64,000 nucleotides of DNA from Natronosalvus caseinilyticus (GTDB lineage: Archaea; Halobacteriota; Halobacteria; Halobacteriales; Natrialbaceae), in assembly GCF_017357105.1 (NCBI RefSeq), contig NZ_CP071596.1:3596001-3660000 (forward strand), in the 5' to 3' direction. Shown here piece by piece: positions 1 to 64,000 of the stretch. A program made the translations under genes and the position numbers. Under the pieces are notes generated by a model, which was not told the origin of the DNA, ran no database searches, and saw only the letters and a program-made list of their open reading frames with translations. Position 1 is the stretch's first letter, and every line of letters starts with the position of its first letter.

Positions 1-635
1 TGACGGTCGGGAACTTCGCGGCGGCCACCCAGGAGAACGTCAAGCGAATGCTCGCGTACTCCTCGGTCGGGCACGCGGGCTACGCGCTGATCGGGCTGGC
101 GGGGCTGACCGTCGACGGCGGCGAACTCGTTCTCGGCGCCGCGATGATGCACCTGCTGGTCTACGGCTTCATGAACACCGGCGCGTTCCTGTTCGTCGCC
201 CTGGCGGAGTACTGGGGCGTCGGCCGAACGTTCGAGGACTACAACGGCCTCGCGGCCCGGGCGCCCGTCGCCTGTGCCGCCCTGGCCGTGTTCATGTTCA
301 GCCTCGCCGGCATCCCGCCCTTCGGCGGCTTCTGGAGCAAGTACTTCCTGTTCACGGGCTCCCTCGAGGCGGCGTCGGCCAACCCCGCGATGTTGATCGT
401 CGCGGCCGCGCTGGTGGTCAACAGCGCGCTGTCGCTGTACTACTACTCGCGGCTCGTGAAGGCCGTCTGGATCGACGACCCAGTCTCGGGCGTCGACCGG
501 GACTTCGGCGGCTCGCCGACGGGACTGTACGCGGCCATCGTCTTCGCCGCCGTGATGACGCTCGTTCTGTTGCCCGGCTTCGGGCCGGTTGCGGACCTCG
601 CGATCGACGCGGCGAGTGCGGTCGTCGTCTCCTGA
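1..635 (+). CDS. nuoN: NADH-quinone oxidoreductase subunit N, C-terminal part (5' end outside window)
   Basis: Membrane subunit of respiratory complex I (proton-pumping Nuo/Fpo type). The reading frame is open from position 3 to a TGA at 633-635. It starts inside the typical NuoN/Mrp-antiporter signature (GNFAAATQENVKRMLAYSS), which holds the conserved lysine that precedes a transmembrane helix and the SVGHAGY stretch. About five further hydrophobic helices follow, including the PPFGGFWSKYFLF segment, which carries another conserved lysine of the proton channel. Roughly 210 residues are visible of a protein usually near 500. The last position in nuo operons is normal for this subunit; the next gene is unrelated and begins 41 bases later. 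Confidence 0.93.
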   Translation, partial: TVGNFAAATQENVKRMLAYSSVGHAGYALIGLAGLTVDGGELVLGAAMMHLLVYGFMNTGAFLFVALAEYWGVGRTFEDYNGLAARAPVACAALAVFMFSLAGIPPFGGFWSKYFLFTGSLEAASANPAMLIVAAALVVNSALSLYYYSRLVKAVWIDDPVSGVDRDFGGSPTGLYAAIVFAAVMTLVLLPGFGPVADLAIDAASAVVVS

Positions 636-676
636 ATACCCGGTAGCTTTTACCCTGTTCGGTGGAAATCCGCGGT

Positions 677-2272
677 ATGGTCTCCCGGCTCGTCCTCGGA
701 TGTGGGGACGTCGGACAACGCGTCGTCGAGCGGCTGCCGGACTCGGCCCCGCCACCCCTTCGATCGACCGCCGGCTCCGCCACGACGGCACGTGATCGCA
801 AGACGTTGTTCGTCGTCTCGAGAGACGAAGACGTGGTCGAGACGCTTCGGGAGGAGAACGTGCGAGCTCGGCAAGGCGAGCCGTCGGAGCGGTCGCTTCT
901 CGAAAACCTCGAACTGGAGTTCGAATCCGGCTCGCCGGATCTCGTGTTCGTCGCCGGTGACGACAGTGGCGAGAACCGGCGGACGCTCGAGACGGCGCGA
1001 GCGGTATTTCCCGACGCGATATTCGTGGCGTACGTGGGTGAGAGCGAGTCCGAAGCGGACCGCCAGGACGACAGACGAACCATCGAACGGCAGGCGACCC
1101 ACGTCGTCGATTCGATCGAAACCGTCGTCGAGTGGGTCGCCGAGCGTACGGTCTCACAGGGGGCCCAGAAGGCGATCGAACTGCGGGCCCACCTCTCTCA
1201 GATCACGGGGACGCTCGCCGTCATCGCGCACGATAACCCCGATCCGGACGCCATCGCGAGCGCCGTCGCGCTGGTCGAACTCGCCGAGAGCGTCGGCGTC
1301 GAGGCCGAGGCCTGTTACTACGGCGAGATTTCCCACCAGGAGAACCGGGCGATGGTCAACTTGCTGGACCTCGACCTTCGCACACTCGAGCCGACGGACT
1401 CGCTGGAAGCGTACGATGCGTTCGCGCTCGTCGACCACTCTCGACCCGGCGTGAACGACCAGCTTCCGGCGGATCTCGATATCGACATCGTGATCGACCA
1501 CCACCCGCCGCGCGGACCGGTCCCGGGCGAGTTCTACGACCTCCGCCAGCGCGTCGGCGCGACGAGTACGGTCCTCACCGAGTACCTCGAGTACTTCGGG
1601 ATCGACGTCGATAGCCAGATTGCGACGGCGTTGCTCTACGGGATTCGCGTCGATACCAGGGACTTCACCCGGGAAATCTCACCACCCGATTTCGAGGCTG
1701 CTGCAATGCTCTGGGACGCCGTCGACTTCGCGACGCTCCGAAAGATCGAGTACCCGACCGTCGAGGGCGACACCCTCGATACCGTCGCGCGAGCGATCAA
1801 GAACCGCGTCCAGCGTGGATCGGTGATCGCCGCCAGCGCCGGACGCATCACTGACCGCGACGCGCTGCCCCAGGCAGCCGACCAACTGCTCGCCATGGAT
1901 GGCATCGACACGACCCTGGTATTCGGCTTTCGTGACGAGATGGTGTTCGTCTCGGCGCGTTCACGTGGGAACGACCTCGACCTCGGGGAGACGCTTCGCG
2001 ACGCGTTCGACCAGATCGGAAGCGCCGGCGGGCACGCCGACATGGCCGGGGCGCAACTCGAGATGGGCGTCCTCGGTGACATGGAGGAGAGCACCGAGCG
2101 CGAGTCCATCCTGAATATCGTCGAAGAAGTCATCACAGACCGCTTCTTCGAGGCGGTGGATACCCAGCCGGGGACTCCCGTCGGTATCTACAGCCAGACC
2201 AGCGAGATGCTGTTCGGCTCGAGCGCCCTCCTGGACGAACAGCTCGAAGCCGACGCCGAACGCGACGGGTGA
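677..2272 (+). CDS. TrkA-N / DHH family phosphoesterase
   Basis: A 531-residue cytosolic protein with two parts. Residues about 1-140 form a Rossmann-like TrkA-N/RCK nucleotide-binding fold starting GCGDVG. Residues about 180-480 form a DHH phosphoesterase with the blocks AHDNPDPDAIAS, VDHS and IDHHPP, which are the metal-binding aspartates and histidines of the DHH superfamily, and a C-terminal DHHA1-type region with SAGGHADMAGA. Family members cleave phosphodiesters such as short oligonucleotides or cyclic dinucleotides; which substrate applies here is unknown. The ATG at 677 was preferred over an in-frame GTG at 662 because the Rossmann strand begins immediately after it. The RCK-DHH fusion is common in haloarchaea and suggests nucleotide-controlled phosphoesterase activity. 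Confidence 0.88.
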   Translation: MVSRLVLGCGDVGQRVVERLPDSAPPPLRSTAGSATTARDRKTLFVVSRDEDVVETLREENVRARQGEPSERSLLENLELEFESGSPDLVFVAGDDSGENRRTLETARAVFPDAIFVAYVGESESEADRQDDRRTIERQATHVVDSIETVVEWVAERTVSQGAQKAIELRAHLSQITGTLAVIAHDNPDPDAIASAVALVELAESVGVEAEACYYGEISHQENRAMVNLLDLDLRTLEPTDSLEAYDAFALVDHSRPGVNDQLPADLDIDIVIDHHPPRGPVPGEFYDLRQRVGATSTVLTEYLEYFGIDVDSQIATALLYGIRVDTRDFTREISPPDFEAAAMLWDAVDFATLRKIEYPTVEGDTLDTVARAIKNRVQRGSVIAASAGRITDRDALPQAADQLLAMDGIDTTLVFGFRDEMVFVSARSRGNDLDLGETLRDAFDQIGSAGGHADMAGAQLEMGVLGDMEESTERESILNIVEEVITDRFFEAVDTQPGTPVGIYSQTSEMLFGSSALLDEQLEADAERDG

Positions 2273-2402
2273 GCGGGGCTCGAGGCCTGTATCGACGAAG
2301 CGCGCGCGAGCCGACGAGCCAACGAGGCGACCCGACGAGTCGAACTGACGCGACGAACCGCAGAGAGGAGCGTTTTTTACGGCCGCCGACGATGGAACGA
2401 GC

Positions 2403-3209
2403 ATGGACATCGTCACCGACAGCAAACCCCGCGTAAAAGACTACATGACGCGAGACGTGGTGACGGTCTCGCCCGACCAGACGGTTGCCTCGGTCGCCGA
2501 ACGGATCGCCGAGAGCGAGGAACACAGCGGCTTTCCCGTCTGTGATCGCCGCCGGGTCGAGGGATTCGTGAGCGCGCGTGACCTCCTGCTCGCCGACGAC
2601 GACGCACCCATCTTCCGGGTGATGTCCCGCGAATTGATCGTCGCCCACCCCGACATGAAGGTGATCGACGCCGCCAGAGTGATCCTCCGATCGGGGATCC
2701 AGAAACTTCCGGTCGTCGACGACGCCGGCAACCTCGTGGGGATCATCGCGAACGCCGACGTGATCCGGAGCCAGATCGAACGCGCGACCCCCGAGAAGGT
2801 CGGCAAGCTCATGCGGACCCTCGAGAACATCCACGAAGTCGAGTTGCGCCAGGAACGCCGGATGATCAAGCTGTCCGACCTGACCCCGACCCAGGGTCGG
2901 GTCTACGCGGACGAACTCGAGGGCCGGAAGTACGAACTCGAGCGGGGACTGGCCGAACCCCTCGTCGTCATCGACAACGCCGGCGAGTTGTTGCTCGCCG
3001 ACGGCCACCACCGGGTGATGGCCGCCGACCGAATCGACCTCGAGAAGATGGACGCCTACGTGATCGTGGTCGATCGGCGCCTCTCGCTGGGAATGGCCGA
3101 GACGGCGAAAAAGGAGGGTCTCGAATCCATCTGCGACATCGAAGTCGTCGATTACGCGAGACATCCGCTGGTGGAGACGACCAAACGATTGCAGTCGAGC
3201 GAGCAATGA
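2403..3209 (+). CDS. Tandem CBS domains fused to a ParB/Srx-like nuclease fold
   Basis: 268 residues. Two CBS repeats (about residues 12-68 and 72-128, starting KDYMTRDVVTVSPDQTV and VMSRELIVAHPDMKV) form a Bateman module that usually binds adenosine nucleotides. A ParB-like domain follows (about 150-235) with the diagnostic stretch LLLADGHHRVMAA, matching the GERR/GHHR loop of ParB/sulfiredoxin proteins that bind CTP or ATP. The gene has its own promoter: a T-rich box at 2373-2378 about 25 bases before the start, so a leaderless mRNA is likely. The biological role is not established; a nucleotide-sensing CTPase/ATPase or kinase-like activity is inference. Confidence 0.85.
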   Translation: MDIVTDSKPRVKDYMTRDVVTVSPDQTVASVAERIAESEEHSGFPVCDRRRVEGFVSARDLLLADDDAPIFRVMSRELIVAHPDMKVIDAARVILRSGIQKLPVVDDAGNLVGIIANADVIRSQIERATPEKVGKLMRTLENIHEVELRQERRMIKLSDLTPTQGRVYADELEGRKYELERGLAEPLVVIDNAGELLLADGHHRVMAADRIDLEKMDAYVIVVDRRLSLGMAETAKKEGLESICDIEVVDYARHPLVETTKRLQSSEQ

Positions 3210-3313
3210 TTGCACAATAGCGACCACCAAGGGGCCAGTGAGTGACCAGCGAGCGGTCGGAACCGAGAATCAGCGATCAGCAGAATTTTGTCCACGCCGC
3301 GTCGTCCTCGGGT

Positions 3314-3886
3314 ATGCGAGAGGACGGTTTCCGTAATTCAGGTGACCCCGAAAGCGACCACCGTGGCGTCGACGATCCTGCTACCGCTGACGGCTCTGCG
3401 ACTGCTGACGACCCCATCGACGTCGACGTTGACGCTGACGCTGGCAGCGACACAGACATCCACGCTGGCAGCGACGACTGCGCCCACGCGGACGCCTCCG
3501 TCCGCGGCCTGATCGCAAACGACGGCGCCTACCTCCTCCTCAAACACGACATGCCGAGCGGGCCGATCTGGGGCGTCCCCGGCGGCCGCGCACGAATCGG
3601 TGAGGACCCGCGAGACGCCCTCGTGCGCGAGGTGTACGAGGAGACGCGCCTCGAGGTCGACGTCGGCGACCCGCTCGAGGCGTTCGCCTACACCTGGGCC
3701 GACGGCGAGCAGGGCACCGTCTCCGTGGTCTTTGAGTGTGCGGTAGTCGGTGGGACGGTAGACATCGAGGCGAACCCGAACGACGACGAACCCATTTCCG
3801 AGTACGCCTGGCTCGAGCCCACGGCACTGGACGAGGTGCCGATGGAATCCGAACTCCGGCGACTCCTCGAGCGTTACGCGAACTGA
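3314..3886 (+). CDS. NUDIX hydrolase
   Basis: 190 residues. The C-terminal 130 residues hold a NUDIX fold with the box GGRARIGEDPRDALVREVYEETRLEV (split here: GGRARIGEDPRD, then ALVREVYEETRLEV). The REVYEE core supplies the Mg-binding glutamates; the usual Gly after EEx is Arg here. The WGVPGGR entry loop is typical of ADP-sugar or nucleoside diphosphate hydrolases, but the substrate cannot be read from sequence. An acidic, low-complexity Asp/Ala/Thr N-terminal extension precedes the domain. The ATG at 3314 was chosen because an AT-rich box lies about 27 bases upstream; an in-frame GTG at 3242 is possible. The 3' end overlaps the convergent membrane-protein gene by 13 bases. Confidence 0.88.
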   Translation: MREDGFRNSGDPESDHRGVDDPATADGSATADDPIDVDVDADAGSDTDIHAGSDDCAHADASVRGLIANDGAYLLLKHDMPSGPIWGVPGGRARIGEDPRDALVREVYEETRLEVDVGDPLEAFAYTWADGEQGTVSVVFECAVVGGTVDIEANPNDDEPISEYAWLEPTALDEVPMESELRRLLERYAN

Positions 3887-4257
3887 TCGCTCACGCTCAG
3901 CAGGTAGGCCAGAATCACGAGGGAGATGAGCAGGCCGACGAGGTTGAGCGTCACCAGGTCCAGGAGCGCGCTGAGTCCGTAGAGGATGAGCGCCCACGTC
4001 AGTGCCCATCCCTGCATGTTCCAGAGGCCGACGAGGACGGCCAGCATGCCAACGTTGACGACGGTGAACACGAACGCGAGGATCGTACCGACGCCGCCGT
4101 AGGCGAGCAGTTGGAGGATCGGGATCCAGGCGAACAGGAATCCGAGGCCGCCGAGGACGCAGATGATCGAGACGCCGAGCGGTCGAGACTGTCCGCTCGC
4201 GTACGACGTGGTCGTCGACGAACGAGTGGAGCGGGCGGGTGGAGGGCGGGAACTCAT
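3874..4257 (-). CDS. Small membrane protein, three to four helices
   Basis: 127 residues. A hydrophilic Ser/Thr/Arg/Pro-rich N-terminus of about 30 residues is followed by hydrophobic segments (GVSIICVLGGLGFLFAW, GGVGTILAFVFTVVNVGML, ALTWALILYGLSALLDLV, LVGLLISLVILAYLL). It resembles small haloarchaeal DUF-type integral membrane proteins; no catalytic motif is visible and no function can be assigned. The ATG at 4257 was chosen because AT-rich promoter sequence with a perfect palindrome sits directly upstream, which fits a leaderless transcript. Confidence 0.78.
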   Translation of the reverse strand: MSSRPPPARSTRSSTTTSYASGQSRPLGVSIICVLGGLGFLFAWIPILQLLAYGGVGTILAFVFTVVNVGMLAVLVGLWNMQGWALTWALILYGLSALLDLVTLNLVGLLISLVILAYLLSVSDQFA

Positions 4258-4273
4258 GTTGTAATAGTAACCT

Positions 4274-4285
4274 TTTATCGATAAA
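4274..4285. promoter_or_regulatory. 12-bp perfect palindrome in promoter of the small membrane protein
   Basis: TTTATCGATAAA is self-complementary over 12 bases and lies 17-28 bases upstream of the start codon at 4257 (minus strand), within an AT-rich TATA-like stretch that runs on to 4290. It could be the TATA region itself or an operator overlapping it. Position and symmetry are seen directly; regulation is inference. Confidence 0.4.
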
Positions 4286-4376
4286 TATTTTCTGGATGAT
4301 TGACTGTTCACGCTCGCTCGAGCACGGTTCCGAAGCGCCGATAAAACACGAATCGCTCGAACGCCGTTTCGACGAC

Positions 4377-6353
4377 CTACTTGCCTTCGAACTCCGCGTC
4401 GTCGCCGCTCATGAACGCCGTGATCCCCGTCATGAGGTCGTCGGTGGCCATCAGGTGACCGAACGCCGCGGCCTCGAGTTCGAGACCCGCATCGGTGTCG
4501 TCGCGGCCGGCGAGCATCGAGCGCTTGGTGAAGCGCTGGGCGATCGGCGGGCCGCCAGCGAGTTTCTCGGCGAGCTCGAGGGCCTCCTCGAGCAGTTCGT
4601 CGTTACCCACGACCTCGTTGACGAAGCCGTAGTCTTCCATCGTCTCGGCCTCGTAGCGGTCGGCCGTGAGGATAATCTCCTTCGCGCGGCCCTCGCCGAC
4701 GATGTGCTTGAGTCGCTGGGTGCCGCCCCAGCCGGGGATCAACCCGAGGTTGAGTTCTGGCTGACCGAGTTCGGACCGTTCGGAGGCGATCCGGATGTCG
4801 GCGCAGGTCGCCAGTTCCATCCCGCCGCCGAGACAGTAGCCGTCGATACCGGCGACGACGGGCATATTACAGGACTCGAGTTTGCCGAAGGTGTCCTGAC
4901 CCTGTTTCGAGAGTTCGATCGCACCAAGCGGGTCGGCCCCGCCCGCGGCCATGCTCTGGACGTCCGCACCCGCGGAGAAGGCCTTCTCGCCCTCGCCGGT
5001 GATGAGGATCGCCCGCACCTCGTCGTCGTCCTCGAGGACGTCGATGGCCTCGCTCAGTTCCGAGAGGAGTTCCGAACTGATCGTGTTCATCCGGTGGGGC
5101 CGGTCGATGACGACGTGGCCGACCATGTTGCCGGGGTACTCGAGGCGAATGGTCTCGAACTCGAGTTCGCCGTCACCCTCCTCGTCGGGCCCGTAAAAGC
5201 CGCCCTCGTCCACGAACTCCCGGAGGGCGTCCGAAGGCTCGTGTCGCGCCGCACCGCTCTCGTCGGAGGCGTCCTCGAGGGCCTCGAGCAGGTCCACGAG
5301 GCCGCGCTGGTCGCTCATCTTCGCCGGACCGTTGGGGAAGCCCGCGCCGAGTTTCATCGCTTCGTCGATGGCATCCGGACCGGCCACGTCGTCGTCGATC
5401 AACTGCGCGACCTCGTCGGCCATCACGGCGAGCAGGCGGTCGGCGATCCACTCCTTCCCTTCGTCTGTCGGGATCTGGACACCCTCGCCGTCCTCGTAGT
5501 CGTAGACGCCCTTGCCGGTCTTCTTGCCGAGTTCCTCGGCCTCGACTTTCTCCTCGGTCATCGGGCACGGCGCGTAGGCCTCGCCGAGGGTTTCGTGCAT
5601 GTACTCCTGGACGTGCAGGCCGACGTCGAGACCGACCTGGTCGGTGAGTTCGAACAGGCCCATCGGGAGCCCCATGTCGAACTTCGCGGTCGAGTCGACC
5701 TCGGCGACGGTGGCCTCGTCCTCGTAGACCATCCAGGCCGCCTCGTTCATCAACGGGACGAGCACGCGGTTCACGATGAAGCCGGGACTGTCCTTGTGGA
5801 CGCGGACGGGCGACTTGTCGACGTCCTCGGCGAGTGCCTCGATCAGGTCGAGCGTTTCGTCGGCGGTGTGAGCCCCGGAGATGACCTCGACCAGCGGCAT
5901 CCGAATCGGCGGGTTGAAAAAGTGCATCCCGCAAAACTGCTCGGGGCGGTCGGTGACCTCCGACAGTTCGGTGATCGACAGCGAGGAGGTGTTCGTCGCG
6001 AAGATTGCGCGGTCGGGCGCGTACTGTTCGACCTCGCCGTAGACGTCCTTCTTGATGTCCATCTTCTCGGGAACGGCCTCGATGACGACGTCGGCATCGG
6101 CGACCGACTCCTCCACGTCGACCAGCGGCGTGATCCGCTCGAGGGTGTCGTCGGCTACCTCGTCGGTGATCTGGTCGTTTTCGGCCAGTTTGCCCAGTGA
6201 CCACTCGATCTGGTCGTAGCCGTTCTGGACGAACTCCTCTTTTATGTCACGCAGGTTCACGTCGTAGCCCGCGAGCGCTGCCACTTCGGCGATCCCGTGG
6301 CCCATGTTCCCCGCTCCGAGAACTGCGATGGTGTTGATATCCTCCAGTTCCAT
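4377..6353 (-). CDS. 3-hydroxyacyl-CoA dehydrogenase / enoyl-CoA hydratase fusion
   Basis: 658-residue bifunctional beta-oxidation enzyme. The N-terminal half is NAD-dependent 3-hydroxyacyl-CoA dehydrogenase: Rossmann motif GAGNMGHG near residues 13-20, TNTSSLSITEL, and HFFNPP with the catalytic His. A C-terminal crotonase domain begins near residue 400: FSAGADV oxyanion loop, LGGGMELA and LGQPELNLGLIPGWGG with the two catalytic Glu positions. This is the reverse domain order of bacterial FadB (hydratase first) and is the usual archaeal arrangement. The ATG at 6353 was preferred over a TTG 30 bases upstream because the Rossmann fold starts right after it. It is divergent from the acyl-CoA dehydrogenase gene, with a 114-base shared promoter region. 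Together they cover three steps of fatty acid degradation. Confidence 0.94.
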   Translation of the reverse strand: MELEDINTIAVLGAGNMGHGIAEVAALAGYDVNLRDIKEEFVQNGYDQIEWSLGKLAENDQITDEVADDTLERITPLVDVEESVADADVVIEAVPEKMDIKKDVYGEVEQYAPDRAIFATNTSSLSITELSEVTDRPEQFCGMHFFNPPIRMPLVEVISGAHTADETLDLIEALAEDVDKSPVRVHKDSPGFIVNRVLVPLMNEAAWMVYEDEATVAEVDSTAKFDMGLPMGLFELTDQVGLDVGLHVQEYMHETLGEAYAPCPMTEEKVEAEELGKKTGKGVYDYEDGEGVQIPTDEGKEWIADRLLAVMADEVAQLIDDDVAGPDAIDEAMKLGAGFPNGPAKMSDQRGLVDLLEALEDASDESGAARHEPSDALREFVDEGGFYGPDEEGDGELEFETIRLEYPGNMVGHVVIDRPHRMNTISSELLSELSEAIDVLEDDDEVRAILITGEGEKAFSAGADVQSMAAGGADPLGAIELSKQGQDTFGKLESCNMPVVAGIDGYCLGGGMELATCADIRIASERSELGQPELNLGLIPGWGGTQRLKHIVGEGRAKEIILTADRYEAETMEDYGFVNEVVGNDELLEEALELAEKLAGGPPIAQRFTKRSMLAGRDDTDAGLELEAAAFGHLMATDDLMTGITAFMSGDDAEFEGK

Positions 6354-6467
6354 GGGAACGTATGCGTCTGGCACCCGTTTCAACGTTTCCCTCTCGACAG
6401 GAACAACTGTTCTCGAGTTTAGTTCCGGTTACAAAGTTCTTTATCGTTCAGGCAGAAACCTAGGGCT

Positions 6468-7619
6468 ATGGATTTCGGACTCACCGACGAACAACAACAG
6501 ATCCGCGAGGAAGTCAGGCGCTTCGCCGAAAACGAGGTCAAACCGGTCGCGACCGAGTACGACGTCGAGGAGAAGTACCCCCACGACGTCGTCGAAAAGG
6601 CCGCCGAGATGGGCCTGACCGGCGCCTACATCCCGATGGAGTACGGCGGCGCGGGCTACTCGATCCTCGACACCGCCATCATCACCGAGGAACTGTTCGC
6701 CGTCGACCCCGGCATCGCGCTCTCGATCGTCGCCACCTCCTTCGGCTGTGAGGCGATCATGAACTTCGGGACCGAAGAACAGAAAGAGGAGTACCTCGAG
6801 CCCGTTGCGCTGGGTGAAGCCGTCTCCGGCGCCGCGATCTCGGAACCCGACACCGGGTCCGACGTCTCCTCCGTCTCCACGCGCGCCGAGAAGGACGGCG
6901 ACGAGTGGGTTATCAACGGCAACAAGATGTGGATCACCAACGGCACGGTCGCCGACTTCCTCGTCGTCCTCACGAAGACGAACCCCGACGCCGAGGGCCG
7001 GTACAACGGCTTCAGCCAGTTCATCGTCGAGACCGACCGCGACGGTGTCTCGACCGAGAAGATCACCGGCAAACTCGGCATCCGCGCGTCGGACACCGCC
7101 GAAGTGATCCTGGACGACGTGCGCGTCCCCGAGGAGAACCTCGTCGGCACGAAAGACGCCGCCTTCCTCCAGCAGATGCAGTTCTTCGACGAGACCCGCA
7201 CCGCCGTCGCGGCACAGGGCGTCGGCATTGCGAAGGGAGCCACCGAGGCCGCCCTCGAGTACGCCCAGGATCGCGAACAGTTCGGCAAGTCCATCTCGGA
7301 GTTCCAGGCTATTCAGCACAAACTCGCCGACATGGCGACGAAAACTGAGGCCGCCCGCAACCTGACCTACAAGGCTGCCTGGAACGTCGACCAGGGCGAG
7401 GACATCACCCAATTGGCCTCGATGGCCAAGGAGTACGCCTCCCGCGTTGCCGTCGACGTCGCCGACGAGGCCGTCCAGATCCACGGCGGCGCCGGCTACG
7501 TCAACGACTTCCCCGTCGAGCGCTTCTACCGCGACGCGAAGATCACCCAGATTTACGAGGGCACGACGGAGATCCAAAAGAACATTATCGCCCGCGAGAT
7601 GCTCGGGAAAGGGTTCTAA
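6468..7619 (+). CDS. Acyl-CoA dehydrogenase
   Basis: 383 residues, full length for the flavin-dependent family. It oxidises acyl-CoA to trans-2-enoyl-CoA, passing electrons to an electron transfer flavoprotein. Visible signatures are the N-terminal helical domain ([20 protein letters not shown]), the [15 protein letters not shown]/substrate loop, KMWITNG, and the C-terminal IHGGAGY and [18 protein letters not shown], where the Glu of YEGT is the usual catalytic base. An AT-rich box (ttctttatcg, about 30 bases upstream) makes a leaderless start likely. Divergent from the 3-hydroxyacyl-CoA dehydrogenase/hydratase gene. Confidence 0.95.
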
Positions 7620-7940
7620 AAACCCACCTTTTATTCTGCGGTCTGCTTCGCTGACGGCTTCGCCGCACAGCGAAGCGTCCCTCGATAAAAGCTGGACCAA
7701 AAGCACTCCTCGCTCCCGATGGTCGCTCGTCGGCCCGCTCGCTCACTGCGTTCGCTCGCGGTAGTGATGCTGTGATTGCCTGCCCTTCCCCGTTGAGCGA
7801 ACGCGACGCGTTCGCGATGCTCGGAAATGCGCGCGTTTCCGTTGGAGCGCTCGCCTCTCGCTGTCGCTCGAGACGCGCGCCTGGCCACTACCGTCTCGTC
7901 CGGTTGTGATTGCATCGCCTCTCGAGTCGGGAACGCTCGA
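7620..7940. repeat. Hairpin-rich non-coding element bounded by 8-bp inverted repeats
   Basis: No gene found in this 321-base stretch. It holds nested inverted repeats: CGGTAGTG (7759-7766) and its exact complement CACTACCG (7886-7893) enclose about 120 bases. Inside them is a perfect 9-bp palindrome with one central base (7797-7805 / 7807-7815), followed by CGGAAA...TTTCCG near 7822-7839. The composition (runs of CGCTCG) differs from coding DNA around it. It could be a degenerate, dispersed haloarchaeal repeat or the remains of a small mobile element; no target-site duplication was recognised. Confidence 0.4.
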
Positions 7941-8423
7941 TTACTCCGGCGGGAGCGTGTCGAAATCGGAGTCCGTATCGCCGTCGTCGCTATCGGAATC
8001 CGAATCCGAGTCTGTATCACGATCGTCGCTGTCCGAATCCGTGTCTGTGTCGCCGTCGTCGCTATCCGAATCAGAGTCGGTATCCGTATCACCACCGTCG
8101 CTGTCCGTATCCGAATCCGAGTCGCTGCCAGTATCGCCATCACCCCTGGTCCGGTTACCGACACCGCTGTCTGCGACCGTTTCACGCGGTAATTCCCTCT
8201 CGTTCTCGTCCACGTCACCGGCTATCGACAGATCCCGATCGAGCACGTAAAACAGCACGGGCGGGACGACGTATACGCCGATCGCGAGCACGGCGAAGAG
8301 CGAATCGACGAACACCAGGAGCGCGAAGATGGCGAACGCCGCCGCGGTCGCCGTGTGCATCCCCGTTCTGGTGTACTCGAGGTAGAACGTCCACAGCCCC
8401 CGGAACCATTTACGATCGCTCAT
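7941..8423 (-). CDS. Membrane protein with Ser-Asp repeat tail
   Basis: 160 residues. The first third has two hydrophobic helices (AATAAAFAIFALLVFVDSLF and AVLAIGVYVVPPVLFYVL) after a short cytosolic start MSDRKWFRGLW. The C-terminal 80 residues are almost only Ser, Asp, Thr and Gly (repeats of SDSD, GDTDTDSD), coded by a degenerate TCCGAATCCGAG-like hexanucleotide repeat at about 7975-8140. Such tails are intrinsically disordered and highly acidic. Function unknown; the helical part looks like a small haloarchaeal membrane protein. ATG at 8423 is favoured over an upstream in-frame start at 8489. Confidence 0.75.
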   Translation of the reverse strand: MSDRKWFRGLWTFYLEYTRTGMHTATAAAFAIFALLVFVDSLFAVLAIGVYVVPPVLFYVLDRDLSIAGDVDENERELPRETVADSGVGNRTRGDGDTGSDSDSDTDSDGGDTDTDSDSDSDDGDTDTDSDSDDRDTDSDSDSDSDDGDTDSDFDTLPPE

Positions 8424-8739
8424 GCGTCCGTGATTACTACGCGAACCAGCGACAACCCTCTTTCGAGGCGAGAACCGTAGATCACCCACTCAGATCCACG
8501 TCCCCACATCGAGCACTCGCTTCTCGACGTGAGCAACGACCAGCCTGCTCTGGACGGCAGCTACTCTCGTGTCGTCACGTGGTGTGGTGGCTCAACATCG
8601 ACTGCAACGAGGGATTGCGAGCGATGGTCATCACGGCCACAGCAAAAGCCGAGCAGCCGCCTTCGAAATCGACGACGATTGTGCTTGCGACTGACAGCCG
8701 ATGTTACATAAGGCCGAGTGTTGCCCGTTACCTCGCACC

Positions 8740-8838
8740 ATGGCAGACGAACACGAATGCAACCTCTGTGGAGCGACGTTCGATAGCGAAGAAGAGCTAC
8801 AGGAACACAATCAGGAGGAACACCGAGACGAGATGTAG
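8740..8838 (+). CDS. 32-residue C2H2 zinc-finger microprotein
   Basis: ATG at 8740 to TAG at 8836-8838 encodes 32 residues, mostly a single finger: CNLCGATF near the N-terminus, then LQEHNQEEH, giving a C-x2-C-x(~12)-H-x4-H ligand set. Nothing else is in the protein except an acidic start MADEHE and end RDEM. An AT-rich box (ttacataagg, about 8704-8713) sits at about the right distance for a leaderless mRNA. Such one-finger proteins of 30-60 residues are frequent in haloarchaea, and some affect biofilm or swarming. The role of this one is unknown. Confidence 0.75.
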   Translation: MADEHECNLCGATFDSEEELQEHNQEEHRDEM

Positions 8839-8851
8839 TCGTCCAGGCGCT

Positions 8852-9688
8852 TTACGCATCCTCGAGAAACGAGCGAAATCGATTGCGGTACGCCTCCGGC
8901 CGATCGACCATTACCCAGTAGTTCGCCCCGTCGAGGCCGATGAGTTCTGCCTCGGAAACGTCCGATTCGAGTCGTTCCGCGTACTCCATTGGCTGAAACT
9001 CATCGTCGGCACCCCACAGAAGCAGCGTCCGCGCTGCAACCTCGCCGGGGTCGATCTCGGTCGTGTGGCTCGTGTTCGTCCCGATGGCATTTCGCGAGAG
9101 TGAGACGATCCCCTCCTCGGAGTTCCACGGCACGAACATTCCCTCCAGGAACGCCTCGTCGGGATCGCCAGCGAGGGTGTTGCGGAAGATCTTCTCGACC
9201 ATCTCCTGAACGTCCTTGACGCTCATCTCGTCGATGGTCGACGGAATCCCGAGATCGACGATCGTCTCGATCGGCCAGGAGTCGTAGCTGACCGCGTTCG
9301 AGAGAACGAGTCGATCGACTGCCTCGGGTTCGTGGACGGCGTACCGGAGTCCGACGCCCCCACCGAGGTCGTGACCGACGAACGTAACGGGGTCGACGCC
9401 CAGTTCGTCGAGCAGTCCGTCGATCATCTCCTCTTGCGCCCTGATCGAGCGGTCGAACCCATCGTGCATCGCCGAGTTTCCGTACCCGACCATGTCGGGG
9501 ACGATCACGCGGTAGTCGTCGGCGAGCGGCGGGGCGATTTCGCGCCAGAGGAACGAGGACGTCGGGATGCCGTGGCAGAATACTATCGGCTCGCCGTCGC
9601 CTTCGTCGTAGTAGGCAACCTCGAGGTCGTGTTCGTCGACGGATACCGTCTCCGTCCATTGCTCGGTCGTCCAGCGTTCGTACTCCAT
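8852..9688 (-). CDS. Alpha/beta hydrolase, dehalogenase/epoxide hydrolase-like, without catalytic His
   Basis: 278 residues. The fold signatures are HGIPTSSFLW (oxyanion-hole HG at residues 39-40) and VGHDLGGG with an Asp nucleophile at 107, typical of haloalkane dehalogenases and epoxide hydrolases. A cap domain (about 130-215) and LLLWGADDEF with the acid residue (228/229) follow. At the place where the catalytic His normally sits (GaGHf...PE) the sequence reads GANYWVMVDRPE, so the His position is Tyr 257. Either the protein does not hydrolyse via the usual base, or another His substitutes. The ATG at 9688 is preferred over a start 18 bases upstream. The 3' end lies 13 bases from the end of the convergent zinc-finger microgene. 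Confidence 0.87.
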   Translation of the reverse strand: MEYERWTTEQWTETVSVDEHDLEVAYYDEGDGEPIVFCHGIPTSSFLWREIAPPLADDYRVIVPDMVGYGNSAMHDGFDRSIRAQEEMIDGLLDELGVDPVTFVGHDLGGGVGLRYAVHEPEAVDRLVLSNAVSYDSWPIETIVDLGIPSTIDEMSVKDVQEMVEKIFRNTLAGDPDEAFLEGMFVPWNSEEGIVSLSRNAIGTNTSHTTEIDPGEVAARTLLLWGADDEFQPMEYAERLESDVSEAELIGLDGANYWVMVDRPEAYRNRFRSFLEDA

Positions 9689-9797
9689 ACCGTGTCGCGC
9701 TGTCACACCACTGTCGATAGTGCTTGGCCTTGCTTCCGCACGGGAGGGGAAGACCGGAGGCGACGGGGACCGGAGGCTGATACGAGTGCTCCGGAGG

Positions 9798-10496
9798 CTA
9801 CGCCCCCTCGAGTTCGGCCGCGAGGTCGTGGATCGTCTCGATCGTCAGGTCGGGTTCGACGTCGTACGGTCCCCAGAGCGTATCCTGTCGATTGATCCAG
9901 ACGCCCTGCAACCCGGCGTTCATCGCGCCCGGCACGTCCCACCAGCCCGCGCCCACGAAAGCGATCGACTCGGTCGGCGCGTCGATTCGGTCGGCGGCGT
10001 GGCGATACAGCCGGGGCTGGGGTTTGAACCGCTCGACCTCGTCAGCGCTGATCGTGTCGACGAGCAGGTCGCCGAGGTCGGCGTGGTCGACCAGCGACTC
10101 GAGCATCGCCTCGTTACCGTTCGAGACGACGTAACAGTCGTACCCGAGGTCGCGGACGCGCTCGATGCCGTCGCGAACGTCGTCGAACACCGGCAGTTCG
10201 TGGTACGTCTCGAGCACGGCCTCGCGTTCGGCTTCCTCGAGATCAACGTCGACCGTTTCGAGCGCGAATCGCAGAGCGTGACGATTCATCGCGTAGAACG
10301 TGTCGTACTCGCCGATGGCGTTGCCGACCATCGCGTACGCCAGCGAGCGCTGGCGCCAGATCGTCGCGACGAGGGCCGGATCGGCTTCCTCGAGGTGGGG
10401 CTCGAGGGCGTCGGCGACCCCCGAGACGTCCACGAGCGTGCCGTACGAATCGAACGCGACCGCTTCGACTGCGTCGGGATCGAAGGTCGAGGACAT
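9798..10496 (-). CDS. HAD superfamily hydrolase, haloacid dehalogenase type II
   Basis: 232 residues. Motif I is AFDSYGTLVD, with the nucleophile Asp in the DxYGT form characteristic of L-2-haloacid dehalogenases rather than DxDGT phosphatases. Motif II is VVSNGN, motif III the Lys in RFKPQPRLY, and motif IV FVGAGWWDVPGA. The last normally reads GDxxxD or xxxWD; here the terminal Asp is kept. The substrate may be a 2-haloacid or an ordinary phosphate ester. The ATG at 10496 is followed directly by the domain. It is preceded on the same strand by the HTH regulator gene, whose stop is 130 bases away. Confidence 0.88.
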   Translation of the reverse strand: MSSTFDPDAVEAVAFDSYGTLVDVSGVADALEPHLEEADPALVATIWRQRSLAYAMVGNAIGEYDTFYAMNRHALRFALETVDVDLEEAEREAVLETYHELPVFDDVRDGIERVRDLGYDCYVVSNGNEAMLESLVDHADLGDLLVDTISADEVERFKPQPRLYRHAADRIDAPTESIAFVGAGWWDVPGAMNAGLQGVWINRQDTLWGPYDVEPDLTIETIHDLAAELEGA

Positions 10497-10626
10497 ACCG
10501 TTGGGTTCGCGACCGGCGGCGAAATAGCTTGGCCGGCCCCATTCTCTCGTTCGGCTCAACTCGACCGTGTTTACCGGTCCAGAAGCAGATCCCCTCGAGT
10601 TAGCACCACAAAAGCGGCGTCGTGGA

Positions 10627-11064
10627 CTACGCGTCGTCCGCGTGTCGCTCGAGTTCCTCCGCCGCCCGGATCTCGGGGGGTTTCTCGAGGCGTTCGTCGA
10701 CCGCCTTCCAGACCGGCTGTTCCTCGAGGAGGCCGTGACGCTCGAGCAGGTCGTAGCCCTCGTCGGTCAATCCGTAGAACGTCGACGGGAGGTCCCGTTT
10801 CCGCTCACCGTTCGGGAGCGTGATCCTCTCGACGACGCCGGCCTCGACCAGTTCCTGGAGGTGGTACTCGATGGTACTCCGTTTGACGTCCAGATTGCGG
10901 TAGTCGAACTCGCGAACGCTGGGGGATTCCTTCGGGTGGCCGAGGATGTCACTGAGCAGCGCCGCTCGAGTCGGCTGGGTGATGAGCCGCAGACGGTCCC
11001 ACTCCGTACTTTCGGCACTTGCGTCCGCTGTCGACGGGTTGGATGCGTGGGCGTCGTGGGACAT
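10627..11064 (-). CDS. Winged-helix transcriptional regulator, ArsR-like
   Basis: 145 residues. A disordered N-terminus of about 20 residues is followed by a winged helix-turn-helix: LRLITQPTRAALLSDILGHP, then VKRSTIEYHLQELVEAGVVERI as recognition helix and wing, and FYGLTDEGYDLL. This is the standard haloarchaeal ArsR/MarR-like layout, probably a dimer binding DNA in the cytosol. No cysteines or histidines typical of metal-sensing ArsR are present, so a metal ligand is unlikely. It is divergent from the gene at 11267, with palindromes in the 202-base region between them. Confidence 0.85.
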   Translation of the reverse strand: MSHDAHASNPSTADASAESTEWDRLRLITQPTRAALLSDILGHPKESPSVREFDYRNLDVKRSTIEYHLQELVEAGVVERITLPNGERKRDLPSTFYGLTDEGYDLLERHGLLEEQPVWKAVDERLEKPPEIRAAEELERHADDA

Positions 11065-11110
11065 GGCTATCGATAGCTACGTCGACCGGCGATTTAATTG
11101 TTTGGGTACA

Positions 11111-11143
11111 GACTGTGACAGTCGTAACTGGACTGGTTGCAAC
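11111..11143. promoter_or_regulatory. Clustered palindromes in the divergent intergenic region
   Basis: GACTG-TGA-CAGTC (11111-11123) and the perfect 8-bp palindrome GTTGCAAC (11136-11143) lie between the divergent HTH regulator (start 11064) and the gene starting at 11267. GTAACTG also occurs twice nearby. They are plausible operators for the regulator, in part self-regulating. Symmetry is seen directly; the function is inference. Confidence 0.35.
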
Positions 11144-11266
11144 TATACTGGTAACAACCGAGTCGATTATGACTAAGGCGATTGTAACTGAATCGATCGC
11201 TGCAACGTCGACCAGCGAACGAACCGACACTACTATTCCACGGCCTTTCGTCCGATAAATACGATA

Positions 11267-11836
11267 ATGGACGAAGATGGCCGACTCGAGGCCGTCGACG
11301 ACGTACTCGAGACCCTCGAAACGACGGCCGACCGGTCGCTGACGCCGGAAGACGTGCAGGCCCTGAAGCGGGCCGTCTTCGAGGATCACGACGCGTTCAC
11401 TCGCGTGCTCTACAGCGATCGATCGTACTTCGTCATCGGGAGTTACGGCGACGAGGAGGAGACGCGGCTGGTCGCGGTCCGGGACGTCCTCGACGAACGC
11501 CGACCCAACGATCACGCGTTCCTGATGAAGGAGGTCCCCGAGTTTACGGCGAACTTCGCGCTCAAGTTTCACGTGCTCGTCCGTCGAGTCGACGTCGTCG
11601 TCGGCGTCTTCGAACACAACCGCGGCGGTCAGGAATGGGAGGCCGGGGCGCTGTCGCATCCGCCGCTTCGAGAAAAGACGTGGGCGCTGAAGCGCGCGTA
11701 CGAGGATCGAGAGGCCGAGTACGAGGCGTTCGACGCGATGATCGCCCACTTCTTCGAGTTGCTGGACGACGAAGGCCAACTCCTCGAGTGGTCGACCGAA
11801 CCCGAACTCCGCGAGCGGACGGGGTCGATTCCGTAG
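11267..11836 (+). CDS. Conserved haloarchaeal protein, possible nucleoside-deoxyribosyltransferase/TIR-like fold
   Basis: 189 residues, not recognised with certainty. The centre reads like a small Rossmann-type alpha/beta domain: YFVIGSYGDEEETRLVAVRD, then HAFLMKEVPEF, KFHVLVRRVDVVVGVFEHN and GGQEWEAGAL. A first strand ending in a glycine turn, a hydrophobic strand in the middle, and a late conserved Glu in a GGxxWE context resemble nucleoside 2-deoxyribosyltransferases and TIR-type NAD hydrolases. That is a fold-level guess only. N- and C-terminal parts are helical and acidic. The gene is divergent from an HTH regulator and 79 bases upstream of the HTH-10 regulator gene. Confidence 0.72.
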   Translation: MDEDGRLEAVDDVLETLETTADRSLTPEDVQALKRAVFEDHDAFTRVLYSDRSYFVIGSYGDEEETRLVAVRDVLDERRPNDHAFLMKEVPEFTANFALKFHVLVRRVDVVVGVFEHNRGGQEWEAGALSHPPLREKTWALKRAYEDREAEYEAFDAMIAHFFELLDDEGQLLEWSTEPELRERTGSIP

Positions 11837-11915
11837 TCTCACAACCCCGCAGGAACTTCTGTAAACCCGCAACACCGCAGGAACCCTTTTTGTCCGCTGC
11901 CCCGTACTCCTTCCA

Positions 11916-12671
11916 ATGAGAGAGTTCGTCTTCGCCCTCGAGTACGACCCCGGGACCAACCCCGTGGCGGACGTGCTTGCAGACCACTCCGACGCGCGGA
12001 TTCGGTCGCTGTCGTGTCACGTCACCCCCGACAGCCTCTGGCGAGTCGACCACGCGACCGGCCCGACCGAGGCCCTCGAGGCTCTCGAGGCCGCCTACCA
12101 GGACGCTGCCTACTTCGCGGACTGCCTCGTCAAGGACGACTGTGGCGCCTCCTGTGAGACCCAGGTGCTCGACCGCTCGAGCGACACGCGTATCGTCTAC
12201 ACGTTCTGGGAGCGGACCGACGTATGCACCTCAGTTCCCCACCTGGCCCTCGAGCACTTCGGGCCCGGCCTGCTGTTCGAGACCGACCGCGAGGGCCGGC
12301 GCCACCGCTGGCGGATCGTCCTCGGCGACGAGGCGCCGATTCACGACTTCTTCGACGCGCTCGACGCCGAGGTCGGCGAGTGTACGGGGATCGAGATGCT
12401 GCGCCTGACCGACGTGGATCCCGACCGCTCGCTCGATGCCAGCCACGACGATGGGCTGGGACTGTCGACCGAGCAGCTCGAGGCCCTCCGGGCAGCAGTC
12501 GAGGCCGGGTACTACGAGACGCCGCGCGCGGTCGAACTCTCGGAGCTGGCCGGGGAGTTGGAGATCCCACGGTCGACACTCTCTTATCGCCTCCGTCGGG
12601 CCGAGGCCGCCCTCGCACAGTCGGTGGTCGCGAGCGACGACTCGCTCGAGGCCGTGTTGTCCGCTCGATAG
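11916..12671 (+). CDS. HTH-10 (bacterio-opsin activator type) transcriptional regulator
   Basis: 251 residues. The N-terminal 180 residues form a haloarchaeal sensor region with several cysteines (ADCLVKDDCGASCETQ, DVCTS) that could bind metal. The C-terminal 60 residues are an HTH_10 domain (LSTEQLEALRAAVEAGYYETP...ELEIPRSTLSYRLRRAEA). In haloarchaea such regulators often sit beside the gene they control. The next gene downstream, 160 bases away and in the same direction, is a Zn/Cd-type P1B ATPase behind two palindromes. A role as metal-responsive activator of the efflux pump is therefore a reasonable inference, not proven. Confidence 0.87.
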   Translation: MREFVFALEYDPGTNPVADVLADHSDARIRSLSCHVTPDSLWRVDHATGPTEALEALEAAYQDAAYFADCLVKDDCGASCETQVLDRSSDTRIVYTFWERTDVCTSVPHLALEHFGPGLLFETDREGRRHRWRIVLGDEAPIHDFFDALDAEVGECTGIEMLRLTDVDPDRSLDASHDDGLGLSTEQLEALRAAVEAGYYETPRAVELSELAGELEIPRSTLSYRLRRAEAALAQSVVASDDSLEAVLSAR

Positions 12672-12749
12672 CCGTCCGTCGAGGAGGCTGTCGCCCGCAT
12701 TTTATGCGATTGACCCCATTGTGACGTGCAGTCGATCAGGGTCGTGCCG

Positions 12750-12762
12750 TGGGTCCAACCCA
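12750..12762. promoter_or_regulatory. Inverted repeat upstream of the metal-transporting ATPase
   Basis: TGGGT-CCA-ACCCA, a perfect 5-bp inverted repeat with a 3-base spacer, 70-82 bases before the start codon of the P-type ATPase. Together with the second palindrome 18 bases downstream it is a candidate binding site for the upstream HTH-10 regulator. Confidence 0.4.
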
Positions 12763-12780
12763 TGCCGATCGAACCAAAAG

Positions 12781-12794
12781 TTGGCGTGCGCCAA
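12781..12794. promoter_or_regulatory. Perfect palindrome TTGGCG-TG-CGCCAA before the metal-transporting ATPase
   Basis: Six-base perfect inverted repeat with a 2-base centre, 38 bases before the ATG at 12832. It directly adjoins an AT-rich element (aaataagcggtatagg, 12793-12808) that is the likely TATA region. The overlap with the core promoter suggests an operator. The assignment is inference from position and symmetry. Confidence 0.45.
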
Positions 12795-12831
12795 ATAAGC
12801 GGTATAGGTACCGGGCTCGTACTCGCCAGTA

Positions 12832-15501
12832 ATGAGTGATCGAGCCGTCGATGGCACCCGAGTGGCCGAACTCGAGGTGCGGGTGCCGGAGATGGACTGT
12901 TCGTCGTGTGCGACGAAGATCGAACGTAGCCTGGGGGGAGTCGACGGCGTCGCCGAGATCGATCCCGCCGTCGCCAGCGGCCGCCTCCTCGTGCGATACG
13001 ACCCGGAGCGAACCGACGAGAGCGCGATTCGCGCACGGATCGAGAGCGTCGGCTACGACGTGGTGGCGTCGACCCGCCGAGACGACGGCGGTCACCCCGA
13101 CGGGACCGGCGAACGAGCCTACGCAGTCCCGGAGATGGACTGTCCCTCGTGTGCCAGCAAGGTCGAGCGAGCGCTCGCGGATCTCGAGGCCCTGGACTTG
13201 GAGTCGGTCGAGACACTCCCTGGATCGGGGCACGTGACGGTGACGGTGAGGGGGATCGACGCGAGTACCTCGAGTTTGGACACCCAGTCGGCGACCGACG
13301 TAGGGTCGTCGAGGTCGGGCACTGGGTCCGCGCCCGACGTCGACGAAACCGTCGTCGCCGCGATCGAAGGCGCCGGCTACGACGCTCGCCCGCTCTCGAG
13401 TGACAACGGGAACCCCGAGTACGAGGAGTCGACGCCGATCTGGCGAACCCGGCGGGCCCTGACGACGGCCATCGGCGCCGTGTTCCTCGCGGTCGGGATG
13501 GCGCTGGCGTTCGTCCTTACGAGCGCGAACCCGATCGTCGCTACCGTGGTGGGCCGGGAGTTCGCCGTCTCCCACCTGCTGTTCATCGCGGGGGCGGCCG
13601 TCGCCGGGACGCCGGTGTTGCGAAGCGGCTACTACTCCCTGCGAGCCCGGAGCCTCGACATCGACTTCCTGATGAGCGCCGGGATCCTGGCCAGCGTCGC
13701 GGCCCACCACCCCTTCGAGGGGGCGATGCTCGCCGTCCTGTTCAGCGTCGCGGAGTTGCTCGAGCGGTTCTCGATGGACCGCGCTCGCGATTCCCTGCGG
13801 GAGCTGATGGAGCTCTCGCCGGAGACGGCGACCGTCAAGCGCGCGGACGGCGAGGAGGAGACCGTCCCCGCGGACGTCCTCGAGCCAGGAGACACCGTCG
13901 TCGTCCGACCCGGCGAGAAGGTTCCCGCCGACGGCGTCGTCCGTGCGGGCACCAGCGCGGTCGACCAGTCGCCGATCACCGGCGAGAGCGTTCCCGTCGA
14001 TCGCTCGAGCGGCGACGAGGTCTACGCGGGGACCATCGCCGAGTCGGGCTACCTCGAGGTCGAGGTCACGAGCGAGGCCGGCGAGTCGACGCTCTCCCGG
14101 ATCGTCGACCTCGTCGCCGACGCCGAGCGCGAGCGGACGAACCGTGAGCGACTGGTCGACCGGTTCGCTGCGGTGTATACCCCCATCGTCGTCGTCTCGG
14201 CGGTCGCGCTGGCGACCGGCCCGCCGTTGCTCGTCGGCGCCGACTGGAACACGTGGTTCCTCCGGGGACTCACCCTGCTGGTCATCGCCTGTCCCTGCGC
14301 GTTCGTCATCTCGACCCCCGTCAGCGTCGTCTCGGGGATCACGAGCGCCGCGAAACACGGCGTGCTGATCAAGGGTGGCCGATACCTCGAGGCCGTGGGC
14401 GAGAGCGACGTCCTCGCCGTCGACAAGACGGGGACGCTGACGACCGACGAGCTCTCGGTGACCGACGTGGTCGCCCTCGAGGGAGCCGACGAGGACGACG
14501 TGCTCGCGGGAGCGGCGGCCCTGGAACGGCGGAGCGAGCACCCGGTCGGCGAGGCCATCGTCGGCTACGCGGACGAGCAAGGAGTCGACGCAAACGGCGA
14601 CGACGCGACGGTGACGGACTTCGAGGCGCTCACCGGCCGCGGTGTCCAGGGTGACCTCGACGGCGAGCGCCACTACGTCGGCAAGCCGGACCTGTTCGAC
14701 GGCCTGGGGCTGGACCTCGAGCACACGCACGCGCGAACTGACGGCGGCGCGGGCGTCGGCGTAGTGTCCCCCGAAGAGGTCGATACTCAGCCCCAGTGTA
14801 GCCGCGAGGACTGCCTCGACCTCCTGCAAACAGTGGTGCCCCGTCTCGAGTCCGAGGGCAAGACGGTCGTACTGGTCGGCACCGACGACCGACTCCTGGG
14901 GCTGATCGCCGTCGCGGACCGGGTTCGTCCGGAGGCCGCGTGGGCCGTCTCCAAACTCCAGGACCAGGGCGTTCACGTCGTTATGCTCACTGGCGACAAC
15001 GAGGGGACCGCCCGCGCCATCGCCGAAGAGGTCGGCATCGACGAGTACCACGCCGAACTGCTCCCCGAGGAGAAACTCGAGGTAATTCGCGACCTCGAGG
15101 GCGGCGAATCCACAGAATCCGCACGGACCGTCGCGATGGTCGGCGACGGCATCAACGACGCCCCCGCCCTGGCCACCGCGAGCGTCGGCATCGCGATGGG
15201 CGCCGCCGGGACCGACACCGCCCTCGAGACCGCCGACGTGGCGCTGATGGGCGACGACCTCACCCGATTGCCGTACCTCTACCGGCTCTCGGGGACGGCC
15301 AACGGCGTGATCCGCCAGAACATCGGCTCGAGCCTCGCCGTCAAGGCGGTGCTGGCTGCGGGGACCCCGTTCGGTCTGGTGACGATCATCCACGCCGTCG
15401 TGATCGGCGACATGGGGATGAGCCTCGCCGTGACGGGCAACGCCATGCGGCTCTCGCGAGTGGAACCGGAGACGCTGGACGACGACGATTCGTCCGCCTG
15501 A
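12832..15501 (+). CDS. zntA: Heavy-metal P1B-type ATPase, Zn/Cd type
   Basis: 889-residue membrane pump exporting divalent metal at the cost of ATP. Two N-terminal heavy-metal-associated domains carry MDCSSC (Cys 23, 26) and MDCPSC (Cys 104, 107). The transmembrane metal site is CPC at 487-489. The phosphorylated Asp is D531 in DKTGT, and the hinge is GDGINDAP from 771. The last helices have Lys 838 (SLAVKAV) and Asp 860 (IGDMGMSLAV). This Lys plus Asp-x-Gly pair is the P1B-2 signature for Zn/Cd/Pb; copper pumps have other residues here. Acidic inserts (about 595-660) are a halophile feature. Preceded by an HTH-10 regulator and two palindromes. Confidence 0.93.
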   Translation: MSDRAVDGTRVAELEVRVPEMDCSSCATKIERSLGGVDGVAEIDPAVASGRLLVRYDPERTDESAIRARIESVGYDVVASTRRDDGGHPDGTGERAYAVPEMDCPSCASKVERALADLEALDLESVETLPGSGHVTVTVRGIDASTSSLDTQSATDVGSSRSGTGSAPDVDETVVAAIEGAGYDARPLSSDNGNPEYEESTPIWRTRRALTTAIGAVFLAVGMALAFVLTSANPIVATVVGREFAVSHLLFIAGAAVAGTPVLRSGYYSLRARSLDIDFLMSAGILASVAAHHPFEGAMLAVLFSVAELLERFSMDRARDSLRELMELSPETATVKRADGEEETVPADVLEPGDTVVVRPGEKVPADGVVRAGTSAVDQSPITGESVPVDRSSGDEVYAGTIAESGYLEVEVTSEAGESTLSRIVDLVADAERERTNRERLVDRFAAVYTPIVVVSAVALATGPPLLVGADWNTWFLRGLTLLVIACPCAFVISTPVSVVSGITSAAKHGVLIKGGRYLEAVGESDVLAVDKTGTLTTDELSVTDVVALEGADEDDVLAGAAALERRSEHPVGEAIVGYADEQGVDANGDDATVTDFEALTGRGVQGDLDGERHYVGKPDLFDGLGLDLEHTHARTDGGAGVGVVSPEEVDTQPQCSREDCLDLLQTVVPRLESEGKTVVLVGTDDRLLGLIAVADRVRPEAAWAVSKLQDQGVHVVMLTGDNEGTARAIAEEVGIDEYHAELLPEEKLEVIRDLEGGESTESARTVAMVGDGINDAPALATASVGIAMGAAGTDTALETADVALMGDDLTRLPYLYRLSGTANGVIRQNIGSSLAVKAVLAAGTPFGLVTIIHAVVIGDMGMSLAVTGNAMRLSRVEPETLDDDDSSA

Positions 15502-15509
15502 ACCAGTGA

Positions 15510-16058
15510 TTATCCGCGCTCGCGTAGTCGACCAATGGCGGTCCCGACGGCCCCGACGCCCGGCCGGCCGTCGATCCACCAGAGCACGATGCCGGCGACC
15601 AGGATGACCGCCTCGAGCCACAGGGTCGTCGCCTCGAAACCCGCGACGGTACCGAGGCCGAGGGGCTTGACTCCCGTGTACGCCGGCATGTGAGACACCG
15701 GCCACAGAAGGAACCCCAGTTCCGCGTAGTCCCCGGACAGCACGTGCCAGGGGACGTCCGCGAGAACGTGCGAGCCGTACCCGATGGCGACCGCGACCCC
15801 GAGGTCTCGGCGGTCGGCTCGAGCAGCGAGGATCCAGGCAACGGCCACGAGCGGGACGGCGAACAGGAGAGAGTGACCGACTGTTCGACCGACATCGACG
15901 ACGCCCACGGCGGCGAGCGGCTTGTCGATCAGATCGGCGAGGCTAGCGGCGAGGACGGCGACGAGCGCCGATTCGTCGCGCGGTGGCTCACCGCGGCTCC
16001 ACCGTGCGTACGCCGCGTAACAGAGGTAGCCGACGACGGGGTGAACGACGGGCTGCAC
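15510..16058 (-). CDS. Membrane-bound metal-dependent hydrolase, YdjM/DUF457 family
   Basis: 182 residues with about four hydrophobic segments. Visible family features are an early His (VHPVVGYLCYAA), an acidic DLIDKPL, GHSLLFAVPLV and YGSHVLADVPWH. These His/Asp positions match the metal-binding set of the YdjM/DUF457 family. The family is annotated as LexA-regulated or metal-dependent membrane hydrolase; a substrate has not been shown for haloarchaeal members. A GTG at 16058 is the most likely start; a TTG 27 bases upstream is also in frame. Its end lies 8 bases from the end of the convergent P-type ATPase gene. Confidence 0.8.
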   Translation of the reverse strand: MQPVVHPVVGYLCYAAYARWSRGEPPRDESALVAVLAASLADLIDKPLAAVGVVDVGRTVGHSLLFAVPLVAVAWILAARADRRDLGVAVAIGYGSHVLADVPWHVLSGDYAELGFLLWPVSHMPAYTGVKPLGLGTVAGFEATTLWLEAVILVAGIVLWWIDGRPGVGAVGTAIGRLRERG

Positions 16059-16128
16059 GTATCGACCTTCTCCGCGACCGTTCAAAGAATGTGGCCGTCT
16101 CCAATGGGACGATCCACCCGATGTCTGA

Positions 16129-18204
16129 TCAGGTCTCGAGTCCGACCACCGTCGAGATGTCGACTTCGCCGTTCGCCTTCCGCCAGAGTCGATTGTTCGC
16201 CGAAACGCCGCCGCCGTAATCCGCCTCGACGGTCGGCCGGGCGTACTCGAGCGGGCCGACGGCGTAGCTGTCCGTCGCGTCGTCGGGAACCTCGACGTAG
16301 TATCGAAGCGTGCGCTCCTCGACGGTGTCGTTGAAAGTCACGACCTTTCGGTAGCCGTCGAGTTGCTCGACAGATACGTCGCCGGCGACGACCTCCCAGT
16401 CGACGGGGATCCGATCCCGAACGCGGACGGGTTCGTCGGTGTCGACGTGGACGCGAACCTGGCTCGTCTGGCCGGCGGTGAACAGCGAGGCGTCGGCCTC
16501 CCGCTCGATCTCGAGGTCGACAGGCGTGTCGCCGCCCACCTCGATACCGTCGTGGGCGATCGCCTGGGGTCCCGCGTTGATCCCGCCCGAGAACGAGACG
16601 CCGTTTCGAATCACGGCGGACCAGTGAAACGGCGTTCCCGTGGTCAGATCCCCGAGCGTCGCGTCCTCGGGCACGTCCGGTCCGACGCGGGAGTAGCCGG
16701 TTTCCTCGAGAGCGAAGTCGTCGGTAATCTGCAGGAACCGGGTTCCGGCGTGGTAGTGGCCCGCCACGACGGTTCCGTCGGTGTCGATGTCGAAGTTGTG
16801 CGCGCTCAGGTTGAAGTCGTCGAAGCCCTCGTAGGTCCAGTCGTCGTCGGCGGCCTCGTGCTCGAAACCTGGCGTCTCTTCGAACGTCTGGTCGGTTGAC
16901 TCGAAGAGGATCCAGTGGTCGAGTTCGGTAGTCGGTCCACCGTCCTCGACGGCGCCGCCGTACATCTCGAACGCTTCCCTGCTCGCGGGTTCGACGCCGT
17001 CCTCGAGGAGCGTCGTCGAAATACCGAGGTAGGCGGAGTCGGCGTCGCCATCGATCACCGCGTCGAGCGGGTCGGCGTCGACGAGGTAGTAGTGCCCGGA
17101 CTCGCCGTCGGTGCGGACGTACCCCTGGTCCTCGTGACTCGCGGGCGTCTCGTGACCCGCGACGAACACGCGCTTGCCGCCGAGGAGCGTCGGGGCGGGG
17201 ACGGCGTGGTGGGCGCGGTCCATCTCGAAGACGCCAAGTTCCTCGAGGTCCGTCGGATCGCTCGCGTCGAGGATACGCACGCCGGCGTTCCAGTTGGCGT
17301 CGTAGAGGATCGGGATTCCGTATCGCGGATCGTCCTGCACGACGACGTCGTGGGTGTAGTAGGCTCCGCCCTCGGTGCCGGTTTCGGGTTCACCGAGTTC
17401 GCTGTCGTAGTTCCACCAGTTGACGTGCTCGAGCGTGCCGAGGTCGCGGTCGAACTCGAAGACGTTGATCCCGCCGGTTATCCCGTCCTCGCCGTGGGCG
17501 GTGAAGACGTACTCGCGGCCGCCGATCTGGTGGTACCAGGCGTTGTGGGGGCCGAGCACCCACACCGACAGCGTCGTCTGAGTGACGAGTTCCGGATTCC
17601 CCGGATCGGAGACGTCGACGACCTCGAGGGCCGCACCGTCGGCCCCGCCGTCGTGGTCGTCCGTCCCGGTCGAGCCGTCGGACTCGTCGAACAGCGCGTT
17701 GACCGGCTGTTTCGAGCAGAACGCGTACTGCCCGTCGTCGCTGAGTTTGACGTCCATCACCGCCGCCGCGTCGTTCTCGTTCCGGTAGAAGGCGAGACAG
17801 CCGATTTCGGCCGTCTCGAGGTCGTCACGGGACTCGGCGCGCGTGAAGTCGCTCACGTCGAAGATCGCCAGCCCCCTGTCGGGCGTCTCGTCTCGCGAGG
17901 AGAAAACGGACGCAAATGCCAGGTCGTCGTGGACCCGGAATTCGCTGAATCCGCCGTAGTGAGGGTCCGCTGGCTGTCCGGAGAGGGAAGCCGGCCCGAC
18001 GCCACCGGCGCTGTGGTAGCCGACGACCTCCGTGTTCGCCGCCGCGTCCCGTCGCTCGCCGTCGAACTGCTCGCCGGTGCCCCCGTTGGTCGACTCCTTG
18101 TGCGCCCCCGCGGTTCCGCCGACTGCGGCGACGCCCATCGCCCCGGCAGCCGCTCGGAGTACCGCTCGTCTGGTCTCGCTCTCGAGTGTGTCACGTGCTG
18201 GCAT
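16129..18204 (-). CDS. Tat-exported LVIVD-repeat beta-propeller protein
   Basis: 691 residues. A Tat signal (TRRAVLRAAAGAMGVAAVGG, cleavage near residue 34) directs folded export. The body holds LVIVD-type repeats that build a beta-propeller: GLAIFDVSDF, ALEVVDVSDPGNPELV, GGINVFEFDRDLG, VRILDASDPTDLEEL. Late in the protein come FLQITDDFAL and a C-terminal beta-sandwich-like part (about 590-690). Several conserved His (HNAWYHQ, THDVVV, HAVPAPT, HNFDIDTDG) could bind metal. No catalytic motif is certain; such proteins are surface or extracellular with unknown ligand. It is the longest exported protein in the window and stands alone, with an AT-rich promoter region upstream (18205-18360). Confidence 0.85.
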   Translation of the reverse strand: MPARDTLESETRRAVLRAAAGAMGVAAVGGTAGAHKESTNGGTGEQFDGERRDAAANTEVVGYHSAGGVGPASLSGQPADPHYGGFSEFRVHDDLAFASVFSSRDETPDRGLAIFDVSDFTRAESRDDLETAEIGCLAFYRNENDAAAVMDVKLSDDGQYAFCSKQPVNALFDESDGSTGTDDHDGGADGAALEVVDVSDPGNPELVTQTTLSVWVLGPHNAWYHQIGGREYVFTAHGEDGITGGINVFEFDRDLGTLEHVNWWNYDSELGEPETGTEGGAYYTHDVVVQDDPRYGIPILYDANWNAGVRILDASDPTDLEELGVFEMDRAHHAVPAPTLLGGKRVFVAGHETPASHEDQGYVRTDGESGHYYLVDADPLDAVIDGDADSAYLGISTTLLEDGVEPASREAFEMYGGAVEDGGPTTELDHWILFESTDQTFEETPGFEHEAADDDWTYEGFDDFNLSAHNFDIDTDGTVVAGHYHAGTRFLQITDDFALEETGYSRVGPDVPEDATLGDLTTGTPFHWSAVIRNGVSFSGGINAGPQAIAHDGIEVGGDTPVDLEIEREADASLFTAGQTSQVRVHVDTDEPVRVRDRIPVDWEVVAGDVSVEQLDGYRKVVTFNDTVEERTLRYYVEVPDDATDSYAVGPLEYARPTVEADYGGGVSANNRLWRKANGEVDISTVVGLET

Positions 18205-18406
18205 CGTATCCCTGCGAGCCGTGGTACCATGGAACGCCTTTAGTGCGTTTTGACAAACGCGTCAACACCTTTCGTCGAACGGTGTTCGGCCTCGATTTTG
18301 CGGCCTCATTACTCTATATATTGTAGTTAATAACTTCGAATACTATAGCTAGTCGTTCCGTCAATTCCTCGAGCGCCGGCCGATCGCGCCAGTTCGCCTA
18401 CTCCAG

Positions 18407-19009
18407 TTAGTCGTCCGATTCGTAGTCTGCCCAGATGTACCGCGTCGCCAGACTTCGATGGGGTCGCCACGGTTCGGCGATTTCGCGCATTTTCGCTCGA
18501 TAGAGTTCCGCCCCGTCGTTGTATAGCGCTTCGATGCCCCGCCGGACGGCAAGGTCGCCGAGTGGGAGCACGTCGGGGCGCTCGAGGACGAACAGGAGGT
18601 ACATACGAGCCGTCCAGTCGCCGACGCCCCGAATCGCCGTCAGTTCCTCGAGCACCTCGTCGTTCGTGTGATCGGCCAGCCCCTCCCGGGTGAGGTCGCG
18701 CTCGAGAAATGCCTCGGCGGCGTTCCGGGCGTACTCGACCTTCGATCGGCTCAGTCCCGCCTCGAGCAGCGGTTCGTCCTCGATCTCGAGGACGCGCCTC
18801 GGCGTGATCTCCTGGCCCAGGACGTCGAACGTGCGCTCGCGGACGGCCATCGCGGAGACCGTCGACAACTGCTGGTTGATGATCGAGACGAGGAGCCGTT
18901 CGTACTCGCCCATCGAGGCGTCGATCGGGGCGAGGTCGTACCGTTCGACGAGCTCGGCCATGATCGGATCGCGCCGAAGGATGTCTTCGGCTGCTGCCTG
19001 CGTCGACAT
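18407..19009 (-). CDS. alkA: DNA-3-methyladenine glycosylase / HhH-GPD base excision enzyme
   Basis: 200 residues, the compact AlkA-like form. The helix-hairpin-helix is LTAIRGVGDWTARMYLLF, followed by VLPLGDLAVRRGI, whose Asp is the catalytic residue of the HhH-GPD family. The N-terminal helix bundle contains SIINQQLSTVSAMAV, characteristic of 3-methyladenine DNA glycosylase II. No C-terminal iron-sulfur cysteines are present, which separates it from endonuclease III and MutY. It removes alkylated purines from DNA. ATG at 19009 is preferred over a start 27 bases upstream. The gene is alone on its strand, and the following 285 bases hold no gene. Confidence 0.9.
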   Translation of the reverse strand: MSTQAAAEDILRRDPIMAELVERYDLAPIDASMGEYERLLVSIINQQLSTVSAMAVRERTFDVLGQEITPRRVLEIEDEPLLEAGLSRSKVEYARNAAEAFLERDLTREGLADHTNDEVLEELTAIRGVGDWTARMYLLFVLERPDVLPLGDLAVRRGIEALYNDGAELYRAKMREIAEPWRPHRSLATRYIWADYESDD

Positions 19010-19295
19010 TGACGGGAAGAAGCACGGAACGGGCAAAAGGTCGTTGCTCGAGGCACTCCGGCCAATCCGTCTCCAGTCTCCCCCGAAAGCTACGGTTACT
19101 CGCCGTCCCGTCTCCCTCCCCCGCTCGTAATCGCACTATGTGCGCGGATAGCCCGACTGAACGGCCCTGTTGGCCGTCTGGAGACGAACCGAGACGGCGA
19201 GTTACAGATCGACGTGACGTCGTGCACGGGGCAATCGCCGCCTGTCGACCGAAACAGTCCGGACGATTTGGGATGGTGGACGACGGCCGAACCGT

Positions 19296-20093
19296 ATGGC
19301 CGACGACCACGCGACCGCCTGGGTGACGACCGATCCGAACCGCATCGAACGCTGGGCCGCCGACCGCCACGCCCGCCCCGTCGTCGTCGAGGAGGGCGGC
19401 GAGCGAACGTACACCTTCGTGCATCAGGAAGACGTTTCGCCAAACGGAGACCACCGCGAACTCGAGTGGGGCGCGTTCGCGGACGTCCTCGATCGATACG
19501 ACCTGGCGTTCGTCCACCTCGAGGACGACCCGAACCCGCAGGAGGTCGGGTACTTCGCGCTCACGTCTCGAGCGCGCGTCGCTCGACGAACCGGGATCGA
19601 TCGGCCGGCGCTCGAGCAGGCGCTCGCCGACGAGGAGGCGCTGAAGATCGAGATCGATCCCGCAGAACCCGCTGGCGGAGAGTACGAGGACGAAATCGTC
19701 CCGATGGGCGGCGGCGCCGAATCGATCGATCACGAGGAGCCGATGGGTGGCGGCGTCGTCGTCCGCGAAGAACAGGCCCCGATGGGCGGCGGCGCGCGCT
19801 CGACGCCGCGAGCGGGACGACGAACGGAACGTTCGGAGGGCGGTGATCGGCTCACCGCGACCGACGAGGGAAAGCCAGTCGTCGATACCGCCGGGGAGCG
19901 ACTCGGCACCGTCGCCGGCGTCACTGACGAGCACCTTCTCGTCGACTCCGAGGGCGGACTTACAGAACGGCTCAGGGCCCGACTCGGCTGGGGACGTCAA
20001 GAACGGGGCTCGGTATCGATCGAGCGTTCGAAGGTTGTGGACGTGACCGACGAATCTGTGATCGTCGCCCCGACGGAGTCGACTCGGGAGTGA
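19296..20093 (+). CDS. Haloarchaeal protein with three PMGGG motifs and PRC-barrel-like C-terminus
   Basis: 265 residues, not a family I can name with confidence. Residues about 1-105 form an alpha/beta region with aromatic-rich segments (WGAFADVLDRYDLAFVHLED). The middle has the pentapeptide PMGGG three times, each after acidic residues (IVPMGGGAES, EEPMGGGVVV, QAPMGGGARS). The C-terminal 75 residues look like a PRC-barrel (GKPVVDTAGERLGTVAGVTDEHLLVD...GSVSIERSKVVDVTDESVIV). PRC-barrels in archaea occur in RNA-processing and CdvA-like contexts. The short Gly-rich motifs may be flexible binding or cleavage sites. A T6 tract 23 bases after the stop may terminate transcription. Confidence 0.75.
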   Translation: MADDHATAWVTTDPNRIERWAADRHARPVVVEEGGERTYTFVHQEDVSPNGDHRELEWGAFADVLDRYDLAFVHLEDDPNPQEVGYFALTSRARVARRTGIDRPALEQALADEEALKIEIDPAEPAGGEYEDEIVPMGGGAESIDHEEPMGGGVVVREEQAPMGGGARSTPRAGRRTERSEGGDRLTATDEGKPVVDTAGERLGTVAGVTDEHLLVDSEGGLTERLRARLGWGRQERGSVSIERSKVVDVTDESVIVAPTESTRE

Positions 20094-20115
20094 GTTGTGG
20101 CGCTGCTCGAGGTCC

Positions 20116-20121
20116 TTTTTT
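20116..20121 (+). terminator. T6 tract after the PMGGG-protein gene
   Basis: Run of six T residues 23 bases after the stop codon at 20093, in an otherwise GC-rich region and before the convergent gene end at 20181. Oligo-T on the coding strand is the standard archaeal termination signal. Confidence 0.45.
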
Positions 20122-20180
20122 CGCCAATGACTCGAGGCTCTCCTTCTCTCGCGACTGCTCGAGATTCCTTTCCCTCGCGA

Positions 20181-21536
20181 CTACTCGAGGCTCTCTTCTT
20201 CCTCCTCCGGACTCTCCGGCACGTCGCCGTCGACGCGCCGACTCACGTCGACCTGGTAGTTCCCGAGGATGTCGCGGCCGAGGATGACCGGGTAGTCCAT
20301 GTGACTGCGGTCCTCGACGCTCGCGGTGACGGTGTGCTGATTGCCGCCGACGCCGACGACCACATCGACGACGGGTCGACTCTTGGAGGTCTTGCTGCTA
20401 CCCGACTTCACCCGCGTGATCGACTTGATCGGGCCGGCGCCGATGTCGGCGGCCAGACGTGTGTCGATGCTGGTCCGCGTCGCACCCGTGTCGGACTTGG
20501 CGTAGACGGACTTCGAGCCGCTGGTACCGGAGAGGACGACTTCCTCGGTGTAGCCGATGATCGCGGCCTCGCCGTCCGTCGTGGTGAGTCTCTCGGGCAT
20601 CGCAGAAGGCGTCGAGTCGTCGAGGTTCGCCGAGAGTTCCCAGACGCGCCCGTCGTCGACCTCGCCGCCCGCCCGCTCGATGGCGAGTTTCGCGATGTAG
20701 GGGGCCGGGCTGACGTGGGTCGCCTGGTAGAGGCCCTTGAATCCGGCCGTCGGATTGACCTCGAGGACGAACCAGCCGTCGTCCCCCTCGACGATGTCGA
20801 CCCCGGCGTAGTCGAGGCCGACGATCTGGGTCGAATCGACGGCGATGTCCGTGACTTCTTCGGGAAGGTCGTCGGTGGCGTCCTCGACCGAACCGCCGAC
20901 GGCGACGTTCGTCCGCCAGTCGTTGTCGGGCGCGTAGCGGTACATCGCACCGACGACCTCGTCGCCGACGACGTAGACGCGGATGTCGCGGTGGCGCTCC
21001 CCGTCGCGGTCGATCAGCTTCTGGAGGAAGGCGTAGCGGTTCCCGACCTTCGAGTTGACGGGGTCGTTGGGACCGACCTTCCAGGTCCCGCCCCCGTGGG
21101 TCCCGATCGCCGTCTTGTAGACCGCCTCTTCGCCGAATCGATCCCGGTTCGCGTTCAGTCGCTCCGTGCTGAGCGAGAGGAAGACATCGGGCACCTGAAT
21201 GTCGGCCGACGCGAGCGCCGCCGCCGTCGCCAGCTTGTGTGACGCCGTCAACGTGGCCGACGGTTCGTTGAGCATCGGAACCAGCCGGCTAAGCGTATCC
21301 GCCAGCCCGAGTTCCTCGCAGGGCTGTTCGGTGTTCGAGAGCAGCATGCGGTTCGCGATGACGTCGACGTCGGGCTCGAGGGTGACCGAACCGTCGTCGA
21401 CGCTGATCGCCGTGTTCTCCTCACGAAGCCACGCCGTCTCGTGGCCAAGTTCCTCGACCGCGTTGAGAATCGCCTTCGACTCCTTGCTCGTGTGCAGACT
21501 CAGTACCCCCACCGTGACGGAATCGGCGGCTGTCAT
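20181..21536 (-). CDS. RimK-type ATP-grasp ligase fused to a RimB-like retropepsin domain
   Basis: 451 residues with two domains. Residues about 1-300 are a RimK/LysX-like ATP-grasp ligase (KLATAAALASADIQVPDVFLS, KTAIGTHGGGTWKVG, LDYAGVDIVEGDDGWFVLEVNPTAG), which usually adds amino acids to a protein or small molecule. Residues about 320-440 are a retropepsin-like domain with the active-site motif DTGA at 349-352 (YAKSDTGATRTSID) and YPVILGRDIL, matching the RimK-associated protease family (RimB/DUF785). In bacteria RimK and RimB are separate genes that add and trim glutamates on ribosomal protein S6; archaea lack that S6, so the target must be different. The start ATG at 21536 is clear. Confidence 0.88.
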   Translation of the reverse strand: MTAADSVTVGVLSLHTSKESKAILNAVEELGHETAWLREENTAISVDDGSVTLEPDVDVIANRMLLSNTEQPCEELGLADTLSRLVPMLNEPSATLTASHKLATAAALASADIQVPDVFLSLSTERLNANRDRFGEEAVYKTAIGTHGGGTWKVGPNDPVNSKVGNRYAFLQKLIDRDGERHRDIRVYVVGDEVVGAMYRYAPDNDWRTNVAVGGSVEDATDDLPEEVTDIAVDSTQIVGLDYAGVDIVEGDDGWFVLEVNPTAGFKGLYQATHVSPAPYIAKLAIERAGGEVDDGRVWELSANLDDSTPSAMPERLTTTDGEAAIIGYTEEVVLSGTSGSKSVYAKSDTGATRTSIDTRLAADIGAGPIKSITRVKSGSSKTSKSRPVVDVVVGVGGNQHTVTASVEDRSHMDYPVILGRDILGNYQVDVSRRVDGDVPESPEEEEESLE

Positions 21537-21647
21537 AGTCGACGAAACTCTGGCTGCGCGGAAAAGCGTTATCAGTTCTCGCCGCCCGTGTGAACGGTTC
21601 AGTCCGTCGATCCCCTTGGAGAGAAGAACAGTTCGAGGGAGCGAGGG

Positions 21648-22607
21648 TTACGCGCGCTCGAGCCGACGAACCCAGTGTCCAGGATCGTCGAGTTCCTCGC
21701 CAGTCGGCAGGTTGTCCGGATGGTCCCACACCCGACTCGCGAACGCGACGTCTCGAGCGTCGGTGACCCCCTCGAAGAACGACTTGCCGCGCTCGTACTG
21801 GCGCTGTTTGAGACCCAGGCCCAGCAGGCGCCTGAACAGCCGCTGGATCGGCCCGCGCCCCTGTCGACGGGCGTCGAGTTTCCGCCGAAGGTCCGCGTAC
21901 TCGTCGTCGAACGCGTGATCCATCAGCAACTCGGCGTACCCCTCGACGACCGTCATCGTGACGTCCAGTTCGCGGAACGCGTCCCGATTGAACGACCCCT
22001 CCGCGAGGGCGTCGATGCCCTCCTGCATGCGCGATTCGAGGTGGGTCGACAGCCATGGCGCGGCGCCGAACTCGGCCGCGTGGGTCACCTCGTGGAAGGC
22101 GATCCAGCGGCGGAACCGGTCAGAATCGACCTCGAGGACCTCCGCGGCCTTGAGGATGTTCGGGCGAACGAAGTACAGCGCGTGGTCCTCGTCTGGCGTC
22201 TCCGCGAGCAACAGCGGGTCGTACTGGCCGAGGACGTTTCGTCCGAGAAAGGCGAGCAAAACGGTCATCGTCCCGGTGTTGATCGTCCGCGCGGCGCCGG
22301 GGAACGCGCCCAGCTGGGACTCCATGGGCGCCATCACGCGCTCGAAGGTGGCGATGTTGGCGTCGATCCAGTGGTGCCGATTCTGGATCTCGACGACTTC
22401 GGGGACGTCGAACTCGAGGCCAGCGGCCTCCTGGACGCCCGCGCGGGCATCCCGGACGTCGCGAGCGTAGGCGGCTTCCTCGTCGGGCTCGAGGTCGAGC
22501 GATCCGGGTTCGGTCGAGGCCTTCGCGGCTTCGGCCGCGGCGCGCCAGTCGACCGCGTCGTCACCGGAGGCGCCGGCGACGGCGCGAACGCTGCGATAGA
22601 GATTCAC
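21648..22607 (-). CDS. Zinc-dependent metalloprotease-like protein, DUF2342 family
   Basis: 319 residues. The zinc-binding motif is FHEVTHAAEF (HExxH), followed after about 60 residues by VEGYAELLMD, which supplies the third ligand in this family. WIDANIATFERVMAPME and NTGTMTVLLAFLGRNVLGQYDP are conserved segments of DUF2342. Homologues in actinobacteria and haloarchaea are named after a genomic link with coenzyme F420 biosynthesis, but no substrate is established. The start is a GTG at 22607. The gene stands 111 bases downstream of the small TM-anchored protein gene's stop, on the same strand. Confidence 0.86.
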   Translation of the reverse strand: MNLYRSVRAVAGASGDDAVDWRAAAEAAKASTEPGSLDLEPDEEAAYARDVRDARAGVQEAAGLEFDVPEVVEIQNRHHWIDANIATFERVMAPMESQLGAFPGAARTINTGTMTVLLAFLGRNVLGQYDPLLLAETPDEDHALYFVRPNILKAAEVLEVDSDRFRRWIAFHEVTHAAEFGAAPWLSTHLESRMQEGIDALAEGSFNRDAFRELDVTMTVVEGYAELLMDHAFDDEYADLRRKLDARRQGRGPIQRLFRRLLGLGLKQRQYERGKSFFEGVTDARDVAFASRVWDHPDNLPTGEELDDPGHWVRRLERA

Positions 22608-22784
22608 ACCTCGAGTAAGCGGACGGGAGCAAAAAGCGTTCTGTCGCGTGGCGTCTCGCGGTCGGTCGATTTCGCTCGGGTAATCGCCGTGTCGGCGGCG
22701 ACCCGGCTCGAGGCGCGCGAGGGTGGCGATCGACCAAACCGACGAGTGTGTGGATCGAACCGACGACCGACGAGAGCGGGTCGC

Positions 22785-23117
22785 TTACGTGACGATGACG
22801 TCCGGCTCGTCTTCCGGCTCGACCGTCTCCTCCTCGTCGCCGCCACGGAACTTCTTGACGGCGACGGCGATGCCGACCAGGACGACGAGCGCGACGACGA
22901 CGCCGAGGGCGCTTCCCCTGCCGCCGTCGTCGGCCGCGGCTTCGTCCTCGTCGTCGGTCGCGGATTCGAGTTCGGATTCCGATTCCGACTTCGACTCCGA
23001 TTCGGTCTCGAGGCTTCCCTCGTCGCCAAACGGGAGTTTCTCGCTGAGGCTCCTGGGTCCGAACTGGGTTTCTCCGTCGAGGTGCAACTCGAAGAGGGTG
23101 ATGTTTTTATCGCCCAT
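22785..23117 (-). CDS. Small single-pass membrane protein with acidic linker
   Basis: 110 residues. A short N-terminal domain (MGDKNITLFELHLDGETQFGP) is followed by an acidic Ser/Glu-rich stretch (about 40 residues), one transmembrane helix (SALGVVVALVVLVGIAVAV) and a charged C-terminus KKFRGGDEEE. The layout is that of a haloarchaeal membrane-anchored protein of unknown function. ATG at 23117 was chosen; a GTG four codons upstream is possible. It lies divergent from the M42 peptidase gene with 132 bases between them. Confidence 0.78.
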   Translation of the reverse strand: MGDKNITLFELHLDGETQFGPRSLSEKLPFGDEGSLETESESKSESESELESATDDEDEAAADDGGRGSALGVVVALVVLVGIAVAVKKFRGGDEEETVEPEDEPDVIVT

Positions 23118-23249
23118 ACTGAGCCCCACAACGGGCGGTCATTTACCAGTTGTGCTGGTCGTCGCCGCGTGCTGGAAGAGTACGAGTCCGTATCCGGAGT
23201 GGACGCGAAGAGTCAACAGGTTCAAATCACGGCCTTCCGACCACTCACT

Positions 23250-24308
23250 ATGGAATCTCAGCCACGCGACGTTCTCGTTTCACTCCTCGAGACGCCCTCT
23301 CCGTCGGGGTACGAAACCCGCGGCCAGCGCGTCTGGATCGACTACGTCTCGCAGTTCGCGGACGAGGTCAGGACCGACGCCTACGGCAACGCGATCGCCG
23401 TTCACGAGGGCGACCCCGACGGCCCCGAAATCGCCCTGACGGGCCACGCCGACGAGATCGGCTTCATCGTGCGCTCGATCGACGACGACGGCTTCCTCAA
23501 CGTCGGACGCATCGGCGGCAGCGACCCCTCCGTCGCTCGCGGCCAGCACGTGACGGTCCACGCCGAGGACGGGCCCGTCGAGGGCGTGATCGGCCAGACG
23601 GCGATCCACCTGCGCGAGGACGACGACGAGCCCGAAATTTCGGACCTCTGGATCGACATCGGCGCCGAAGACGAGGACGAAGCAGCCGAGCGAGTTGCCG
23701 TCGGCGACCCGATCACCTTCTCCTCGAGCGTTTCCTGGCTCTCGGAGACCCGACTGGCGGCCCGCGGCATGGACAACCGCGTCGGCACCTGGATCGCCGC
23801 CGAGGCGTTCCGCCGGGCCGTCGAGAGTGGGACCGACGCCACCGTCTATGCCGTCTCGACCGTCCAGGAAGAGGTGGGAACAAAAGGGGCGAAGATGGTC
23901 GGCTTCGACCTCGAGCCGGACGCCGTAATCGTCGTCGACGTCGGTCACGCAGTCGACTACCCCTCTGCACCCAGCGAGAAGACGAGCCAGATGGAACTGG
24001 GCGGTGGGCCGGCACTCGGCCGCGGCAGCACCAACCATCCAGTCCTCTTCGACGCCCTCCGAACGGTGGCCGACGAGGAAGAAATTGAGGTCCAGGTCGA
24101 GGCCCTCGGCCTCGGCACTGGCACGGACGCCGACAGCTTCTTTACCGCCGCGGGGGCGATTCCCTCCCAGGTCGTGAGCGTCCCCAACCGGTACATGCAC
24201 ACCCCGGTGGAAGTGGTCGATACCGAGGATCTCGAGGACATCGCCGATCTGCTGGGCTCGTTCGCGAGTTCGGCCCACGAGTTCACGCCGTTTTCGGTGG
24301 ATCTCTGA
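23250..24308 (+). CDS. M42 family metallopeptidase (TET-like aminopeptidase)
   Basis: 352 residues. The M42 metal ligands are visible in order: GHADEIGF (His, Asp), GMDNRVGTW (bridging Asp), VQEEVGTKGA (general-base Glu and ligand), VVDVGHAVD (Asp) and RYMHTPVE (His). PSPSGYETRGQ is the typical start. Members form large dodecameric TET assemblies that trim peptides after the proteasome. A second M42 gene at 30716-31780 differs in length and details. The start at 23250 is preceded by an AT-poor region with a caaatcac box; the preceding in-frame sequence lacks coding character. Confidence 0.93.
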   Translation: MESQPRDVLVSLLETPSPSGYETRGQRVWIDYVSQFADEVRTDAYGNAIAVHEGDPDGPEIALTGHADEIGFIVRSIDDDGFLNVGRIGGSDPSVARGQHVTVHAEDGPVEGVIGQTAIHLREDDDEPEISDLWIDIGAEDEDEAAERVAVGDPITFSSSVSWLSETRLAARGMDNRVGTWIAAEAFRRAVESGTDATVYAVSTVQEEVGTKGAKMVGFDLEPDAVIVVDVGHAVDYPSAPSEKTSQMELGGGPALGRGSTNHPVLFDALRTVADEEEIEVQVEALGLGTGTDADSFFTAAGAIPSQVVSVPNRYMHTPVEVVDTEDLEDIADLLGSFASSAHEFTPFSVDL

Positions 24309-24371
24309 TCGGTATCGGCGCCTCGAGCGGGCGTTGACCCGGACCGGCAATCGCTCGAGAAACGACCGCAG

Positions 24372-24378
24372 TATATAA
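24372..24378 (+). promoter_or_regulatory. Strong TATA box (TATATAA) upstream of a structured non-coding region
   Basis: TATATAA at 24372-24378, within cagtatataagcgg, in a 339-base stretch without a gene. Initiation would be near 24400-24403, exactly where the first long stem of the adjacent structured sequence begins. This is the clearest TATA box in the window without a protein-coding gene behind it. Confidence 0.65.
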
Positions 24379-24399
24379 GCGGCGTCGTCGCCTAGCTCG

Positions 24400-24590
24400 G
24401 GTGCGTACCTTTAGTCCCCGACCGAGTAGACCCACTTCGGGTGCGATGACCGTTCGGCGAACCCGGGTACGCGACAGCCGTTCGGCGGTTTCACCGCCAC
24501 GACAGGTAGTGGACCTACAACCCACCCGCCCGGCACGAGGGTTAGCCAGCAGACGCGGCGCGCCGCCACGGGATGATGCTGGACGTTAGT
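24400..24590 (+). ncRNA. Candidate structured RNA, family not recognised
   Basis: This stretch follows a TATATAA box and is rich in stems: GCGTACC (24403-24409) pairs with GGTACGC (24466-24472), followed one base later by ACA. GGGT...ACCC, enclosing CCG-TT-CGG with flanking GATGA and CGA, looks like a kink-turn. GGCGGT-TTC-ACCGCC (24484-24498) is a perfect hairpin. CCAGCA...TGCTGG encloses a GCGGCGCGCCGC core further on (about 24543-24586). Kink-turn plus ACA would suit an H/ACA guide, but the first pocket lacks a proper 3' guide half. No RNase P or SRP RNA signature is present. The 3' end is uncertain. Confidence 0.45.
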
Positions 24591-24647
24591 GTTCCGGGTG
24601 ACACACTATTCGAACGAGCGACATCTACGCCGGGCCGAATTAGATGC

Positions 24648-25943
24648 TTACCGTGCGATGTCGTCAATCCAACCAACGAGATCCGAGACGATGCACTCCG
24701 CGACGTTTCCACCGAAGTAGAGGCCCATCGGATTCGCAGGAGTGAACCCCTTCTGGAGGAAGTGATCGAGACCCTCGTAGAACTCGACACGACTCCCGTC
24801 CGCGAGGTCCACGGTTCGCCACTTCTCGAATTCGTCGCGGAACCACGCGGCGAGTTCCGGTTGCATCTCCTCGTCCGCCCGGCCGGCCTTCAGAACGAAG
24901 CACGGAACGTCCAAACTGCTCGCCGTACCCGCAGGGTCGTAGGCTCCGACGCTGCGGTGCCAGATCCCCGGACGTCCCCAGATCGTTTCGTCATCGGCGT
25001 AGTCGCCCTCGGACAAGCGTCGAACCGTCTCACGTTCGCGCTCGAGTTCGGCCTCCTGGTCCTCGCTGAGGTTGCCATCCGGCTCGAACTCGTAGCGCAG
25101 GATCGCGAGGTGGTCAGGATCGAGTGTCGAGTCGGCCCGCGCATCGAGAGCGACGATGCCTGTGACGTCACCGTGGCGAGCGGCGATTCGCGGGGCGCAC
25201 ATCCCTCCCTGGCTGTGTCCTGCGACGAATACGGCGTCTTCAGCTACTTTGTCGGTCGTAACGAGTTCGTCCACCGCCGCGACTGCGTCGTTGACGACGA
25301 CGGTGTCGAGCGTGTAGTTCTCGTCCTCGACCTCGTGTTTCGCGAGCCGTTTCTCGTACCGGAGCGTCGCGATCCCCTGGCTAGCGAGCCCCCACGCGAG
25401 GTCTTTGAGAATCTTCGACGCGCCGTCGGTTCCGTCCAGGTCGTGGATGCCGGCACCATGGACGAGCAGAACGGCCGGGAACGGGCCGGTACCGTCGGGA
25501 ATCGCGATAACGCCCTCGAGGTTCACGTCTCCGGTGTCCACAGTCACGTTGCGCTCGCTGAATGCGCTCCTGTCGACGTATCCCGGGATCTCGTACGTGG
25601 AGGAGAACGAGAACCCAGTGATGCCGGTGCCGTCGTCGATGTCGATGCTCGCCCATTCAGTACCGTCCTCGAATTCGAGTGTGACGTTCGTGCCGGTTTC
25701 ATCCACGTCCACCTCTACCTCGCCCACACCCTCGAAATCGCCGTACTGTGCATAGAGCCCCAGCCAGTACAACTCGAGTGCATCCTCGGCGTCCATTGGC
25801 TCCTGAAATTCGTCGGGAAACGACTCGACGGCCGCCGTTCGACCGTCCGCAGTGAGCAGGTCGGTCGCCTGGGCGAACGACCCGTCCCCAAACCGTGTAA
25901 CGAACTCACGTACCGTATCCTCGGCGTTTCTCGAGGGAACCAT
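24648..25943 (-). CDS. Alpha/beta hydrolase with N-terminal DUF3887-like domain
   Basis: 431 residues. Residues about 1-115 resemble a DUF3887/NTF2-like domain (FVTRFGDGSFAQATDLLTADG). The rest is an alpha/beta hydrolase with VLLVHGAGIHDLDG (oxyanion loop), VAGHSQGGMCAP (Ser nucleophile), LKAGRADEEM (Asp) and YEGLDHFL (His), so the triad is complete. Such fusions are esterases or peptidases of the BAAT/dienelactone type; the substrate is unknown. No signal peptide is visible at the chosen ATG (25943), although the DUF3887 domain is often exported. The promoter is AT-rich (cgatttatacgatgg) and suggests a leaderless start. Confidence 0.87.
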   Translation of the reverse strand: MVPSRNAEDTVREFVTRFGDGSFAQATDLLTADGRTAAVESFPDEFQEPMDAEDALELYWLGLYAQYGDFEGVGEVEVDVDETGTNVTLEFEDGTEWASIDIDDGTGITGFSFSSTYEIPGYVDRSAFSERNVTVDTGDVNLEGVIAIPDGTGPFPAVLLVHGAGIHDLDGTDGASKILKDLAWGLASQGIATLRYEKRLAKHEVEDENYTLDTVVVNDAVAAVDELVTTDKVAEDAVFVAGHSQGGMCAPRIAARHGDVTGIVALDARADSTLDPDHLAILRYEFEPDGNLSEDQEAELERERETVRRLSEGDYADDETIWGRPGIWHRSVGAYDPAGTASSLDVPCFVLKAGRADEEMQPELAAWFRDEFEKWRTVDLADGSRVEFYEGLDHFLQKGFTPANPMGLYFGGNVAECIVSDLVGWIDDIAR

Positions 25944-26077
25944 CGTATAAATCGTTATTTACCGAAGTGGTAATAAATACTTTGACAAGTTCGTGAGACG
26001 CTTCTCCGCCTCGAGCGCTGATCCGTGACTGCACCGGGTCCGTTATCCTTTAGCGCCCGCAGGTTAAATCGCTTCCA

Positions 26078-27562
26078 ATGACCGCACAAACCGTCCAGCA
26101 AGGGGACCTCGTCACCGTCATCGGTCTCGAGGTGCACGTCCAGCTGGAGACGAACACCAAGATCTTCTGTGGCTGCTCCACCGACCCCGCCGACGGCCCC
26201 AACGAGCACGTCTGTCCCGTTTGCCTGGGCCTTCCCGGCGCCCTGCCCGTCCTCAACGAGGCCGCCGTCGAAGCTGCCGTCAAGATCGGCAAGGCCATCG
26301 ACGCCGACATCCCCGAGGAGACCCGCTTTCACCGGAAGAACTACTACTACCCTGACCTCCCCAAGAACTTTCAGATTACGCAGTACGACGAGCCGATCTG
26401 TCAGGACGGTGAACTCGAGGTCGCCGTCGAGGGCGAGCGCCGGGAGATCACGATCGAACGCGCCCACCTCGAGGAAGACCCCGGGAGCCTCCAGCACGTC
26501 GGCGGCAGCATCGACACCGCCGACTACACGCTCGTCGACTACAACCGCGCCGGCACGCCACTCATGGAAATCGTCACGGCCCCCGACTTCCGCAGTCCCC
26601 AGGAGGTTCGGGCCTTCCTCGCGGAACTCGAGGAAGTGCTGGAGTACCTGGGCGTCTTCGACGCCGAGCGCGACGGCAGCCTGCGGATTGACGCCAATCT
26701 CTCGATCGTCGACGGTGAGGAGGTCGACGGCAACGGCTCGATCGGCCGCGAGGCACTCGAGGCGGCCAACCGAACCGAGGTGAAGAACATCTCGAGTCAC
26801 AAGGGCGCCGAGAAGGCGCTGGCCTACGAGGAGACCCGCCAGAAGAACGCGGTTCGGCGCGGTCGCGAGGTCGAACAGGAGACCCGCCACTGGGACGAGA
26901 GCCGCGGGATCACGGTCTCGATGCGCTCGAAGGAAGCCGAGAAGGACTACCGGTACTTCCGCGAGGCCGACCTGCCGCCGCTGCGGGTCTCTCACTGGAA
27001 GGACGAGATTACGATCCCGGAGCTCCCCAAAGCCCGTCGCGAGCGCTTCGGCGAGGAGTACGGCCTGGGCGAGGAGGCGGCCTCGAAGCTCACCTCCACG
27101 AAGCAGGTCGCGGACTTCTACGAGGACGTCGCCAGCGCGTTCGATCCCGACCTGGCGGCGACCTGGGTCGCCGACGAACTCCTCGGGGAACTCAACTACC
27201 GCGACATGGACGTCACCGACCTCGAGGGACGGCTCGACGAGGTCGCACGACTGGTCGAACTCGTTGCGACCGACGAGATCACGGCGAAGAACGCGAAGGA
27301 GGTCGTCCTCCGCGGGATGCTCGACGACGGCGACGAGCCGGACGCCATCGTCGAGCGCGAGGCACTCGGAAAGACCGACGAAGACGAAGTCCAGACGGCC
27401 GTCGTCGAGGCCATCGAGGAGAATCCCGATGCAGTAGCCGACTACGAAGCCGGCGAGGGCGGCGCAATCAACTTCCTCGTCGGGCAAGTCATGCAGAAGA
27501 CCGGCGGGAGCGCCGATCCGGGCGACGTCAACGGACTATTGCGCGCGGAACTCGAGGACTGA
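26078..27562 (+). CDS. gatB: Asp-tRNA(Asn)/Glu-tRNA(Gln) amidotransferase subunit B
   Basis: 494 residues. GatB converts mischarged Asp-tRNA(Asn) (and Glu-tRNA(Gln)) to the amidated form together with GatA and GatC. Visible signatures are VIGLEVHVQLETNTKIFCGC, CPVCLGLPGALPVLN, FHRKNYYYPDLPKNFQITQYD, LEEDPGSL, DYNRAGTPLMEIVT and the C-terminal YqeY-like tail. The zinc-site cysteines are in CGC...CPVC. GatA and GatC are not adjacent. The start has a TATA-like ggttaaatc about 20 bases upstream. Confidence 0.97.
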   Translation: MTAQTVQQGDLVTVIGLEVHVQLETNTKIFCGCSTDPADGPNEHVCPVCLGLPGALPVLNEAAVEAAVKIGKAIDADIPEETRFHRKNYYYPDLPKNFQITQYDEPICQDGELEVAVEGERREITIERAHLEEDPGSLQHVGGSIDTADYTLVDYNRAGTPLMEIVTAPDFRSPQEVRAFLAELEEVLEYLGVFDAERDGSLRIDANLSIVDGEEVDGNGSIGREALEAANRTEVKNISSHKGAEKALAYEETRQKNAVRRGREVEQETRHWDESRGITVSMRSKEAEKDYRYFREADLPPLRVSHWKDEITIPELPKARRERFGEEYGLGEEAASKLTSTKQVADFYEDVASAFDPDLAATWVADELLGELNYRDMDVTDLEGRLDEVARLVELVATDEITAKNAKEVVLRGMLDDGDEPDAIVEREALGKTDEDEVQTAVVEAIEENPDAVADYEAGEGGAINFLVGQVMQKTGGSADPGDVNGLLRAELED

Positions 27563-27701
27563 GACGGACTGAAACGCGGTTCGAGTCCGTTTCGGGGCTG
27601 TGGCGGATCGGGTGGGAATCTGAGCCGGGTTCGTTCTCAGTTGGTGCAATTCTTGTGCCTCTCCGAAACATACACGATTGTCTATATGAAACGAGTGAGT
27701 A

Positions 27702-27809
27702 ATGGCCTGTTCAGAAGAGCCCATCGTCGTCCGCTGTACACACTGTGAATTCGTCCACCAGTCGACGCTGAAGCCCGACTCGTGTCACATCTGCGGCGGA
27801 GAGCTGTAA
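27702..27809 (+). CDS. 35-residue zinc-ribbon microprotein
   Basis: ATG at 27702 to TAA at 27807-27809. The peptide starts MACSEEPIVVRCTHCEFVH and ends DSCHICGGEL, giving two C-x2-C knuckles (RCTHC and SCHIC) 16-17 residues apart, enough for one zinc ribbon and nothing else. A TATA-like gtctatatg lies at 27680-27688, about 20 bases upstream, suggesting a leaderless mRNA. Haloarchaeal microproteins of this kind are widespread; the role is unknown. It is 139 bases downstream of gatB. Confidence 0.75.
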   Translation: MACSEEPIVVRCTHCEFVHQSTLKPDSCHICGGEL

Positions 27810-27948
27810 GACACGCGTGCAACCGTCGTGACGCTACTCACCGGGCAATCCCGGCCGCCGACAGCTAGTGCTCGGCTCTCACCATAGCAAAGGGAACTGG
27901 ATGCCCGGGTGCTCACACTTTCCAGCACTCTATCCTCGTCTTCCCCAC

Positions 27949-28923
27949 TCAGTCGCTCGAGGGTCGAAATTCGAAGCGTGCACCACCTTTCTCGCTCTCC
28001 GCGAGCGTCACCTCGAGTCCGTGCTCGTCGGCGATTCGTGCGACGATCGTCAGGCCGATACCGGACCCGCTGTATCCCGTGGTAAATCCGTGCTCGAAGA
28101 TTCGCTCTCGCGTCGACGCACCGATACCTGAGCCGGTATCCTCGACGTAAAACCCGTCAGCCAGCGGACCGACCCGAACCGTCACGTCCGCCCCACCGTG
28201 GCCGATCGCGTTTCGAAACAGGTTCTCGAAGAGGGCCTGTAGCTGTCCATCGTTACCGATCACGGTGCAATCGTCGACCTCGAGGGCAGCGTCTTTCGTC
28301 TCGACCATCGTCCAGGAGTCACGGGCGACCGTTTCGACCGAAACCGGACCGTGGTCGACCGATTGCAAGCCGGGGCGAGCCAGTATCGTCAGGTCGAGGA
28401 GGAGATCGTCGATCCGTTCGAGCGCGTCCGAAATGCGATCCAGGCTGTCTTCGTCGCCGGTCTCGCGATACAACGCGAGCTCGCCGAACGCGATCGATAG
28501 CGGATTTCGGAGGTCGTGAGAAACCATGCTCGCGAACTGGTCGAGTCGTTCGTTCTGTGCCTCGAGTTCGGCCGCCGTCTCGCGGGGTTCTGTGACCTCC
28601 TGGGTGAGCAAGACGCCGTAGAGCTCGTCCTCGATCGCGACCGGTTTCGTCTCGACGTGGTGAACGCGCCCGTCGTACTCGATATCGAAAGAGCGGGACG
28701 TTCCCTCGAGCGTTTCGCGAAGTTCGGGTTCGAGCCGAGAGGCGGTTTCGTCGGGGAAGAGCTCGTCGAGTGATTCGCCGACCATCTCGGCTGTCGGTTT
28801 TCCTGAAAACGGAAGGGTGCGCGGGCCCACAATCCGGTACCGGAGAGAGTCGTCGAATAGTACCAGGATACCGTTGGGGACGTTTTCGATGACGTGTCGA
28901 TGGCCGTTCGATGGCGGTCGCAA
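27949..28923 (-). CDS. PAS-containing sensor histidine kinase
   Basis: About 324 residues. A PAS domain (about 10-120; HVIENVPNGILVLFDDSLRY through VLLTQEVTEPRET) is followed by a histidine kinase: ASMVSHDLRNPLSIA with the phosphorylated His, ENLFRNAIGHGGA (N box), DTGSGIG (G1) and GSGIGLTIVARIADEHG (G2). There are no transmembrane segments, so it is a cytosolic sensor; no response regulator is adjacent. The start is uncertain: the frame is open to a TTG at 29016, but the N-terminal stretch there has un-haloarchaeal composition and overlaps AT-rich promoter sequence, so a TTG at 28923 is used. Confidence 0.85.
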   Translation of the reverse strand: MRPPSNGHRHVIENVPNGILVLFDDSLRYRIVGPRTLPFSGKPTAEMVGESLDELFPDETASRLEPELRETLEGTSRSFDIEYDGRVHHVETKPVAIEDELYGVLLTQEVTEPRETAAELEAQNERLDQFASMVSHDLRNPLSIAFGELALYRETGDEDSLDRISDALERIDDLLLDLTILARPGLQSVDHGPVSVETVARDSWTMVETKDAALEVDDCTVIGNDGQLQALFENLFRNAIGHGGADVTVRVGPLADGFYVEDTGSGIGASTRERIFEHGFTTGYSGSGIGLTIVARIADEHGLEVTLAESEKGGARFEFRPSSD

Positions 28924-29170
28924 CCGCTTCGTGTCGGGAGAGGGGTTAGGGGTGATATCACGATATTGGGAGGCATTCGCATAAAAATAGCGGCTCTGGA
29001 GACGTACTCGTCGCAACCGTCGAGGGGCGATTCGGATCGGACGACGGTCGTCTGCGAGCGGCCTGGGGAGTGGGAGAGGAGGTAGGTGGAGGTGGAATAC
29101 GAAACGCGAGGCTGTGCCTCACCTCGAAACGGTCCGTCACAGTTACAGTCCCGTTCGTGATACTCGAGGT

Positions 29171-29692
29171 GTGGACCGAATCCTCGTTAGCACGGTCGTC
29201 TATCGCTCGCCCGAGGAGGTGTTTCCGTACCTGGCGGACTTCTCGCGGTACCCGCGCTACGCCGACCACCTCGAGTCGGTCACCGTCGACGGCGACGGTG
29301 GTCCAGGAACGCGCTACGACCTGCGGCTGGCCTGGTGGAAGCTCAGCTACACGGCGCGATCGGAGGTCACCGACGTGTCGGCGCCGACGTCACTCGAGTG
29401 GCGACTGACGAAGGACCTCGACGCCGAGGGCGAGTGGCGCGTCGAGCCCGCACCCGACGCGGCGCCGCCGAGCGAAGAGACTGCCAGTCGTCTCTACTTC
29501 GAGGCCGTCTACGACCCGCACTCGGCTAGCGAGGACGCCGTTTCGCTCCCCCGATTCGTCTCGATGGGGTGGGTGATCGACAAACTACGGCCGCGACTAA
29601 TGAACGAGGCCCGGCGCGTCCTCGAACGCCTCGTGGCGGACGTCGAGGGTGAACGTCGGTCGATCGAGTTGACCGTTCACGAGGGGCCATAG
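29171..29692 (+). CDS. SRPBCC (START/polyketide cyclase-like) family protein
   Basis: 173 residues. The helix-grip fold starts VVYRSPEEVFPYLADFSRYPRYADHL, the standard cyclase/dehydrase or CoxG-like beginning, and ends with a long C-terminal helix (LRPRLMNEARRVLERLVADV). The domain binds a hydrophobic ligand in a deep pocket; the ligand is unknown. A GTG at 29171 gives MDRILVSTVVYRS and fits the domain start; a longer form from 29114 would add about 19 residues without homology. The gene is divergent from the histidine kinase. Confidence 0.82.
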   Translation: MDRILVSTVVYRSPEEVFPYLADFSRYPRYADHLESVTVDGDGGPGTRYDLRLAWWKLSYTARSEVTDVSAPTSLEWRLTKDLDAEGEWRVEPAPDAAPPSEETASRLYFEAVYDPHSASEDAVSLPRFVSMGWVIDKLRPRLMNEARRVLERLVADVEGERRSIELTVHEGP

Positions 29693-29785
29693 CGGGCTCG
29701 AGTTTCGAGAGTCGAAGCGCGTGAGTCTGTCGCTTCGAAGGATCCGAGAGAGTGAGAGAAAGAGGTTGCGTTCGTGGATTTCGAG

Positions 29786-30484
29786 TTACTCGCCTGAGTC
29801 GCCGCCGTAGCGCATGAAGCCGTACACGAGCGAGAGCGTCGAGAGGACGCCGGCCAGCGTCGCGACGAGGAGCGTCCAGGCGGCGTCCGGTACTACCGAG
29901 ATGGCGCCGCCCTCCCCACCCCCGCCGGCTCCTTCGGCAACTTCGATGCTGCCGGTCATGCCGACGCTGACGTGGGGTTCACAGATGTAGTCGTAGGTCC
30001 CTTCGACGTCGAACGTGTGCTCGTAGGACCCATCCGACTGGAGGTCGGTTTGTCCTTCCCACTCGGCATCGTCCGGGATCTCGCTGGGAGCGACGTTGTG
30101 GTCGGCGTCACCGACCCACTCCCAAACGACCGTGGTACCGGGTGCAACCGAGAGGCTATCGGGGACGAACTCGTTGTCGTCGACCTCGACGGTTTCGGTG
30201 GCGCCGCCTCCGCCGCCACCGCCGTCTTCGGATTCGTTGCCCTCGCCTTCGCCGTCTTCGGATTCGTTTCCTTCACCACCGTCTTCGGATTCGTTGTCCG
30301 CTTCACCGCCATCCTCGGCCGTCTCGTTGCCGTCGCCGTCAGTTTCGTTGCCGTCGCCGGTATCCGTCTCGTTGTCTTCCTGTGCGAGTGCACTCGCACT
30401 CACGCCGGTGGCGACCGCCGTCCCCGCCGTACCGGCGAGAAAGAGTCGCCGTGAGAGTCGTGTCTCGTCCTCGGATGGGTTCAT
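29786..30484 (-). CDS. Halocyanin, membrane-anchored blue copper protein
   Basis: 232 residues. A Tat signal (SRRLFLAGTAGTAVATG) is followed by a 65-residue acidic linker of Glu/Asp/Asn/Gly repeats (about 35-98). The plastocyanin-like copper domain (about 100-190) has the type-1 ligands His in DADHNVAP, Cys and His in YICEPH, and Met in VGMTG. A C-terminal helix (AAWTLLVATLAGVLSTLSLVYG) anchors it in the membrane from the outside. It probably carries electrons in the respiratory chain. A TATA-like ggtataaaaaatatag about 100 bases upstream is the nearest AT-rich box. Confidence 0.92.
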   Translation of the reverse strand: MNPSEDETRLSRRLFLAGTAGTAVATGVSASALAQEDNETDTGDGNETDGDGNETAEDGGEADNESEDGGEGNESEDGEGEGNESEDGGGGGGGATETVEVDDNEFVPDSLSVAPGTTVVWEWVGDADHNVAPSEIPDDAEWEGQTDLQSDGSYEHTFDVEGTYDYICEPHVSVGMTGSIEVAEGAGGGGEGGAISVVPDAAWTLLVATLAGVLSTLSLVYGFMRYGGDSGE

Positions 30485-30715
30485 ACCAGGGGGTTAGCAA
30501 CGCCCGGTACTGAAATCTTCGATTCCATCGTTCGTCACTCGCCACGATTGTCGCCGCTGGTTCACACGAAGAGGGCGCGATTCGAACATTGGTATAAAAA
30601 ATATAGTGTAAGTATCCGGTTTCTCGAGGCGAGATCGCAACGTGAGGCGAGAAGCCGATTCGATATGGCACGCGACGACGCACGGATGAAGACGCTCGAA
30701 TCGGACGGAAAACGC

Positions 30716-31780
30716 TCAGTAGCGGTAGTCGTGCTCGCCGGTCTCGGACTCGAGGAACGCCGCGAGCAGGTCGATAGTCGCCGCGACGTCGTCGACGTGA
30801 GCCATCTCGGTCACGGTGTGGAGGTACCGCGTCGGGATGGAGAGCGCGCCGACCGGCTTCGCGCCGCGAGTGTTCTGGAAGCCGGCGGTGTCGGTGCCCC
30901 CGGCGGGCAGGATCTCGAGCTGGTGGTCGATGTCCTCGTCCTCGGAGACGCTCCGAAGTCGGCGGTGGACCTTCGGGCTGGTAATGACGCTCCCGTCCTT
31001 GAGCTTGATCGCGGCACCGTCGCCGAGGCGGGTGACGTGCTCGGCGGCCTCGAAGCCCGGGACGTCGTTGGCGATAGTGACGTCGAGGGCGATGGCGAGG
31101 TCGGGGTCGACGTCGACACCTAGCGCCTTCGCCCCGCGGAGGCCGACTTCCTCCTGGACGGTGGCACAGAAGTGAATCGTCACGTCCGGATTCTCGATCC
31201 GGCGAGCGGCCTCGAGCATGGCGAACAGACAGACGCGGTCGTCGAGCGCCTTGCCGGTGACGGTCTCGCCGACGCGCTCGGTCGACTGGTCCATCGTGAC
31301 GAGGTCGCCGACCGAGACGCGCTCCTCGAGGTCGTCCTTCGGAAGACCGGTGTCGACGTAGACGTCGTCGACCTCGGGGGTCTTCGAGCGCTCCTCCTCG
31401 TCGAGGGTGTGCGGCGGCGGCGAGCCGATGACGGCGGGAAGGTCGCCGTCATCGGTGTGGATCGTTACGCGCTGGGCTTTGAGGACGCGGGCGTCCCAGC
31501 CGCCGAGGGCGTCGAGCTGGAGGAAACCGAAGCCGTCGTCGTCGCCGGCGACGTGCTTGACCATAAAGCCGATTTCGTCCATGTGGGCGGCGACGGCGAC
31601 GCTGTAGTCGCTCTCGCCCTCGATGGTGCCGACGACGTTGCCCATCGCGTCGATGCGTACGCGGTCGACGCTCTCTTCGAACTCGCGCTCGACGAGGGCG
31701 CGAATCCGGTCTTCGTACCCCGGGACCCCGCTGGTCTCGGTGAGTTCGGTCAGGAGGTCGAGATCGAACGGTTGAGACAT
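30716..31780 (-). CDS. M42 family metallopeptidase
   Basis: 354 residues, a second M42 enzyme. Metal-site blocks are VAAHMDEIGFMVKH, GKALDDRVCLF (bridging Asp), VQEEVGLRGAKALG (base and ligand Glu), IALDVTIANDVPG and IPTRYLHTVTE (last His). It has SGVPGYEDRIRALV at the start, as in TET aminopeptidases and archaeal deblocking aminopeptidases. The ATG at 31780 begins MSQPFDLDLL; longer in-frame extension upstream is not coding. Divergent from a 51-residue membrane protein gene. Confidence 0.93.
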   Translation of the reverse strand: MSQPFDLDLLTELTETSGVPGYEDRIRALVEREFEESVDRVRIDAMGNVVGTIEGESDYSVAVAAHMDEIGFMVKHVAGDDDGFGFLQLDALGGWDARVLKAQRVTIHTDDGDLPAVIGSPPPHTLDEEERSKTPEVDDVYVDTGLPKDDLEERVSVGDLVTMDQSTERVGETVTGKALDDRVCLFAMLEAARRIENPDVTIHFCATVQEEVGLRGAKALGVDVDPDLAIALDVTIANDVPGFEAAEHVTRLGDGAAIKLKDGSVITSPKVHRRLRSVSEDEDIDHQLEILPAGGTDTAGFQNTRGAKPVGALSIPTRYLHTVTEMAHVDDVAATIDLLAAFLESETGEHDYRY

Positions 31781-31929
31781 GTCCGAGTCTGTCGCCCGAA
31801 TGCGCATAAGTGCGTGGGAACGGGTTCGGCGTGCCGGTTTCGTACTCGAGGACTGCGACTCGATCACGACGGTCCGGGACGAACGCGAAACCGACGCCCT
31901 CACGATACTCGAGACGCGAGTGGTGGGCA

Positions 31930-32085
31930 ATGGCAGCCGATCGCCGAATCCTCGGGCTAAGCGTCTGTTTCGTCGTCACGCTCTGGCTGGTGTACGAACT
32001 CGAGAACGCGGTGCTCTGGGTACTCTGGGGAGGGGTAATGATGGCGCTCTCCGGCGGGTTACTGGTTCGGCTCAATCGTCACTGA
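31930..32085 (+). CDS. 51-residue membrane microprotein
   Basis: ATG at 31930 gives MAADRRILGLSVCFVVTLWL and a second hydrophobic helix (AVLWVLWGGVMMALSGGLLV), ending RLNRH. Two helices with a short charged loop VYELEN between them. No motif beyond membrane topology is visible. An upstream in-frame start at 31810 would add a basic, non-haloarchaeal extension and is rejected. Function unknown. Confidence 0.65.
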   Translation: MAADRRILGLSVCFVVTLWLVYELENAVLWVLWGGVMMALSGGLLVRLNRH

Positions 32086-32126
32086 AGCCGCCCTGGTTTT
32101 GCTCGTTGCAAATTCCGCCCGCCGAG

Positions 32127-32948
32127 TCACTCGGGCCGCAACGAGTCGATTACGCGGCAGGCGTTTTTCGAAAACGCGCGGCGCAGTTTGTCCGCCGACA
32201 CGTCGAGGGTCAGAATCTCCATGATGGCCACGTTCGGGTGCCAGTCGGGCGCGCCGCTCCCGAAGAGGACGCGGTCGGGATGCTCGAGCAGTGCCCGCTC
32301 GAGAACCTCCCGATAGCGGACGCCACTGGTCTCGAGGTAGCAGTCGTCGACGGTCTCGAGCAAATCGAGAAACGTGTGGGCGGACGGCCGACTGACCGAG
32401 GGGCCGCCCCCGTGGGAGACGATCGCCGGAAACCCCCGATCCAGGAGGGGATCGACGAGCGCCGATGGCGGCGCGTCCTCGCTGCCACGGACGATTACCG
32501 GTAGGGACGCGGCCTCGAGTTCCGCGAGGACGGCCTCGTCGGGGACGCCGTCGACCGCCGGGTCGAGGACGAACCCGTGGAACCGGTCGTCGTAGGCGTA
32601 CTGCTCGACGTCTTCGGGAGTCGTGTGAAACGGCTGGCGGCGGCTCACGGCGTTTCGGAACCGCCCTGTTCGGTCGGTCTCGAGCGCGTTCACGCCGTTG
32701 ATTCGGGCGAAGGCGACGAACGGCCGCTCGACGCTCCGACGGGCGACGCCGTTGTTCGCGGCGACGTAGGACTCGTCGGGCCTGGTTCCCGGAAAGACGA
32801 CCGCCCGAACGATGCCGGCCTGGTGCATCTCCCGTTCCATTCGGTCGGGCGTCGCCGGGGGCACTCGAGTCGACGGGTCGCCCCTGCCGTCCGGGGACAG
32901 CCGAGCGTGGACGTCGACGACGCGGAAGTCGTGTTCCAGCTCGAGCAT
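32127..32948 (-). CDS. Amidohydrolase-like TIM-barrel protein with atypical metal motif
   Basis: 273 residues. The fold resembles amidohydrolase-2 (ACMS decarboxylase-like) proteins: first strand FRVVDVHARLS, then VRAVVFPGTRP, FVAFARINGVNA, IVSHGGGPS and VLFGSGAPDWHPN. The canonical first-strand motif is D-x-H-x-H; here it is DVHAR, so the second metal His is Arg. The later His of SHGGG and the Asp of GAPDW are kept. It may bind one metal differently or be a decarboxylase variant. The ATG at 32948 (MLELEHDF) is preferred; a start at 33062 would add a 38-residue extension and is less likely. Confidence 0.8.
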   Translation of the reverse strand: MLELEHDFRVVDVHARLSPDGRGDPSTRVPPATPDRMEREMHQAGIVRAVVFPGTRPDESYVAANNGVARRSVERPFVAFARINGVNALETDRTGRFRNAVSRRQPFHTTPEDVEQYAYDDRFHGFVLDPAVDGVPDEAVLAELEAASLPVIVRGSEDAPPSALVDPLLDRGFPAIVSHGGGPSVSRPSAHTFLDLLETVDDCYLETSGVRYREVLERALLEHPDRVLFGSGAPDWHPNVAIMEILTLDVSADKLRRAFSKNACRVIDSLRPE

Positions 32949-33099
32949 TCGCCCGTGCGTTTGCGGTCGACACACATGGGCGTACCGACTTCCGCTCTCG
33001 ACCAGGACGGGCAATTCGCCGTCGAGCCGAACGGGACCGACCCAGCGAGGTGGCGTGTGCATCCGTCACACAATCGCCAGAGGGAACCGCGGTGGCTCC

Positions 33100-33115
33100 G
33101 AAATACTTTTATAGA
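33100..33115 (+). promoter_or_regulatory. Core promoter of the thermosome gene
   Basis: CGAAATAC followed by TTTATA (33109-33114), a BRE-plus-TATA pair matching the pattern known from haloarchaeal cct heat-shock promoters. The expected start of transcription is near 33137, about 12 bases before the ATG at 33149. Confidence 0.6.
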
Positions 33116-33148
33116 AGTGCTGACGATACAAGTAGTGAGGTTTCACAC

Positions 33149-34726
33149 ATGGCACAACAGCGACGCATGGGCGGACAGCCTATGTTCATCCTGAGCGAGG
33201 ACAGCAACCGAACACAGGGCCGCGACGCGCAGTCGTCGAACATCATGGCCGGGAAGGCGGTCTCCGAGGCCGTACGTACGACCCTCGGCCCGCGCGGCAT
33301 GGACAAGATGCTCGTCGACTCGAGCGGGAACGTCGTCATCACGAACGACGGCGCCACCATCCTCAACGAGATGGACATCGAGCACCCCGCCGCACAGATG
33401 ATCGTCGAGGTCGCCGAATCCCAGGAGGAGGAAGTCGGTGACGGTACGACGACGGCCGCCGTTCTCGCCGGGAACCTGCTCGCCGAGGCCGAGGACCTCA
33501 TCGAGCAGGACGTCCACGCGACGACCATCGTCGAGGGCTACCACGAGGCCGCGCGCATCGCCCTCGAGGCCATCGAGGATCAGGTTCTCGACGTCGACGT
33601 CGACGACGAACTGCTCGAGCAGGTCGCCGTCTCGAGCATGACCGGCAAGGGAACCGGCGGTCTCCAGACGGAGACGCTCGCCGAGACCGTCGTCGGTGCT
33701 ATCCGCCAGGTCAACTCCGACGAGGGTGTCCAGCGCGACAACGTCGAGATCCACACCCAGGTCGGCGCGTCCTCGAACGCGACCGAACTGGTCAACGGGA
33801 TCGTCATCGACGAGGAGTCGGCTCACGACGAGATGCCCACGAGCGTCGAGGACGCCTCGGTCGCCATCCTGGACGTCGAACTCGGCATCCGGACGGGCGA
33901 GGTCGACGCCGAGTACTCGATCGACTCGATCGACCAGCTCAACGCCGCCCTCGACGCCGAGGAGGACGAACTCCGCCGGTACGCCCAGGACGTCATCGAC
34001 AGCGGCGTCGACGTGCTCTTCACGACCGACGACGTCGACGACCGCGTCGCTTCGCTGCTCGCCAGCGAGGGCATCCTCACCTTCGCGGACATCACCAACA
34101 AGAAGGCTCGTAAGGTCGCCAACGCGACGGGTGCTCGCCGAGTCGGCGCCCTCGAGGACCTCGCCGAGGACGACTTCGGCCACGCCGACCGCGTCCGCAC
34201 CGAGACCTACGGCGACGACGACCTCGCGTTCGTCGAGGGTGGCGCAGCCGCCGAGGCCGTCACCGTCTTCGTCCGCGGCGGCACCGATCACGTCGTCGAC
34301 GAACTCGAGCGTGCCATCGAGGACGCCCTGGACGTCGTCACCGCGGCGCTGGACTCGGGCGAGGTTGTCCCCGGCGCCGGCGCGACCGAGATCGCCATCG
34401 CCGACGAAATCCGCTCGGCCGCGGCCGGCATCGAGGGCCGCAAGCAGCTCGCCGTGACGGCCTTCGCCGACGCGCTCGACATCGTTCCGCGCACGCTCGC
34501 GGGCAACACCGGACAGGACCCGATCGACGCGCTGGTCGACCTCCGCGCCGCCCACGAGGCCGAGGGCCGCGCCGGACTGATTACCGACGGCGAGACCGTC
34601 ACCATCGGTGACCCCGTCGAGCACGGCGTCGTCGATCCCGCCGACGTCAAGCGCGAAGCCGTCGAGAGTGCCACCGAAGCCGCGACGATGATCGTCCGCA
34701 TCGACGACGTCATCGCCGCCGAATAA
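33149..34726 (+). CDS. cct3: Thermosome subunit, CCT3 type
   Basis: 525 residues, group II chaperonin forming an ATP-driven double-ring folding machine in the cytosol. Signatures are [45 protein letters not shown] (ATP site) and [20 protein letters not shown] near the end. The protein ends [13 protein letters not shown] without the Gly-Gly-Met-rich tail of the CCT1 and CCT2 subunits, and its start [19 protein letters not shown] matches the CCT3 paralogue from memory. CCT3 is the shorter, non-essential subunit in Haloferax. The promoter carries a typical cct BRE/TATA box. Confidence 0.93.
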
Positions 34727-34737
34727 CGCCCTCGCGT

Positions 34738-34756
34738 CCGTTTTACCGTTTTTCTC
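34738..34756 (+). terminator. T-rich tract after the thermosome gene
   Basis: Two T-runs (gtttta and gttttt) within 19 bases, beginning 12 bases after the stop codon; no hairpin is obvious. Typical for archaeal termination. Confidence 0.4.
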
Positions 34757-34799
34757 GACCGTTCACGTCGTCCGATCGCAGCCGATAGTGTTATGTTGT

Positions 34800-34824
34800 G
34801 ACATACCATACGAAAATGTATGTC
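34800..34824. promoter_or_regulatory. Perfect 7-bp inverted repeat across the start of the HalOD1 gene
   Basis: GACATAC (34800-34806) and GTATGTC (34818-34824) are exact complements separated by 11 bases. The right arm contains the ATG at 34820. Binding of a regulator, or a hairpin in the mRNA, would block initiation. Seen directly; role is inference. Confidence 0.4.
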
Positions 34825-35203
34825 CCATCGCTCACCGACAGATCGGCTGGTTCGAGCCGGGGGCACGGCCGACCGACCGATCTACTACGACGACCGTCGG
34901 GGGACGTACCACACATGGTACGAAGGGGGGACATACGAACCGGTTACGACCGCGGTCCTGATGGCCGTCTCGGAAGCCCTCGAGACCGACCTCGAGTCGC
35001 TCGAGCCGCTGGCGGCAGCGGTCGATCCCGAAGCGCTCGACGACCTCTTCACCCGCGGTGTGCGGCCCCAATTCCAGTCTCGATCCCAATCTCGATCTCG
35101 AGGCGGAACGAACGCGCTCGTGGTGTCGTTCGAGTACGCCGAATGCAGGATACGAATTCACGAAAGCGGTGAGATCGTCATCGACCCGCGCAAGCGGGGA
35201 TGA
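34820..35203 (+). CDS. HalOD1 (halobacterial output domain) protein
   Basis: 127 residues. The central segment (VTTAVLMAVSEALETDLESLEPLAAAVDPEALDDLF) and the C-terminal strands (VVSFEYAECRIRIHESGEIVID) match the halobacterial output domain HalOD1, a small alpha/beta module. Some HalOD1 proteins are fused to sensors; here it stands alone. The N-terminus is basic and Tyr-rich (PIYYDDRRGTYHTWYEGG), and the loop FQSRSQSRSR is an unusual Arg/Ser stretch before the last strands. The likely role is regulatory; partners are unknown. The ATG at 34820 sits inside a palindrome. Confidence 0.83.
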   Translation: MSHRSPTDRLVRAGGTADRPIYYDDRRGTYHTWYEGGTYEPVTTAVLMAVSEALETDLESLEPLAAAVDPEALDDLFTRGVRPQFQSRSQSRSRGGTNALVVSFEYAECRIRIHESGEIVIDPRKRG

Positions 35204-35270
35204 CGACTCCCCGCCAGCGATGGTGGCGAATCCGCACCAGTGGATGCGACGAGGCTCACCTCCACCGCCG

Positions 35271-36164
35271 CTACCCGTCGACGGGAGGCACCCGCTCGAG
35301 GACGAATTCGTCACCGACCCCGAGGCCGAAGGCGTCGTCGCCGCGGCCGTCGTTGACGTCGAGTTCGACGTAGCCGTGGCTCCCGACGAGTGCAACCTGC
35401 TCGCCGGGAGCGACCGTCGCGAACGTCTCGCCGACGGGAACGTGTTCGTCGTTCACGCGAACGTTCTCGGCTTCCTCCAGAACGTCGCCCGGGACGTTCG
35501 TGATGACGTTGCCGAAGTCGTCGACGGCGAGGACCTCGCCGGTCACTGCGTTCGGTTCGCTGACGTCGGCCACCGAAACTCTGCAGTCGACGGGTTCCGT
35601 CAGTCGGGAGAGCCAGGGAAGATCCTCGAGTGCCCCGTCCCGGGTTTCGACGGCCGCTGCGGCGGGAGCGAACACGTCCCGACCGTGGAAGGTCGTGCTT
35701 CCACCGCTCGTGTGGTGACCTGACGGAACGGGCGTCTCGAGGCCCGATTCGTCGACGGCGAACGTCTCGAGGCTGGGGTCGTCGCTCGGCGCCGTCTCCT
35801 CGAGGGCGCCGTCGTCACTCGTCGTCCCGAGGTTGCTACCGTCGCTCGATGCCGTCTCCTCGATGCCAGCCAACCGGCGGGCGACCGGGAGGAGCACGCC
35901 GTTGTCCGGGCCGACGAGAACGTGGTCGCCGGCGCGGACGACGATCGCCCGTCGGTCGGTCCCGACGCCGGGGTCCACGACCACGAGGTGCGTCGCCGGC
36001 GGGAAGTACGGCAGTGTCTCGCGCAACCAGAACGCGCTCGTGCGAACGTCGCCCCTGGGGAGGTCGTGAGAGACGTCGACCAGGCGGGCGTCGGTTCGCG
36101 AACAGAGGACGCCCCTCATCGCCGCCGGGTAGGGCGAGCCGAAGTCCGAAGCGAGCGTGATCAT
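35271..36164 (-). CDS. S-adenosyl-L-methionine hydroxide adenosyltransferase (DUF62 family)
   Basis: 297 residues. The family hydrolyses SAM to adenosine and methionine. Visible signatures are MITLASDFGSPYPAAMRGVL, VDVSHDLPRGDVRTSAF, HLVVVDPGVGTDRRA and VLVGPDNGVLLPVAR in the N-terminal domain, then FHGRDVFAPAAA (catalytic Arg and neighbouring residues) and the C-terminal beta-barrel (VDDFGNVITNVP). Between them lies a 50-residue acidic Ser/Asp insertion (about 101-154) not present in homologues and coded by partly repeated DNA. ATG at 36164. Confidence 0.9.
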   Translation of the reverse strand: MITLASDFGSPYPAAMRGVLCSRTDARLVDVSHDLPRGDVRTSAFWLRETLPYFPPATHLVVVDPGVGTDRRAIVVRAGDHVLVGPDNGVLLPVARRLAGIEETASSDGSNLGTTSDDGALEETAPSDDPSLETFAVDESGLETPVPSGHHTSGGSTTFHGRDVFAPAAAAVETRDGALEDLPWLSRLTEPVDCRVSVADVSEPNAVTGEVLAVDDFGNVITNVPGDVLEEAENVRVNDEHVPVGETFATVAPGEQVALVGSHGYVELDVNDGRGDDAFGLGVGDEFVLERVPPVDG

Positions 36165-36328
36165 GGTCGCCGATACGGGGCGGTCCCTCAAAGCCGATAC
36201 GGCTCGCTCTCACCGTAGCACACCCGGTGACGCCTCGAGGACGGACGGCTCGTGATCAAAGCCGATTGTGGCCTGGGGTCGATTAGGACCCGGGAGGGTC
36301 GATCGCGACACGGGAGAATCAGCCCGGT

Positions 36329-36775
36329 TCACTCGCGCAGTTCGTCCTGGCTCGTCTCCGACCGGTCGCAGGTAGCTCCCTCTCGTCGGTCGATCGTCAC
36401 GTCGTCAGAGTCGTCTCTCGGCTCTCGACCGGCGTCTTCGACCGCTTCGGTCGATTCCATGATGCGCTCGAGTTTGCGTTCGAACTCGTCTTCCGAGAGC
36501 TCGCCGGCCGCGTATCGGTCCTGGAGCGTCCCCAGGGGATCGACCGCCGTGTCCTCGTCGGGTTCGACCCTCGACCGACGAATCGACCACCAGCGATAGC
36601 AGATCCACCCGAGAAAGACGGCGACGGTGCCGCCGAACACGAGACCCGCGACCGCACTCGGGAGCTGGCCGACGTACCAGAGGACGCCGACGACGACCAG
36701 CAGGTCGAACGCGAGGACGAAAAACAGGCCGACCATCTCGCCCGTGAGTACTCGCGCATCCTCGTCTTCAGCCAT
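36329..36775 (-). CDS. SHOCT-domain membrane protein
   Basis: 148 residues. Two N-terminal hydrophobic helices (MVGLFFVLAFDLLVVVGVLW and VAGLVFGGTVAVFLGWICY) are followed by a cytosolic SHOCT motif (LGTLQDRYAAGELSEDEFERKLERIM) and an acidic tail. The SHOCT domain is a short helical element common in haloarchaeal membrane proteins, thought to promote oligomerisation. Function unknown. The ATG at 36775 is preferred over one three codons upstream. Confidence 0.82.
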   Translation of the reverse strand: MAEDEDARVLTGEMVGLFFVLAFDLLVVVGVLWYVGQLPSAVAGLVFGGTVAVFLGWICYRWWSIRRSRVEPDEDTAVDPLGTLQDRYAAGELSEDEFERKLERIMESTEAVEDAGREPRDDSDDVTIDRREGATCDRSETSQDELRE

Positions 36776-36859
36776 TACTGTCACAGTTTTGTCCCGTCAC
36801 TATGGCTGTTTCCGTTCGGGTGCCCGTCCCTGACTGGCGGGTTCAACCGTCCAAGCCAC

Positions 36860-37378
36860 TCACGCGCCGTTCGAGTCGTCCTCCGAGACCATCTGGATCC
36901 GTTCGATGCCGTTGATCTCCTCGACGACCTCGACGACGGCGTCGGGGACCAGTGACTCCCAGTCCTCGTCGTCGATCATCCGCTCGCGAACGGACGTCCC
37001 CTCGAGGACCTCGCGGTTGAACATCGGGGACTGACGGATGTCGACCCCCGACTCGCGAAACAGCTGGACGACGAGTGGGTTGTTCGAGTACGCCACGTCG
37101 AAGTGCGGGCTCATGCTCTGGACGTGGCTCACCCAGACGGAGTTTCGCTCTAGGTCCTCGATCGGAACTGCGTACGTCGTCAGATCGAACTCCTGGACCG
37201 CCTTGGTGAGCATCATGATCCGCTCGCCCGCGGTGAACGGGTTGCGCGTCGAGTGCGAGTCGCCCGCGCTCCCGATTCCGAGAACCAGTTCGTCGACGTC
37301 CTCGGCGATCCGTTCGACCATGGTGTGGTGACCGTTGTGATAGGGCTGGAACCGGCCGATGTAGAACCCCCGCGTCAT
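36860..37378 (-). CDS. nadM: Nicotinamide-nucleotide adenylyltransferase
   Basis: 172 residues, full length for archaeal NadM. It joins NMN and ATP to NAD+. The nucleotidyltransferase motif is FYIGRFQPYHNGHHTMVERI, where HxGH-like HNGHH binds the phosphates. NPFTAGERIMML and SHVQSMSPHFDVAYSNNPLV are the second conserved blocks, and GTSVRERMI carries the (S/T)x3R motif. The start ATG at 37378 follows a short gap to the divergent lonB gene (165 bases between). Confidence 0.95.
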   Translation of the reverse strand: MTRGFYIGRFQPYHNGHHTMVERIAEDVDELVLGIGSAGDSHSTRNPFTAGERIMMLTKAVQEFDLTTYAVPIEDLERNSVWVSHVQSMSPHFDVAYSNNPLVVQLFRESGVDIRQSPMFNREVLEGTSVRERMIDDEDWESLVPDAVVEVVEEINGIERIQMVSEDDSNGA

Positions 37379-37543
37379 ACCTGACACCTCGAGGGTCGGA
37401 CTCTTAAGGGTGGCGAGGTTCCCGCGGGAGCGAAACCGGCGAAATCGGCCGTCTAACGCCCCATCTGTAGTAGCCACGAATCGGGAGAAGGGAGAAAGTA
37501 TATCAGTCGCAATCCCTTCGGTTCGGATACCGAATAGCCATTT

Positions 37544-39841
37544 ATGAGCAACGATACGAACGTTGACGGCCCGTCGCCGGACGACGATGGAACCCCTCCC
37601 GACGAGGAGGACTCGTCCGCGGACGCGGCTCCCCCGGCCGACGACGGCACGACCGCCGACTCCCCCAGTGGTGGGTCCGACGAGACGGACTCGGACGCCG
37701 TCGAATCGCCGGGCGATACGGAGGACGCCGGCGGTGACTCCGGGCCAGGCCCCGACGCCGATCCCGAGGACCCCCTCGAGCGATCGCTCGAGAAACTCGA
37801 GGACGGGATCGAGGACGCCGACGCGGCGGCCGTCGACGCACACGATGCAGACGAAGACGACGAGATCGAGACCGTCGAGGACCTCGGCAGTACGGTCGAG
37901 GTCGACCCGGGCGTCGAGATCGACGAGGAGATCGCCGAAGACGACCTGCTCGGCGGCCTCCAGATCGACTCGACCGCCGACATCGAGGTTCCCGACCGAC
38001 TGGTCGACCAGGTCATCGGGCAGGACGAAGCCCGCGACATCATCATCAAGGCGGCCAAACAGCGCCGTCACGTGATGATGATCGGCTCGCCCGGGACCGG
38101 AAAGTCGATGCTCGCGAAGGCGATGAGCCAGCTCCTCCCGAAGGAGGACCTGCAGGACGTACTCGTCTACCACAACCCCGACGACGGCAACGAACCGAAG
38201 GTTCGAACGGTGCCGGCGGGCAAGGGCGAACAGATCATCGAGGCCCACAAGGAGGAGGCCCGAAAGCGCAACCAGATGCGGTCGATTCTGATGTGGATCA
38301 TCATCGCGATCGTCGTGGTCTACGCGCTCTTCGCGGGACAGATTCTCCTCGGTATCCTCGCCGCGGGTATCATCTGGCTGATCTTCCGGTACACCTCCCG
38401 CGGCATGGACGCGATGGTGCCGAACATGATCGTCAACAACGGCGAGCAGCGCACGGCGCCCTTCGAGGACGCCACCGGCGCCCACGCCGGTGCACTGCTC
38501 GGCGACGTCCGCCACGACCCGTTCCAGTCCGGCGGGATGGAGACCCCGAGTCACGACCGCGTCGAACCTGGCTCGATCCACAAGTCCAACAAGGGCGTGC
38601 TGTTCGTCGACGAGATCAACACCCTCGACGTCCGCACCCAGCAGAAGCTGATGACGGCGATCCAGGAGGGCGAGTTCGCCATCACGGGCCAGTCCGAGCG
38701 TTCCTCGGGCGCGATGGTCCAGACCGAACCCGTCCCCTGTGACTTCGTCATGATCGCCGCAGGGAACCTCGACGCGATGGAGAACATGCACCCCGCGCTC
38801 CGCAGCCGAATCAAGGGCTACGGATACGAGGTCTACATGGACGACACCATCGAGGACACCCCCGAGATGCGCCGCAAGTACGCGCGCTTCGTCGCCCAGG
38901 AGGTCGAACGCGACGGCCGCCTGCCCCACTTCACCCACGAGGCCGTCGAGGAGGTCATCCTCGAGGCCAAGCGTCGCGCGGGTCGCAAGGAGCACCTCAC
39001 CCTGCTGTTCCGGAACCTGGGCGGGCTCGTCCGGGTCGCCGGCGACATCGCGCGGGCCGAGGACGCCGAGTTCACCTCGCGCGATCACGTCCTGCAGGCG
39101 AAGAGTCGCTCGCGCTCGATCGAACAGCAACTCGCCGACGACTACATCGAGCGCCGCAAGGACTACGAACTGCAGGTCAACGAAGGCGGCGTCGAGGGCC
39201 GCGTCAACGGTCTCGCCGTCATGGGCGAGGATAGCGGGATCATGCTCCCCGTCATGGCCGAGATCGCCCCGGCACAGGGCCAGGGTCAGGTCATCGCCAC
39301 CGGGAAGCTGAAGGAGATGGCCGAGGAGTCGGTCCAGAACGTCTCCGCGATCATCAAGAAGTTCTCGGACGTGAACCTCTCGGAGAAGGACGTCCACATC
39401 CAGTTCGTCCAGGCCGGTCAACAGGGCGTCGACGGCGACTCCGCCTCCATCACGGTGGCGACCGCCGTCATCTCGGCGCTCGAGGACATCCCGGTCGATC
39501 AGTCGGTCGCGATGACCGGATCGCTCTCGGTCCGCGGTGACGTCCTCCCGGTCGGCGGCGTCACGCACAAGATCGAGGCCGCCGCGAAAGCCGGCTGCAC
39601 GAAGGTCATCATCCCGAGGACCAACGAGCAGGACGTCATGATCGAGGACGAGTACGAGGACATGATCGAGATCATCCCGTGCTCGAACATCAGCGAGGTC
39701 CTCGACGTCGCCCTGATGGGCGAACCGAAGAAGGACTCGCTGGTCGACCGGCTCAAGCAGATCACCGGCTCGGCGTTCGAGAGCCAGGTCAACACCGGCA
39801 CCGGGACCGGAACCGGCGGCTCGAACCCGAGCCCGCAGTAA
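37544..39841 (+). CDS. lonB: ATP-dependent membrane-anchored Lon protease (LonB)
   Basis: 765 residues. After a 110-residue acidic disordered N-terminus comes an AAA+ domain with Walker A GSPGTGKS at 181-188. About residues 246-285 two transmembrane helices ([20 protein letters not shown]...IIWLIFRY) are inserted, as in archaeal LonB. The C-terminal peptidase has the Ser of GDSAS (Ser 633) and Lys of THKIEAA (Lys 676) as catalytic dyad. It degrades regulatory and misfolded proteins at the membrane; in Haloferax LonB is essential and acts on phytoene synthase. The TATA-like agtatatcag lies about 45 bases upstream of the ATG. A CPBP protease gene follows 4 bases downstream. Confidence 0.96.
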
Positions 39842-39845
39842 TCGA

Positions 39846-40823
39846 ATGGCCCAGTGGGCGGCGTTCGCGGGACTTTCCGGCGTCGTCCTCGTCGCACTTC
39901 TCGTTCTGTCGGTACTCACCCAGCGCGCGTTCGAGGAGCCGAACGGCTCGAGTGTTGGCCGTTCTTCGCCACTCGAGGCCGATTCCTCGACCGACCGTCC
40001 CCTTCAGCGGACCGACTCGGAGGATCGCACGACCGACGCGGCGTCTCGAGAGGAACCGCCGGAGGAGGCGGCTACGTCCGCGGTCGAGGGGGACGGACCG
40101 GCGGCCGATGACGTTGCGTCCGTCGTAGACGCGAGGGCGCCTCACCAGCCGACGGAACCGCGAGAGACCACGCGATCGGAGACTGAAGCCGACCCTCGCG
40201 ACGTCTCGACCGGAGCGTTGCTCGCGAACGTCGCTCTCTCACAGGGGCTATTTGCCGCAATTTTGCTCGGAGCCGCCGTCTACACCGCGATCCCGCTCGA
40301 GGCGCTCGGAATCGAACTCGACGTGAGCTATCTGCGGAGCGGTCTGCTCGTCGGCGCGGTCGCTGGCGCCGCCCTCTACGCGGCGAACGAAGTCGGGGCC
40401 GCGCTGGCGACTCGCCTGGGGGTCGACCACGACGAGGCGCTTCGTGGACTGCTGGCCCCAGACGACGTTCGCGGGTGGGTCGTCCTGCTCGTCGCCGTCC
40501 TGCCGGTCGTCGCGTTCTTCGAGGAGTTTCTCTTCCGTGCGGCCCTGATCGGCGCCCTCGATGCCGGCTTCGACGTGCCGATCTGGCTGCTCGCCGCGGG
40601 GTCGTCGGTCGCGTTCGCGATCGGCCACGGGATGCAAGGGCCCGCCGGCATCGTCGTCACCGGCCTCCTGGGATTCGTCCTCGCGGCGCTGTTCATCGTC
40701 ACGGAGAGCCTGCTCGCCGTCGTCGTCGCTCACTACCTCGTCAACGCCCTCGAGTTCGTCGTTCACGAGGGGCTGGGACTCGAGCCCGTCGAGTCGGTGC
40801 TCGAGACGATCACCGGAAGCTAA
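39846..40823 (+). CDS. CPBP family intramembrane metalloprotease
   Basis: 325 residues. The first 100 residues are a disordered acidic/Ser-rich segment after a single N-terminal helix. The rest has six to eight helices with FFEEFLFRAALIGAL (EExxxR, motif 1), AIGHG (motif 2) and VVAHYLVNALEFV, the CAAX-protease/bacteriocin-processing signatures that bind zinc within the membrane. Substrate unknown. It starts 4 bases after the lonB stop and probably shares its transcript. The 115-residue membrane protein at 40856 follows after 32 bases. Confidence 0.9.
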   Translation: MAQWAAFAGLSGVVLVALLVLSVLTQRAFEEPNGSSVGRSSPLEADSSTDRPLQRTDSEDRTTDAASREEPPEEAATSAVEGDGPAADDVASVVDARAPHQPTEPRETTRSETEADPRDVSTGALLANVALSQGLFAAILLGAAVYTAIPLEALGIELDVSYLRSGLLVGAVAGAALYAANEVGAALATRLGVDHDEALRGLLAPDDVRGWVVLLVAVLPVVAFFEEFLFRAALIGALDAGFDVPIWLLAAGSSVAFAIGHGMQGPAGIVVTGLLGFVLAALFIVTESLLAVVVAHYLVNALEFVVHEGLGLEPVESVLETITGS

Positions 40824-40855
40824 GAATCTAAACACCTGGCCGCCCTCGAACGCGT

Positions 40856-41203
40856 ATGAAGCAACTCGAGTCCGTTTCGGACACCGTCCAGCGAGCCATC
40901 GTCGTCGGGATCGTGCTCTACTTCGCGCTGTTTTTCTACGCCGAGGTCGCCGACGTCTTCGTCGTTCGCCGCGCTGCAAACGCCGTATTCGGCTTCGTTG
41001 CCCTGGGCGTCGGTGCCGTGTTCCTCTCCAACGCCAGGGAGACGTTTTCCCCGCTCGGGGGCGCCGGCGTCTGCCTCGTCGTCGGCGGCATCGCCCAGCT
41101 CGTCGCGGTCGTCGTCGTCGACATCCTGATCGATTCCATCGCCTCGATCGCCGTCTTCGTCGGGATCGGACTCTACGTCTACGCGATCTGGACGGCCTCG
41201 TGA
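40856..41203 (+). CDS. Small four-helix membrane protein
   Basis: 115 residues with hydrophobic segments AIVVGIVLYFALFFYAEVA, AVFGFVALGVGAVFLS, GGAGVCLVVGGIAQLVAVVVV and SIASIAVFVGIGLYVYAIW. No catalytic motif. It is close behind the CPBP protease gene and probably cotranscribed with it and lonB. Function unknown. Confidence 0.75.
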   Translation: MKQLESVSDTVQRAIVVGIVLYFALFFYAEVADVFVVRRAANAVFGFVALGVGAVFLSNARETFSPLGGAGVCLVVGGIAQLVAVVVVDILIDSIASIAVFVGIGLYVYAIWTAS

Positions 41204-41210
41204 TCGCGAG

Positions 41211-41450
41211 CTACGCCGGCGCGGAGACGCCCCAGGTGATGTGATCCCAGGTCCGCTCGTAGAGGTAGTACGTCCCCGTTTTCACGACGTTCGTCGCGAT
41301 CCCGATGTTGAGCGCCGCGCCGACGTCACCGACGACGACCCAGGCGACGACCGTCGTAATTAGGATCATGAACAGGCGGTAACACAGGGTCTTCGCGATG
41401 GCTCGTTTTCGAGCCTGGAGTGCCGATCGCGAGACGATATCGTCGAGCAT
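41211..41450 (-). CDS. DUF2061 membrane protein
   Basis: 79 residues. The sequence RKRAIAKTLCYRLFMILITTVVAWVVVGDVGAALNIG... matches DUF2061: a basic amphipathic start, two helices and a short TYYLYERTWDHI end. Membership in this small integral membrane family is well supported but its function is unknown. ATG at 41450. The stop is 7 bases from the stop of the convergent gene. Confidence 0.8.
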   Translation of the reverse strand: MLDDIVSRSALQARKRAIAKTLCYRLFMILITTVVAWVVVGDVGAALNIGIATNVVKTGTYYLYERTWDHITWGVSAPA

Positions 41451-41629
41451 AGTCCGTTGGTCCACTCGAGGGGCAATAATAACCACGTATGGTATCTTTT
41501 CCCAGAATAAGAAACCATATTCAGTTACGTCAGTCCCGGGAATCGTCGCTCCGAAAACAGGATCGGTCACGGACAGTCGGTCGTGAGTGCTCGTTGGCGG
41601 ACCGGCACTCTAGAAACGGAGGCCAGCGG

Positions 41630-42106
41630 CTACAGTTCCTCGAGCGAGCGCAACTTCTGCTCGACCTGTGGTGGCGCGGCGCTCGGACCGTCCCGAACCC
41701 GGTGGTCGGGGAAGACGATGGGGATCGGATTCTCGTCGAGCGCCGTGCGCACGAGGATGGTGTCGTCCTCGTCCTCGGGATCGAGTCCCGCCATCCGGGC
41801 GACGGTGGCGACGTCGACGTTCTCTCCGTAGGGAATCCCACGAATCTGTTCGAGCACCGATCGCTGGTCGGTCGGTACGGTCAGGGCCACCTCGAGATCG
41901 GCGAAGTCGACCTCGGAAAGGCCCTCGAGGTACTCGGCGAAGCGATCCAACACGGGGTGATCCCCGACGACGGCGTTCTCGTCCGGCTGGTCCGGGAACG
42001 AGACCGACACCACTCGACCGCTGGCGATCCCGACCTGGACGAACCGCTCGAGGTAGGTCGACTCGAACGCGTAGATGCCCGCGTCCGCATCGGCGAAGTC
42101 GTTCAT
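41630..42106 (-). CDS. MGMT-like alkyltransferase homologue lacking the acceptor Cys
   Basis: 158 residues. The fold follows O6-methylguanine-DNA methyltransferase: an N-terminal region ending GLSEVDFADLEVALTVP, the helix-turn-helix QIRGIPYGENVDVATVARMAG, and the active-site loop NPIPIVFPDHRVRDG. The canonical PCHR is PDHR (Asp 134), so the alkyl-accepting Cys is missing. Alkyltransferase-like proteins elsewhere have Trp or Ala there and recruit nucleotide excision repair without transferring the alkyl group. A comparable sensing role here is inference. No other Cys exists in the protein. Confidence 0.85.
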   Translation of the reverse strand: MNDFADADAGIYAFESTYLERFVQVGIASGRVVSVSFPDQPDENAVVGDHPVLDRFAEYLEGLSEVDFADLEVALTVPTDQRSVLEQIRGIPYGENVDVATVARMAGLDPEDEDDTILVRTALDENPIPIVFPDHRVRDGPSAAPPQVEQKLRSLEEL

Positions 42107-42228
42107 AGGTGAGTGCAGGGACGGCCGCGCCTTGAATATTCGCCCGCTGTCGCCGACGACAACAGGTCGTTCTCGCGGACTGTCGTCGACCGAATCCCCT
42201 TTGGGGCCGACGAGCGTAGGACGGCCCG

Positions 42229-43026
42229 ATGAGAGTCGTACAGCTCGGGACCGGGACGCCGGAACTCGCGGTCGTCGCCGCCATTCACGGCGACGAGCCC
42301 TGCGGCGTCCGCGCCGTGGAACGGCTGATCGAGGAGGAACCGTCGGTCAAACGCCCCGTGAAGCTCGTCATCGCGAACGAGGAGGCCCTCGAGCGCGGCG
42401 TCAGGTACGTCGACGAGGACCTCAATCGGGCGTTCCCGGGTCACCCGGAGGCGGAGACCCACGAGGGGAGACTCGCCCACGAACTCGGGGCGGAACTCGA
42501 GGGCTGTCTCACGTTCTCGATGCACTCCACGCAGAGCCACGCCGATCCGTTCGCCATCGTCGACGAACTGAGCAAGACGACCAGGGACCTGTGTCCGCAG
42601 CTGCCGGTGACGGCGCTCGTCGAAACCGGCCCCTTCGCTGGCGGGCGACTATTCAGCGGGGCCGATGCGATAGAGGTCGAGTGCGGGCTACAGGGAAGCG
42701 ACGCCGCGGCCGAGAACGCCGACCGCCTGACGCGGGCGTTCCTGACCGCCGTCGGGGCGCTCCCGGGCGATACGGTTCGGCGGGACCTCCCGGTCTACCA
42801 GCTCGTCGACCGGATCGACAAGGCGGCCGCCGACACCTACGAGGTGTTCGTCGACAACTTCCAGCGCGTCGAGGAGGGCGCGGCGTTCGCGGCTGCCGAC
42901 GGCGATAAGCAGGTCGCCACCGAATCCTTCTATCCCGTCTTGCTGTCCCCCTACGGCTACCGCAACGTCTTCGGGTACACCGCGCGCAAACTCGAGACGC
43001 TGACCGCCTCCACAGTCGCCGAGTGA
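42229..43026 (+). CDS. Succinylglutamate desuccinylase/aspartoacylase family protein
   Basis: 265 residues. Zinc carboxypeptidase-like fold with AAIHGDEPCGVRAVERL (HxxE zinc site), VDEDLNRAFPGHPEA, FSMHSTQSHADPF (third zinc His) and AIEVECGLQG with the catalytic Glu. The family deacylates amino acids such as N-acetylaspartate or succinylglutamate; the exact substrate cannot be decided. It is alone on its strand, with 189 bases of repeat-containing DNA to the next gene. Confidence 0.88.
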   Translation: MRVVQLGTGTPELAVVAAIHGDEPCGVRAVERLIEEEPSVKRPVKLVIANEEALERGVRYVDEDLNRAFPGHPEAETHEGRLAHELGAELEGCLTFSMHSTQSHADPFAIVDELSKTTRDLCPQLPVTALVETGPFAGGRLFSGADAIEVECGLQGSDAAAENADRLTRAFLTAVGALPGDTVRRDLPVYQLVDRIDKAAADTYEVFVDNFQRVEEGAAFAAADGDKQVATESFYPVLLSPYGYRNVFGYTARKLETLTASTVAE

Positions 43027-43082
43027 GCGATTCGTCCTGCCGGTCGGGCCGCCGACGAGTTTGCAGGACGAGTTCGCGTCGA

Positions 43083-43186
43083 CGATGCCGCGGCTGAACC
43101 AGTGAAATCGATGACGCAGCTGAGACAGTGAGACCGATGCCGTCGCTGAACCAACGAAACCGATGCCGCGGCTGAAACATTGAACT
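43083..43186. repeat. Four tandem copies of a 26-bp repeat
   Basis: Four adjacent units of exactly 26 bases (43083-43108, 43109-43134, 43135-43160, 43161-43186). Each starts CGATGccGCgGCTGAaaCA and continues with a TGAAAC-like end. Units differ at a handful of positions. The array lies 30 bases upstream of the YeeE/YedE gene pair and downstream of the acylase gene. It may be a regulatory array or a slippage product; no coding frame is open through it in a sensible way. Confidence 0.8.
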
Positions 43187-43215
43187 AGGGCCGCCCCCTT
43201 TCGAGGAGTACACCA

Positions 43216-43698
43216 ATGCCACTCGAGTCGCTCCTCCCGGCCGCACCGTTTCCCAACGGGATCGATCACTACGCCCTCGGCGGCGTCCTCGTCGGTCTCG
43301 GCGTCGTTATCATCTACCTCGCGACCGCCGTCGCCCCCGGCGCGAGCACCTTCCTCGAGTCGACGCTATCCTACGGCTCGTCGCTCTCGAGGCTCGACCG
43401 GTATCGGGCCTCTCGAGACTGGCGGGTCGTCTTCACCCTCGGCATCGTCTCCGGGGCGGCGCTCTACACGCTCGCGACCGGCGGCGGAGCCTGGGTGACG
43501 GCGGTCGCGCCGTGGCGGCTCCTTGTCGGCGGCGTGCTCATCGGGGTCGGCACCCGTCTCGGGAAGGGGTGCACCTCCGGTCACGGCGTCTGTGGCGTCG
43601 GGTCGGTCTCGAGCACGTCGTTCGTCGGCGTGCTCTCGTTCCTCCTCGTCGCGATCGTAACCGCGCAACTGGCGATGGCCGCGGGGGTGTCGCCGTGA
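43216..43698 (+). CDS. YeeE/YedE family protein, first half of a split pair
   Basis: 160 residues with about four helices. The diagnostic block is GVGTRLGKGCTSGHGVCGVGS, whose Cys and Gly pattern forms the thiosulfate-conducting constriction in YeeE/TsuA. Bacterial YeeE is one chain of twice this size; here the second half is a separate gene overlapping by 4 bases (GTGA). The pair probably forms a heterodimeric channel for thiosulfate or a sulfur compound. The acceptor enzyme (rhodanese or TusA-like) is not in the window. Confidence 0.88.
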   Translation: MPLESLLPAAPFPNGIDHYALGGVLVGLGVVIIYLATAVAPGASTFLESTLSYGSSLSRLDRYRASRDWRVVFTLGIVSGAALYTLATGGGAWVTAVAPWRLLVGGVLIGVGTRLGKGCTSGHGVCGVGSVSSTSFVGVLSFLLVAIVTAQLAMAAGVSP

Positions 43699-44189
43699 GT
43701 CCCAGCCCCGAGCCAGTCGCGGTCGTTCAGGACCACGAGCAGCATCCGCTGTTCCTGCCCGTCGTCTTCCTCGGTGGCCTCGTCTTCGGCGTCGGCCTCG
43801 CACTGAGCGAGATGGCGAAACCGGAGGTCGTCCTCTCGTTTCTCCAGTTCGAGGACTTCGGCCTCCTGTTCGTCATGTTCGGCGGCGCCGCCGTCACCGG
43901 CCTCGCCTTCTTCGGCGCGTCTCGAGTCCTCGGCCAGGCCCCGTTGACCGGCGTTCGCTACGGGCGACGGCTCAAGATCCTCGACAGGAACGTCGTCCTC
44001 GGCGGCGGCATCTTCGGCGTCGGCTGGGGACTGTCCGGGATCTGCCCCGGCGCCGCCTACGCCAGCCTGGGCATCGGCAACTACGCGATCCTCTGGGGAA
44101 TCGCCGGTATGTTCGTCGGCGCGTACCTCCAGGCCTACTGGCGGTCGTCGCCGGCGGTTGCGAAGACCGACGCGACGACGGCCGATTGA
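43695..44189 (+). CDS. YeeE/YedE family protein, second half of a split pair
   Basis: 164 residues with four to five helices and the block GGGIFGVGWGLSGICPGAA, the second Cys-containing repeat of the family. The start is a GTG at 43695 overlapping the preceding TGA (GTGA), a sign of translational coupling. Loop residues RYGRRLKILDRN precede the core. It is expected to pair with the preceding product as sulfur-compound permease. Confidence 0.88.
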   Translation: MSPSPEPVAVVQDHEQHPLFLPVVFLGGLVFGVGLALSEMAKPEVVLSFLQFEDFGLLFVMFGGAAVTGLAFFGASRVLGQAPLTGVRYGRRLKILDRNVVLGGGIFGVGWGLSGICPGAAYASLGIGNYAILWGIAGMFVGAYLQAYWRSSPAVAKTDATTAD

Positions 44190-44267
44190 CGAGTGACGAA
44201 CCCCGTACTGGCCGAGGCTGCGTTTGCCGGCATCACGGCTTCCCCGCTGGGTCTCGAACGTACTGGT

Positions 44268-44402
44268 ATGGTTCGCCTCTCGACGGTGCTCATCCTGCTC
44301 GGTATCGTGTTCGTGATCGCGCCGATCCCACCGGTCGGGATGATCCTGGCCGCGCTCTGTTTCGCGATCGGGTTGCCGCTTCGGTTCGTGTTCGACAAGT
44401 GA
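44268..44402 (+). CDS. 44-residue transporter-like membrane microprotein
   Basis: ATG at 44268 to TGA at 44400-44402 encodes two helices with a Pro-rich turn: VRLSTVLILLGIVFVIAPIP, then PVGMILAALCFAIGLPLRFVF. The pattern of Pro/Gly in a tiny hydrophobic protein is common in haloarchaea. It is 78 bases downstream of the YeeE/YedE pair on the same strand. A longer in-frame start (44193) adds residues without support. Function unknown. Confidence 0.7.
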   Translation: MVRLSTVLILLGIVFVIAPIPPVGMILAALCFAIGLPLRFVFDK

Positions 44403-44509
44403 GGGCGTCACTTCGTATTCGGCAAGCGAGTACGCTAGGGCAAGCACTCGAGTCCAGATATTACTATAAAAACTATAGTATATCTCGAGTCGCGTTCGCA
44501 TCGTTCAAG

Positions 44510-44520
44510 AACGCATAAAT
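44510..44520 (+). promoter_or_regulatory. TATA box of tyrS
   Basis: The AT-rich element aacgcataaat lies 24-34 bases before the ATG at 44544, consistent with a leaderless transcript. A second AT-rich palindromic stretch (actataaaaactatag, about 44465-44480) lies further upstream. Confidence 0.5.
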
Positions 44521-44543
44521 CCCTGCTCCGGTACCGTCCACGT

Positions 44544-45527
44544 ATGGACACCTACGACCTGATTACGCGGAACGTCGACGAGGTCGTCACCGACGAGGAG
44601 GTACACGAACTCGCCGCCGATCCGGCCGGCAAGCGCGTCTACGTCGGCTACGAACCCTCCGGCGTCTTGCACCTGGGCCACCTGCTCACCGCCAACAAGC
44701 TCATCGACCTCCAGGAGGCCGGCATGGAGGTCATCGTCCTGCTCGCGGACGTCCACGCCTACCTCAACGGAAAGGGGACGTTCGAGGAAATTCGGGACAC
44801 CGCCGAGCAGATGCGCGCGCAGTTCCTCGCCTACGGCCTCGACGAGTCCCAGACCGAGTTCGTCTACGGCTCGAGCTACCAGCTCGAGGACGACTACGTG
44901 CTGGACCTCCACGAACTCGAGCTGTCGACGACGCTGAATCGCGCCCAGCGAGCGATGGCGGAGTTACAATCGGGGGAGACCGCGAAAGTCAGCCACGTCG
45001 TCTACCCGCTGATGCAAGCGCTGGACATCGAGTACCTCGACCTCGACCTCGCCGTCGGCGGGATGGACCAGCGCAAGGTCCACATGCTGATGCGCGAGGA
45101 ACTCCCCGAACTGGGCTACGAGGCCCGTCCGTGTCTCCACACGCCCATCGTCGCCGACCTCACGACCGGCGAGGGGAAGATGTCCTCGAGCCAGGGCGTC
45201 ACCATCTCGATGGAGGATTCGGCCAACGATCTCGAGGAGAAGGTGAACTCGGCGTTCTGTCCGCCGACCCGCGACCCGGAGGGCGACCTCGAGAACCCCG
45301 TCCTCGAACTGTTCGAGTACCACGTCTTCCCCCGATTCGAGACCGTGCTCGTCGAGCGCCCCGAGAAGTACGGCGGGGACCTCGAGTACGGGAGCTACGA
45401 GGACCTGGCGAGCGACCTCGAGTCGGGCGAACTCCACCCCGCGGACGCGAAGGGAACGCTCGCAAGCTACCTCGACGAGTTGATCGCGCCGGGTCGCGAG
45501 AAACTGCGCGAACTTCGCGAAGCCTGA
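44544..45527 (+). CDS. tyrS: Tyrosyl-tRNA synthetase
   Basis: 327 residues, archaeal class I type. Signatures are GYEPSGVLHLGHLLTANKL (HLGH, the HIGH motif), the tyrosine pocket in DVHAYLNGKG, GGMDQRKVHMLMRE, and GKMSSSQGVTISM (KMSKS motif). The C-terminal domain is the short archaeal form without an S4 domain, as expected. The likely promoter is described separately. 199 bases to the convergent dpsA gene hold no gene. Confidence 0.97.
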   Translation: MDTYDLITRNVDEVVTDEEVHELAADPAGKRVYVGYEPSGVLHLGHLLTANKLIDLQEAGMEVIVLLADVHAYLNGKGTFEEIRDTAEQMRAQFLAYGLDESQTEFVYGSSYQLEDDYVLDLHELELSTTLNRAQRAMAELQSGETAKVSHVVYPLMQALDIEYLDLDLAVGGMDQRKVHMLMREELPELGYEARPCLHTPIVADLTTGEGKMSSSQGVTISMEDSANDLEEKVNSAFCPPTRDPEGDLENPVLELFEYHVFPRFETVLVERPEKYGGDLEYGSYEDLASDLESGELHPADAKGTLASYLDELIAPGREKLRELREA

Positions 45528-45726
45528 GACGAATCGTCGCAGGGACCGCGATAGCCGGTGGGTAACCCAGTTCGCGGCCGAGAAGTCGGCTCGTCCGTAC
45601 ACGTAGCATTTCTGGGGACGTTCGTACGTCGAGCATCGAGTCCCGAGTCTCGACGCTCACGGGAAGCGAAAAACGATGAGAAAGTGGTCGTCGACGAGAT
45701 CGTTCACCAGGTCGGCTCGCGACTGC

Positions 45727-46272
45727 TCAGTGAGTCGCGTCCTCGAGCACGAGGGTTTCGTCCTCGAGGTAGTGCTCGAAGTGGTGGGCGTCGTCCTCGA
45801 CGTCGACGAGGATCTCCCGGAGGATCTGGGCGGTCGCGTGATCCCCGAGGTTCGTCGCGAGTTCGATGCTGTCGCGCATCGACTCGATGATCTCCCCGTA
45901 AATCTCGAGGTCGTTCTCCATCATCGTGCGGAGGTCGTAGACGTCCTCGCCCTCGAACTCGACGGTCGCGCGGTCCTCGAGATTCGAGGGACCCGAAACC
46001 GGGACGCCGCCCAGCGCCTGTGCACGCTCGGCGATCAGGTCGGCGCCCACCTCGGCGTGTTCGTAGGCCTCCTCGAAGAAGAGGTGCAGGTCGCGGAACT
46101 CCGCACCCTCGACGACCCAGTGGTGCTTCTTGAGCTGGTGGTACAGCACGTACGAGTTCGCGAGCTCCGTGTTCAGCGCGTCGACGACCTGCTCGGCCTT
46201 CTCCTGGTCGAGTCGCAGCGCGTTCTCCTCGACGGTGTCGGCCTGCTGGCGGACGGTCTTTTGAGTGCTCAT
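45727..46272 (-). CDS. dpsA: DNA-starvation/ferritin-like protein DpsA
   Basis: 181 residues. The Dps four-helix bundle includes LNTELANSYVLYHQLKKHHWVVEG and FRDLHLFFEEAYEHAEVGADLIAERAQALGG, giving His, Asp and Glu ligands of the inter-subunit ferroxidase site. It forms a 12-mer that oxidises and stores iron and protects DNA. The start is preceded by GGAGGTGGG, a rare clear Shine-Dalgarno sequence in this window (3 bases of spacer). A TTAAAG box sits about 27 bases upstream of it, and a large imperfect inverted repeat lies at 46321-46371. Confidence 0.95.
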   Translation of the reverse strand: MSTQKTVRQQADTVEENALRLDQEKAEQVVDALNTELANSYVLYHQLKKHHWVVEGAEFRDLHLFFEEAYEHAEVGADLIAERAQALGGVPVSGPSNLEDRATVEFEGEDVYDLRTMMENDLEIYGEIIESMRDSIELATNLGDHATAQILREILVDVEDDAHHFEHYLEDETLVLEDATH

Positions 46273-46320
46273 CCCACCTCCGGCTACGTCGTCATCCCTC
46301 TTAAAGCCTTTCCATTAGAA

Positions 46321-46371
46321 AATAATTCTTCTCGAGGAAGAACCAGATTTTACGACATCGAGAAAATTATT
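46321..46371. promoter_or_regulatory. Imperfect inverted repeat upstream of dpsA
   Basis: AATAATTcTTCTCGA (46321-46335) faces TCGAGAAAATTATT (46358-46371), complementary except for one extra base in the first arm. The spacer is 22 bases. It is 49-99 bases upstream of dpsA and about 100 bases before the kinase gene on the other strand. It could be a binding site for an iron/redox regulator. Confidence 0.4.
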
Positions 46372-46475
46372 GCTCGAGATCGAATTCTCGACCCGGTTTC
46401 CCGCTCGGTGCTCGAGCCTGTGAGCCACGCACTCGAACCCGGAACACTATACTCGAGGACCACCGATCCGCCCGT

Positions 46476-47438
46476 ATGAACGCTTCCGTCCTCGTCGCCG
46501 GCGAAACGCTGGTCGACTTCCTCCCCGACCGACCGGGACCGCTCTCGACCGTCGGCCGGTTCGAACGCCGACCTGGTGGTGCACCAGCGAACGTCGCCGT
46601 CGCGCTCGCTCGTCTCGAGCACGACCCCGCCCTCTGGACGCGCGTGGGCGACGACCCCTTCGGTCACTACCTGGTGGACGTCCTCGCCGACCACGGCCTC
46701 CCCGACAACTTCGTCGAGGTCGATCACGATGCGCAGACGACGCTCGCGTTCGTCACCCACGACGAGTCGGGCGACCGGACGTTCTCGTTCTACCGCGACG
46801 GGACCGCCGACACGCGCCTCGCACCCGGAACCGTCGACGACGACGCCCTCGACTCGCTCGAGTGGGTCCACACCGGCGGCGTCACCCTCTCGAGTGGCCG
46901 CTCGCGCGAGGCGACCCTCGAGTTGCTCGAGCGCGCCCAGGAATCGGGCTGTACGACCTCCTTCGATCCGAACCACCGACCCGAACTCTGGCCGGACCCG
47001 AAGACGTTCGAGCGAATCGGCCGAGAGGCACTCGCGGCGACCGACGTCTGTAAGGCCACCGTCGAGGAACTCGAGGCCCTCGGCTGTGTGGGCGAGACGC
47101 CGGAAGCCGTCGCCCGCGACGCCCTCGACTGCGGTCCCCACACCGTCTTTCTGACGCGCGGGAGCGAGGGCGCGATGGTGGTGACGGACGCGACGGCACC
47201 GACGCCCGAGGCCGTCTTCGAGCACCCCGGATTCGAGGTCGACGTCGTCGATACGACTGGCGCTGGCGACGCGTTCGTCGCCGGACTCGTTGCCTCGCTT
47301 CGCGAGGGACGTGGACTCGAGGAGACCCTGACCTTCGCCAGCGCGGTGGCCGCTCGGGCGACGACCGAGCCGGGGGCGATGACGGCACTCCCGACCCGGG
47401 ACGAGGTCCAGCAGTGGCTGGACGCTGCGGACTCGTGA
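46476..47438 (+). CDS. PfkB family carbohydrate kinase
   Basis: 320 residues. Ribokinase-like fold: GGAPANVAVALARL (substrate lid), TSFDPNHRPELWPDP, and the C-terminal DTTGAGDAFVAGLVASL with the catalytic Asp. The start MNASVLVAGETLVDFLPDRPG is typical of fructokinases of haloarchaea. It phosphorylates a sugar, most likely fructose or a keto-sugar; this is not proven. Divergent from dpsA. Confidence 0.9.
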   Translation: MNASVLVAGETLVDFLPDRPGPLSTVGRFERRPGGAPANVAVALARLEHDPALWTRVGDDPFGHYLVDVLADHGLPDNFVEVDHDAQTTLAFVTHDESGDRTFSFYRDGTADTRLAPGTVDDDALDSLEWVHTGGVTLSSGRSREATLELLERAQESGCTTSFDPNHRPELWPDPKTFERIGREALAATDVCKATVEELEALGCVGETPEAVARDALDCGPHTVFLTRGSEGAMVVTDATAPTPEAVFEHPGFEVDVVDTTGAGDAFVAGLVASLREGRGLEETLTFASAVAARATTEPGAMTALPTRDEVQQWLDAADS

Positions 47439-47472
47439 CGCCCCGACTCACAGCGATTGCGGGTGGTCACCC

Positions 47473-47949
47473 GTGAGCCACCGAGCCACGACGCGAGCGA
47501 TCGAGAGACGGCTCTGTGACGAGCACGGAGGGGTTCTGCGGCGCCTCGAGGCGTGTGCGGACGCCGTCTCCCAGGCGTGGCCAGCCGAGACCGTCACCGA
47601 ACGAGCGGCCGTCGTCGACCCCCTGCGAGCCGAACTCGAGGCGTCTGGACTCCTGCAGGCCTTTCCGCCGCTCCTCGATGACCTGGTCGAATCGGCGGGG
47701 TACGCCCTGCCCGCACGACCGGTTGCGGCCCCGCCGTACGTCGTCGTGACGAGTCGCGGTCCGTTGCTCCGGGCGACCGTCGAGCCGGGACGACTCGTCG
47801 TTCGCCTCGACGTCTTTGGTCTCGAGCGCGAGCGTGAGTACGAGTATGAGTGCGAGTGTGAGTGTGAATGCGAGTGCGAACACGAACGAGATTCGGGGCC
47901 GGCGTACCGTCGGCTCGAGTCCGTCTCCGTGGCTGTCGAACTGCATTGA
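47473..47949 (+). CDS. Haloarchaeal protein with alternating Glu-Cys run
   Basis: 158 residues with a GTG start. The first 115 residues look like a small helical plus beta domain (ERRLCDEHGGVLRRLEACADAVSQAW; PPYVVVTSRGPLLRATVEPGRLVVRLDVF). It is then followed by EREYEYECECECECECEHE, a run of Glu alternating with Tyr and five Cys, coded by repeated GAGTGY hexanucleotides (about 47822-47885). The run could chelate metal but more likely reflects slippage. It lies 34 bases after the PfkB kinase gene. Function unknown. Confidence 0.7.
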   Translation: MSHRATTRAIERRLCDEHGGVLRRLEACADAVSQAWPAETVTERAAVVDPLRAELEASGLLQAFPPLLDDLVESAGYALPARPVAAPPYVVVTSRGPLLRATVEPGRLVVRLDVFGLEREREYEYECECECECECEHERDSGPAYRRLESVSVAVELH

Positions 47950-48054
47950 TCGCGGTGGTCGCTCAGATCGCCGAGTCCGTCACGAAAGCCGGGCAACCGC
48001 TACGAGACTGGCTGGGCGATACCTATTAAACCCGTGCGTGTGAGTCTCAGGCTA

Positions 48055-48531
48055 ATGCATCCGCGTGCAGCGACCTTCGTCGCACAGGCTCGAGAGGAGT
48101 ACGGGTTCGATCCGGCCGTCGAGGAGTTTCCGGAAGGGACGAAGACGGCTGCCGACGCCGCCGAAGCCGTCGGCTGCGACGTCGCTCAGATCGCGAGTTC
48201 GCTGGCGTTCGACGCCGACGGCGACCTCGTGGTGGCGGTCACGAGCGGCGCGAATCGGGTCGACGAAGGTGCACTGGCCGAGGCCGTCGGCGTCACGCCC
48301 GAGACCGTCGAGATGGCCGATCCGGAGCGAATCAAGTCCCGGCTGGGCTGGTCGATCGGCGGCGTCCCACCGTTCTGTCACGACCGGCCCGTCCCAATGT
48401 ACCTCGACGAAACGCTGCTCGAGTTCGAGACGGTCTGGGCGGCGGCCGGAACGCCTACAGCGGTGTTTCCGATCGATCCGACGGAACTCGAGAACCTGAC
48501 GAACGCCCAGGTTGTCTCGGTGGTCGAGTGA
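48055..48531 (+). CDS. YbaK/EbsC family aminoacyl-tRNA deacylase-like protein
   Basis: 158 residues. The fold is recognisable by EFPEGTKTAADAAEAVGCD, LVVAVTSGANRVDEGALAEA, RLGWSIGGVPPFCHD (the GxxPP loop) and TAVFPIDPTEL. YbaK proteins edit mischarged Cys- or Ala-tRNA(Pro). The segment QIASSLAFDADGDLVV aligns with QIvKSLvF, so the usual catalytic Lys appears to be Ser. This may mean a different substrate. ATG at 48055 is preferred over one at 48034. Confidence 0.85.
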   Translation: MHPRAATFVAQAREEYGFDPAVEEFPEGTKTAADAAEAVGCDVAQIASSLAFDADGDLVVAVTSGANRVDEGALAEAVGVTPETVEMADPERIKSRLGWSIGGVPPFCHDRPVPMYLDETLLEFETVWAAAGTPTAVFPIDPTELENLTNAQVVSVVE

Positions 48532-48647
48532 ATCGCGTTCGTTCTCACGCAGGCCCGTCTCGTCTAGTGGTGTTCCAAGCCAGACCTGATGAGAGAAACC
48601 AGGAGTTGTCGTCCGGTTCTTCTCAGCGGTCGACGTTTGGAAGCGTA

Positions 48648-48770
48648 TTATTCGTCCAGTAACATCGGGTGATCGACGGGGGCGCGCGTCACCAGTCCAT
48701 CGGCAGCGAGTCGCAGTGAGGAACCGTCCGGCGCAGACTCAATCGAGACCCGTTCTAATAATCTACCCCC
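48648..48770 (-). other. Possible remnant of a coding sequence (no start codon)
   Basis: The minus-strand frame ending at a TAA at 48648-48650 reads like a haloarchaeal protein C-terminus (ERVSIESAPDGSSLRLAAD, then GLVTRAPVDHPMLLDE). It has no ATG or GTG start in a sensible position: upstream the frame runs into the AT-rich promoter of znuA. It may be a gene fragment or chance. Confidence 0.25.
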
Positions 48771-48800
48771 GTGTTTCTGCCACGAGTTATTAATATTGGC

Positions 48801-48828
48801 CGTCGATATAATAACACTTTTATCGACG
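48801..48828. promoter_or_regulatory. Perfect 8-bp inverted repeat in the zinc importer promoter
   Basis: CGTCGATA (48801-48808) and TATCGACG (48821-48828) are exact complements with a 12-base AT-rich spacer (taataacacttt) that contains TATA-like sequence. The repeat ends 18 bases before the znuA start. A repressor bound here would cover the core promoter. A zinc-responsive repressor is the obvious candidate, which is an inference from the operon it precedes. Confidence 0.55.
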
Positions 48829-48845
48829 TGACCGCTGGTGGAGGT

Positions 48846-50342
48846 ATGGAACTGACACGCCGACGTGTACTGGGTCGTGGTGCGACGGCTCTCGGTATCG
48901 GTGCGTTTGCAGGGTGTCTGAGCGAACCCGGGGACGAGACCGACGGCAGTGGGTCCGACGACGTCACCGGATATGCCGCCTTCTTCCCGCTCTGGGACTG
49001 GACGAACGAGGTGGTTGGCGAGGTGGGATCGTTCGAGGACCCCGTCGACGCCGGCCAGTTGGGTCACGGCTGGAGCCCCGAGGGCGATCTAGTTCGAACC
49101 GTCGCCGAAACCGACGCGTTCGTCTACTTTGACTCGCCCGAATTCACCTGGGCACAGGACATCGCCGCCCAACTCGAGGCGGAAGCGGACGGAACCGACG
49201 TGGCGGTCATAGACGCGCTCGCGGGCGTTTCTGAAGAACAGTTTCTGTCGTTTTCGGGTGATGATCACGGTCACGACCACGACGACCACGACGACCACGA
49301 CGACCACGACGATCACGGCGACGCCGACCACGAAAATGACAGTCACGATGATCACGACGATCACGACGATCACGACCACGAGGGCGAGGGTGACCACGAC
49401 GGAGAATCGCACTCCGTCGAGACCGTCGAACTACACACCTCCTCGGGCGAGGTAACCGCCAACTGGCACGGCGACCACTGGGACGGCGGCATTCCATCCG
49501 TTCCAGTCGACGGATCGATCACACTCGAGGTGGCACTCGAAGCCGACGGCGAGGAGCTATCGCTCGAGGACGACGAATCCGCCCACCTCGAGGCCCGAGT
49601 CCCCGACGACGCGTCGACGGACGTCCTCGAGCTCCACGTGGACGGCCAGACCGTCGAACTACGCGGACGCGAGGAAGGACACACGCGCCTCGTCTTCGAA
49701 CTCCGACGAGAGAGCGAACCCGTCTGGGACTCGAGCGCCGACCCGCTCCGCGTCGAGGTCGCCGCCGACGCCGGGTCCGGGATGACCGCCTTCCACGACC
49801 CGCACGTCTGGCTCGACCCCGTGCTCGCCGCGGACGTCGTTCACGCCATCGCCGACGGACTCGCTGAGGTTGCACCCGACGACGCGGACACCTTCGAGGC
49901 CAACGGCGAGGCATACGCCGAACGCCTCGCCGAGGTCGACGAGCAGTTTCGGGCGCTCGTCGACGAGGCCGACCTCGAGGTCGCCGTCCTCGCCGGCCAC
50001 GACTCGTTCCGGTACCTCGAGCGCCGGTACGGCTTCGAACTCCACTCGCCGGTCGGCGTCTCACCCGAGGAGTCCCCGAGCCCTGGCGAGATCGCCGAGA
50101 CGATCGAACTCGTCGACGAACGCGGTATCGACACGATCCTCTACGATCCGTTCGAGGTTCCCGAGGGCGAGGTCCCGCCGCTCGCCGAGACCATCGTCGA
50201 GGACAGTCAGGCGACCGAGACGGCGCCGCTGACGCCCGTTGGAGGCACGATGGCCGTGTGGAACGAACGCGGCTGGGGCTGGGTCGAACAGATGGAGGAC
50301 CTGAACCTGCCGTCGCTCCGGGCGGCCCTCAAAGCCGAGTGA
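48846..50342 (+). CDS. znuA: Zinc ABC transporter substrate-binding lipoprotein with inserted domain
   Basis: 498 residues. A Tat lipoprotein signal (TRRRVLGRGATALGIGAFAGC) has its lipobox Cys at 24. TroA-like lobes flank a His/Asp-rich loop (about 138-190, dominated by HDD repeats) and an additional beta-rich region of about 120 residues (190-312) that is not part of the usual ZnuA. Zinc ligands expected from the family are H74 (LGHGW), H317/H320 (FHDPHVWLDP), H385 (AGHDSFRY) and D434 (YDPF). The last is Asp rather than His, as is common. It precedes the ATPase gene, whose ATG overlaps its TGA by one base. The promoter has a strong palindrome. Confidence 0.9.
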   Translation: MELTRRRVLGRGATALGIGAFAGCLSEPGDETDGSGSDDVTGYAAFFPLWDWTNEVVGEVGSFEDPVDAGQLGHGWSPEGDLVRTVAETDAFVYFDSPEFTWAQDIAAQLEAEADGTDVAVIDALAGVSEEQFLSFSGDDHGHDHDDHDDHDDHDDHGDADHENDSHDDHDDHDDHDHEGEGDHDGESHSVETVELHTSSGEVTANWHGDHWDGGIPSVPVDGSITLEVALEADGEELSLEDDESAHLEARVPDDASTDVLELHVDGQTVELRGREEGHTRLVFELRRESEPVWDSSADPLRVEVAADAGSGMTAFHDPHVWLDPVLAADVVHAIADGLAEVAPDDADTFEANGEAYAERLAEVDEQFRALVDEADLEVAVLAGHDSFRYLERRYGFELHSPVGVSPEESPSPGEIAETIELVDERGIDTILYDPFEVPEGEVPPLAETIVEDSQATETAPLTPVGGTMAVWNERGWGWVEQMEDLNLPSLRAALKAE

Positions 50343-51145
50343 TGTCCCTCGAACACCAGCACAAAAGTGCAAGAACTAACTCCCTCGCGGGCGGAGAGTC
50401 GACAGTGACTTCCGCGGTCGACGTTCGCGACGTGTCGTTCGCCTACGGCGAGACGCCGGTCGTGAAAGACGTCTCGCTGACTATCGAGGAAGGCGAGTTC
50501 CTTGGATTGATCGGCCCCAACGGCTCCGGCAAGACGACACTCTTGCACCTGATGCTCGGCCTCCTCGAGCCCGACAGCGGTTCGATCGACCTCTTCGGCG
50601 AACCGGTCGATCAGTTCGCCGACGGCGAGCGTATCGGCTACGTCTCCCAGCAGTCGACCGAACAGGGCGGTTCGATGCCCGTCACGGTTCGCGAGGCGGT
50701 GACCATGGGACGGTTCGCCCACGCGGGCCACGCGCGGCTGACCGAGGAGGATCGCGCGATCGTCGAGGACGCCCTCGACACCGTCGGTATCACCGACATC
50801 GCGGACCGGCGCGTCACCCAGTTATCGGGCGGCCAGCGCCAGCGGGCGTTCATCGCCCGTGCGCTCGCGAGCGAGGCGGATTTGCTCGCGCTGGACGAAC
50901 CCACCGTTGGCGTCGACGCCGAGTCCCGGGACGCGTTCTACCAGTTGCTCGAGTCGCTCAACGAGTTGGGGATCACGATCATCCTCATCGAGCACGACAT
51001 CGGCGTCGTCACGGACCGCGCCTCGAGAATCGCCTGCATCAACACGGAACTGTACCACCACGGCGACACGGAATCGTTCGTCGAGAGCGACGCGCTCGCC
51101 GAGGCCTACGGGGCGACGGGACAGATCGTCCACCACGATCACTGA
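50342..51145 (+). CDS. znuC: Metal ABC transporter ATP-binding protein
   Basis: 267 residues. Walker A GPNGSGKTT, Q-loop VSQQST, ABC signature LSGGQRQRAFIARALA, Walker B LLALDEPTVGVD and the H-loop IEHDIGVV are all present. An N-terminal extension of about 30 residues (MSLEHQHKSARTNSLAGG) is not part of the ATPase fold. It is translationally coupled to znuA (TGATG overlap) and 1 base before the permease ATG. Powers zinc uptake with the neighbours. Confidence 0.93.
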   Translation: MSLEHQHKSARTNSLAGGESTVTSAVDVRDVSFAYGETPVVKDVSLTIEEGEFLGLIGPNGSGKTTLLHLMLGLLEPDSGSIDLFGEPVDQFADGERIGYVSQQSTEQGGSMPVTVREAVTMGRFAHAGHARLTEEDRAIVEDALDTVGITDIADRRVTQLSGGQRQRAFIARALASEADLLALDEPTVGVDAESRDAFYQLLESLNELGITIILIEHDIGVVTDRASRIACINTELYHHGDTESFVESDALAEAYGATGQIVHHDH

Positions 51146-51146
51146 G

Positions 51147-52208
51147 ATGACCGAAGGGACAGACACCACCAGGGCGGCCGAACCGGTCTCGAGTCACGAC
51201 TCCGGCCTGCGATACGGCCTCGAGGTCGCCGGCCTCGCCGTCACCGGCCTCGTCGCCACCGTCATGATTGGCTTCGTCGTCCTCTACTGGCTTCGAGCGC
51301 ATCCGCTGGCGGCCGGCGCCTACGAGCAGTTCATGATCGCCGGCCAGTGGCTCGACTACTACCTCGGGACGAACGTCTTCAAGTGGTCGTTCATGTGGCA
51401 ACAGATGGCCACCGGCGTTCTGATTGGCGTCGTCGGCCCACTCATCGGGAGCTTCCTCGTCCACCGGGAGATGGCGCTGATCGGCGAGACGCTCGCACAC
51501 ACGGCCTTCGCCGGCGTTGCCATCGGCTTCGCTGCCGGCTCGTTGGTCGGCTGGGCCGGCTCGCCGATGTACGCGGCGCTCGTCGTCGCGATTCTGGGCG
51601 CACTGGGCGTCCAGTGGCTCTCCGAACGGACGAACGCCTACGGCGACGTCCCCATTGCGATCATGCTGACGGGCAGTTTCGCCGTCGGCACCCTGATCGT
51701 GAGTGTGGGGCGTGGGCAACGCGGCATCAGCATCGAAGACTACCTCTTCGGCGACCTCTCGATCGTCACGGCCTCGAGCGCCCGGATGATGGCCGTCCTC
51801 AGCGTCGCGGTCGTCGCGGTCGTCGCGTACACCTACAAACAGTTGCTGTTCATCACGTTCGACGAGCAGGCCGCCCGCGTCGCGCGACTCAACGTCACCG
51901 CCTACAACACCCTCCTGATCGTGATGACCGCGGTTGTGGTCGTCGGCTCGATGCAGGTGCTGGGCGTCATCCTCGTCGCCGGAATGCTCGTGATTCCCGT
52001 GGCGGCCGCCTCGCAGATCGCCCGCGGATTCCGGGAAACGATGGTCCTCTCGGTCCTGTTCGGACAGCTCTCGATCGCCGGCGGGTTCGTCCTGGCTATC
52101 TCGCAGGGACTCCCCTCCGGCGGCTCGATCATCGTCGTCGCCATCGCCATCTACCTGCTGACGATCGCGCTCTCGAGTCGGTCGTTCACGGCGATTTCGA
52201 CCCACTAA
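51147..52208 (+). CDS. znuB: Metal ABC transporter permease, ZnuB/ABC-3 family
   Basis: 353 residues with eight to nine helices. ABC-3 signatures include VGPLIGSFLVHREMALIGETLAHTAFAG, GYLFGD-like YLFGDLSIV, and the helix LGVILVAGMLVIPVAAASQIAR near the end. The N-terminal 25 residues are polar. It starts one base after the ATPase stop. It forms the membrane channel of the zinc importer. Confidence 0.93.
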   Translation: MTEGTDTTRAAEPVSSHDSGLRYGLEVAGLAVTGLVATVMIGFVVLYWLRAHPLAAGAYEQFMIAGQWLDYYLGTNVFKWSFMWQQMATGVLIGVVGPLIGSFLVHREMALIGETLAHTAFAGVAIGFAAGSLVGWAGSPMYAALVVAILGALGVQWLSERTNAYGDVPIAIMLTGSFAVGTLIVSVGRGQRGISIEDYLFGDLSIVTASSARMMAVLSVAVVAVVAYTYKQLLFITFDEQAARVARLNVTAYNTLLIVMTAVVVVGSMQVLGVILVAGMLVIPVAAASQIARGFRETMVLSVLFGQLSIAGGFVLAISQGLPSGGSIIVVAIAIYLLTIALSSRSFTAISTH

Positions 52209-52280
52209 CCCCTTCCGGCGAATCCCACCCGCAGGGAACGGCCCCACGTTTAACTCCCTTCCCGGGGAACAGTACATTCG

Positions 52281-54377
52281 ATGGGAAGGTTACGCGATCT
52301 ATTCGCACCCGAAACCGTTGCCGTCGTCGGCGCGACCGACCGCGAGGGCGCCGTCGGACGGGCGATTCTCGAGAATCTGCAGGCTGACTTTCGGGGCGAC
52401 GTCGTCCCCGTCAACCCCAACCGGGAGTCCGTGCTGGGCCTCGAGAGTTACCCGGATGTCGCGAGCGCACCGCCGGTCGACCTGTCGGTGATCGTCGTCC
52501 CGCCGTCGATCGTCCTCGAGACGATCGAGGAGAGCGCCGCGGCAGGCGTCGAGAACGTCGTCGTCATCACCGCCGGGTTTGCCGAGACCGGTGGCGAGGG
52601 AGCCGCTCGCGAGCGCGAGTTGCGCGACCTCGCCGCGTCGTACGACCTGAATCTGGTCGGCCCCAACAGTCTGGGGATTATGAACACACAGACCGGGATG
52701 AACGCCACGTTCGGCCCCGAGAACGCCATCGAGGGCTCGGTGTCGTTCATGAGCCAGTCGGGCGCGTTCATCACCGCCGTCCTCGACTGGGCGAACGAAC
52801 AGGGGATCGGCTTCCGGGACGTCGTCTCGCTCGGCAACAAGTCGGTACTCGACGAGACCGACTTCGTCCGTGAGTGGGGCGACGACCCCGAGACGGACGT
52901 CGTCATCGGCTACCTCGAGGGGATCGACCACGGCGACGAGTTCCTCGAGGTCGCCCGCGAGGTGAGCGACGACACGCCGATCGTGCTCGTAAAGTCGGGC
53001 CGGACTAGCGCAGGCGCACAGGCCGCCTCCTCGCACACGGGCGCCATCGCCGGCAGCGAGGCCGCCTACGAGACCGGCCTCGAACAGGCGGGCGTCCTCC
53101 GGGCGCGGTCGGTCCAGGAACTCTTCGACTGGGCACGGGCGCTCTCGGGGCTGCCGACGCCCGCAACCGACGGCGTCGCCGTCGTCACGAACGCCGGCGG
53201 GCCGGGCGTGCTCACCACCGACGCCGTCGGCGACTCGACGCTGTCAATGGCCGGCTTCGCCGACGAGACGATCGACCGACTGACCGAGACGATGCCCGAC
53301 GAAGCGAACGTCTACAACCCGATCGACGTCATCGGTGACGCCGACGTCGAGCGGTTCGAGACGGCGCTCGATATCGCCCTCTCGGATCCCAACGTCGGCA
53401 GCGCCGTCGTCGTCAGCGCCCCGACAGCCGTGCTCCCGTACGACGAACTGAGCGAAGTCGTGATCGAGAAGCGAAACGAGCACGAGAAACCCATCGTCAC
53501 GAGCCTGATGGGCGGCAGTCGATCGCGCGAGGCGGAAGCCGTCCTCCGGGAGGCCGGCATCCCCAACTACTTCGACCCCGCCCGAGCCGTCTCGGGGCTC
53601 GACGCCCTCGAGCGCTACCGCTCGATTCGCGAGGCGACGACCGACGAACCCGCGACCTTCGACGTCGACCGCGAGCGGGCCCGCGAGATCCTCGAGACCG
53701 CCCGCGACCGGTCGGACAACCGCCTCGGCGTCGAAGCGATGGAGCTACTCGAGGCCTACGGCATTCCGACCCCGACGGGCGAGATCGTCGACGATCCGGC
53801 GGACGCGCGAACGGTCGCCGAGTCGATCGACGGCGACGTCGTCCTCAAGATCGTCAGCCCGGACATCAGCCACAAATCCGACATCGGCGGCGTTCGTGTA
53901 GGAGTGGCAGACGACGAGGTCTACGACGCCTACGAGGACGTCGTCGCGAAGGCGCGAAACTACCAGCCCGGCGCGACGATCATCGGCGTCCAAGTCCAGG
54001 AGATGCTCGACCTCGAGGCCTCGACCGAGACCATCATCGGGATGAATCGGGACCCGCAGTTCGGTCCCCTACTCCTGTTCGGCCTGGGCGGCATCTTCGT
54101 CGAAATCCTCGAGGACACCTCACTTCGGGTCGCCCCGATCGGCGAGAGCGAAGCCCGAGAGATGGTCGATGAGATCAAGGCAGCGCCGCTCCTGCGCGGC
54201 GCTCGGGGGCGTGACCCAGCAGACGTCGACGCCGTCGTGGAGTCGATCCAGCGCCTCTCACAGCTGGTGACCGACTTCCCGGCGATCCTCGAACTCGACG
54301 TGAACCCCCTCGTCGCCGGATCCGACGGCGTGCAGGCGATCGACCTCAGACTGACCGTTGACACGGAGGAGCTATGA
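52281..54377 (+). CDS. acd: ADP-forming acetate-CoA ligase, fused alpha and beta subunits
   Basis: 698 residues. The CoA-binding half includes VAVVGATDREGAVGRAILEN and the phosphohistidine-loop block SHTGAIAGSEAAYETGL; the C-terminal half is an ATP-grasp (DVVLKIVSPDISHKSDIGGV, GPLLLFGLGGIFVEILED). It converts acetyl-CoA plus ADP and phosphate to acetate plus ATP, the haloarchaeal route for overflow acetate, and can run in reverse. The stop overlaps the next gene's start by 4 bases (ATGA). Confidence 0.94.
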   Translation: MGRLRDLFAPETVAVVGATDREGAVGRAILENLQADFRGDVVPVNPNRESVLGLESYPDVASAPPVDLSVIVVPPSIVLETIEESAAAGVENVVVITAGFAETGGEGAARERELRDLAASYDLNLVGPNSLGIMNTQTGMNATFGPENAIEGSVSFMSQSGAFITAVLDWANEQGIGFRDVVSLGNKSVLDETDFVREWGDDPETDVVIGYLEGIDHGDEFLEVAREVSDDTPIVLVKSGRTSAGAQAASSHTGAIAGSEAAYETGLEQAGVLRARSVQELFDWARALSGLPTPATDGVAVVTNAGGPGVLTTDAVGDSTLSMAGFADETIDRLTETMPDEANVYNPIDVIGDADVERFETALDIALSDPNVGSAVVVSAPTAVLPYDELSEVVIEKRNEHEKPIVTSLMGGSRSREAEAVLREAGIPNYFDPARAVSGLDALERYRSIREATTDEPATFDVDRERAREILETARDRSDNRLGVEAMELLEAYGIPTPTGEIVDDPADARTVAESIDGDVVLKIVSPDISHKSDIGGVRVGVADDEVYDAYEDVVAKARNYQPGATIIGVQVQEMLDLEASTETIIGMNRDPQFGPLLLFGLGGIFVEILEDTSLRVAPIGESEAREMVDEIKAAPLLRGARGRDPADVDAVVESIQRLSQLVTDFPAILELDVNPLVAGSDGVQAIDLRLTVDTEEL

Positions 54378-55498
54378 CCGACTCAGATACGGAAACCGAA
54401 ACCAAAACCGACACCGACACCACTGCGAACGCACCGACGAACGATACCCGACCGATCCTGGTCGCCTCCCTCGAGGAGAGCACGGGCAAGACGGCGATCA
54501 CGCTCGCACTGGCGAACCACGCCGCGGAAGCCGGCGACGACGTCGGCTACATGAAACCCAAGGGAACCCGACTCCAGAGCAACGTCGGCAAGACCATCGA
54601 CACCGATCCGATGCTCGCGCGCGAAATCCTCGGTCTCGACGCCGAGATGCACGACCTCGAGCCCGTGGTCTACTCGCCGACGTTCATCGAACAGGCGATT
54701 CGGGGACGGGAACACCCGGAGGAACTTCGCGAGCGCGTCTCGGAGGCCTACGACGCCCTCGCGGCGGATCGCGACCGAATGTACCTCGAGGGCGCCGGGC
54801 GACTCGAGCAGGGCGCCATCGTGGACCTGACCGACGCGGACGTCGCGTCGCTGGTCGACGCGCGCGTGCTGGTGATCGCCCCCTACGAGACCCCGGGGGA
54901 CGTCGACGACGTGCTGGCGGCGGCGGAGGCGTTCGGCGACCAGTTCGACGGCGTCCTCTTCAACGCCGTCGCCGACTCCGTCCGGGACCAACTCGAGTCC
55001 GACGTCGCACCCTTCCTCGAGGGGCGGGGCGTACCAGTCCACGGCGTCCTGCCACGCGACCAGACGCTGGCCGGCGTCACCGTCGAGGACCTGGCCGACG
55101 AACTCGGCGGGCGGGTACTGTCCGAGAACGGCCTCGACGAGTACGTCGAGCGCTTCTCCGTCGGCGCGATGGGTGCCGACAGCGCACTCAGACACTTCCG
55201 GCGGACCAAAAACGCCGCCGTCATCACGGGTGGCGACCGCGCGGACATCCACTCCGCGGCGCTCGAGGCACCGGGCGTGAAATGTCTCATCCTGACCGGC
55301 GGTCACCGCCCGTCCGGGGCGATCCTCGGCCAGGCCGCCGAAAAGGGCGTCCCCGTCCTGCTGATCCAGTCGGACACGCTCACGACCGTCGAGCGGGCCG
55401 AGGAGATCGTCCGGAGCGGCCGCACCCGCGACGCGACGACCGTCGAGCGCATGCAGGCGCTTCTCGCCGACCACGCCGACCTCGAGTCGCTTCGCTGA
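54374..55498 (+). CDS. P-loop/DRTGG-domain protein, phosphotransacetylase-like
   Basis: 374 residues. After a 25-residue acidic start comes a BioD-like P-loop domain (ILVASLEESTGKTAITLALANHA), VGYMKPKGTRLQS and YLEGAGRLEQGAIVDLT. A DRTGG domain fills the C-terminal half (FSVGAMGADSALRHFRRT, NAAVITGGDRADIHSAAL). This is the architecture of the N-terminal part of bacterial phosphotransacetylase, without the catalytic PTA domain. Its 4-base overlap with ADP-forming acetyl-CoA synthetase suggests a regulatory or accessory role in acetate metabolism. Confidence 0.87.
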   Translation: MTDSDTETETKTDTDTTANAPTNDTRPILVASLEESTGKTAITLALANHAAEAGDDVGYMKPKGTRLQSNVGKTIDTDPMLAREILGLDAEMHDLEPVVYSPTFIEQAIRGREHPEELRERVSEAYDALAADRDRMYLEGAGRLEQGAIVDLTDADVASLVDARVLVIAPYETPGDVDDVLAAAEAFGDQFDGVLFNAVADSVRDQLESDVAPFLEGRGVPVHGVLPRDQTLAGVTVEDLADELGGRVLSENGLDEYVERFSVGAMGADSALRHFRRTKNAAVITGGDRADIHSAALEAPGVKCLILTGGHRPSGAILGQAAEKGVPVLLIQSDTLTTVERAEEIVRSGRTRDATTVERMQALLADHADLESLR

Positions 55499-55852
55499 GC
55501 GGTCGGAAGCGAGGCTCGAGACCCCGTGTACGAGTGGATCGAACGCGACCGCTCTGGCGATGATCGCGTCGGGCAAAAGGTAGCACCACGGCGCGTCCCT
55601 CGGGCACAGGGACCCGCCGCAATCGCCGGTTGTCAGAGGCACTCCGGCACTCATTATATTACGTAGCCAGCGGTAAACCCTCACTCGTCGCCCTGGTGCC
55701 CAGCTTGCGATTACTAGTATTTAATAATTTTCGTGGTTTAAATACTCACGTCGCTTCGACCGGGTTCGACTCGAGGTTGGTCGCCCGCGGAAGGGTCCCA
55801 CTCGAGCCGCCGGACCGGTACGGTTAAGTGTCCAACAACTGCCTTCACGTGT
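55499..55852. other. Intergenic region, AT-rich island and Lsm promoter
   Basis: 354 bases without a gene. An AT-rich island at about 55706-55750 (tactagtatttaataattttcgtgg and following) stands out. It may belong to a promoter of an unrecognised transcript. The cggttaagtg box at about 55821-55830 is the probable TATA region of the Lsm gene. Nothing else recognised. Confidence 0.4.
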
Positions 55853-56080
55853 ATGAGTGGACGACCGCTAGACGTCCTCGAAGCGTCACTCGGCGACCGG
55901 GTCAGCGTTCGGCTCAAGAGCGGCGAGGAGTACGTCGGCGATCTCGCCGGCTACGACCAGCACATGAATCTCGTCCTCGAGGACGTCTCAGTCTCCCAGG
56001 AAACGGACCCGACCGACGAGCCGTCGGTCCAAGACACAACCATTATACGCGGCGATAACGTCGTTTCGATCACTCCATGA
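55853..56080 (+). CDS. lsm: Sm-like RNA-binding protein
   Basis: 75 residues, one Sm fold. Sm1 motif: [31 protein letters not shown] (split here: [18 protein letters not shown], then [13 protein letters not shown]). Sm2 motif: [12 protein letters not shown] short acidic insertion connects them, as in haloarchaeal Lsm proteins. It forms a heptameric ring that binds U-rich RNA. Its stop overlaps the start of the L37e gene (ATGA), the conserved haloarchaeal pairing. Confidence 0.95.
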
Positions 56081-56253
56081 CTGGCGCAGGAACCCCGAGC
56101 CAAGGAAAGAAGAACAAGACGACGCACGTCAAATGTCGGCGCTGCGGTGAGAAATCCTACCACGTCAAGAAGAGCGTCTGCTCGTCGTGTGGCTTCGGCA
56201 AATCGGCCAAACGCCGCTCGTACGCCTGGCAGGGCAAAACCGGCGACAACTGA
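56077..56253 (+). CDS. rpl37e: 50S ribosomal protein L37e
   Basis: 58 residues. Zinc-ribbon ribosomal protein with [20 protein letters not shown], giving two C-x2-C pairs, then [19 protein letters not shown]. Sits in the large ribosomal subunit near the exit tunnel. Starts within the stop of the Lsm gene. Confidence 0.96.
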
Positions 56254-56369
56254 CGGGAGATAATCTGACGACTCTTCACGTATCGATTCGGTGATCGCGC
56301 CACTTCTCGTCTGTCGATCATCGGTTGCATTCCGTCCTCGATAGCCACGCTTCACCAACCGGCCCCGAC

Positions 56370-59192
56370 TCACTCCTCGAGCAACCGCTTCAGCCGGTCG
56401 AGTTCGGTGAGCGCCTCCACGGGGGTCAGGTGGGCCAGGTCGAGCGCCCGGAGCTCGGCCGCGACGTCGCTCGGGTCGTCGCCGCCGTCTGAACTTACGG
56501 TCGGCGCGGGAGTCGGCTCGACGTCGCTCGAGGTGGTGGAGGTGGTATAGCCCGCATCACCGTCGCCACCGTCAACCAGCGCGCGAGCACGCTCGACGAC
56601 CGTGTCGGGAACGCCCGCCGCCGTCGCCACCTCGACGCCGTACGAGCCAGCGGCCGCGCCGGGAGCAATCTCGTGGTCGAAGATGACGTCGCCGCCCTCC
56701 TGGGTCGTCTCGAAGTGACGAGTGAACGCGCCCTCGAGTTCGTTGGACAGTTCGGTCAAGGGGTGGTGGTGGGTCGCAAAGAGCGTCAGCGCCCCGATTT
56801 CGTCGTGGAGGTGTTCGGTGATCGCACGGGCGATGGCGAGGCCGTCACTCGTCGAGGTGCCACGGCCGACCTCGTCGAGGAGGACGAGCGACCGCTCGTC
56901 GGCCTCCCGGAGGATCGTCGCGAGTTCGTCCATCTCGACCATGAACGTCGAGCGCCCGCCCGCGATGTCGTCGCTGGCGCCGACTCGAGTGAAGATGCGC
57001 TCGACCGGCGTGAGCGTCGCGCCTCGAGCGGGTACGAAACTCCCCACCTGCGCCAGCAGGACGATTTGAGCCACTTGGCGCATGTACGTCGACTTTCCGG
57101 ACATGTTGGGCCCCGTGATGATCGCCAGCCGATTCTCGGCGTCGAAGCGCCCGTCGTTCGGGACGAACGACTCCTGGGTTCGTTCGACGACGGGGTGACG
57201 GCCGGCCTCGATTTCGATGCGGGAGGCGTCTCCATCGCTGTCGCCCCCAGACTCCAGCACCTCGGGCCGACAGTAATCGTACTCGGCGGCGACGGTCGCC
57301 AGCGAACACAGCGCGTCGAGCGCCCCGAGGGCGTCGGCGAGCGTCTGGACGCGCTCGACTTCCACGCCCACGTCGCGACGAATCCGACAGAACAGGTCGT
57401 ACTCGCGCTGGTCGGCCCGACTCTCCGCGCCAACGATCTCGTCCTCACGTTCCTTCAACTCGGGCGTGACGAAGCGCTCGGAGCGCTTGAGCGTCTGTCG
57501 GCGCTGGTAGTCTTCCGGGACGGCCTCGAGGTTCGGGTTCGTCACCTCAATGTAGTAGCCGTGGACGGAGTTGTAGCCCACTTTGAGCGAGTCGACGCCC
57601 GTCCGCTCGCGTTCGCGGTCCTCGAGGTCGTCGATCCACTGCTTGCCGTCCCTGGCCGTCTCCCGGAGGGTATCGAGGCGGTCGTCGTAGCCGTCGGCGA
57701 CGATTCCGCCTTCCGTAATCTCGTGGGGCGGGTCGGTGACAATCGCCCGGTCGATCAGCCGACGGACGTCCTCGAGCGGGTCGAGCGCCTCGCGGATCCG
57801 TTCCAGTCGGCCTGCCTCGGCGTCCTCGAGCGCCTCCCGAATCTCGGGGACCACGGCGAGGGTGTCGCGCAACGAGCGCAGGTCACGCGCGTTGGCTCGC
57901 TCCCGGGAAATGCGCCCGATGAGCCGCTCGAGGTCGTATACGCCCGTCAGCGCGCCCTGGATCGCCTCTCGCGTGCGAGGGTCTCGGGAGAGTTCCTCGA
58001 CGGCGTCGAGGCGGTCGTCGATCCGCTCGGCCTCGAGCAGCGGTCGCCGGAGCCAGTCCCTGAGTTTGCGGCCGCCGAGGGCGCTCGCCGTCTGGTCGAG
58101 GACGCCGACGAGGGTGGCCTCCTCGCGGCCGTGGACGCCCCGCGGTTCGAAGAGTTCGAGGCTTCGGACGGCGACGGCGTCGAGGAGCAGGTACTCGCGG
58201 GGGTCGTACCGGCGGAGTCGCGAGAGGTACTCGAGGCGCGGGCGGTCTGGTTCGCCGGATTCGTCGCTTTCGTCGTCTTCGCCTTCGTCTCCGTGTTCGT
58301 TTTCGTCTTCCTGGTGCTCGTGCTCGTCCGGTTCGCCGTCGTCCGTCTCGCCAGGGTCGTTCTCGTCCGCGTTCTCGACCTCGTCCACAGCACCCTCGAC
58401 GCCCCCGCGAACGTACTCGGCATAGGCGAGCACGGCGCCGCAGGCGCGAACCTCCGCGTCGCTCGCGACGAGCGCCTCCGCTCGAGCGACGTACGTCTCG
58501 AGAAGGTCCGTGGCGCGCTCGAGGTCGAACGCCTCGGGGTCGAACGGCGTGACCATACACCGCTCCGGGAGGATCTCGTCTGGGGCGTTCGGGCCGAGGA
58601 CCGCCTCGGCGGGAGTGAAGCGGCTAATCTCGTCGGCGATTCGTTCGGCGTCGCTGGCGCTGGTGGTCAGGAAGTCGCCGGTCGAGACGTCAAGGAGGGC
58701 GAGGGCGACGTCTGTGTTGTCGTTGGCGTCCGGGTTCGGGTTCACGGAACCGTCGCCTACGGCGACCGCCGCCACGAAGTTGTTGTCGTCGCTCGAGAGC
58801 AGTTCGTCCTCCGTGAGCGTTCCGGGCGTAATCACCCGGGTTACCGCCCGTTCGACGACGCCCGCCGACTCGCCCGGTTCCTCGACCTGGTCGGCGATGG
58901 CGACCCGGTAGCCGGCCTCGAGCAGGTCCTCGACGTAGGTGGCGGCATTGTCGACCGGAATCCCGGTCATCGGGTACTCGCCGGTCGAGTCCTCGCGGCT
59001 GGTGAGGGTGAGCTCGAGCAGCCGCGCGGTCGTCTCGGCGGCGCCGCCGAAGGTCTCGTAGAAGTCGCCGACCTGGAAGAGGACGATGGCGTCGTCGTAC
59101 CGGGCACAGAGGTTGTGGTACTGGGCCATCATCGGCGTGAGTTCCGCGCGCCGCTCGGACATCGATTCGGGGGGACCAAGCGCGGAGTCCAT
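56370..59192 (-). CDS. mutS: DNA mismatch repair protein MutS
   Basis: 940 residues, mismatch recognition ATPase. The N-terminal mismatch-binding F-x-E is F44-Y-E46 ([10 protein letters not shown]). The Walker A is GPNMSGKS with Lys near 700, Walker B and signature in [21 protein letters not shown], and the C-terminal HTH follows. An acidic insertion of about 50 residues rich in Glu, Asp and His (about 276-325) interrupts the connector/lever region; it is not in bacterial MutS. The start ATG at 59192 is preferred over a GTG 21 bases upstream. MutL is not next to it in this window. Confidence 0.95.
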
Positions 59193-59377
59193 ACTCGATA
59201 GCGGCGCCCGCACGCAAAAATACCTGCTGGGTTGGCTCCAGATTAGTACCGGTCGCTAAACGCCATAGAGAAGTACCGGCAGTCGATTTAATGACCCTAG
59301 AACTTGCTTCGAAAAGATGCGGTCTGATTACGAAGAGTAATCAATATGGTTAAATGTAAATCCAAAGTATCGGTACT

Positions 59378-59821
59378 ATGAACAGACGATGTTTTCTTAC
59401 TGGTACCGCTGTATCCGGGTTGGCCTGCAGTGCATTGGGATGCCTCGAATTCACCAAGTCTGAAATTCCCGTAGCGATTGGAGTGATTAATAACAGAGAG
59501 GGAATGCAAACCGTCGAAATTGAAATTGCACGAAAGGATTCCACGGTTTTCGAACAGACCACAGAGGTCAACCCCTCGAGTAGAGATACTGACGATGGGA
59601 AGTCATACTGGCCGGTTGCGATTATTCACGAGTTGGTCAAAGAAGACGTCGAGTATCAACTATCGGTCGATACGAACAGTGGGGACTCGACGTCAAAGTA
59701 TGTCACGGCTGAGTGTACCAAAGACGGGGAAATCCACGGATGGACGATTCGGCTTCAATCTGGGGGTGGGCTACTAGTTCACGATGATTGTATAGACGGA
59801 GATCTATTGCCCATAAGATGA
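59378..59821 (+). CDS. Exported lipoprotein of unknown function, low-GC
   Basis: 147 residues. The N-terminus NRRCFLTGTAVSGLACSALGC is a Tat lipoprotein signal with lipobox. The rest looks like a small beta-sandwich (EIPVAIGVINNREGMQTVEIEI, YQLSVDTNSGDSTS). The gene and its flanks are visibly poorer in GC and richer in A/T-ending codons than the neighbours, and the protein is less acidic, which suggests recent acquisition. Function unknown. The upstream 186 bases to mutS are AT-rich as well. Confidence 0.72.
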   Translation: MNRRCFLTGTAVSGLACSALGCLEFTKSEIPVAIGVINNREGMQTVEIEIARKDSTVFEQTTEVNPSSRDTDDGKSYWPVAIIHELVKEDVEYQLSVDTNSGDSTSKYVTAECTKDGEIHGWTIRLQSGGGLLVHDDCIDGDLLPIR

Positions 59822-59839
59822 TTTTTGCGTTTCGGACGG

Positions 59840-60181
59840 TTATGAGGGTTTTTCGAAGTACAGATGGACGTGTCGTCGACAGCCCGGGTTGAACGGCGCG
59901 TCACAGTGTGGGCAGGTGTGCTCGCACTCGAGGTACTCGGGAGCCGTCATGATCGACCCACAGGCGCCGCAGTAGACCGCAGGCTCGTCGAACCGGTCGC
60001 GCGGCCACGGGACCGCCTCGTGGTCCGCCACGGCCTCGTGACATCGGTAGCACGCGAAGAAGTCTTCACAGCAGCCGAATCGGAGGGCGACGACGTCGCG
60101 GTCGCTCCGGTAGTGGGCACAGCGGGTTTCGGCGTCGAGGTCGACGCCTCGAACGAGTACGTCGCGGTCGGAGTCACTCAC
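59840..60181 (-). CDS. CHY zinc-finger protein
   Basis: 113 residues with a GTG start. The CHY-type core runs VRGVDLDAETRCAHYRSD, RFGCCEDFFACYRCHEA and VYCGACGSIMTAPEYLEC, and then EHTCPHCDAPFNPGCRRHVHLYF. Nine or ten Cys and several His could bind three zinc ions. In eukaryotes the same fold occurs in ubiquitin ligases (PIRH2) and mitochondrial Hot13-like proteins; a function in archaea is unproven. The start was set at GTG 60181, giving MSDSDRDVL. The frame stays open upstream but overlaps non-acidic sequence antisense to gvpO. Confidence 0.85.
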   Translation of the reverse strand: MSDSDRDVLVRGVDLDAETRCAHYRSDRDVVALRFGCCEDFFACYRCHEAVADHEAVPWPRDRFDEPAVYCGACGSIMTAPEYLECEHTCPHCDAPFNPGCRRHVHLYFEKPS

Positions 60182-60314
60182 GCTCGAGACGTCGAGTTCT
60201 GGAAAGGAGAGTGTTGCGTCGGCGGGGGTTCGAGGGGACCGACAGTTGCAGGGCTCGAGGCTACCGGGAGGACACGACGGTATCGGCAGGACACCAGACT
60301 CGTGGGGCGTCCGC

Positions 60315-60917
60315 TCAGTCGAACGCGACCGTGTCGCCGCGCCGGAACCGGTCGAGGCGCTGGTAGCCCTGGATCGCCCCATCCGAATCGAGGGTGAGTT
60401 CGTACCGCCCCAGGATGTCCTGGGTGTCGGGCACTGCTCGTCGCTCGACCACGTCGACGACGGCCACCCAGCCCTCGTCGGTCGGCGAGATCTCGCTGAT
60501 CGTGTCGAGGGGATGGCCGATGATCGAATCGGCGGCACGTTCGATCCGTCGTCGGATCGCGAGGAATCCCTCGAGCTGGTCGTCGTCCGTTTCGGCCTCG
60601 AGGTCGACGTCGTCGGTGTCGACCGCCTCCGGATCAGTGGTTTCCTGTTGGTTCATCTGTGAGTCCTCACTGGTATCGCCGGTTTCGTCGGTTTCGTCGG
60701 TTTCGTCGGTTTCGTCGGTTTCGTCGGCGTCCTCCGAAGTCGATCCCTCCGCAGCCGATTCGTCGGCGTTCTCGCTCGCCTCCTCCTCGTCGACCGTCTC
60801 GTCGTCCGGCCCGTGCTGGTGGCAAAATCCATCCTCCTGGGCGGGCCGCGAGCACTGCTCTCCGGAGGACGTGATCGCCTTACACTGGTCGGTCGACGCG
60901 GATTCTGCTTCGGCCAT
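60315..60917 (-). CDS. gvpO: Gas vesicle protein GvpO with N-terminal zinc-finger extension
   Basis: 200 residues. The C-terminal 90 residues are GvpO (EGWVAVVDVVERRAVPDTQD, ILGRYELTLDSDGAIQGYQR, LDRFRRGD), a transcriptionally important accessory gas vesicle protein in haloarchaea. It is preceded by a CKAITSSGEQCSRPAQEDGF-CHQH segment, giving Cys 12, 22, 32 and His 35, like a small zinc-binding module. An acidic linker with DETDETDETDET repeats (about 64-80) follows. Usual haloarchaeal GvpO lacks most of this extension, so the protein is about 80 residues longer. It is the last gene of gvpA-gvpN-gvpO; the gap to gvpN is 62 bases. Confidence 0.9.
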   Translation of the reverse strand: MAEAESASTDQCKAITSSGEQCSRPAQEDGFCHQHGPDDETVDEEEASENADESAAEGSTSEDADETDETDETDETDETGDTSEDSQMNQQETTDPEAVDTDDVDLEAETDDDQLEGFLAIRRRIERAADSIIGHPLDTISEISPTDEGWVAVVDVVERRAVPDTQDILGRYELTLDSDGAIQGYQRLDRFRRGDTVAFD

Positions 60918-60979
60918 AGGTTTTCTTTCGTCGTCGAGCGAGTTAGTGGTTGGTGTCCGTTGGGTAGTGGGTGTGTCGA

Positions 60980-62029
60980 TCAGATGACGTCCGCGACGCG
61001 GTCCTCGAGGGTGGCGAGGTCCGCCCCATCCTCGCGACCGGCGAACTTCGGCGCCAGGACGTCGGTGAAGACCGTCACGAGCACCTCGTCGTCGATGGCA
61101 TCGTCGTTCCCGGAACCGAAGACCGCGAGCCCCTTCGCCGCCGTGATGGCGACGCGGGTCCCGACGACCACGTCGAGTTCGTCGCGAAGCGCTCGCGTCG
61201 CGTCGACGACCTGCTCGATCTGGTCGTCCGGTAAGTCGACGTGCGCGGCGACGATCTCGCGCTCGGTCTCGGCGTCGTAGTAGTCGACGTGGACGCCGAC
61301 CATTCGATCCAGGAGGGCGTCCTGCGGTTCGTGGACGCCCGCGTACTCGGCCGTATTCGAGGTGAGGATCGCCCGAAACTCCGGGTGGACGTCGATCTTT
61401 CGATCGTCGCCGCGCTTCTCGGGCCGCTCGAGGACGCCTTCCTCGAAGACCGACAGCAGGACGTTGTGCGCGAGCGGGTCGCTCCGGGAGAACTCGTTGT
61501 AGACGAGCGTTGCACCCTCGCGGGCGGCGACCGAGAGCGGGTTGTCGACCCACCGCTCGCGCACGACCTCGGTCCGTTTGTGGACGCCGCTGACGTACTG
61601 GTCGTCCTCGACGTAGCTCTCGCCACCGGCGTGCTCGCCGACGAGCGTACCCGTGTCGACCGCCTGATCGCCGTCGATCCAGACGACCGGGCGGCCGCGT
61701 TCGGCCGCCGCCGAGAGCGCCAGCGCGGTCTTCCCGCAACCGGTTGGCCCGACGACGTGGACCGGCTGGTCGGCCTCGAGCCACTGCCCGATGCGGGTCG
61801 TGAGGTCCTCGACGGCGTCCGTCGAGACGAACGGCTCCGGTGCTGCCGATTGCGGGGAGCGAAGGACGTCGGTGCTGGCGTCGGCTGTGCCGGTGGCACC
61901 GCTCCCGTTACCGTTTTCCTTCGCTGCCCGACGACGCTGTTTCTCTGCTTTCCGTCGCTCCTTGACGGACCGGTCGCTTCTGATCTTCCGTCCGCGAACC
62001 TTTCGCTTGCGTCCGGAGTCCGAGCCCAT
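60980..62029 (-). CDS. gvpN: Gas vesicle AAA+ ATPase GvpN
   Basis: 349 residues. A 60-residue highly basic N-terminus (GRKRKVRGRKIRSDRSVKER) precedes a MoxR-type AAA+ domain with VVGPTGCGKTALALS (Walker A), GATLVYNEFSRSDPLAHNVL and AILTSNTAEYAG (sensor). GvpN enlarges the nascent gas vesicle, apparently by ATP hydrolysis; in haloarchaea it is needed for normal size. It starts 10 bases downstream of gvpA, probably on the same transcript. No GvpC is encoded between gvpA and gvpN, where it usually lies. Confidence 0.92.
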   Translation of the reverse strand: MGSDSGRKRKVRGRKIRSDRSVKERRKAEKQRRRAAKENGNGSGATGTADASTDVLRSPQSAAPEPFVSTDAVEDLTTRIGQWLEADQPVHVVGPTGCGKTALALSAAAERGRPVVWIDGDQAVDTGTLVGEHAGGESYVEDDQYVSGVHKRTEVVRERWVDNPLSVAAREGATLVYNEFSRSDPLAHNVLLSVFEEGVLERPEKRGDDRKIDVHPEFRAILTSNTAEYAGVHEPQDALLDRMVGVHVDYYDAETEREIVAAHVDLPDDQIEQVVDATRALRDELDVVVGTRVAITAAKGLAVFGSGNDDAIDDEVLVTVFTDVLAPKFAGREDGADLATLEDRVADVI

Positions 62030-62038
62030 TCGTGGTGA

Positions 62039-62326
62039 TCACTCGGCCGCCGACTTCGGCGACGATTCAGGTCGCTGCTCGATCTCGAGTTCCTCGAGGT
62101 CCTCGAGGTCACCTTCGGAACTCGCTCGTTCTATTTTCGATATTTCCTCCGCATAATGGAGGAACGTGTCGACCGAGGCGACGACGACGCGGGCCTCGAC
62201 GGTCAGGAGTTCGATCCCGACGACCGAGACGCGAGCCCAGATGTCGATGACGACACCCTTGTCGAGGATTCGGTCGAGTACTTCGGCGAGACTTGAGGAG
62301 TCGGGTCTGCGTTGTGGTGCTGCCAT
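62039..62326 (-). CDS. gvpA: Major gas vesicle structural protein GvpA
   Basis: 95 residues. The shell protein that forms the ribs of the gas vesicle wall. The core ([55 protein letters not shown]) is nearly identical to haloarchaeal GvpA, with hydrophobic beta-hairpin facing the gas. The C-terminal tail ([20 protein letters not shown]...) is acidic and about 20 residues longer than the common 76-residue form. A palindrome sits upstream. GvpJ and GvpM are GvpA paralogues and could be confused with it, but the [10 protein letters not shown] ending and the position first in the operon support GvpA. Confidence 0.92.
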
Positions 62327-62358
62327 ACAGCCAGACTAGGAACGGGAACGGGGTTCAC

Positions 62359-62381
62359 GGCTTGCACTGCAACTGCAAGCC
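62359..62381. promoter_or_regulatory. Perfect 8-bp inverted repeat upstream of gvpA
   Basis: GGCTTGCA (62359-62366) and TGCAAGCC (62374-62381) are exact complements, with spacer CTGCAAC. The site is 33-55 bases upstream of the gvpA ATG (minus strand) and overlaps the weak TATA-like region around 62383-62389. It differs from the known GvpE activator site (TGAAACGG-n4-TGAACCAA). Most likely an operator for an unidentified regulator. Confidence 0.5.
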
Positions 62382-62488
62382 TATTCGTCGAACTCGATAC
62401 GCGTCTCCACCCGCCAATTTGAGCCGAATCGTCGCGACCGATGACCGGTGAATCGCCTGCAAACCGAGTCCCTGTTCGCTTACCGAGC

Positions 62489-64000
62489 TCACCCCGCCCA
62501 CTCGAGCAACCGCGCGTAGACTGGATCGGACTCGAGCGCCGCTGGATCACCGACCAGTACGAGTGCCCGTTTGGGTCGGGTGAGTGCGACGTTGATCCGC
62601 CGATAGTCCTCGAAGATCGGCCCCTCGAGGTCGCCGGTCGCCGTAAACGAGATGACGATCACCTCCTCGCTCGAGCCCTGGAATCGGTCGACGGTGTCGA
62701 CCGTAACGTCGCTCGGGACCGCGTTCGAGATGGTCGCGACCTGTGCCCGGAAGGGCGCGATGACGCCGATTTGGCTTCGGTCGAGTCCCGCTCGCTCGTA
62801 CGTCTCGATCAACTCGGCGATTCGTTCGGCCTCGACGACGTCCGTGTATTGTTCGTTGTCGCCCTCGACCGGGACGAACGCGACGGGGTCGCGGAGGGAT
62901 TCGGGGAGAGCGTCGCGGGAGACGCCCTCGAGGTCGCCGAGCGTTCGACCCGCCACCTCGGGCGTCGCCGGACGCAGTTCCCCGTCGTAGAACTCCCGCG
63001 AGGCGAACGACTGGATGCGCTGGTTCATCCGGTACTGGCGACCGAGCATCACGCCGGCGTCGGGGTGGAGGTCGACGAGGCGTTCGAACAGCGAGGTCGA
63101 GAGGTCGTTCTCCGCACGCACGACCGGCGGGAGTTGCTCGTGGTCGCCGACGAGCACGAACCGGTCGGCGAGTTCGATGGCGGCGTACGTCCCCGGCTCG
63201 GTGAGCTGGGCCGCCTCGTCGACCAGCGCTACGTCGAACGACTGCTCGGCCATGATCCGGGAACCGCACGAGGCCGTCGTCGCCGCGACCACCTGCGCGC
63301 CCTGGAGTTCCTCGAGGCGCTCTTCGGGGTCGCCCGACCGCTCGAGGCGGTAGCGCTGCATGTCCTCGCGGACGCCGCTCTCGCTGCCGACCCGGACGAC
63401 GGCGTCGGCGTCGATGCCCGCCTCGCCGAACGATTCGAGCACGGCCTCGAGTGCGTTGTCCACGGCGCGGTTGGTAAAGGCCGACAGGAGGACGCGCTCG
63501 CCGCGCTCGACCATCTCGGTAATCGCGCGAGCGATGGTGTAGGTCTTCCCGGTCCCTGGCGGGCCGTGGATCAGCGCGCAGTCCCGGGCGCCGACGGCCT
63601 TCCGCACCGCCTCGTCCTGTGCGGCGTTGTTGTCGACGAACGTCTCCTCGAGATCGTCGAACTCCGGTTCGACGCGACCGAAGAGGACGTCCTTTCGCCG
63701 CTGGTCGCCCTTCAGCAGGGCGTCGTGCAGGGCCGTCAGCAGTCGATCGGTCGTGAGTTCGGAGGGGTAGATGTCCAGCCGAGTCACCTCGACGGGTTCG
63801 TCGGCGGTCAGGACGACCTCCTCGTCCAGCCGTTCGATGCGGGCGAGTTCGGCCTCCCCGCGAACGGGGTGGCCGTCGCTCGCGAGCACCAGGTCGCCCT
63901 CGCGGATCTTCGAGGTCGCCGGGGAGCGCTGGCGTGCGCGTAACTCCCAGCGCCCGCCCTCGAGTTCACGCATGCCGTCGAACTCGAGGTCGATGATCGC
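62489..64000 (-). CDS. UPF1/DNA2-like superfamily 1 helicase (5' end outside window)
   Basis: At least 503 residues are visible, running past the window edge. Motif I is GPPGTGKTYTIARA, motif II DEAAQL, motif III GDHEQLPPV, motif IV GRQYRMNQRIQSF, motif V DTVDRFQGSSEEVIV and motif VI VALTRPKRALVLVGD. This matches the UPF1/SMUBP2/DNA2-NAM7 group of DNA or RNA helicases. The frame continues beyond the first visible Met (63973), so the real start is upstream of 64000. The stop (62489-62491) is 162 bases from gvpA. It probably has no functional link to the gas vesicle genes. Confidence 0.93.
   Translation of the reverse strand, partial: AIIDLEFDGMRELEGGRWELRARQRSPATSKIREGDLVLASDGHPVRGEAELARIERLDEEVVLTADEPVEVTRLDIYPSELTTDRLLTALHDALLKGDQRRKDVLFGRVEPEFDDLEETFVDNNAAQDEAVRKAVGARDCALIHGPPGTGKTYTIARAITEMVERGERVLLSAFTNRAVDNALEAVLESFGEAGIDADAVVRVGSESGVREDMQRYRLERSGDPEERLEELQGAQVVAATTASCGSRIMAEQSFDVALVDEAAQLTEPGTYAAIELADRFVLVGDHEQLPPVVRAENDLSTSLFERLVDLHPDAGVMLGRQYRMNQRIQSFASREFYDGELRPATPEVAGRTLGDLEGVSRDALPESLRDPVAFVPVEGDNEQYTDVVEAERIAELIETYERAGLDRSQIGVIAPFRAQVATISNAVPSDVTVDTVDRFQGSSEEVIVISFTATGDLEGPIFEDYRRINVALTRPKRALVLVGDPAALESDPVYARLLEWAG

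Follow-up and report, generated by a model that had tools for sequence, protein, structure and literature searches.

Genomic context and promoter of the locus

The locus lies in a window of 64,000 nucleotides from the genome of Natronosalvus caseinilyticus, a haloarchaeon of the Natrialbaceae, and all positions given below are those of this window. It occupies a gap without a gene, whose length of 339 bases had been given correctly in the initial annotation of this stretch (24309-24647). Judging from their translations, the flanking genes encode a peptidase, ending at 24308, and a hydrolase in convergent orientation, ending at 24648. All parts of the locus are carried on the plus strand, namely a TATATAA box, a CCTAG element, a first hairpin (HP1), a spacer of 50 nt (24477-24526) and a second hairpin (HP2).

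The TATA box (24372-24378) ends 24 nt before the HP1 base, a distance that had already been judged right for a promoter. It is followed at about -10 by CCTAG (24391-24395), which contains a conserved TA and which we take to be the proximal promoter element. When 113 distinct loci were aligned at the HP1 base, the same pattern appeared at a fixed distance from the hairpin. The A/T share reached 0.89, 0.96, 0.97 and 0.83 at -27 to -24, 0.81 and 0.67 at -32/-31, and 0.96 and 0.78 at -9/-8, against a background of about 0.35 in this alignment. Many loci also show a short T run after the ACA of HP2 (T share of 0.65, 0.68 and 0.64 at three positions), which the window copy lacks, unlike many of its relatives. 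A scan for sigma-70 promoters and terminators found nothing, as expected for an archaeon. Because none of the 80 spacers of at least 45 nt contains a TATA-like word, HP2 probably shares the promoter of HP1, in which case the spacer would be transcribed as well.

Two hairpins with the anatomy of box H/ACA guides

HP1 spans 24402 to 24476 and ends in an ACA (24474-24476), the trinucleotide that had been spotted behind the first stem. HP2 spans 24527 to 24603 and likewise ends in an ACA (24601-24603). Both hairpins, on the plus strand, are supported by covariation, covariance-model hits and a guide scan (see below). The RNA runs to about 24603; the initial annotation had placed its end at 24590 and thereby cut off the 3' side of HP2 together with its ACA.

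Each hairpin contains a pocket of two guide strands, UUUAGUC (24410-24416) and GAACCC (24459-24464) in HP1, and GAGGGUUA (24537-24544) and GUUA (24585-24588) in HP2. Above the pocket, the strands carry what we interpret as a kink-turn. In HP1 (24423-24450) it is composed of a 5' GA within CGAG and a 3' GAU-GA within GCGATGAC, and in HP2 (24549-24579) of a 5' GA within GCAGACGCGGC and a 3' GAU-GA within GGGATGATGC. As read from the aligned sequences, these letters vary little or not at all in either hairpin, and the kink-turn-like internal loop proposed earlier proved to be real. The pair beside the kink-turn bulge is kept as well, being G-C in 40 of 40 aligned rows for HP1, and C-G in 38 and G-C in 2 rows for HP2. 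In relatives, ACA or AUA is found 3' of each hairpin. The distance from the start of the 3' guide strand to the ACA, as counted on the alignments, is 14 nt in HP1 and 16 nt in HP2, within the range of about 14-16 nt that marks such guides. Published passages on Pyrococcus propose a target-to-ACA distance of 14-15 nt, which HP2 exceeds by one. Hairpin fold, kink-turn, 3' ACA, pocket complementarity and target-to-ACA distance are all those of archaeal box H/ACA RNAs. The initial annotation had named diagnostic parts of this class, the kink-turn and the ACA, but not the class itself, an archaeal box H/ACA guide RNA.

Covariation supports both hairpins

An alignment of related genomes had been suggested as a check. 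It revealed compensatory changes in the lower and upper stems of both hairpins. For HP1, 95.6% of the cells were paired and 12 of 17 pairs had changed on both sides, compared to a mean of 6.3 in shuffled alignments; the corresponding values for HP2 were 98.6%, 7 of 18 pairs and 2.6. None of 500 shuffles reached the covariation score of either hairpin, and the scores dropped several-fold for most slides of the pairing partner. While these scores were computed on structures that we had named ourselves, RNAalifold recovered largely the same helices in both hairpins unaided. The conserved stems in relatives thus support the earlier suggestion that a structured non-coding RNA follows the TATA box.

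Folding energy alone carried no signal at this locus (z 0.15; 109 of 200 shuffled sequences folded equally well), and the evidence is therefore comparative. Taken by themselves, this energy and the absence of an Rfam match would suit GC-rich stems that arose by chance in an intergenic gap. Given the class-wide conservation, the covariation and the conserved promoter pattern, we regard such an origin as practically negligible.

The Rfam search proposed at the outset returned no match in the window at gathering score and only two sub-threshold matches up to an E-value of 10, none of them a usable match to an Rfam 15 family. For tRNA, tmRNA, RNase P and SRP RNA, neither the family models nor ARAGORN matched at the locus, in agreement with the stated absence of RNase P, SRP and tRNA signatures. 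Elsewhere in the window, ARAGORN called a tRNA-Ala at 58086-58175, where no Rfam tRNA was found at gathering score; this is probably a false call.

Distribution among haloarchaea

A DNA-level search of 61 genomes, the source genome included, detected matches at E<=1 in 59 of them. The distant matches are weak and may represent other loci, and the strong ones form two blocks that coincide with HP1 and HP2. When named genomes were searched for an exact 16-base pattern taken from HP2, 119 stretches were obtained, which together with 53 earlier loci amounted to 172 loci scanned. In 133 of these, 113 of them distinct, both hairpins were present in the same order and on the same strand. One locus at a contig end (L119) contained HP2 only, and 38 contained neither hairpin, being 36 of the pattern stretches and two 23S loci. 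These 36 stretches are mostly bacterial among the matches listed and are thus chance matches to the 16-mer.

Covariance models for the two hairpins were built from 40 rows each, picked for diversity out of the 113 distinct loci. The HP2 model was found in 288 of 292 Halobacteria genomes, covering 76 of 76 genera, and the HP1 model in 115 of 116 Halobacteria genomes and 45 of 45 genera. Both hairpins are nearly always present as a single copy. In a phylum-wide draw of 245 genomes, HP2 was detected in 93; outside the class, its scores were 32-45 bits. One genome (G218) has two copies of HP2 with equal scores (G218:C1:1714775-1714851 and 3469978-3470054). Furthermore, extra weak HP1-like matches of 35 and 37 bits occur at G023:C1:1870297-1870367 and G079:C1:2826544-2826614, and in G023 a 23S match follows on the same strand at about 4.6 kb.

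Among 37 genomes of the Natrialbaceae family that were searched, 11 have an rRNA operon within about 2.5 kb of the guide gene. Seven of these (G008, G019, G023, G030, G032, G034 and G036) have the 23S match on the same contig, while in the other four (L007, L010, L012 and L028) a 5S gene or the end of a 23S gene is present in a locus at a contig end. The same neighborhood was observed at locus L088 from the named genomes. Wherever strands were listed, the guide gene lies on the strand opposite to the operon and points at its 3' end. Several other copies of the guide gene are located near contig ends. In the source genome, the nearest 23S gene is about 399 kb away.

Predicted targets in 23S rRNA

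The source genome contains two 23S rRNA copies as well as genes for Cbf5 and Nop10, each scoring over its own cut-off. We scanned the pockets against 934 uridines of the 23S rRNA and of a 2401-base upstream stretch (L203) that overlaps the 23S start. This stretch stands in for the 16S rRNA, and neither the 16S start nor anti-Shine-Dalgarno words were found in it, perhaps because of the strand or the spelling used. For HP2, the best of the 934 uridines was U1951, around which the pocket pairs with 8+4 bp (GUAAC[UA]UGACCCUC; score of 11.5 versus 8.0 for the next site). For HP1, U2616 ranked first with 5+3 bp (GGGUU[UA]GAC), though narrowly (8.0 versus 7.5), and with a wider pocket the site fell outside the top list. 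In a first scan employing loose pockets and flanks other than rRNA, the expected HP1 site was not listed, and the structure-defined scan listed it by the narrow lead given above. We also considered GUUCGCC[UA]UUAAAGG, found by eye in the 23S rRNA, as a target of HP1 and rejected it: the upper stem would have to open, and the left half is missing in many relatives, which have GGAGAAC in place of GGCGAAC.

With a constant offset of 5, U1951, U1953 and U2616 correspond to Psi1956, Psi1958 and Psi2621 in Haloarcula numbering. A 23S match was obtained in 50 of the 61 genomes, and 30 loci from these were inspected. Both target sites have the same sequence in all 30 loci, hence they offer no variation in which guide-target covariation could appear.

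In print, Grosjean et al. (2008) predicted the hairpins HP1 and HP2 of Haloferax volcanii to guide Psi1956, Psi1958 and Psi2621, and the passages on the guide describe a long spacer between HP1 and HP2 in halobacteria and adjacent hairpins in Thermococcales (PMC2584109). In a later account, the two are classed as Hvo1 and Hvo2a/b (PMC4652768). Compared by description, the RNA reported here agrees with the H. volcanii guide in hairpin order, in the three 23S targets and in the long spacer (PMC2584109, PMC4652768). Stem III of Pyrococcus Pf7/Pab40 has been called clearly homologous to HP2, and stem II apparently homologous to HP1 (PMC2584109); the Pyrococcus RNA differs in its adjacent hairpins and in a third hairpin, whereas two hairpins and a structured spacer are found here.

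Taken together, we assign a probability of about 0.93 to the locus encoding the orthologue of the H. volcanii HP1/HP2 guide, a box H/ACA guide RNA of haloarchaea, with Psi1956, Psi1958 and Psi2621 as its targets. Its kind is already known, and the locus adds an unannotated member in the source genome. The H. volcanii guide is presumably the RNA named sR-h45.

In the H/ACA family, L7Ae binds the kink-turn, and Cbf5, Nop10 and Gar1 bind the stem and the ACA. One RNA of about 200 nt would be transcribed from its own promoter, and each of its two hairpins would bind these proteins in the same manner. The HP2 pocket would then pair with both sides of U1951, leaving the uridine unpaired for conversion into pseudouridine, and U1953 may be its second target, as proposed in print. 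Likewise, the HP1 pocket would pair around U2616 and direct the formation of pseudouridine at this position.

The abstract of PMC4652768 raises the idea that H/ACA-like RNAs take part in gene regulation, and the weak fit of HP1 to its own rRNA site would suit a small RNA that has an H/ACA fold but regulates mRNAs instead of, or besides, targeting the 23S rRNA. We consider this very improbable, as the 23S site of HP2 is clearly the best of all uridines scanned and the pockets belong to the best-conserved positions of this RNA throughout the class, as expected with a fixed rRNA target.

The spacer as an array of hairpins

The perfect stem GGCGGT-TTC-ACCGCC that the initial annotation had pointed out is indeed present at 24484-24498, but it belongs to the spacer and lies outside both conserved hairpins. 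It is the first of two spacer hairpins on the plus strand and was assigned to type B (see below). Sequence and folding point to a weaker second hairpin region at 24505-24526, in the position of type A.

Throughout the 113 spacers compared, we found 0-6 near-perfect hairpins (median of 7 bp) of about 24 nt each, and spacer length fits the line 23.9 x (number of hairpins) + 5.7 (r = 0.94). For a further 37 loci, the folds were inspected by eye. Folding z-scores averaged -2.79 over the 103 distinct spacers with a length of 20 nt or more, compared to -0.36 for equally long downstream stretches (Mann-Whitney p 3e-24). The hairpins fall into two types, classes set by us, which alternate in long spacers, an arrangement seen nowhere else in the sequences examined. 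Type A has the form GG...CC with 8-9 bp and stands after a CANNY linker, and type B has a stem of 5-6 bp, often in the arrangement UC-stem-loop-stem-UC inside an outer stem of 3-4 bp. A symmetric internal loop with at least three outer pairs is present in 29 of 167 hairpins, 16 of these being UC/UC. Because MAFFT misaligned the variable stems, a descriptor scan took the place of a covariance model of the spacer unit. The descriptor of the B-A unit had 27 hits within 8,355 nt of spacer sequence, compared to 31 hits within 2,449,626 nt of other sequence on both strands.

Within the spacers, the descriptor found 27 units in sense and 6 in antisense orientation, an excess that is partly an artefact since the descriptor requires the order B-then-A and a start with GG. 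As this asymmetry is partly built in, counting G.U against A.C mismatches is the better test of the strand. The 38 single mismatches inside spacer stems include 15 of G.U and 1 of A.C, an excess that is expected with selection on the transcribed strand. Against a reading as RNA of this strand, the antisense sequence folds lower in 85 of 133 spacers and the sense sequence in 48.

Related spacers were compared in 39 independent pairs. Of their 581 base pairs, 23 had changed on both sides, where 8.3 would be expected if the sides changed independently, and 20 of these 23 still pair; among the single changes, 52 break and 33 keep the pairing. In the same pairs, stem sites changed at a rate of 0.119 and unpaired sites at 0.208. 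The spacer may be a modular hairpin array, a kind of expansion segment that turns over fast while being kept paired. It might act as a tunable linker or protein scaffold, or guard the guide pockets against misfolding, a tentative proposal to which we give somewhat less than even odds. If it is a structured linker or scaffold, it would set the seating of two H/ACA RNPs on one 23S rRNA.

The spacer hairpins may instead be neutral filler, paired only to leave the guide pockets undisturbed, for which the odds appear about even. Very short spacers do exist. They measure 0-7 nt at L241, from a deep family of the order, and at three loci from outside the class (L242, L243 and L245), while L043 and L223 show that 4 nt occur within the class too. 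From these outgroup and in-class spacers it follows that the array is not indispensable and that adjacency of the hairpins is, as far as sequences tell, probably the ancestral state. The rapid turnover of letters and hairpin number would also suit a filler. On the other hand, two recurrent module types and recurrent linker letters in several families amount to more order than a filler needs.

The array was not found described in the literature searched, and the principal experimental study of the guide (Blaby et al. 2011) may show it; the passages on the H. volcanii guide make no mention of hairpins making up the spacer (PMC2584109, PMC4652768). A taxon-specific, self-folding insert in a conserved RNA is also known from the expansion segments of haloarchaeal 5S rRNA. 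As described in the relevant passages, these comprise one insert type in few genera, whereas here the number of hairpins varies and the insert occurs in most of the class loci sampled (PMC7812874). We take this resemblance as a likeness only, without homology.

Implications for haloarchaeal genomes

Our data describe a guide RNA shared by nearly all haloarchaea but lacking a match in Rfam 15, and the two covariance models could annotate it in any haloarchaeal genome. In the transcriptome of Haloquadratum walsbyi, H/ACA RNAs are reported, in the passage concerned, as not identified (PMC5496347). Because HP2 is present in nearly all genomes of the class (288 of 292), one H/ACA RNA is probably present in this organism and was missed. 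The part worth following is the hairpin array. If it holds true, a small guide RNA would contain a structural insert that expands, and its many natural variants could be compared.
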